A stretch of DNA of 9,947 nt. Origin: Sulfurimonas sp. Its GTDB lineage: Bacteria > Campylobacterota > Campylobacteria > Campylobacterales > Sulfurimonadaceae. Below, one piece after another: positions 1-9,947 of this stretch. Location: assembly GCA_002733155.1 (NCBI GenBank), contig NVUO01000006.1, forward strand, positions 1,403 through 11,349, written 5' to 3'. Position 1 is the first letter of the stretch, and each line of letters starts with the position of its first letter. Made by a program: the position numbers and the translations under genes. Under the pieces are notes generated by a model, which was not told the origin of the DNA, ran no database searches, and saw only the letters and a list, made by a program, of their open reading frames with translations.

Positions 1-473
1 TTCTTGTAACTACCAATTGGAACGTTAAATTGATTTTTTTTATTAACACGATAAAGTCCATTAAAACAGGTCTTATTCAAGTAAATAAACCTTGTTGCTC
101 TCAGTAACTCATCGATTTCTAAAAAATCATTTTCTCTATCCCAAGCTCTTACTTCATAATAAAATTCTTTTGAGTGTTTTTCTTTAAATATTTCTAATTC
201 ATTAATTAATAATGTAGGATTGTTTTTAACTATATTGTACGCATTAATTAATTCAGCATTTATATCAAACAAATATATATTTTTATCTTTTAAATAACCT
301 AAGGAATATAGTTCAAAAAACAGTGCACCACCACCAAGAAATGGTTCAAAATAATTATTAAAATTTTTTGGAATAAGGGGTAGTATCTGAGATAATAAAC
401 CTCTTTTTCCGCCAACCCATTTTATAAATGGTTGGTACTTAACAGTAGATGTGTCATTTATTCTTATTGTCAT
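1..473 (-). CDS. dam: Dam/D12-class DNA adenine-N6 methyltransferase, N-terminal part (cut by window edge)
   Basis: This is the first 157 codons of a D12-class N6-adenine methyltransferase, read from an ATG at 473 with an AGG-type ribosome site about 8 nt upstream. The class-typical order of motifs is visible: F-I-K-W-V-G-G-K (residues 16-23), the S-adenosylmethionine-binding EPFLGGGALFFEL (43-55), the acidic D-I-N-A-E-L-I-N-A-Y segment (70-79), and LNKTCFNGLYRVN (132-144), which is characteristic of the Dam family. The catalytic DPPY motif would lie beyond the window edge, so activity cannot be judged. Family members methylate adenine in short sites such as GATC, either as orphan enzymes or as part of a restriction-modification system; no restriction gene is in view. 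The gene is very AT-rich and sits behind glyQ, separated by an inverted repeat, so it may be a separate transcription unit and possibly acquired (inference). Confidence 0.9.
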   Translation of the reverse strand, partial: MTIRINDTSTVKYQPFIKWVGGKRGLLSQILPLIPKNFNNYFEPFLGGGALFFELYSLGYLKDKNIYLFDINAELINAYNIVKNNPTLLINELEIFKEKHSKEFYYEVRAWDRENDFLEIDELLRATRFIYLNKTCFNGLYRVNKKNQFNVPIGSYK

Positions 474-532
474 TGTAAACCTATAATAAATATTTTTTTA
501 ATTTTAAAACAACTTTTACAAATTATCCATAA

Positions 533-551
533 ATATTGCAAAATGCAATAT
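533..551. repeat. Inverted repeat between glyQ and the methyltransferase gene
   Basis: ATATTGCA, an AAA spacer, then TGCAATAT form a perfect 8-bp inverted repeat just after the glyQ stop codon. Read on the minus strand it could be a weak terminator for glyQ, but no clear U-run follows. It could equally be an operator for the methyltransferase gene, whose start is 60 bp further on. The structure is certain; its role is not. Confidence 0.45.
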
Positions 552-558
552 AATCTAA

Positions 559-1440
559 CTACGCCTTAACTCTCTCTAATCTTTCAGCTTCTTGAGACTT
601 ATATAGTTCAGCACAAGAACGTGAAAGTTCACGAATTTTAAGTATATAATTTTGTCTCTCAGTTTGAGATATTGCTTTTCTAGCGTCAAGTACATTAAAA
701 GTATTTGATGCCATCATACATAAATCATATGCAGGTAAAGGAAGTCCAGCATCTAAAGCAGACTTGCATTCTTTTGCTTTTGCATCAAAATCAGCAAATA
801 ACATATCTGTATCTGCAACTTCAAAGTTATATTTAGAAAACTGGATTTCACTCTCTTTATGAACATCACGGTAGTAAGTCTTAGTTAAATCATTTTCATT
901 CCATACAATATCAAATATATTATCTACACCTTGAAGATACATAGCTAATCTTTCTGTTCCATAGGTAATCTCAACTGCAACTGGCTTACACTCAATCCCA
1001 CCAACTTGTTGAAAGTAAGTAAACTGAGTAACTTCCATACCGTTTAACCATACCTCCCAACCAAGTCCCCATGCACCAAGTGTTGGACTCTCCCAGTTGT
1101 CTTCTACAAAACGAATATCATGCTGAGATACATCAAGACCTAAAAACTCCAAAGACTTTAAATAAAGTTCTTGAATATTATCTGGACTTGGTTTTATAAG
1201 CACTTGAAACTGATAATATGAACCAAGTCTATTTGGATTCTCACCGTATCTACCATCAGTTGGACGACGTGATGGTGCTACATATGCAGTAGACCAAGGA
1301 GTTGAATCTAATGAACGTAAAAATGTAGCTGGGTGAAATGTACCAGCCCCAGCAGAAATATCATAAGGCTGAAGAATATTACAGCCTTGCTTCATCCAAA
1401 ATTCTTGTAGTTTAAGTAACATCTCGCTAAAAGTTATCAT
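559..1440 (-). CDS. glyQ: Glycyl-tRNA synthetase alpha subunit
   Basis: GlyQ is the alpha chain of the tetrameric (alpha2-beta2) bacterial glycyl-tRNA synthetase, a class II enzyme that activates glycine and charges tRNA-Gly in the cytoplasm. The 293-residue length agrees with the family (about 300). The N-terminal [17 protein letters not shown] and [14 protein letters not shown] segments are diagnostic. A motif-2-like stretch with [15 protein letters not shown] is at residues 57-71, [17 protein letters not shown] at 113-129, and the motif-3-like G-T-E-R-L-A-M at 161-167. The beta subunit gene glyS is not in the window, so the subunits are unlinked here. It lies 60 bp downstream of the DUF89 gene in the same direction but has its own TATAAT, so it is probably transcribed at least partly on its own. 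Confidence 0.98.
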
Positions 1441-1469
1441 AATTATCTAAGTCCCAATATTTTTATGTA

Positions 1470-1475
1470 ATTATA
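1470..1475 (-). promoter_or_regulatory. Putative -10 element of glyQ
   Basis: A perfect TATAAT on the minus strand lies about 30 nt upstream of the glyQ ATG, in the 60-bp gap after the DUF89 gene. No convincing TTGACA lies 17 bp upstream; the region there is T-rich instead, which is normal for vegetative promoters in Campylobacterota. A GGGA about 15 nt before the ATG is the only ribosome-site candidate. Confidence 0.5.
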
Positions 1476-1500
1476 GCGTGTAGACTTAAAGAAAAGATTA

Positions 1501-2358
1501 TTAGACTAGTTTGCAAATGATGTCAGCTACTTCTTTTTTCAAAGATTTAGCTACTACATTACACTTCACCTTTAGTAAAAAACAAATATTTTTTCTATGG
1601 GATGGACTTAGGCACTCGTAGTTACCCATACCTTTACTTATTACTAAATCTACCTTATCAAAAATCTTTTTTGACTTATCATTTGCACGATTGTAAGTAA
1701 AACCAGGTGTATTTACACCTGAATCTATAAGTATACAAAGTTTATCAAATCCAGCCTCTTTAGCCTCTTTCATAGTTACATCGTTGATGATAGGGTTCCC
1801 TCTAACCATATAATAAAATTTTATTTTTGGATATAAGTTTTTTAAAGTATCTATATACATATAGTCAAAAATATGCTCCCCAACATTATCGCCAATAACT
1901 AAAACCTCTTTAGATATTTCTAGTTTTTGTCTTAGAAGTTCTACATCATCAATAGTAAAGTTTGTATCAAATATTTTTTCTAATTCTTCAGCAAGATCAA
2001 ATTCTACAGCAGCTGCTAAATCAATTACATTTCCAGCTACAGCTATCTTTGTTGATGTTAAAAGTTTATTACCTGATTTTAATAATTTTTGTTTTAAAAG
2101 TGGTACAAATGAGAGTGCTTTTTTTGTAGAGGCCTCTTTTAGCTCATCATACAAGTCCTCTTTGTTTGCAATTTTTGCCATTTTTTCGTATACATATGAG
2201 GCTATTTCTGGGGGATTATTATCATATGAAAAATCTTTGCTCATCTCTTGAACACTAGAGCTAAGTTTATTTTTTAGGCTTTTTGAGGCTTTTATAGCAT
2301 CAGCTACACGTATACTCTGGTTGATTATACAGCTAAAGCATTCTTTGTCTATGTTCAT
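1501..2358 (-). CDS. DUF89 (ARMT1-like) metal-dependent damage-control phosphatase
   Basis: This 285-residue protein carries the full set of DUF89 landmarks: an N-terminal C-x-x-C (C7, C10), V-A-G-N-V-I-D (107-113), the metal-binding G-D-N-V-G-E (156-161), the substrate-loop V-R-G-N-P-I-I-N-D-V-T (185-195), S-K-G-M-G-N-Y-E (241-248) and L-L-K-V-K-C near the C terminus (261-266). Members of this family remove phosphate from damaged or excess sugar phosphates and nucleotides in a reaction that needs a divalent metal. The C-x-x-C form belongs to the subgroup found in bacteria and archaea. The true substrate here cannot be read from sequence. It is the third gene of purE > DUF3972 > DUF89, starting 9 bp after the previous stop. 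That link to purine synthesis is suggestive of nucleotide clean-up but is only inference. Its ribosome site is weak, consistent with coupled translation. Confidence 0.88.
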   Translation of the reverse strand: MNIDKECFSCIINQSIRVADAIKASKSLKNKLSSSVQEMSKDFSYDNNPPEIASYVYEKMAKIANKEDLYDELKEASTKKALSFVPLLKQKLLKSGNKLLTSTKIAVAGNVIDLAAAVEFDLAEELEKIFDTNFTIDDVELLRQKLEISKEVLVIGDNVGEHIFDYMYIDTLKNLYPKIKFYYMVRGNPIINDVTMKEAKEAGFDKLCILIDSGVNTPGFTYNRANDKSKKIFDKVDLVISKGMGNYECLSPSHRKNICFLLKVKCNVVAKSLKKEVADIICKLV

Positions 2359-2367
2359 ATATTAAAT

Positions 2368-2841
2368 TTAGTTAATCTTATGGTCATCTATAGCTTTATT
2401 CCACATAAGTTTATATTTTCTACGCATAAACTCCACATCTGTTTGTGAAAGTTTTAACTGTTCAGTTAAGGTAGCTATTGTTTTTCTATCTTCATCATAA
2501 AGTTCTTGTAAAGATTCAAGAGCTTCTCTTAAAAATGTATTTTCAACCTTAACAGCCTCAATAGTTTCATCTTTTGAATCTAGCACTTTTTCATGAAGGT
2601 TTATTATAGTACCTATAGTTTTTTCAACAAACTCTGGTTGTACTAACATCTCTTTAGTATTACGAGCTGACAACTCTTTTAACTGGGCTGGGACTACTTC
2701 ATGTAGACCCTTAGATGGGTCGATATATCTAATGCCATTTTCAACTTTTATAGTTAACTTACCGTTTGCAGCTAAGTCATCAATAGCAAAACTTGTTAAC
2801 CCTGTAAGTTCAATATACTCATCATCGGTCATCCACTTCAT
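2368..2841 (-). CDS. DUF3972-like protein: MerR-type helix-turn-helix plus coiled coil
   Basis: A cytoplasmic protein of 157 residues. The N-terminal 40 residues (M-T-D-D-E-Y-I-E-L-T-G-L-T then a short turn and G-K-L-T-I-K-V-E-N-G-I-R-Y-I-D) resemble the helix-turn-helix plus wing of MerR/excisionase-type domains. The stretch from about residue 70 to 145 is rich in E, K, L and Q with heptad character and should form a coiled coil, so a DNA-binding or structural dimer is possible. It looks like the DUF3972 family, which I know mainly from Campylobacterota and which has no established function. I chose the ATG at 2841 because AAAGGA lies 8 nt before it. A TTG two codons upstream (2847) is in frame but would leave only 2 nt to that ribosome site. 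It lies between purE and the DUF89 gene in an apparent operon. Confidence 0.75.
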   Translation of the reverse strand: MKWMTDDEYIELTGLTSFAIDDLAANGKLTIKVENGIRYIDPSKGLHEVVPAQLKELSARNTKEMLVQPEFVEKTIGTIINLHEKVLDSKDETIEAVKVENTFLREALESLQELYDEDRKTIATLTEQLKLSQTDVEFMRRKYKLMWNKAIDDHKIN

Positions 2842-2860
2842 AGTCAAAGTCCTTTAGTTC

Positions 2861-2896
2861 GCTACATTAAGTTTTTTGTAGCTTTTGCTCATTATA
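2861..2896 (-). promoter_or_regulatory. Possible internal promoter and small hairpin in the purE / DUF3972 gap
   Basis: Directly after the purE stop codon the minus strand has a perfect TATAAT (2891-2896). It is followed by an inverted repeat GCTACA ... TGTAGC (2861-2882, 10-nt loop) ahead of the AAAGGA ribosome site of the next gene. This could be an internal promoter with a leader hairpin, or an mRNA-processing point inside the operon. In DNA this AT-rich a TATAAT occurs often by chance, so confidence is low. Confidence 0.3.
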
Positions 2897-2897
2897 G

Positions 2898-3395
2898 TTA
2901 TTTTATAATAGTTTCTATCTCCATAGAATCCATCTCAACTTTTTTAGCTTTTGCAATTCTATCTTCTTTTAGTTTTATGCTTAATTCTTCATTTTCTAAT
3001 GCTAACATTTGCATAGCTAAATAAGCAGAGTTAATTGCTCCAGCCTTACCTATAGCTACAGTAGCAACTGGCATTCCAGCTGGCATTTGCACAGTTGAAA
3101 GTAAAGCATCTATACCATTTAATGCAGATGCTGACATTGGTACACCAATGATTGGTTTGATTGTTTTTGAAGATAATACACCAGCTAAGTGTGCAGCCAT
3201 ACCAGCTGCTGCAATAAATACCTGCGCACCTTTTTTCTCAGCTTCTTGAATATATTTAGCAGTTCTTTCAGGTGAGCGATGGGCTGAAGAAATAATCATC
3301 TCATAGTTAACACCAAAGGCTTCCAGCGTATCTGAACACGATTTCATTACCTCATAATCACTTTTTGAACCCATAACTATTGAAACAAATTTCAT
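2898..3395 (-). CDS. purE: N5-carboxyaminoimidazole ribonucleotide mutase (PurE, class I)
   Basis: PurE converts N5-CAIR to CAIR in de novo purine synthesis. At 165 residues it matches class I bacterial enzymes. Visible hallmarks: G-S-K-S-D (9-13) binding the phosphate, S-A-H-R-S-P (37-42) with the catalytic histidine H39, G-M-A-A-H-L-A-G-V (65-73), G-V-P-M (84-87), and D-A-L-L-S-T-V-Q-M-P-A-G-M-P-V-A-T-V-A-I-G (96-116). The ATG at 3395 is preceded by AGGA at 8 nt. The gene opens an apparent three-gene unit with the DUF3972-like and DUF89 genes; no purK is next to it. An extended -10 and a 16-bp palindrome lie upstream (separate entries). Confidence 0.98.
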   Translation of the reverse strand: MKFVSIVMGSKSDYEVMKSCSDTLEAFGVNYEMIISSAHRSPERTAKYIQEAEKKGAQVFIAAAGMAAHLAGVLSSKTIKPIIGVPMSASALNGIDALLSTVQMPAGMPVATVAIGKAGAINSAYLAMQMLALENEELSIKLKEDRIAKAKKVEMDSMEIETIIK

Positions 3396-3424
3396 TTATT
3401 TTTCCTATATTTTTATATTTTAGA

Positions 3425-3430
3425 ATTATA
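3425..3430 (-). promoter_or_regulatory. Extended -10 promoter of purE
   Basis: The minus strand reads TGTTATAAT, a perfect extended -10 (TGnTATAAT), about 30 nt upstream of the purE start codon. No good -35 hexamer is seen; the place where it would sit is taken up by a perfect palindrome at 3440-3455. Confidence 0.6.
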
Positions 3431-3439
3431 ACACATAAG

Positions 3440-3455
3440 ATGTATAATTATACAT
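3440..3455. promoter_or_regulatory. 16-bp perfect palindrome, candidate operator of purE
   Basis: ATGTATAATTATACAT is its own reverse complement over all 16 bases and lies 9 bp upstream of the purE -10, covering the normal -35 position. A dimeric repressor bound here would block RNA polymerase. It also contains TGTATAAT on both strands, so it could instead be a pair of opposed -10 elements. No regulator gene in the window is an obvious partner. Confidence 0.45.
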
Positions 3456-3470
3456 TTGTATTATCATGGC

Positions 3471-3489
3471 TATTTCATACAGTGAAATA
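3471..3489. repeat. Small inverted repeat beside the repeat cluster
   Basis: TATTTCA, a TACAG spacer, then TGAAATA form a 7-bp stem with a 5-nt loop, four bases before the first repeat copy. Its significance is unknown. With the adjoining repeats it may help end or stabilise transcripts coming from the SHOCT gene. Confidence 0.3.
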
Positions 3490-3492
3490 TAT

Positions 3493-3575
3493 CGTCATTC
3501 CAAACTTGATTTGGAATCTAATTACTAATATTTTAAGCTACATAAACTAGACCCTGAATCAAGTTCAGGGTGACG
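3493..3575. repeat. REP/MITE-like two-hairpin repeat, copy 1
   Basis: An 83-bp element bounded by CGTCA ... TGACG. The left arm (3493-3520) and right arm (3548-3575) are each a 28-nt hairpin with an 8-bp stem and 5-nt loop. The loops read CTTGA and TCAAG, which are complementary. The arms are inverted copies matching at 20 of 28 positions. A 27-bp AT-rich centre separates them. There is no coding capacity, so movement would need an enzyme supplied elsewhere. Related CGTCATTCC / CAGGGTGACG elements are widespread in bacterial genomes (from memory). The layout resembles paired REP hairpins (BIMEs). Confidence 0.8.
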
Positions 3576-3590
3576 GGGAATGTGAACCTA

Positions 3591-3627
3591 CGTCATTCCA
3601 AAAAATATCGTCATTCCAAAAAAATAT
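3591..3627. repeat. Two tandem truncated left ends of the repeat
   Basis: The left terminus CGTCATTCCAAAAA(A)ATAT occurs twice in tandem (3591-3608, 18 nt; 3609-3627, 19 nt) immediately before full copy 2. Each copy stops at the run of A within the stem, so neither can form the hairpin. Confidence 0.75.
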
Positions 3628-3709
3628 CGTCATTCCAAACTTGATTTGGAATCTAATTACTAATATTTTAAGCTACATAACTAGACCCTGAATCAAGTTC
3701 AGGATGACG
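3628..3709. repeat. REP/MITE-like two-hairpin repeat, copy 2
   Basis: A second full copy in the same orientation, 82 bp. It differs from copy 1 by one missing A in the centre (CATAACTAG against CATAAACTAG) and one G-to-A change in the right arm (CAGGATGACG), which breaks one stem pair. Near identity of the centres shows recent duplication or homogenisation. Confidence 0.8.
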
Positions 3710-3752
3710 GTCAATCAATTCAGGGTGACGGTCAATCAAGTTCAGGGTGATG
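3691..3752. repeat. Tandem right ends of the repeat, running into the SHOCT gene
   Basis: Three successive units of AATCAA(G)TTCAGGxTGAcG(GTC) at 3691-3712, 3713-3733 and 3734-3752 (22, 21 and 19 nt). The first is the right arm of copy 2; the last lies inside the 3' end of the SHOCT-domain gene and holds most of its final codons. Confidence 0.75.
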
Positions 3753-4109
3753 AAAAGAGTTGTATGAATCAGACGTATCTGTATTATACATACGTTTTTT
3801 AAGCATCCTAAATTCATCATCATTTATTGTGCCCGCATCTAACATATCTTGAAGCTCAGCTAACCTCATCTCTTTAGATTTATTTATTTCTTTTACTGCC
3901 TCTTTTTTTGCATCTATATTTTTTTGATTTTTCAAGGCATAATTAGCTGCATTTTTAGATGAAACCTTATATGATACTACTGACATAATAAGCCCAACTA
4001 GTACAAAAAGTGATGCCTCTACATATATATCACCAAGAGCCTCTTGTGGAATTTCTGCCTGCAGTGAACTATTTAAGACTACTAAAGAATAAAATATTTT
4101 TTTTATCAT
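3732..4109 (-). CDS. Small membrane protein with C-terminal SHOCT-like domain
   Basis: A 125-residue protein with an N-terminal hydrophobic, signal-like stretch (1-18), a membrane segment (about 32-48, E-A-S-L-F-V-L-V-G-L-I-M-S-V-V-S-Y), a Lys/Asn-rich cytoplasmic linker, and R-L-A-E-L-Q-D-M-L-D-A-G-T-I-N-D-D-E-F (82-100) followed by K-K-R-M-Y, which fits the SHOCT motif (short C-terminal domain thought to mediate oligomerisation). No enzymatic role is apparent. Its ATG overlaps the stop of the U32 gene as TAATG, and it has no clear ribosome site, so translation is probably coupled. The last residues H-H-P-E-L-D and the TGA stop come from a unit of the adjoining repeat, so the original C terminus has been replaced or extended. 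Confidence 0.72.
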   Translation of the reverse strand: MIKKIFYSLVVLNSSLQAEIPQEALGDIYVEASLFVLVGLIMSVVSYKVSSKNAANYALKNQKNIDAKKEAVKEINKSKEMRLAELQDMLDAGTINDDEFRMLKKRMYNTDTSDSYNSFHHPELD

Positions 4110-5398
4110 TATTTTGGATTAGTACCCATAGATTCATTAGATGGTATACGTAAAAATGTATAAGCTGGAAATGAGCTTGGTAATTTAATAGGATTTACAT
4201 TTCCACTGTGTACCTCATCCCATATTTTTTTATTCTCAGCTACTAGCTGTTTTAATTTCATATACATTTTTCCATCACGTTCATAAGTTGAGCCAATTTC
4301 ATTATCTACAATATCTATCTTAGAACCTAAAGGAGCTACTATCTCTAATTCATCATTTGGAAGAATTTTATACTTACATAAAAAATAAGTGCCAGATTTA
4401 CTAACTTGACCTGCTACTTGATGAGTGCCTAATTGCATTGAGAAGTCTAAACTTTGAGTATCGTTACGTTCAAATGGACGTGATACTAAATAAGCATCAG
4501 TATATCCACGATTTTGTAATGATTGAAGTTCATATTGGTATTTATCTGAATCTAATTTGTCATCATAATAATCATCAATAGCCATTCTATAAGCCTTAGC
4601 AGTAGTAGCTGCATAATATGCAGTTTTTGTACGACCTTCAACTTTTATGGAGTCTACTACACCTGAACCTAAAATTTCTTGCATATGTGAAGCCAAGTTT
4701 AAATCTTTTGCATTCATAATATATGTACCAACACCCTCATCCTCTTCTAATCGAAATAGAGTCCCTGTATCAGGATTAGCTGCATAAATCTCATATTCAA
4801 ATCTACAATCATTAGCACAAGACCCACGGTTTGGTACGCGACCACTTTGTAAAGTAGAGATAAGACAACGTCCAGAATAAGCAAAACACATAGAACCATG
4901 TACAAATACTTCTAATTCTAAGTTCGGTAATTCTTTTTTAATCTCCACTAAATCTTTTAAAGATATTTCACGCGCAGTAATAATCCTAGTAGCGCCCATT
5001 TCATGATAAATTTGAGCATCTAATACATTCATAACATTTGCTTGAGTTGAGAGGTGCAGTGGTATATTTGGAGCTAATTCATGACAAAGTTTAAGTACAC
5101 CAGGAGTTGCAACTATAAATGCATCTGGTTTTAACTCAGCCATAGCTATTATATGTTTTTTTAAAAGTTTTAACTGGGAGTTAAATGGAAAACCATTGAT
5201 AGTTGTATAAACTTTTTTACCCCGAGCATGCGCATAATCAATGCCCTCTTTAAACTCCTCCATAGAGAACTCTTTGCCTGAACGTATACGAAGTGAGAAA
5301 TGACTCACCCCACCGTAAACTGCATCAGCACCAAAACTCAATGCTATTTTTAATTTTTCTAAAGTGCCCGCAGGCGATAATAATTCTATTTTTTGCAT
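4109..5398 (-). CDS. trhP: U32-family protein, probably tRNA 5-hydroxyuridine synthase TrhP (YegQ-like)
   Basis: This 429-residue protein has the U32 signature E-V-F-V-H-G-S-M-C-F-A-Y-S-G-R-C-L-I-S (163-181) and four cysteines placed for an iron-sulphur cluster (C171, C178, C194, C198; the last two in R-G-S-C-A-N-D-C-R). The N terminus E-L-L-S-P-A-G-T-L-E-K-L-K-I-A-L-S-F-G-A-D-A-V-Y-G-G is typical. The family was long called collagenase-like peptidase. The best-studied members of this size, E. coli YegQ/TrhP, install the hydroxyl on U34 of tRNAs using prephenate-derived chemistry. UbiU/UbiV are shorter and serve ubiquinone synthesis, and RlhA is longer. A protease role cannot be excluded. A GGGGA ribosome site sits in the last codons of the cheZ-like gene, and the ATG overlaps that stop as TAATG, so the two genes are co-translated. 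Confidence 0.85.
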   Translation of the reverse strand: MQKIELLSPAGTLEKLKIALSFGADAVYGGVSHFSLRIRSGKEFSMEEFKEGIDYAHARGKKVYTTINGFPFNSQLKLLKKHIIAMAELKPDAFIVATPGVLKLCHELAPNIPLHLSTQANVMNVLDAQIYHEMGATRIITAREISLKDLVEIKKELPNLELEVFVHGSMCFAYSGRCLISTLQSGRVPNRGSCANDCRFEYEIYAANPDTGTLFRLEEDEGVGTYIMNAKDLNLASHMQEILGSGVVDSIKVEGRTKTAYYAATTAKAYRMAIDDYYDDKLDSDKYQYELQSLQNRGYTDAYLVSRPFERNDTQSLDFSMQLGTHQVAGQVSKSGTYFLCKYKILPNDELEIVAPLGSKIDIVDNEIGSTYERDGKMYMKLKQLVAENKKIWDEVHSGNVNPIKLPSSFPAYTFLRIPSNESMGTNPK

Positions 5399-6099
5399 TA
5401 ATCCCCAAATTTCTCTAATAATGTTTCTATATCATCCATTGATGCCAATTCATCATTTTTATCACCTGGTAGATGTTGAGCGGAAGCTACACGTTTATCA
5501 TCATCTATCCTGCCCTCAAACAAAGCGTTCATATATCTAGATAAGGCACGCATAACATTAATTACACGTTCAATCTTTTGCCTGTGTATATCTTGATATT
5601 GCATAATATCCATAACACTCATAATAGAATCACCACTTGCTTGCAATATATCTAATACCGATGCTGTCTCATCTAGACCTGTCTTATTTTTTTCTAATTG
5701 TGATTTAAATGCATTTACATCTGGAAATTTTTCACTAAGAGTAGAAAAAAGTTCAATATTTGAACTAAAAACTTCTGAAATATTATTAATATTTTCTTCT
5801 TTTTCCATCAGTTCATTTGAAATATTTTCGATTATGTCAAAAATTTCTGTTGCTTTTTCTTCACTCTCTTTAGTTACATCATCAAGCTGATGAACCATTT
5901 TGTGTTCCTCTGTCGCAGGAAGTGGCCAATGATGAGAAGTCCCTTCATTATATCCATACGGCTTACCTGAACTAGTTGTTGTTTCAGATGATTCATTAGG
6001 TTTGGCTATATCTTCTTCAGTAGATTCAGATATACCTTCTAAAGAATCTATATTGTCTATCCCAGTTCCCATTAAAGCATCTAATTCTTCTTGAGTCAT
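5398..6099 (-). CDS. cheZ: CheZ-like CheY-P phosphatase (remote CheZ of Campylobacterota)
   Basis: A 233-residue, largely helical protein. The decisive motif is M-D-I-M-Q-Y-Q-D-I-H-R-Q-K-I-E-R-V-I (163-180). It keeps the D-x-x-x-Q spacing (D170, Q174) of the CheZ catalytic pair, in which Asp positions and Gln orients the water that attacks CheY-P. Residues 73-155 form the long amphipathic helices expected of the four-helix-bundle dimer. The C-terminal D-D-I-E-T-L-L-E-K-F (222-231) resembles the CheY-tethering helix at the end of CheZ. The N terminus M-T-Q-E-E-L-D-A-L-M resembles the CheY-binding N terminus of FliM. Residues 20-65 are acidic and Ser/Thr-rich, probably disordered. Linkage to a U32 gene matches the H. 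pylori remote CheZ locus as I recall it. A strong GGGAGA ribosome site (6105-6110) precedes the ATG, and it is the first gene of its operon. Confidence 0.87.
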   Translation of the reverse strand: MTQEELDALMGTGIDNIDSLEGISESTEEDIAKPNESSETTTSSGKPYGYNEGTSHHWPLPATEEHKMVHQLDDVTKESEEKATEIFDIIENISNELMEKEENINNISEVFSSNIELFSTLSEKFPDVNAFKSQLEKNKTGLDETASVLDILQASGDSIMSVMDIMQYQDIHRQKIERVINVMRALSRYMNALFEGRIDDDKRVASAQHLPGDKNDELASMDDIETLLEKFGD

Positions 6100-6213
6100 A
6101 AATATCTCCCAAATATATATTCTGCAATTTTTATTCGCAAAATTTATTTATTACCACTATAATAACATAAAAATTATAAATTGGGGAATAATGATATTGG
6201 GGAATAATGATAA
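6100..6213. promoter_or_regulatory. Divergent promoter region between cheZ-like and PHP genes
   Basis: A 114-bp AT-rich spacer. TATAAT occurs on the plus strand at 6158-6163 (for the PHP gene) and on the minus strand at 6173-6178 (for the cheZ-like gene). The two candidates lie so close that polymerases bound at them would interfere. I see neither a clear sigma-54 GG/GC pair nor a sigma-28 motif that would tie the cheZ-like gene to the flagellar cascade. Confidence 0.45.
6180..6211 (+). repeat. 16-bp tandem duplication of ribosome site and ATG ahead of the PHP gene
   Basis: ATTGGGGAATAATGAT occurs twice head to tail (6180-6195 and 6196-6211) with no mismatch. Each unit carries GGGGA and an ATG. 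The second GGGGA lies 10 nt before the real start at 6214. The ATG of the first unit (6191) opens an eight-codon frame whose TGA (6215-6217) overlaps the PHP start codon as ATGA. The ATG of the second unit (6207) opens a five-codon frame ending in TGA at 6222-6224. Confidence 0.75.
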
Positions 6214-6993
6214 ATGATAGTTGATTTACATAACCATACTACACTTTGTAATCATGCTGAGGGCTCTATGTCCCAGTACATAGACAATGCTATCAAATGC
6301 GGTGTGAAATACTTCGGATTTTCAGAGCATGCACCTATGTATTTTGATTCTAAATATCGTATGAGTTTTGATGAAATGCCTCTATATATAAAAAAAGTTT
6401 TAGAACTTAAGCAATTATATAAAAATGATATAAATATTTTACTTGGATTAGAGGTTGATTACATAAAAAATCATATGGATGATAGAGTTTTAAATGCAAA
6501 AGTTGATTATCTTATAGGTTCAGTTCATTTTATTGATGAATGGGGTTTTGATAACCCTGAATTTATTGGAAACTATGAGAATGAAGATATAAATGTAATT
6601 TGGCAAAAATATTTTAATACAATTGAAAATATGGCTAAATCAAAACTTTTTGATATTGTTGGACATTTCGACCTAATAAAAATTTTTAAATTTATGCCAA
6701 CTATATATATAAAAGACTTAGCTAAAAATGCATTATTAGCTATAAAAGAAGCAGATATGACTTTAGAGTTAAATGTAGCTGGATATAGAAAACCTGTTAA
6801 AGAAGCCTACCCCTCAAAAGAGCTTTTAGAATTAGCTTACGAGATGGATATACCAATATGCTTTGCCTCAGACGCTCATGCACCTGAACAAGTTGGTTTA
6901 TTTAATGAAAAGATAACAAAGTTAGCAAGAAGCGTAGGTTATACTAAATGTGCATATTATAAAAATAGAAAAAGAAAACTTATAGAGTTTTAA
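6214..6993 (+). CDS. PHP-family histidinol-phosphatase (HisJ/HisK type)
   Basis: A 259-residue PHP-fold phosphoesterase, expected to hydrolyse histidinol phosphate to histidinol (EC 3.1.3.15) in histidine synthesis. The metal ligands of the trinuclear PHP site are in place: D-L-H-N-H (H6, H8) with H14, F-S-E-H (H39), G-L-E-V-D-Y (E80), G-S-V-H-F (H105), V-G-H-F-D (H151) and A-S-D-A-H-A-P (D220, H222). Size and motif order fit the HisJ family. No other his gene is adjacent, and PHP paralogues with other phosphate substrates exist, so the exact substrate is an inference. The start ATG at 6214 begins M-I-V-D-L-H-N-H directly in the first motif, leaving no room for a downstream start. The gene ends base-to-base against the stop of the opposing fecR-like gene. 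Confidence 0.88.
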   Translation: MIVDLHNHTTLCNHAEGSMSQYIDNAIKCGVKYFGFSEHAPMYFDSKYRMSFDEMPLYIKKVLELKQLYKNDINILLGLEVDYIKNHMDDRVLNAKVDYLIGSVHFIDEWGFDNPEFIGNYENEDINVIWQKYFNTIENMAKSKLFDIVGHFDLIKIFKFMPTIYIKDLAKNALLAIKEADMTLELNVAGYRKPVKEAYPSKELLELAYEMDIPICFASDAHAPEQVGLFNEKITKLARSVGYTKCAYYKNRKRKLIEF

Positions 6994-7557
6994 TTATTTA
7001 CCATGATCAAATGGAACTTTACGTCCAACCATAGCCTCAAGTTCACGTAACTCCATATCTCTATGACCCAGCATATCCATAGTTTGTTTGACCTTAGTTT
7101 TTGTTATCCAAATCATATTATGATAAGTTGCAGTTAATTCTGTAATTTTGTTAAGGGCGTCTACACTTGTATGTCCATAACATGTACAAAAATAAGTTTT
7201 TCCATCACGAACTTGAGTAAATGTACCAGTTCCACGTATACCCACTGTCATATTTGGAGTAGATATTGCATGTTTTCCAGCTCCAAATACAGCCATTACA
7301 CTTCCGTTTATAATATTTAAAACTCTGGTTTTTCCAACTGTTTGAAGTTTAAACTTTGTATTTGCACGTGCTTTAAAAGCATCTTTTCCAATATTAAACC
7401 TTATTACAGACTTTTCTTTTACTTCTATAGTATCACCTTGTTTAATTACACCGTCTTTTTTTAATACATTTCCATTTACCAAAATTGTTCCAGATTTTTT
7501 TATTACCTGCCCTTGTGATAAAGTAAATAGACATAAAATCATTAAAAAAAATTTCAT
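6994..7557 (-). CDS. Secreted FecR-domain protein
   Basis: A 187-residue protein with a cleavable-looking signal peptide (1-16, K-F-F-L-M-I-L-C-L-F-T-L-S-Q-G) and a periplasmic FecR-type beta domain. V-K-K-S-G-T-I-L-V-N-G-N style strands start at about 18, K-Q-G-D-T-I-E-V at 39-46, and the family-typical T-P-N-M-T-V-G-I-R-G-T-G-T-F-T is at 100-114, followed by Y-F-C-T-C-Y-G-H (122-129) with a C-x-C pair. Unlike true FecR it has no transmembrane anchor and no sigma-factor gene nearby. The C-terminal helix region (140-187) is less conserved. Such FecR proteins are often encoded beside CHASE2 adenylate cyclases, and one is divergent here but broken. AAAGGA sits 5 nt before the ATG. Confidence 0.82.
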   Translation of the reverse strand: MKFFLMILCLFTLSQGQVIKKSGTILVNGNVLKKDGVIKQGDTIEVKEKSVIRFNIGKDAFKARANTKFKLQTVGKTRVLNIINGSVMAVFGAGKHAISTPNMTVGIRGTGTFTQVRDGKTYFCTCYGHTSVDALNKITELTATYHNMIWITKTKVKQTMDMLGHRDMELRELEAMVGRKVPFDHGK

Positions 7558-7589
7558 TTTTATCCTTTCAGTAATTGTATAGTGAAAAA

Positions 7590-7595
7590 ATTATA
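7590..7595 (-). promoter_or_regulatory. Extended -10 promoter of the fecR-like gene
   Basis: TGTTATAAT on the minus strand, about 32 nt upstream of the fecR-like ATG, is a perfect extended -10. The spacer to the dead cyclase gene's ATG (7606) is only 48 bp from the fecR start, so the original divergent promoters overlapped. Confidence 0.55.
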
Positions 7596-7605
7596 ACATA
7601 AATTC

Positions 7606-9234
7606 ATGAAACAAATTTTCTTATATTTTCTTTTATATTATTAGTATTTATTTCTTGCATCTTTATTTATGATAAGTATCCAGCACTTTATTCTAGCACT
7701 GACGAAAAAATAACTTCATTTTATTTAAAATTACATAAACCAGAGGCTGCTTCAAAACAAATAACTATAATTGATATAGAGGCAAAGACTATAAAAAGAT
7801 TAGGACAATAGCCTTTTTCTAGGGATAAGATGGCTTTAGTTGTACATACTTTAACTAAATCAGGTGCTGGTATCATAGGTTTTGATATAGTATTTGCAGA
7901 TGAGGATCGTTTATCTCCACATAAAATGGCAAAACTATTAAACCTAAGTGGTAATTATGTCAATAATGATGAAGTTTTTTCAAATTTATTACTTCAAACG
8001 CCAACTATCTTGGGTTATTATTTTGATATGGCTAAGTCAAACCAAGGTGCCAATCCTATAGATAAGGCTAAGATTTCTATTTATGGGTATAAAGGACTAG
8101 ATAACTTTAATAATGCCAAGGGACTTATAAATAATATAGATATTTTAAAAAACAATGCTTATTCAAGTGGTTTTTTTAATCTAACAGATATTCAAAATGC
8201 TATAGTTAATAAGGATCCATTACTTATAAAATATAAAAACAATTTATACCCATCTCTTGCATTTGAAATGCTTAGAATTGCTTCACAAAGTGAAACAATC
8301 AAGGTTCATAACTCTGAGTTAGGTGTAATAGCTTTAGAGTTAGATGCTCTAACTATTCCAACAGATTCTAGGGCACAAATAAAACTAAACTTTCGAGGCA
8401 AAAGTTTTAGTTTTAAATATATCTCTTTTTTAGATATATATACAAATAATTTTAATCCAAATGATATAAATGGAAAATTTATTCTAATTAGAACAAGCGA
8501 TATAGGATTAAGTGACAAGGTAGCAACTCTTTATGATCCAGAAATGCCTGGAGTTGAGATTCATGCTACAATTATTGACAACATTTTAAACAGTGATTTT
8601 TTCTTTACACCAATCAACGCTTATTCTTATTCAGTATTTCTTATATTTTTCTCTACTATTATTCTTTCTAATATACTTTACTTTTTATCACCACTATATT
8701 CATTTATAGCTTTTTTATTATCTCTAGCTATAGTATTGTATATAAACTATTATCTTATTTTTAATAAGCATATAATTATAAATTATTCAATAATACTACT
8801 ATCTTTGTTTATAACTACAGGTATATATTATTACAAAAAACAATGGAACTATAGACAAGTTTATAGGTGATGCCATCAGGGCATGCTGATTTAGCTGTAT
8901 CATCTGCAATAGAGCAAATCAAAAGGTTAAAAAAATTAAATATAAAATTAGAAAAAGAGTTTTCTATAAGCCTAGAAATTGGAATCGGAATAAATAGTGG
9001 TGAATGTATAGTTGGTGAAATGGGCAGTAGTGGAAGAAGTGATTATACTTTAATTGGTGATAATGTAAATCTTGCATCAAGGGTTGAGCAGCTTCTAAAA
9101 AATATAAAGCAAAAATAATCATCACAGAATTTACAAAAAACATGTTAAAGAAAAACTACGACATTAAAAAACTAGATACCATTAACGTAAAAGGCAAAGA
9201 GATAAAAAGTACTATTTATGAAGTAATTTGTTGA
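7606..9234 (+). pseudogene. Degraded CHASE2-domain class III adenylate/guanylate cyclase
   Basis: Joined across frames, the remains spell an N-terminal membrane helix, a CHASE2 sensor domain (to about 8600; G-A-G-I-I-G-F-D-I-V-F-A-D-E-D, Y-P-S-L-A-F-E-M-L-R, P-G-V-E-I-H-A), three membrane helices (about 8610-8835), and the back half of a class III cyclase domain (N-G-T-I-D-K-F-I-G-D-A-I at 8842-8877; E-I-G-I-G-I-N-S-G; G-S-S-G-R-S-D-Y-T-L-I-G-D-N-V-N-L-A-S-R). Lesions: (1) ATG at 7606 in the wrong frame, cured by one extra T in the T-runs at 7616-7629; (2) TAG at 7809-7811 where G-Q-W-P needs Trp; (3) deletion at about 8841 of the front of the catalytic domain, including the F-S-D-I-R-G-F-T metal site; (4) deletion with frame change at 8878-8881, between G-D-A-I and H-A-D-L-A-V; (5) one A lost in the run 9097-9102, after which K-Y-K-A-K-I-I-I-T-E continues to TGA at 9232. 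Not a functional cyclase. The longest open piece is 7830-8870. Confidence 0.93.
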
Positions 9235-9346
9235 TGAAAATTGAAACAAATATTAAAAAATGTTAGCTTGTCTACCAACAAAAGCATTAATTAATAATTT
9301 CCTCTGTATAATGACTTTCATATAAAGTTTTTTAAAGGAAATAAAA
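9235..9346 (+). promoter_or_regulatory. trxA upstream region with -10 at 9307-9312
   Basis: The 112-bp gap after the dead cyclase holds TATAAT at 9307-9312, immediately preceded by TG, and AAGGAAAT four bases before the trxA start codon. A TTAATTAA palindrome (9287-9294) lies near the -35 position. TrxA thus has its own promoter and does not depend on reading through the broken gene. Confidence 0.6.
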
Positions 9347-9667
9347 ATGGGTAAATACATAGAATTAACTGCTGGTGATTTTGAAGCAACTTTAGGTAAA
9401 GGTGTATCTTTAGTAGACTTTTGGGCTCCGTGGTGTGGGCCTTGTCGTATGATTGCTCCTGTAATTGAAGAATTAGCAGAAGATTACGACGGTAAAGCTC
9501 AAATTTGTAAAGTTAATACTGATGAAGAACAAGATATCGCTGTTAAATTTGGTATACGTTCTATTCCGACTATTATGTTTTTCAAAGATGGTGAGATGGT
9601 GGATCAAGTTGTTGGAGCACAAAGCAAACAAGCTCTATCAGAAAAAATAGACGCTTTAATAGCGTAA
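9347..9667 (+). CDS. trxA: Thioredoxin
   Basis: A 106-residue single-domain cytoplasmic thioredoxin, which reduces protein disulphides and is itself recycled by thioredoxin reductase. The active site W-A-P-W-C-G-P-C-R (C30, C33) and the cis-proline in R-S-I-P-T (P74) are intact, as are V-D-F-W and the buried aspartate of the fold. An additional cysteine (C54) lies outside the active site. No signal peptide is present. The ribosome site is AAGGA. A gene in the same direction begins 19 bp after the stop and is not trxB at its N terminus, so the reductase gene, if linked, must be further on. Confidence 0.98.
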
Positions 9668-9686
9668 TTTTTAAAAGGTATACCTA

Positions 9687-9947
9687 GTGACAAAAAGAGC
9701 CAAGGGTCTTTTTTCTGTTGCTCGCGTCCTTTCTTCTTTTTTTGGTGCAGCTATGATAGCTGGTGCCTTTGCTTACTACAACTACAAGTTTTCAGAATAT
9801 AAATTTATAGATTTTAAAAAATTAATTTTTTATGAAAAAAGTGCTATTTTTGTACCTTTAGAAGAAAAGTACATAGTGGTTTTTTATTCATCCAAAGATA
9901 CAAATACTCTAAACTTATTAAAAAAAACAAAACTTAAACTTCCAATA
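9687..9947 (+). CDS. Membrane-anchored hypothetical protein, N-terminal part (GTG start, cut by window edge)
   Basis: An open frame from GTG at 9687 to the window edge (87 codons), with AAAAGG 8 nt upstream. No ATG lies in frame before codon 23. The N terminus M-T-K-R-A-K-G followed by a hydrophobic stretch (about 8-30, V-A-R-V-L-S-S-F-F-G-A-A-M-I-A-G-A-F-A-Y-Y) predicts a single membrane anchor with the rest in the periplasm. The visible part after it contains Y-I-V-V-F-Y-S-S-K-D-T-N-T-L-N-L-L, which could open a thioredoxin-like or other alpha/beta fold, but no cysteine motif is in view. I do not recognise the family. The 19-bp spacing suggests co-transcription with trxA. Confidence 0.7.
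   Translation, partial: MTKRAKGLFSVARVLSSFFGAAMIAGAFAYYNYKFSEYKFIDFKKLIFYEKSAIFVPLEEKYIVVFYSSKDTNTLNLLKKTKLKLPI

Follow-up and report, generated by a model that had tools for sequence, protein, structure and literature searches.

The question raised by this locus is how a pair of inverted hairpins, identical in loop and flanks and different in stem, came to lie where it does in a Sulfurimonas genome, and how the stems have remained paired while their sequences changed. The window, that is, the whole analysed stretch of 9,947 nucleotides (contig C38, 1403-11349), belongs to an assembly of 2.29 Mb in 44 contigs that is 84% complete. When the right arm of the pair (3548-3575), reverse-complemented to CGTCACCCTGAACTTGATTCAGGGTCTA, is laid on the left arm (3493-3520), read directly as CGTCATTCCAAACTTGATTTGGAATCTA, 20 of the 28 positions are identical, including all of CGTCA, the loop CTTGA and the end TCTA. 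The eight differences, at positions 6, 7, 9, 10, 20, 21, 23 and 24, fall into the stem pairs 6-24, 7-23, 9-21 and 10-20, and all four pairs are compensated. Realigning the arms thus reproduces exactly what a first-pass annotation of the letters had described. Its further remark, that the two loops are complementary and might kiss, is correct as to complementarity and carries no significance, because the loops of inverted copies are always complementary. As single-stranded DNA, the 83-nt stretch is predicted to form two separate hairpins at -13.3 kcal/mol, and none of 200 shuffled sequences folds equally well. A sister copy (L131) gives the same two-hairpin fold; two carriers of the same type (L050, L211) and one of a second type (L051) fold as a single long hairpin, so separate hairpins are not general.

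The compensated variation is found throughout the genome. A pattern allowing at most three mismatches, which partly presets the stem, detects 258 copies, compared with one in the reversed control. A scan for flanks and loop only, over 732,143 bases, recovers 104 copies with perfect anchors and none in the reversed control; 85 of these have all seven Watson-Crick pairs and 19 have six of the seven. For the covariation analysis, 64 distinct arms were taken from the 732 kb with anchors fixed at no more than one mismatch and the stem left free. In this set 498 of 512 stem cells (97.3%) are paired, compared with 82.7 +/- 0.8 in shuffles that keep the shared ancestry, and pairing falls to about half when the partner is shifted by one column. 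Changes on both sides of the commonest pair account for 115 of the 512 cells (38.8 +/- 9.1 in shuffles, with kinship not removed), one-sided changes for 15, every one of them to G-U, and 14 cells are unpaired. The covariation score, taken over copies that share ancestry, is 0.594, against 0.295 +/- 0.017 in shuffles and at most 0.213 with slid partners. Two of the five measures lie within the shuffle range, namely the number of pairs with any both-sided change (six, reached by 118 of 500 shuffles) and the number of further pair types (15, reached by 55 of 500). Three versions of pair 10-20 (A-U, G-C, C-G) and two of pair 12-18 (A-U, G-C) are present. Since the variation goes beyond two stem versions and is mostly compensated, neither of the outcomes named in the first-pass annotation as refuting it, i.e. 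uncompensated changes as frequent as compensated ones or two stem versions fixed everywhere, appears in the part read, with the caveat of shared ancestry. The arms are REP-type hairpins with compensated stem variation across this genome.

The family itself is a known one, the superfamily of CGTC-tagged REPs, so the likeness to REP elements that had been suggested for the pair holds, while the accompanying suggestion of mobilisation by a RAYT/TnpA-REP enzyme does not, as discussed below. According to the accessible text of Di Nocera, De Gregorio and Rocco (2013, PMC3733652), CGTC REPs have no dedicated transposase and occur in Sulfurovum, Rickettsia (RPE) and Neisseria (dRS3). The arms share with them the CGTC tag, the 8-bp stem, the 5-nt loop and a 3-nt unpaired tail, as well as alternative complementary stem residues, heterodimers, intragenic copies and RAYT genes unflanked by these REPs; stems of 8-9 bp and loops of 4-5 nt define the class, and the tail is CTA here, whereas CCA prevails there. 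Over 135 copies that are unique with their 12-nt flanks, the G, T and C of the tag are 97-100% conserved and the first C 80%, with T in 16%. An extreme intragenic case is a 712-aa MBOAT-family reading frame (L063:17475-19613, G000:C32), which runs unbroken through 28 REP head motifs and 15 full arms.

In their arrangement, the copies depart from the published description, in which head-to-head dimers predominate and tail-to-tail dimers are rare in the CGTC class, a tendency rather than a defining rule in the accessible text of PMC3733652. Among neighbours less than 250 bp apart in the 732 kb, 28 are head-to-head and 32 tail-to-tail, and all 37 pairs read in two relatives (G055, G070) are tail-to-tail. 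When arms are assigned to class C or T by the base at stem position 9, inverted neighbours within 250 bp nearly always belong to different classes, as in all 24 distinct head-to-head cases and 28 of the 29 distinct tail-to-tail ones. Among direct neighbours, classes differ in one of 22, and beyond 250 bp like and unlike neighbours are both present. Unlike partners also make up 36 of the 37 tail-to-tail pairs of G055 and G070, none of which has identical stems. Exceptions are two elements of another relative (L210, L211 in G064), whose same-class arms differ at positions 6 and 7. Heterodimers are predominant in two of four CGTC families, without obvious explanation in the accessible part of PMC3733652. 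Here, much of the unlike-partner pattern is due to common descent of the carriers; a bias against long perfect palindromes could plausibly also produce it.

What carries the pair is a larger unit. The hairpins lie inside a miniature inverted-repeat element of 313 bp (window 3465-3777), which has terminal repeats of 17 bp and a nearly perfect flanking repeat of 10 bp (Table 1) and was likely moved here by an ISAs1-family transposase acting in trans. The interval 3493-3575, correct for the pair, is only part of this element; a second copy of the pair, four truncated arms and both terminal repeats lie outside it.

Table 1. Parts of the miniature transposon around the hairpin pair (window positions).
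Feature	Position	Strand	Remark
Left target-site duplication TTTGTATTAT	3455-3464		9/10 identical to 3778-3787
Left terminal inverted repeat CATGGCTATTTCATACA	3465-3481	+	2 mismatches to consensus end
CGTC-type REP arm, class C, stem TTCCAAA/TTTGGAA, loop CTTGA	3493-3520	+
CGTC-type REP arm, class T, stem CCCTGAA/TTCAGGG, loop CTTGA	3548-3575	-
Truncated arm, tandem unit: head and 5' stem half, tail half missing	3591-3608	+
Second truncated arm, in tandem with 3591-3608	3609-3627	+
Class C arm, second copy, from 135-bp tandem duplication of the interior	3628-3655	+
Class T arm, second copy	3682-3709	-
Truncated class T arm, head half	3710-3730	-
Truncated class T arm, head half	3731-3752	-	Holds stop codon of neighbouring 125-aa ORF
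Right terminal inverted repeat TACGTCTGATTCATACA (reverse strand)	3761-3777	-	1 mismatch to consensus end
Right target-site duplication TCTGTATTAT	3778-3787		Partner of 3455-3464

The ends were recognised from a motif, GGCTATTTCATACA, that lies in the window outside the two arms together with its near reverse complement, and such motif pairs flank REP pairs at many places. End-like sites number 57 in the genome and 10 in the reversed control. A script found 18 composites, of which 17 were kept, the one dropped being an alternative pairing of the same element; measured from core to core with both cores included, they span 88-307 bp, and 14 fall within 113-193 bp. Flanks were compared with offsets from 0 to 7 and words of 8 to 12 bases, and the best of these 40 combinations, a 10-base word lying 3 bases outside the motif, gives 115 of 170 flank matches over the 17 elements, compared with 60.9 +/- 6.7 after permutation and a permuted maximum of 95 in 20,000. 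Other high-scoring combinations differ from this one only in where the borders of the alignment are set. This gives YANGGCTGATTCATACA as the consensus end and 10 bp as the length of the duplication. Flanks match at eight or more of the ten positions in eight of the 17 elements and at fewer in nine, three of which stand at 3/10 and one at 2/10; in L120, where two elements are adjacent (3/10 and 2/10), the outer flanks match each other by eye.

Sister copies are found beyond this genome as well. In G064, ends around REP hairpins match the consensus end at 16 of 17 positions, and three copies can be read on both sides. By eye, two of them are flanked by exact repeats of 10 bp, GATTTTTAGG and GAAAGTTAAT (L211, L212), and the third (L210) has no flanking repeat. 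One of them, L212, contains a single fused hairpin and no pair. Being short and free of genes, with inverted terminal repeats and a target-site duplication of fixed length, the window copy bears the marks of a DDE-type miniature transposon.

A close parallel is QMITE2 of Coxiella burnetii (PMC5896051), in which a REP lies within a miniature transposon that has terminal repeats and direct repeats of 7-11 nt, and whose short copies devoid of ends resemble plain REPs. The QMITE2 REP is of the GTAG class, and no mobilising family is named in the accessible text, whereas the present element holds a CGTC hetero-pair, has an ISAs1-type end and is joined by a second carrier. REPs within longer palindromes have been described in Anabaena variabilis, Thermomicrobium roseum (GTAG) and Halothiobacillus neapolitanus (CGTC), termed target palindromes where they are named, and in the accessible text no transposase is given for CGTC REPs (PMC3733652). 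Relative to that description, the pair inside terminal repeats, the 10-bp target duplication and the ISAs1-matching end are all distinctive. The REP class is known, and the pair inside a miniature transposon with 17-bp ends and a 10-bp target duplication is new. No title on CGTC REPs inside an ISAs1 miniature transposon was found in a literature search whose coverage leaves out most subscription papers, and the search, reaching sources in part, returned no later answer to the spread of CGTC REPs after the 2013 paper (PMC3733652). RepRanger 2025 (PMC12306157) has Sulfurimonas gotlandica in a table, with the words MITE and transposase absent from its accessible text; that of PMC9208149 contains nothing on the combination. 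The 2013 paper, as far as its text is accessible, left the spread of CGTC REPs open (PMC3733652). The question becomes testable with an element whose ends and target duplication are defined and for which the genus has a matching transposase family. The element also splits one puzzle into two, the carriage of hairpin pairs by a transposon of known type and the spread of bare hairpins.

The link to ISAs1 comes from a search of 119 relatives with the consensus 17-mer, allowing two mismatches (0-2 matches per genome in the reversed control). Among the matches listed, three ends outside this genome have no mismatch, one in G064 and two in G051, and all three precede an ISAs1-like reading frame, that of G064 being cut by a contig end. 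Apart from the G051 contig, a scan of named genomes located the exact end in L253 (Sulfurimonas SAG AH-194-C20) and ends with 1 to 3 mismatches in L252 and L254 (both Sulfurimonas) and L255 (Helicobacteraceae). The G051 gene is split by a frame break; its pieces match NF033564 (5.7e-50 and 4.7e-24), and the first piece also matches PF13808 (1.4e-22). The consensus 17-mer is hence identical in G051, G064 and L253, where the assignment to ISAs1 by models refers to the G051 pieces only and no intact gene with the consensus end was confirmed. Since this end starts an ISAs1-family insertion sequence in relatives of the same genus, an ISAs1 transposase is likely to have moved the window element in trans; only the ends are shared, as the element itself has no transposase gene.

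PF13808 matches occur in 11 of the 119 genomes, and this genome, 84% complete, has none, so the source enzyme is not seen here and can only be deduced; probably, it was present in the past or lies in the unassembled part. The G051 insertion sequence, with its gene split and partly repeated, has no target duplication. At the relatives' ends, no duplication is clear in G051 or L252, and L254 has one of 8/10 by eye. A second ISAs1 group, in G011, has a different end and 9-bp duplications in five of the seven copies read. In G118, a match resembling ISAs1 is bordered left and right by GGCTGATTCAT motifs; it was set aside because it lies too near one motif for a whole gene.

Taken as a mechanism, the ISAs1 transposase would have bound the 17-bp ends, excised the element and joined it to a target cut with a 10-bp stagger. 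The two CGTC-type hairpins would then be a passenger module within the element, each arm folding on itself. Changes in the stem may survive chiefly in compensated form, whether through the usefulness of the hairpin or through recopying of a broken stem from the partner strand, and the interior may have grown by the 135-bp tandem duplication and by multiplication of the arms' head halves.

The element is situated between purE (2898-3395, -) and an ORF of 125 aa (3732-4109, -) that has a SHOCT match below threshold. In relatives such as G006, G055, G025 and G032, no more than about 30 bp separates the purE segment from the U32-peptidase segment, or the two slightly overlap; other relatives have longer gaps. 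Compared at least with the former, the window has gained both the small ORF and the element. The last codons of the 125-aa ORF (about TSDSYNSFHHPELD) and its stop are supplied by the element, and the insertion therefore likely rewrote the end of the protein. Elsewhere in the window, the plus-strand region 7620-9235 contains two abutting ORFs (7830-8870 and 8867-9118) that by eye resemble a broken sensor-cyclase-type gene.

REP pairs in this genus occur in more than one carrier. Tail-to-tail pairs lie between ends of a second type, ATTGAACYCTCTGATTAATT, in this genome (L048:255, L051:17108, L074:718) and in G037, G039, G055 and G070; the pairs of G055 and G070 lie between ends TTGANNNCTCTGATTAATTNATAAAC wherever the ends are recognisable. 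The three copies in the part read of the window's genome are identical over about 120 bp and are missed by the 26-mer pattern. Ends of the TTGANNNCTCTGATTAATTNATAAAC type occur in 15 of 119 genomes; G037 has the most, at 73 places, and the reversed control never exceeds one match in any genome. They are found in 10 of 14 REP-rich and one of 57 other genus genomes (p = 2e-8), an association that follows in part from the presence of REPs inside the carrier itself. At the purE site, which holds the first carrier in the window's genome, G070 (L167) has a tail-to-tail REP pair and one recognisable second-carrier end. Around the second carrier, only a TAA before TTGA is conserved (34 rows from a loose motif, some probably false pairings), so any duplication is at most a TA dinucleotide. 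One pattern search found no autonomous form of the second carrier. In another G070 locus (L166, C9), a REP pair is flanked by a different palindromic repeat (GTTCCCACGCAGAGCATGGGAAC).

The majority of the REP clusters read show no carrier. Of 65 clusters in the 732 kb, eight have ISAs1-type ends, three lie in the second carrier, 11 are near a RAYT-type repeat (ten of these on three contigs that repeat one block) and 43 have none of these. Arms lie near an ISAs1-type end in 18 of 148 cases, compared with 4 of 148 random places. With ISAs1-type ends at only eight of 65 clusters, the element accounts for the window copy and its sisters and not for the whole REP population. Bare clusters may be decayed carriers, as argued for QMITE2 in the accessible text of PMC5896051, or may have been moved by something else.

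These figures leave room for the reading that the REP pair is itself mobile through some enzyme as yet unseen, and that it entered a miniature transposon once and was amplified with it. The 43 clusters with no recognised carrier would fit, as would the occurrence of REP pairs in two carriers with different ends and opposite arrangement. Across the 42 bare clusters with usable flanks no shared duplication is found (best 0.390, for 8-mers; the maxima of 30 shuffles average 0.385). Against it, no associated enzyme appears in the accessible text of the 2013 paper (PMC3733652) or was found here, and bare copies could be carriers with decayed ends, as proposed for QMITE2 (PMC5896051, accessible part). 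Independent mobility of the pair is thus possible but rather doubtful. A broader generalisation, likewise rather doubtful and offered tentatively, is that CGTC REPs, which cross phyla, spread as hairpin cores of miniature DDE transposons, that at least two unrelated Sulfurimonas end types (ISAs1-type and ATTGA..CTCTGATTAATT) adopted the module in opposite arrangements, and that bare REPs are the remains of carriers whose ends have decayed.

There are 30 head-bearing tandem arrays, comprising 21 distinct half-arm arrays (head and 5' stem, cut around the loop) and others that are full-arm, pair or overlapping listings. No arrays of tail halves alone were seen; the two tail-bearing arrays that escape the head pattern both consist of full arms in which the head is altered. 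Of unpaired head halves, 89 were counted and 22 in the reversed control, and for 12 of the 89 a partner of some kind lies within 34 nt; of unpaired tail halves, 113 were counted and 156 in the control. As far as these data go, it is only ever the tail side that is lost and the head side that multiplies. Hairpin slippage would be the simplest mechanism for the half-arm arrays, and any mechanism is constrained by the unlike stems of inverted neighbours together with these one-sided truncated arrays. Such arrays are found in the window (3591-3627 and 3710-3752) and at L041:12232-12367, L066:1727-1858, L162 and L163.

For the compensated changes in particular, a selection-free origin can be considered, in which each arises in one step through hairpin-templated correction during replication. 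The excess of both-sided over one-sided changed cells (115 to 15) is in line with this, and arms truncated around the loop point to template events at the hairpin. Against it, intermediate one-sided pairs do occur, in the 15 cells that are all G-U, and as judged from standing copies this origin appears unlikely.

Alternatively, the hairpins might be kept as RNA elements, such as terminators or message stabilisers, with the compensation reflecting RNA function. The 15 G-U cells among the changes could be read in this way too, the element lies between two minus-strand genes, and one arm is terminator-like on the minus strand (1 found, 0.2 expected). An Rfam search of the window gave no match, however, and many copies lie within coding sequence, including the reading frame with 28 head motifs. 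An RNA role is quite improbable as the reason for their maintenance.

Movement as single-stranded hairpins by a RAYT, an HUH tyrosine transposase, was the reading proposed in the first-pass annotation. REPINs and BIMEs (GTAG, RAYT-associated) do share with the pair the general plan of paired inverted hairpins with fixed loop and flanks, of two types in some families, but their GTAG tag and RAYT link are both missing here, where the head is CGTC and the tail TCTA. The genome has six Y1_Tnp matches. Two of these were checked as RAYT-like and score 62.4 and 62.6 bits with the NCBIfam RAYT model, below its cut-off of 80; a copy on C4 is identical to one of the two, and a copy on C9 has the same Y1_Tnp score. 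The annotation had proposed searching for a RAYT/Y1 gene with the same arms on both sides, and the RAYT-type genes read (C4, C32) lie instead between copies of a AGTGCCTGACACC-type repeat, with one single CGTC arm about 390 bp from a RAYT-type gene. HUH elements are not known to make target duplications, and duplications are present here. Across 71 relatives, some of them incomplete, Y1 genes show no association with REP abundance; a match is present in 6 of 14 REP-rich genomes (at least 15 copies) and in 25 of 57 REP-poor ones (Fisher p = 1.0). At E 1e-3, eight of the 14 REP-rich relatives have no Y1 match, including G055 (100% complete, 115 copies), although three of the eight (G035, G058 and G071) are only 68-81% complete. 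Despite the RAYT-type repeat near 11 of the 65 clusters, RAYT as the mobiliser was rejected on its gene flanks and its presence pattern across relatives, and is very improbable as the source of the pair.

The RAYT-type genes sit amid many copies of AAAACAGTGCCTGACACCTTTTTT, a separate repeat family (L063:8200-12000, L057:5250-7240). At L059:4635-6020, one of the six Y1_Tnp matches falls in a 461-aa ORF with a Y1-like N-terminus; by eye, this ORF has no HUH motif, and its C-terminal part is SapC-like. Open frames of 462-477 aa with a Y1 match are present in several relatives.
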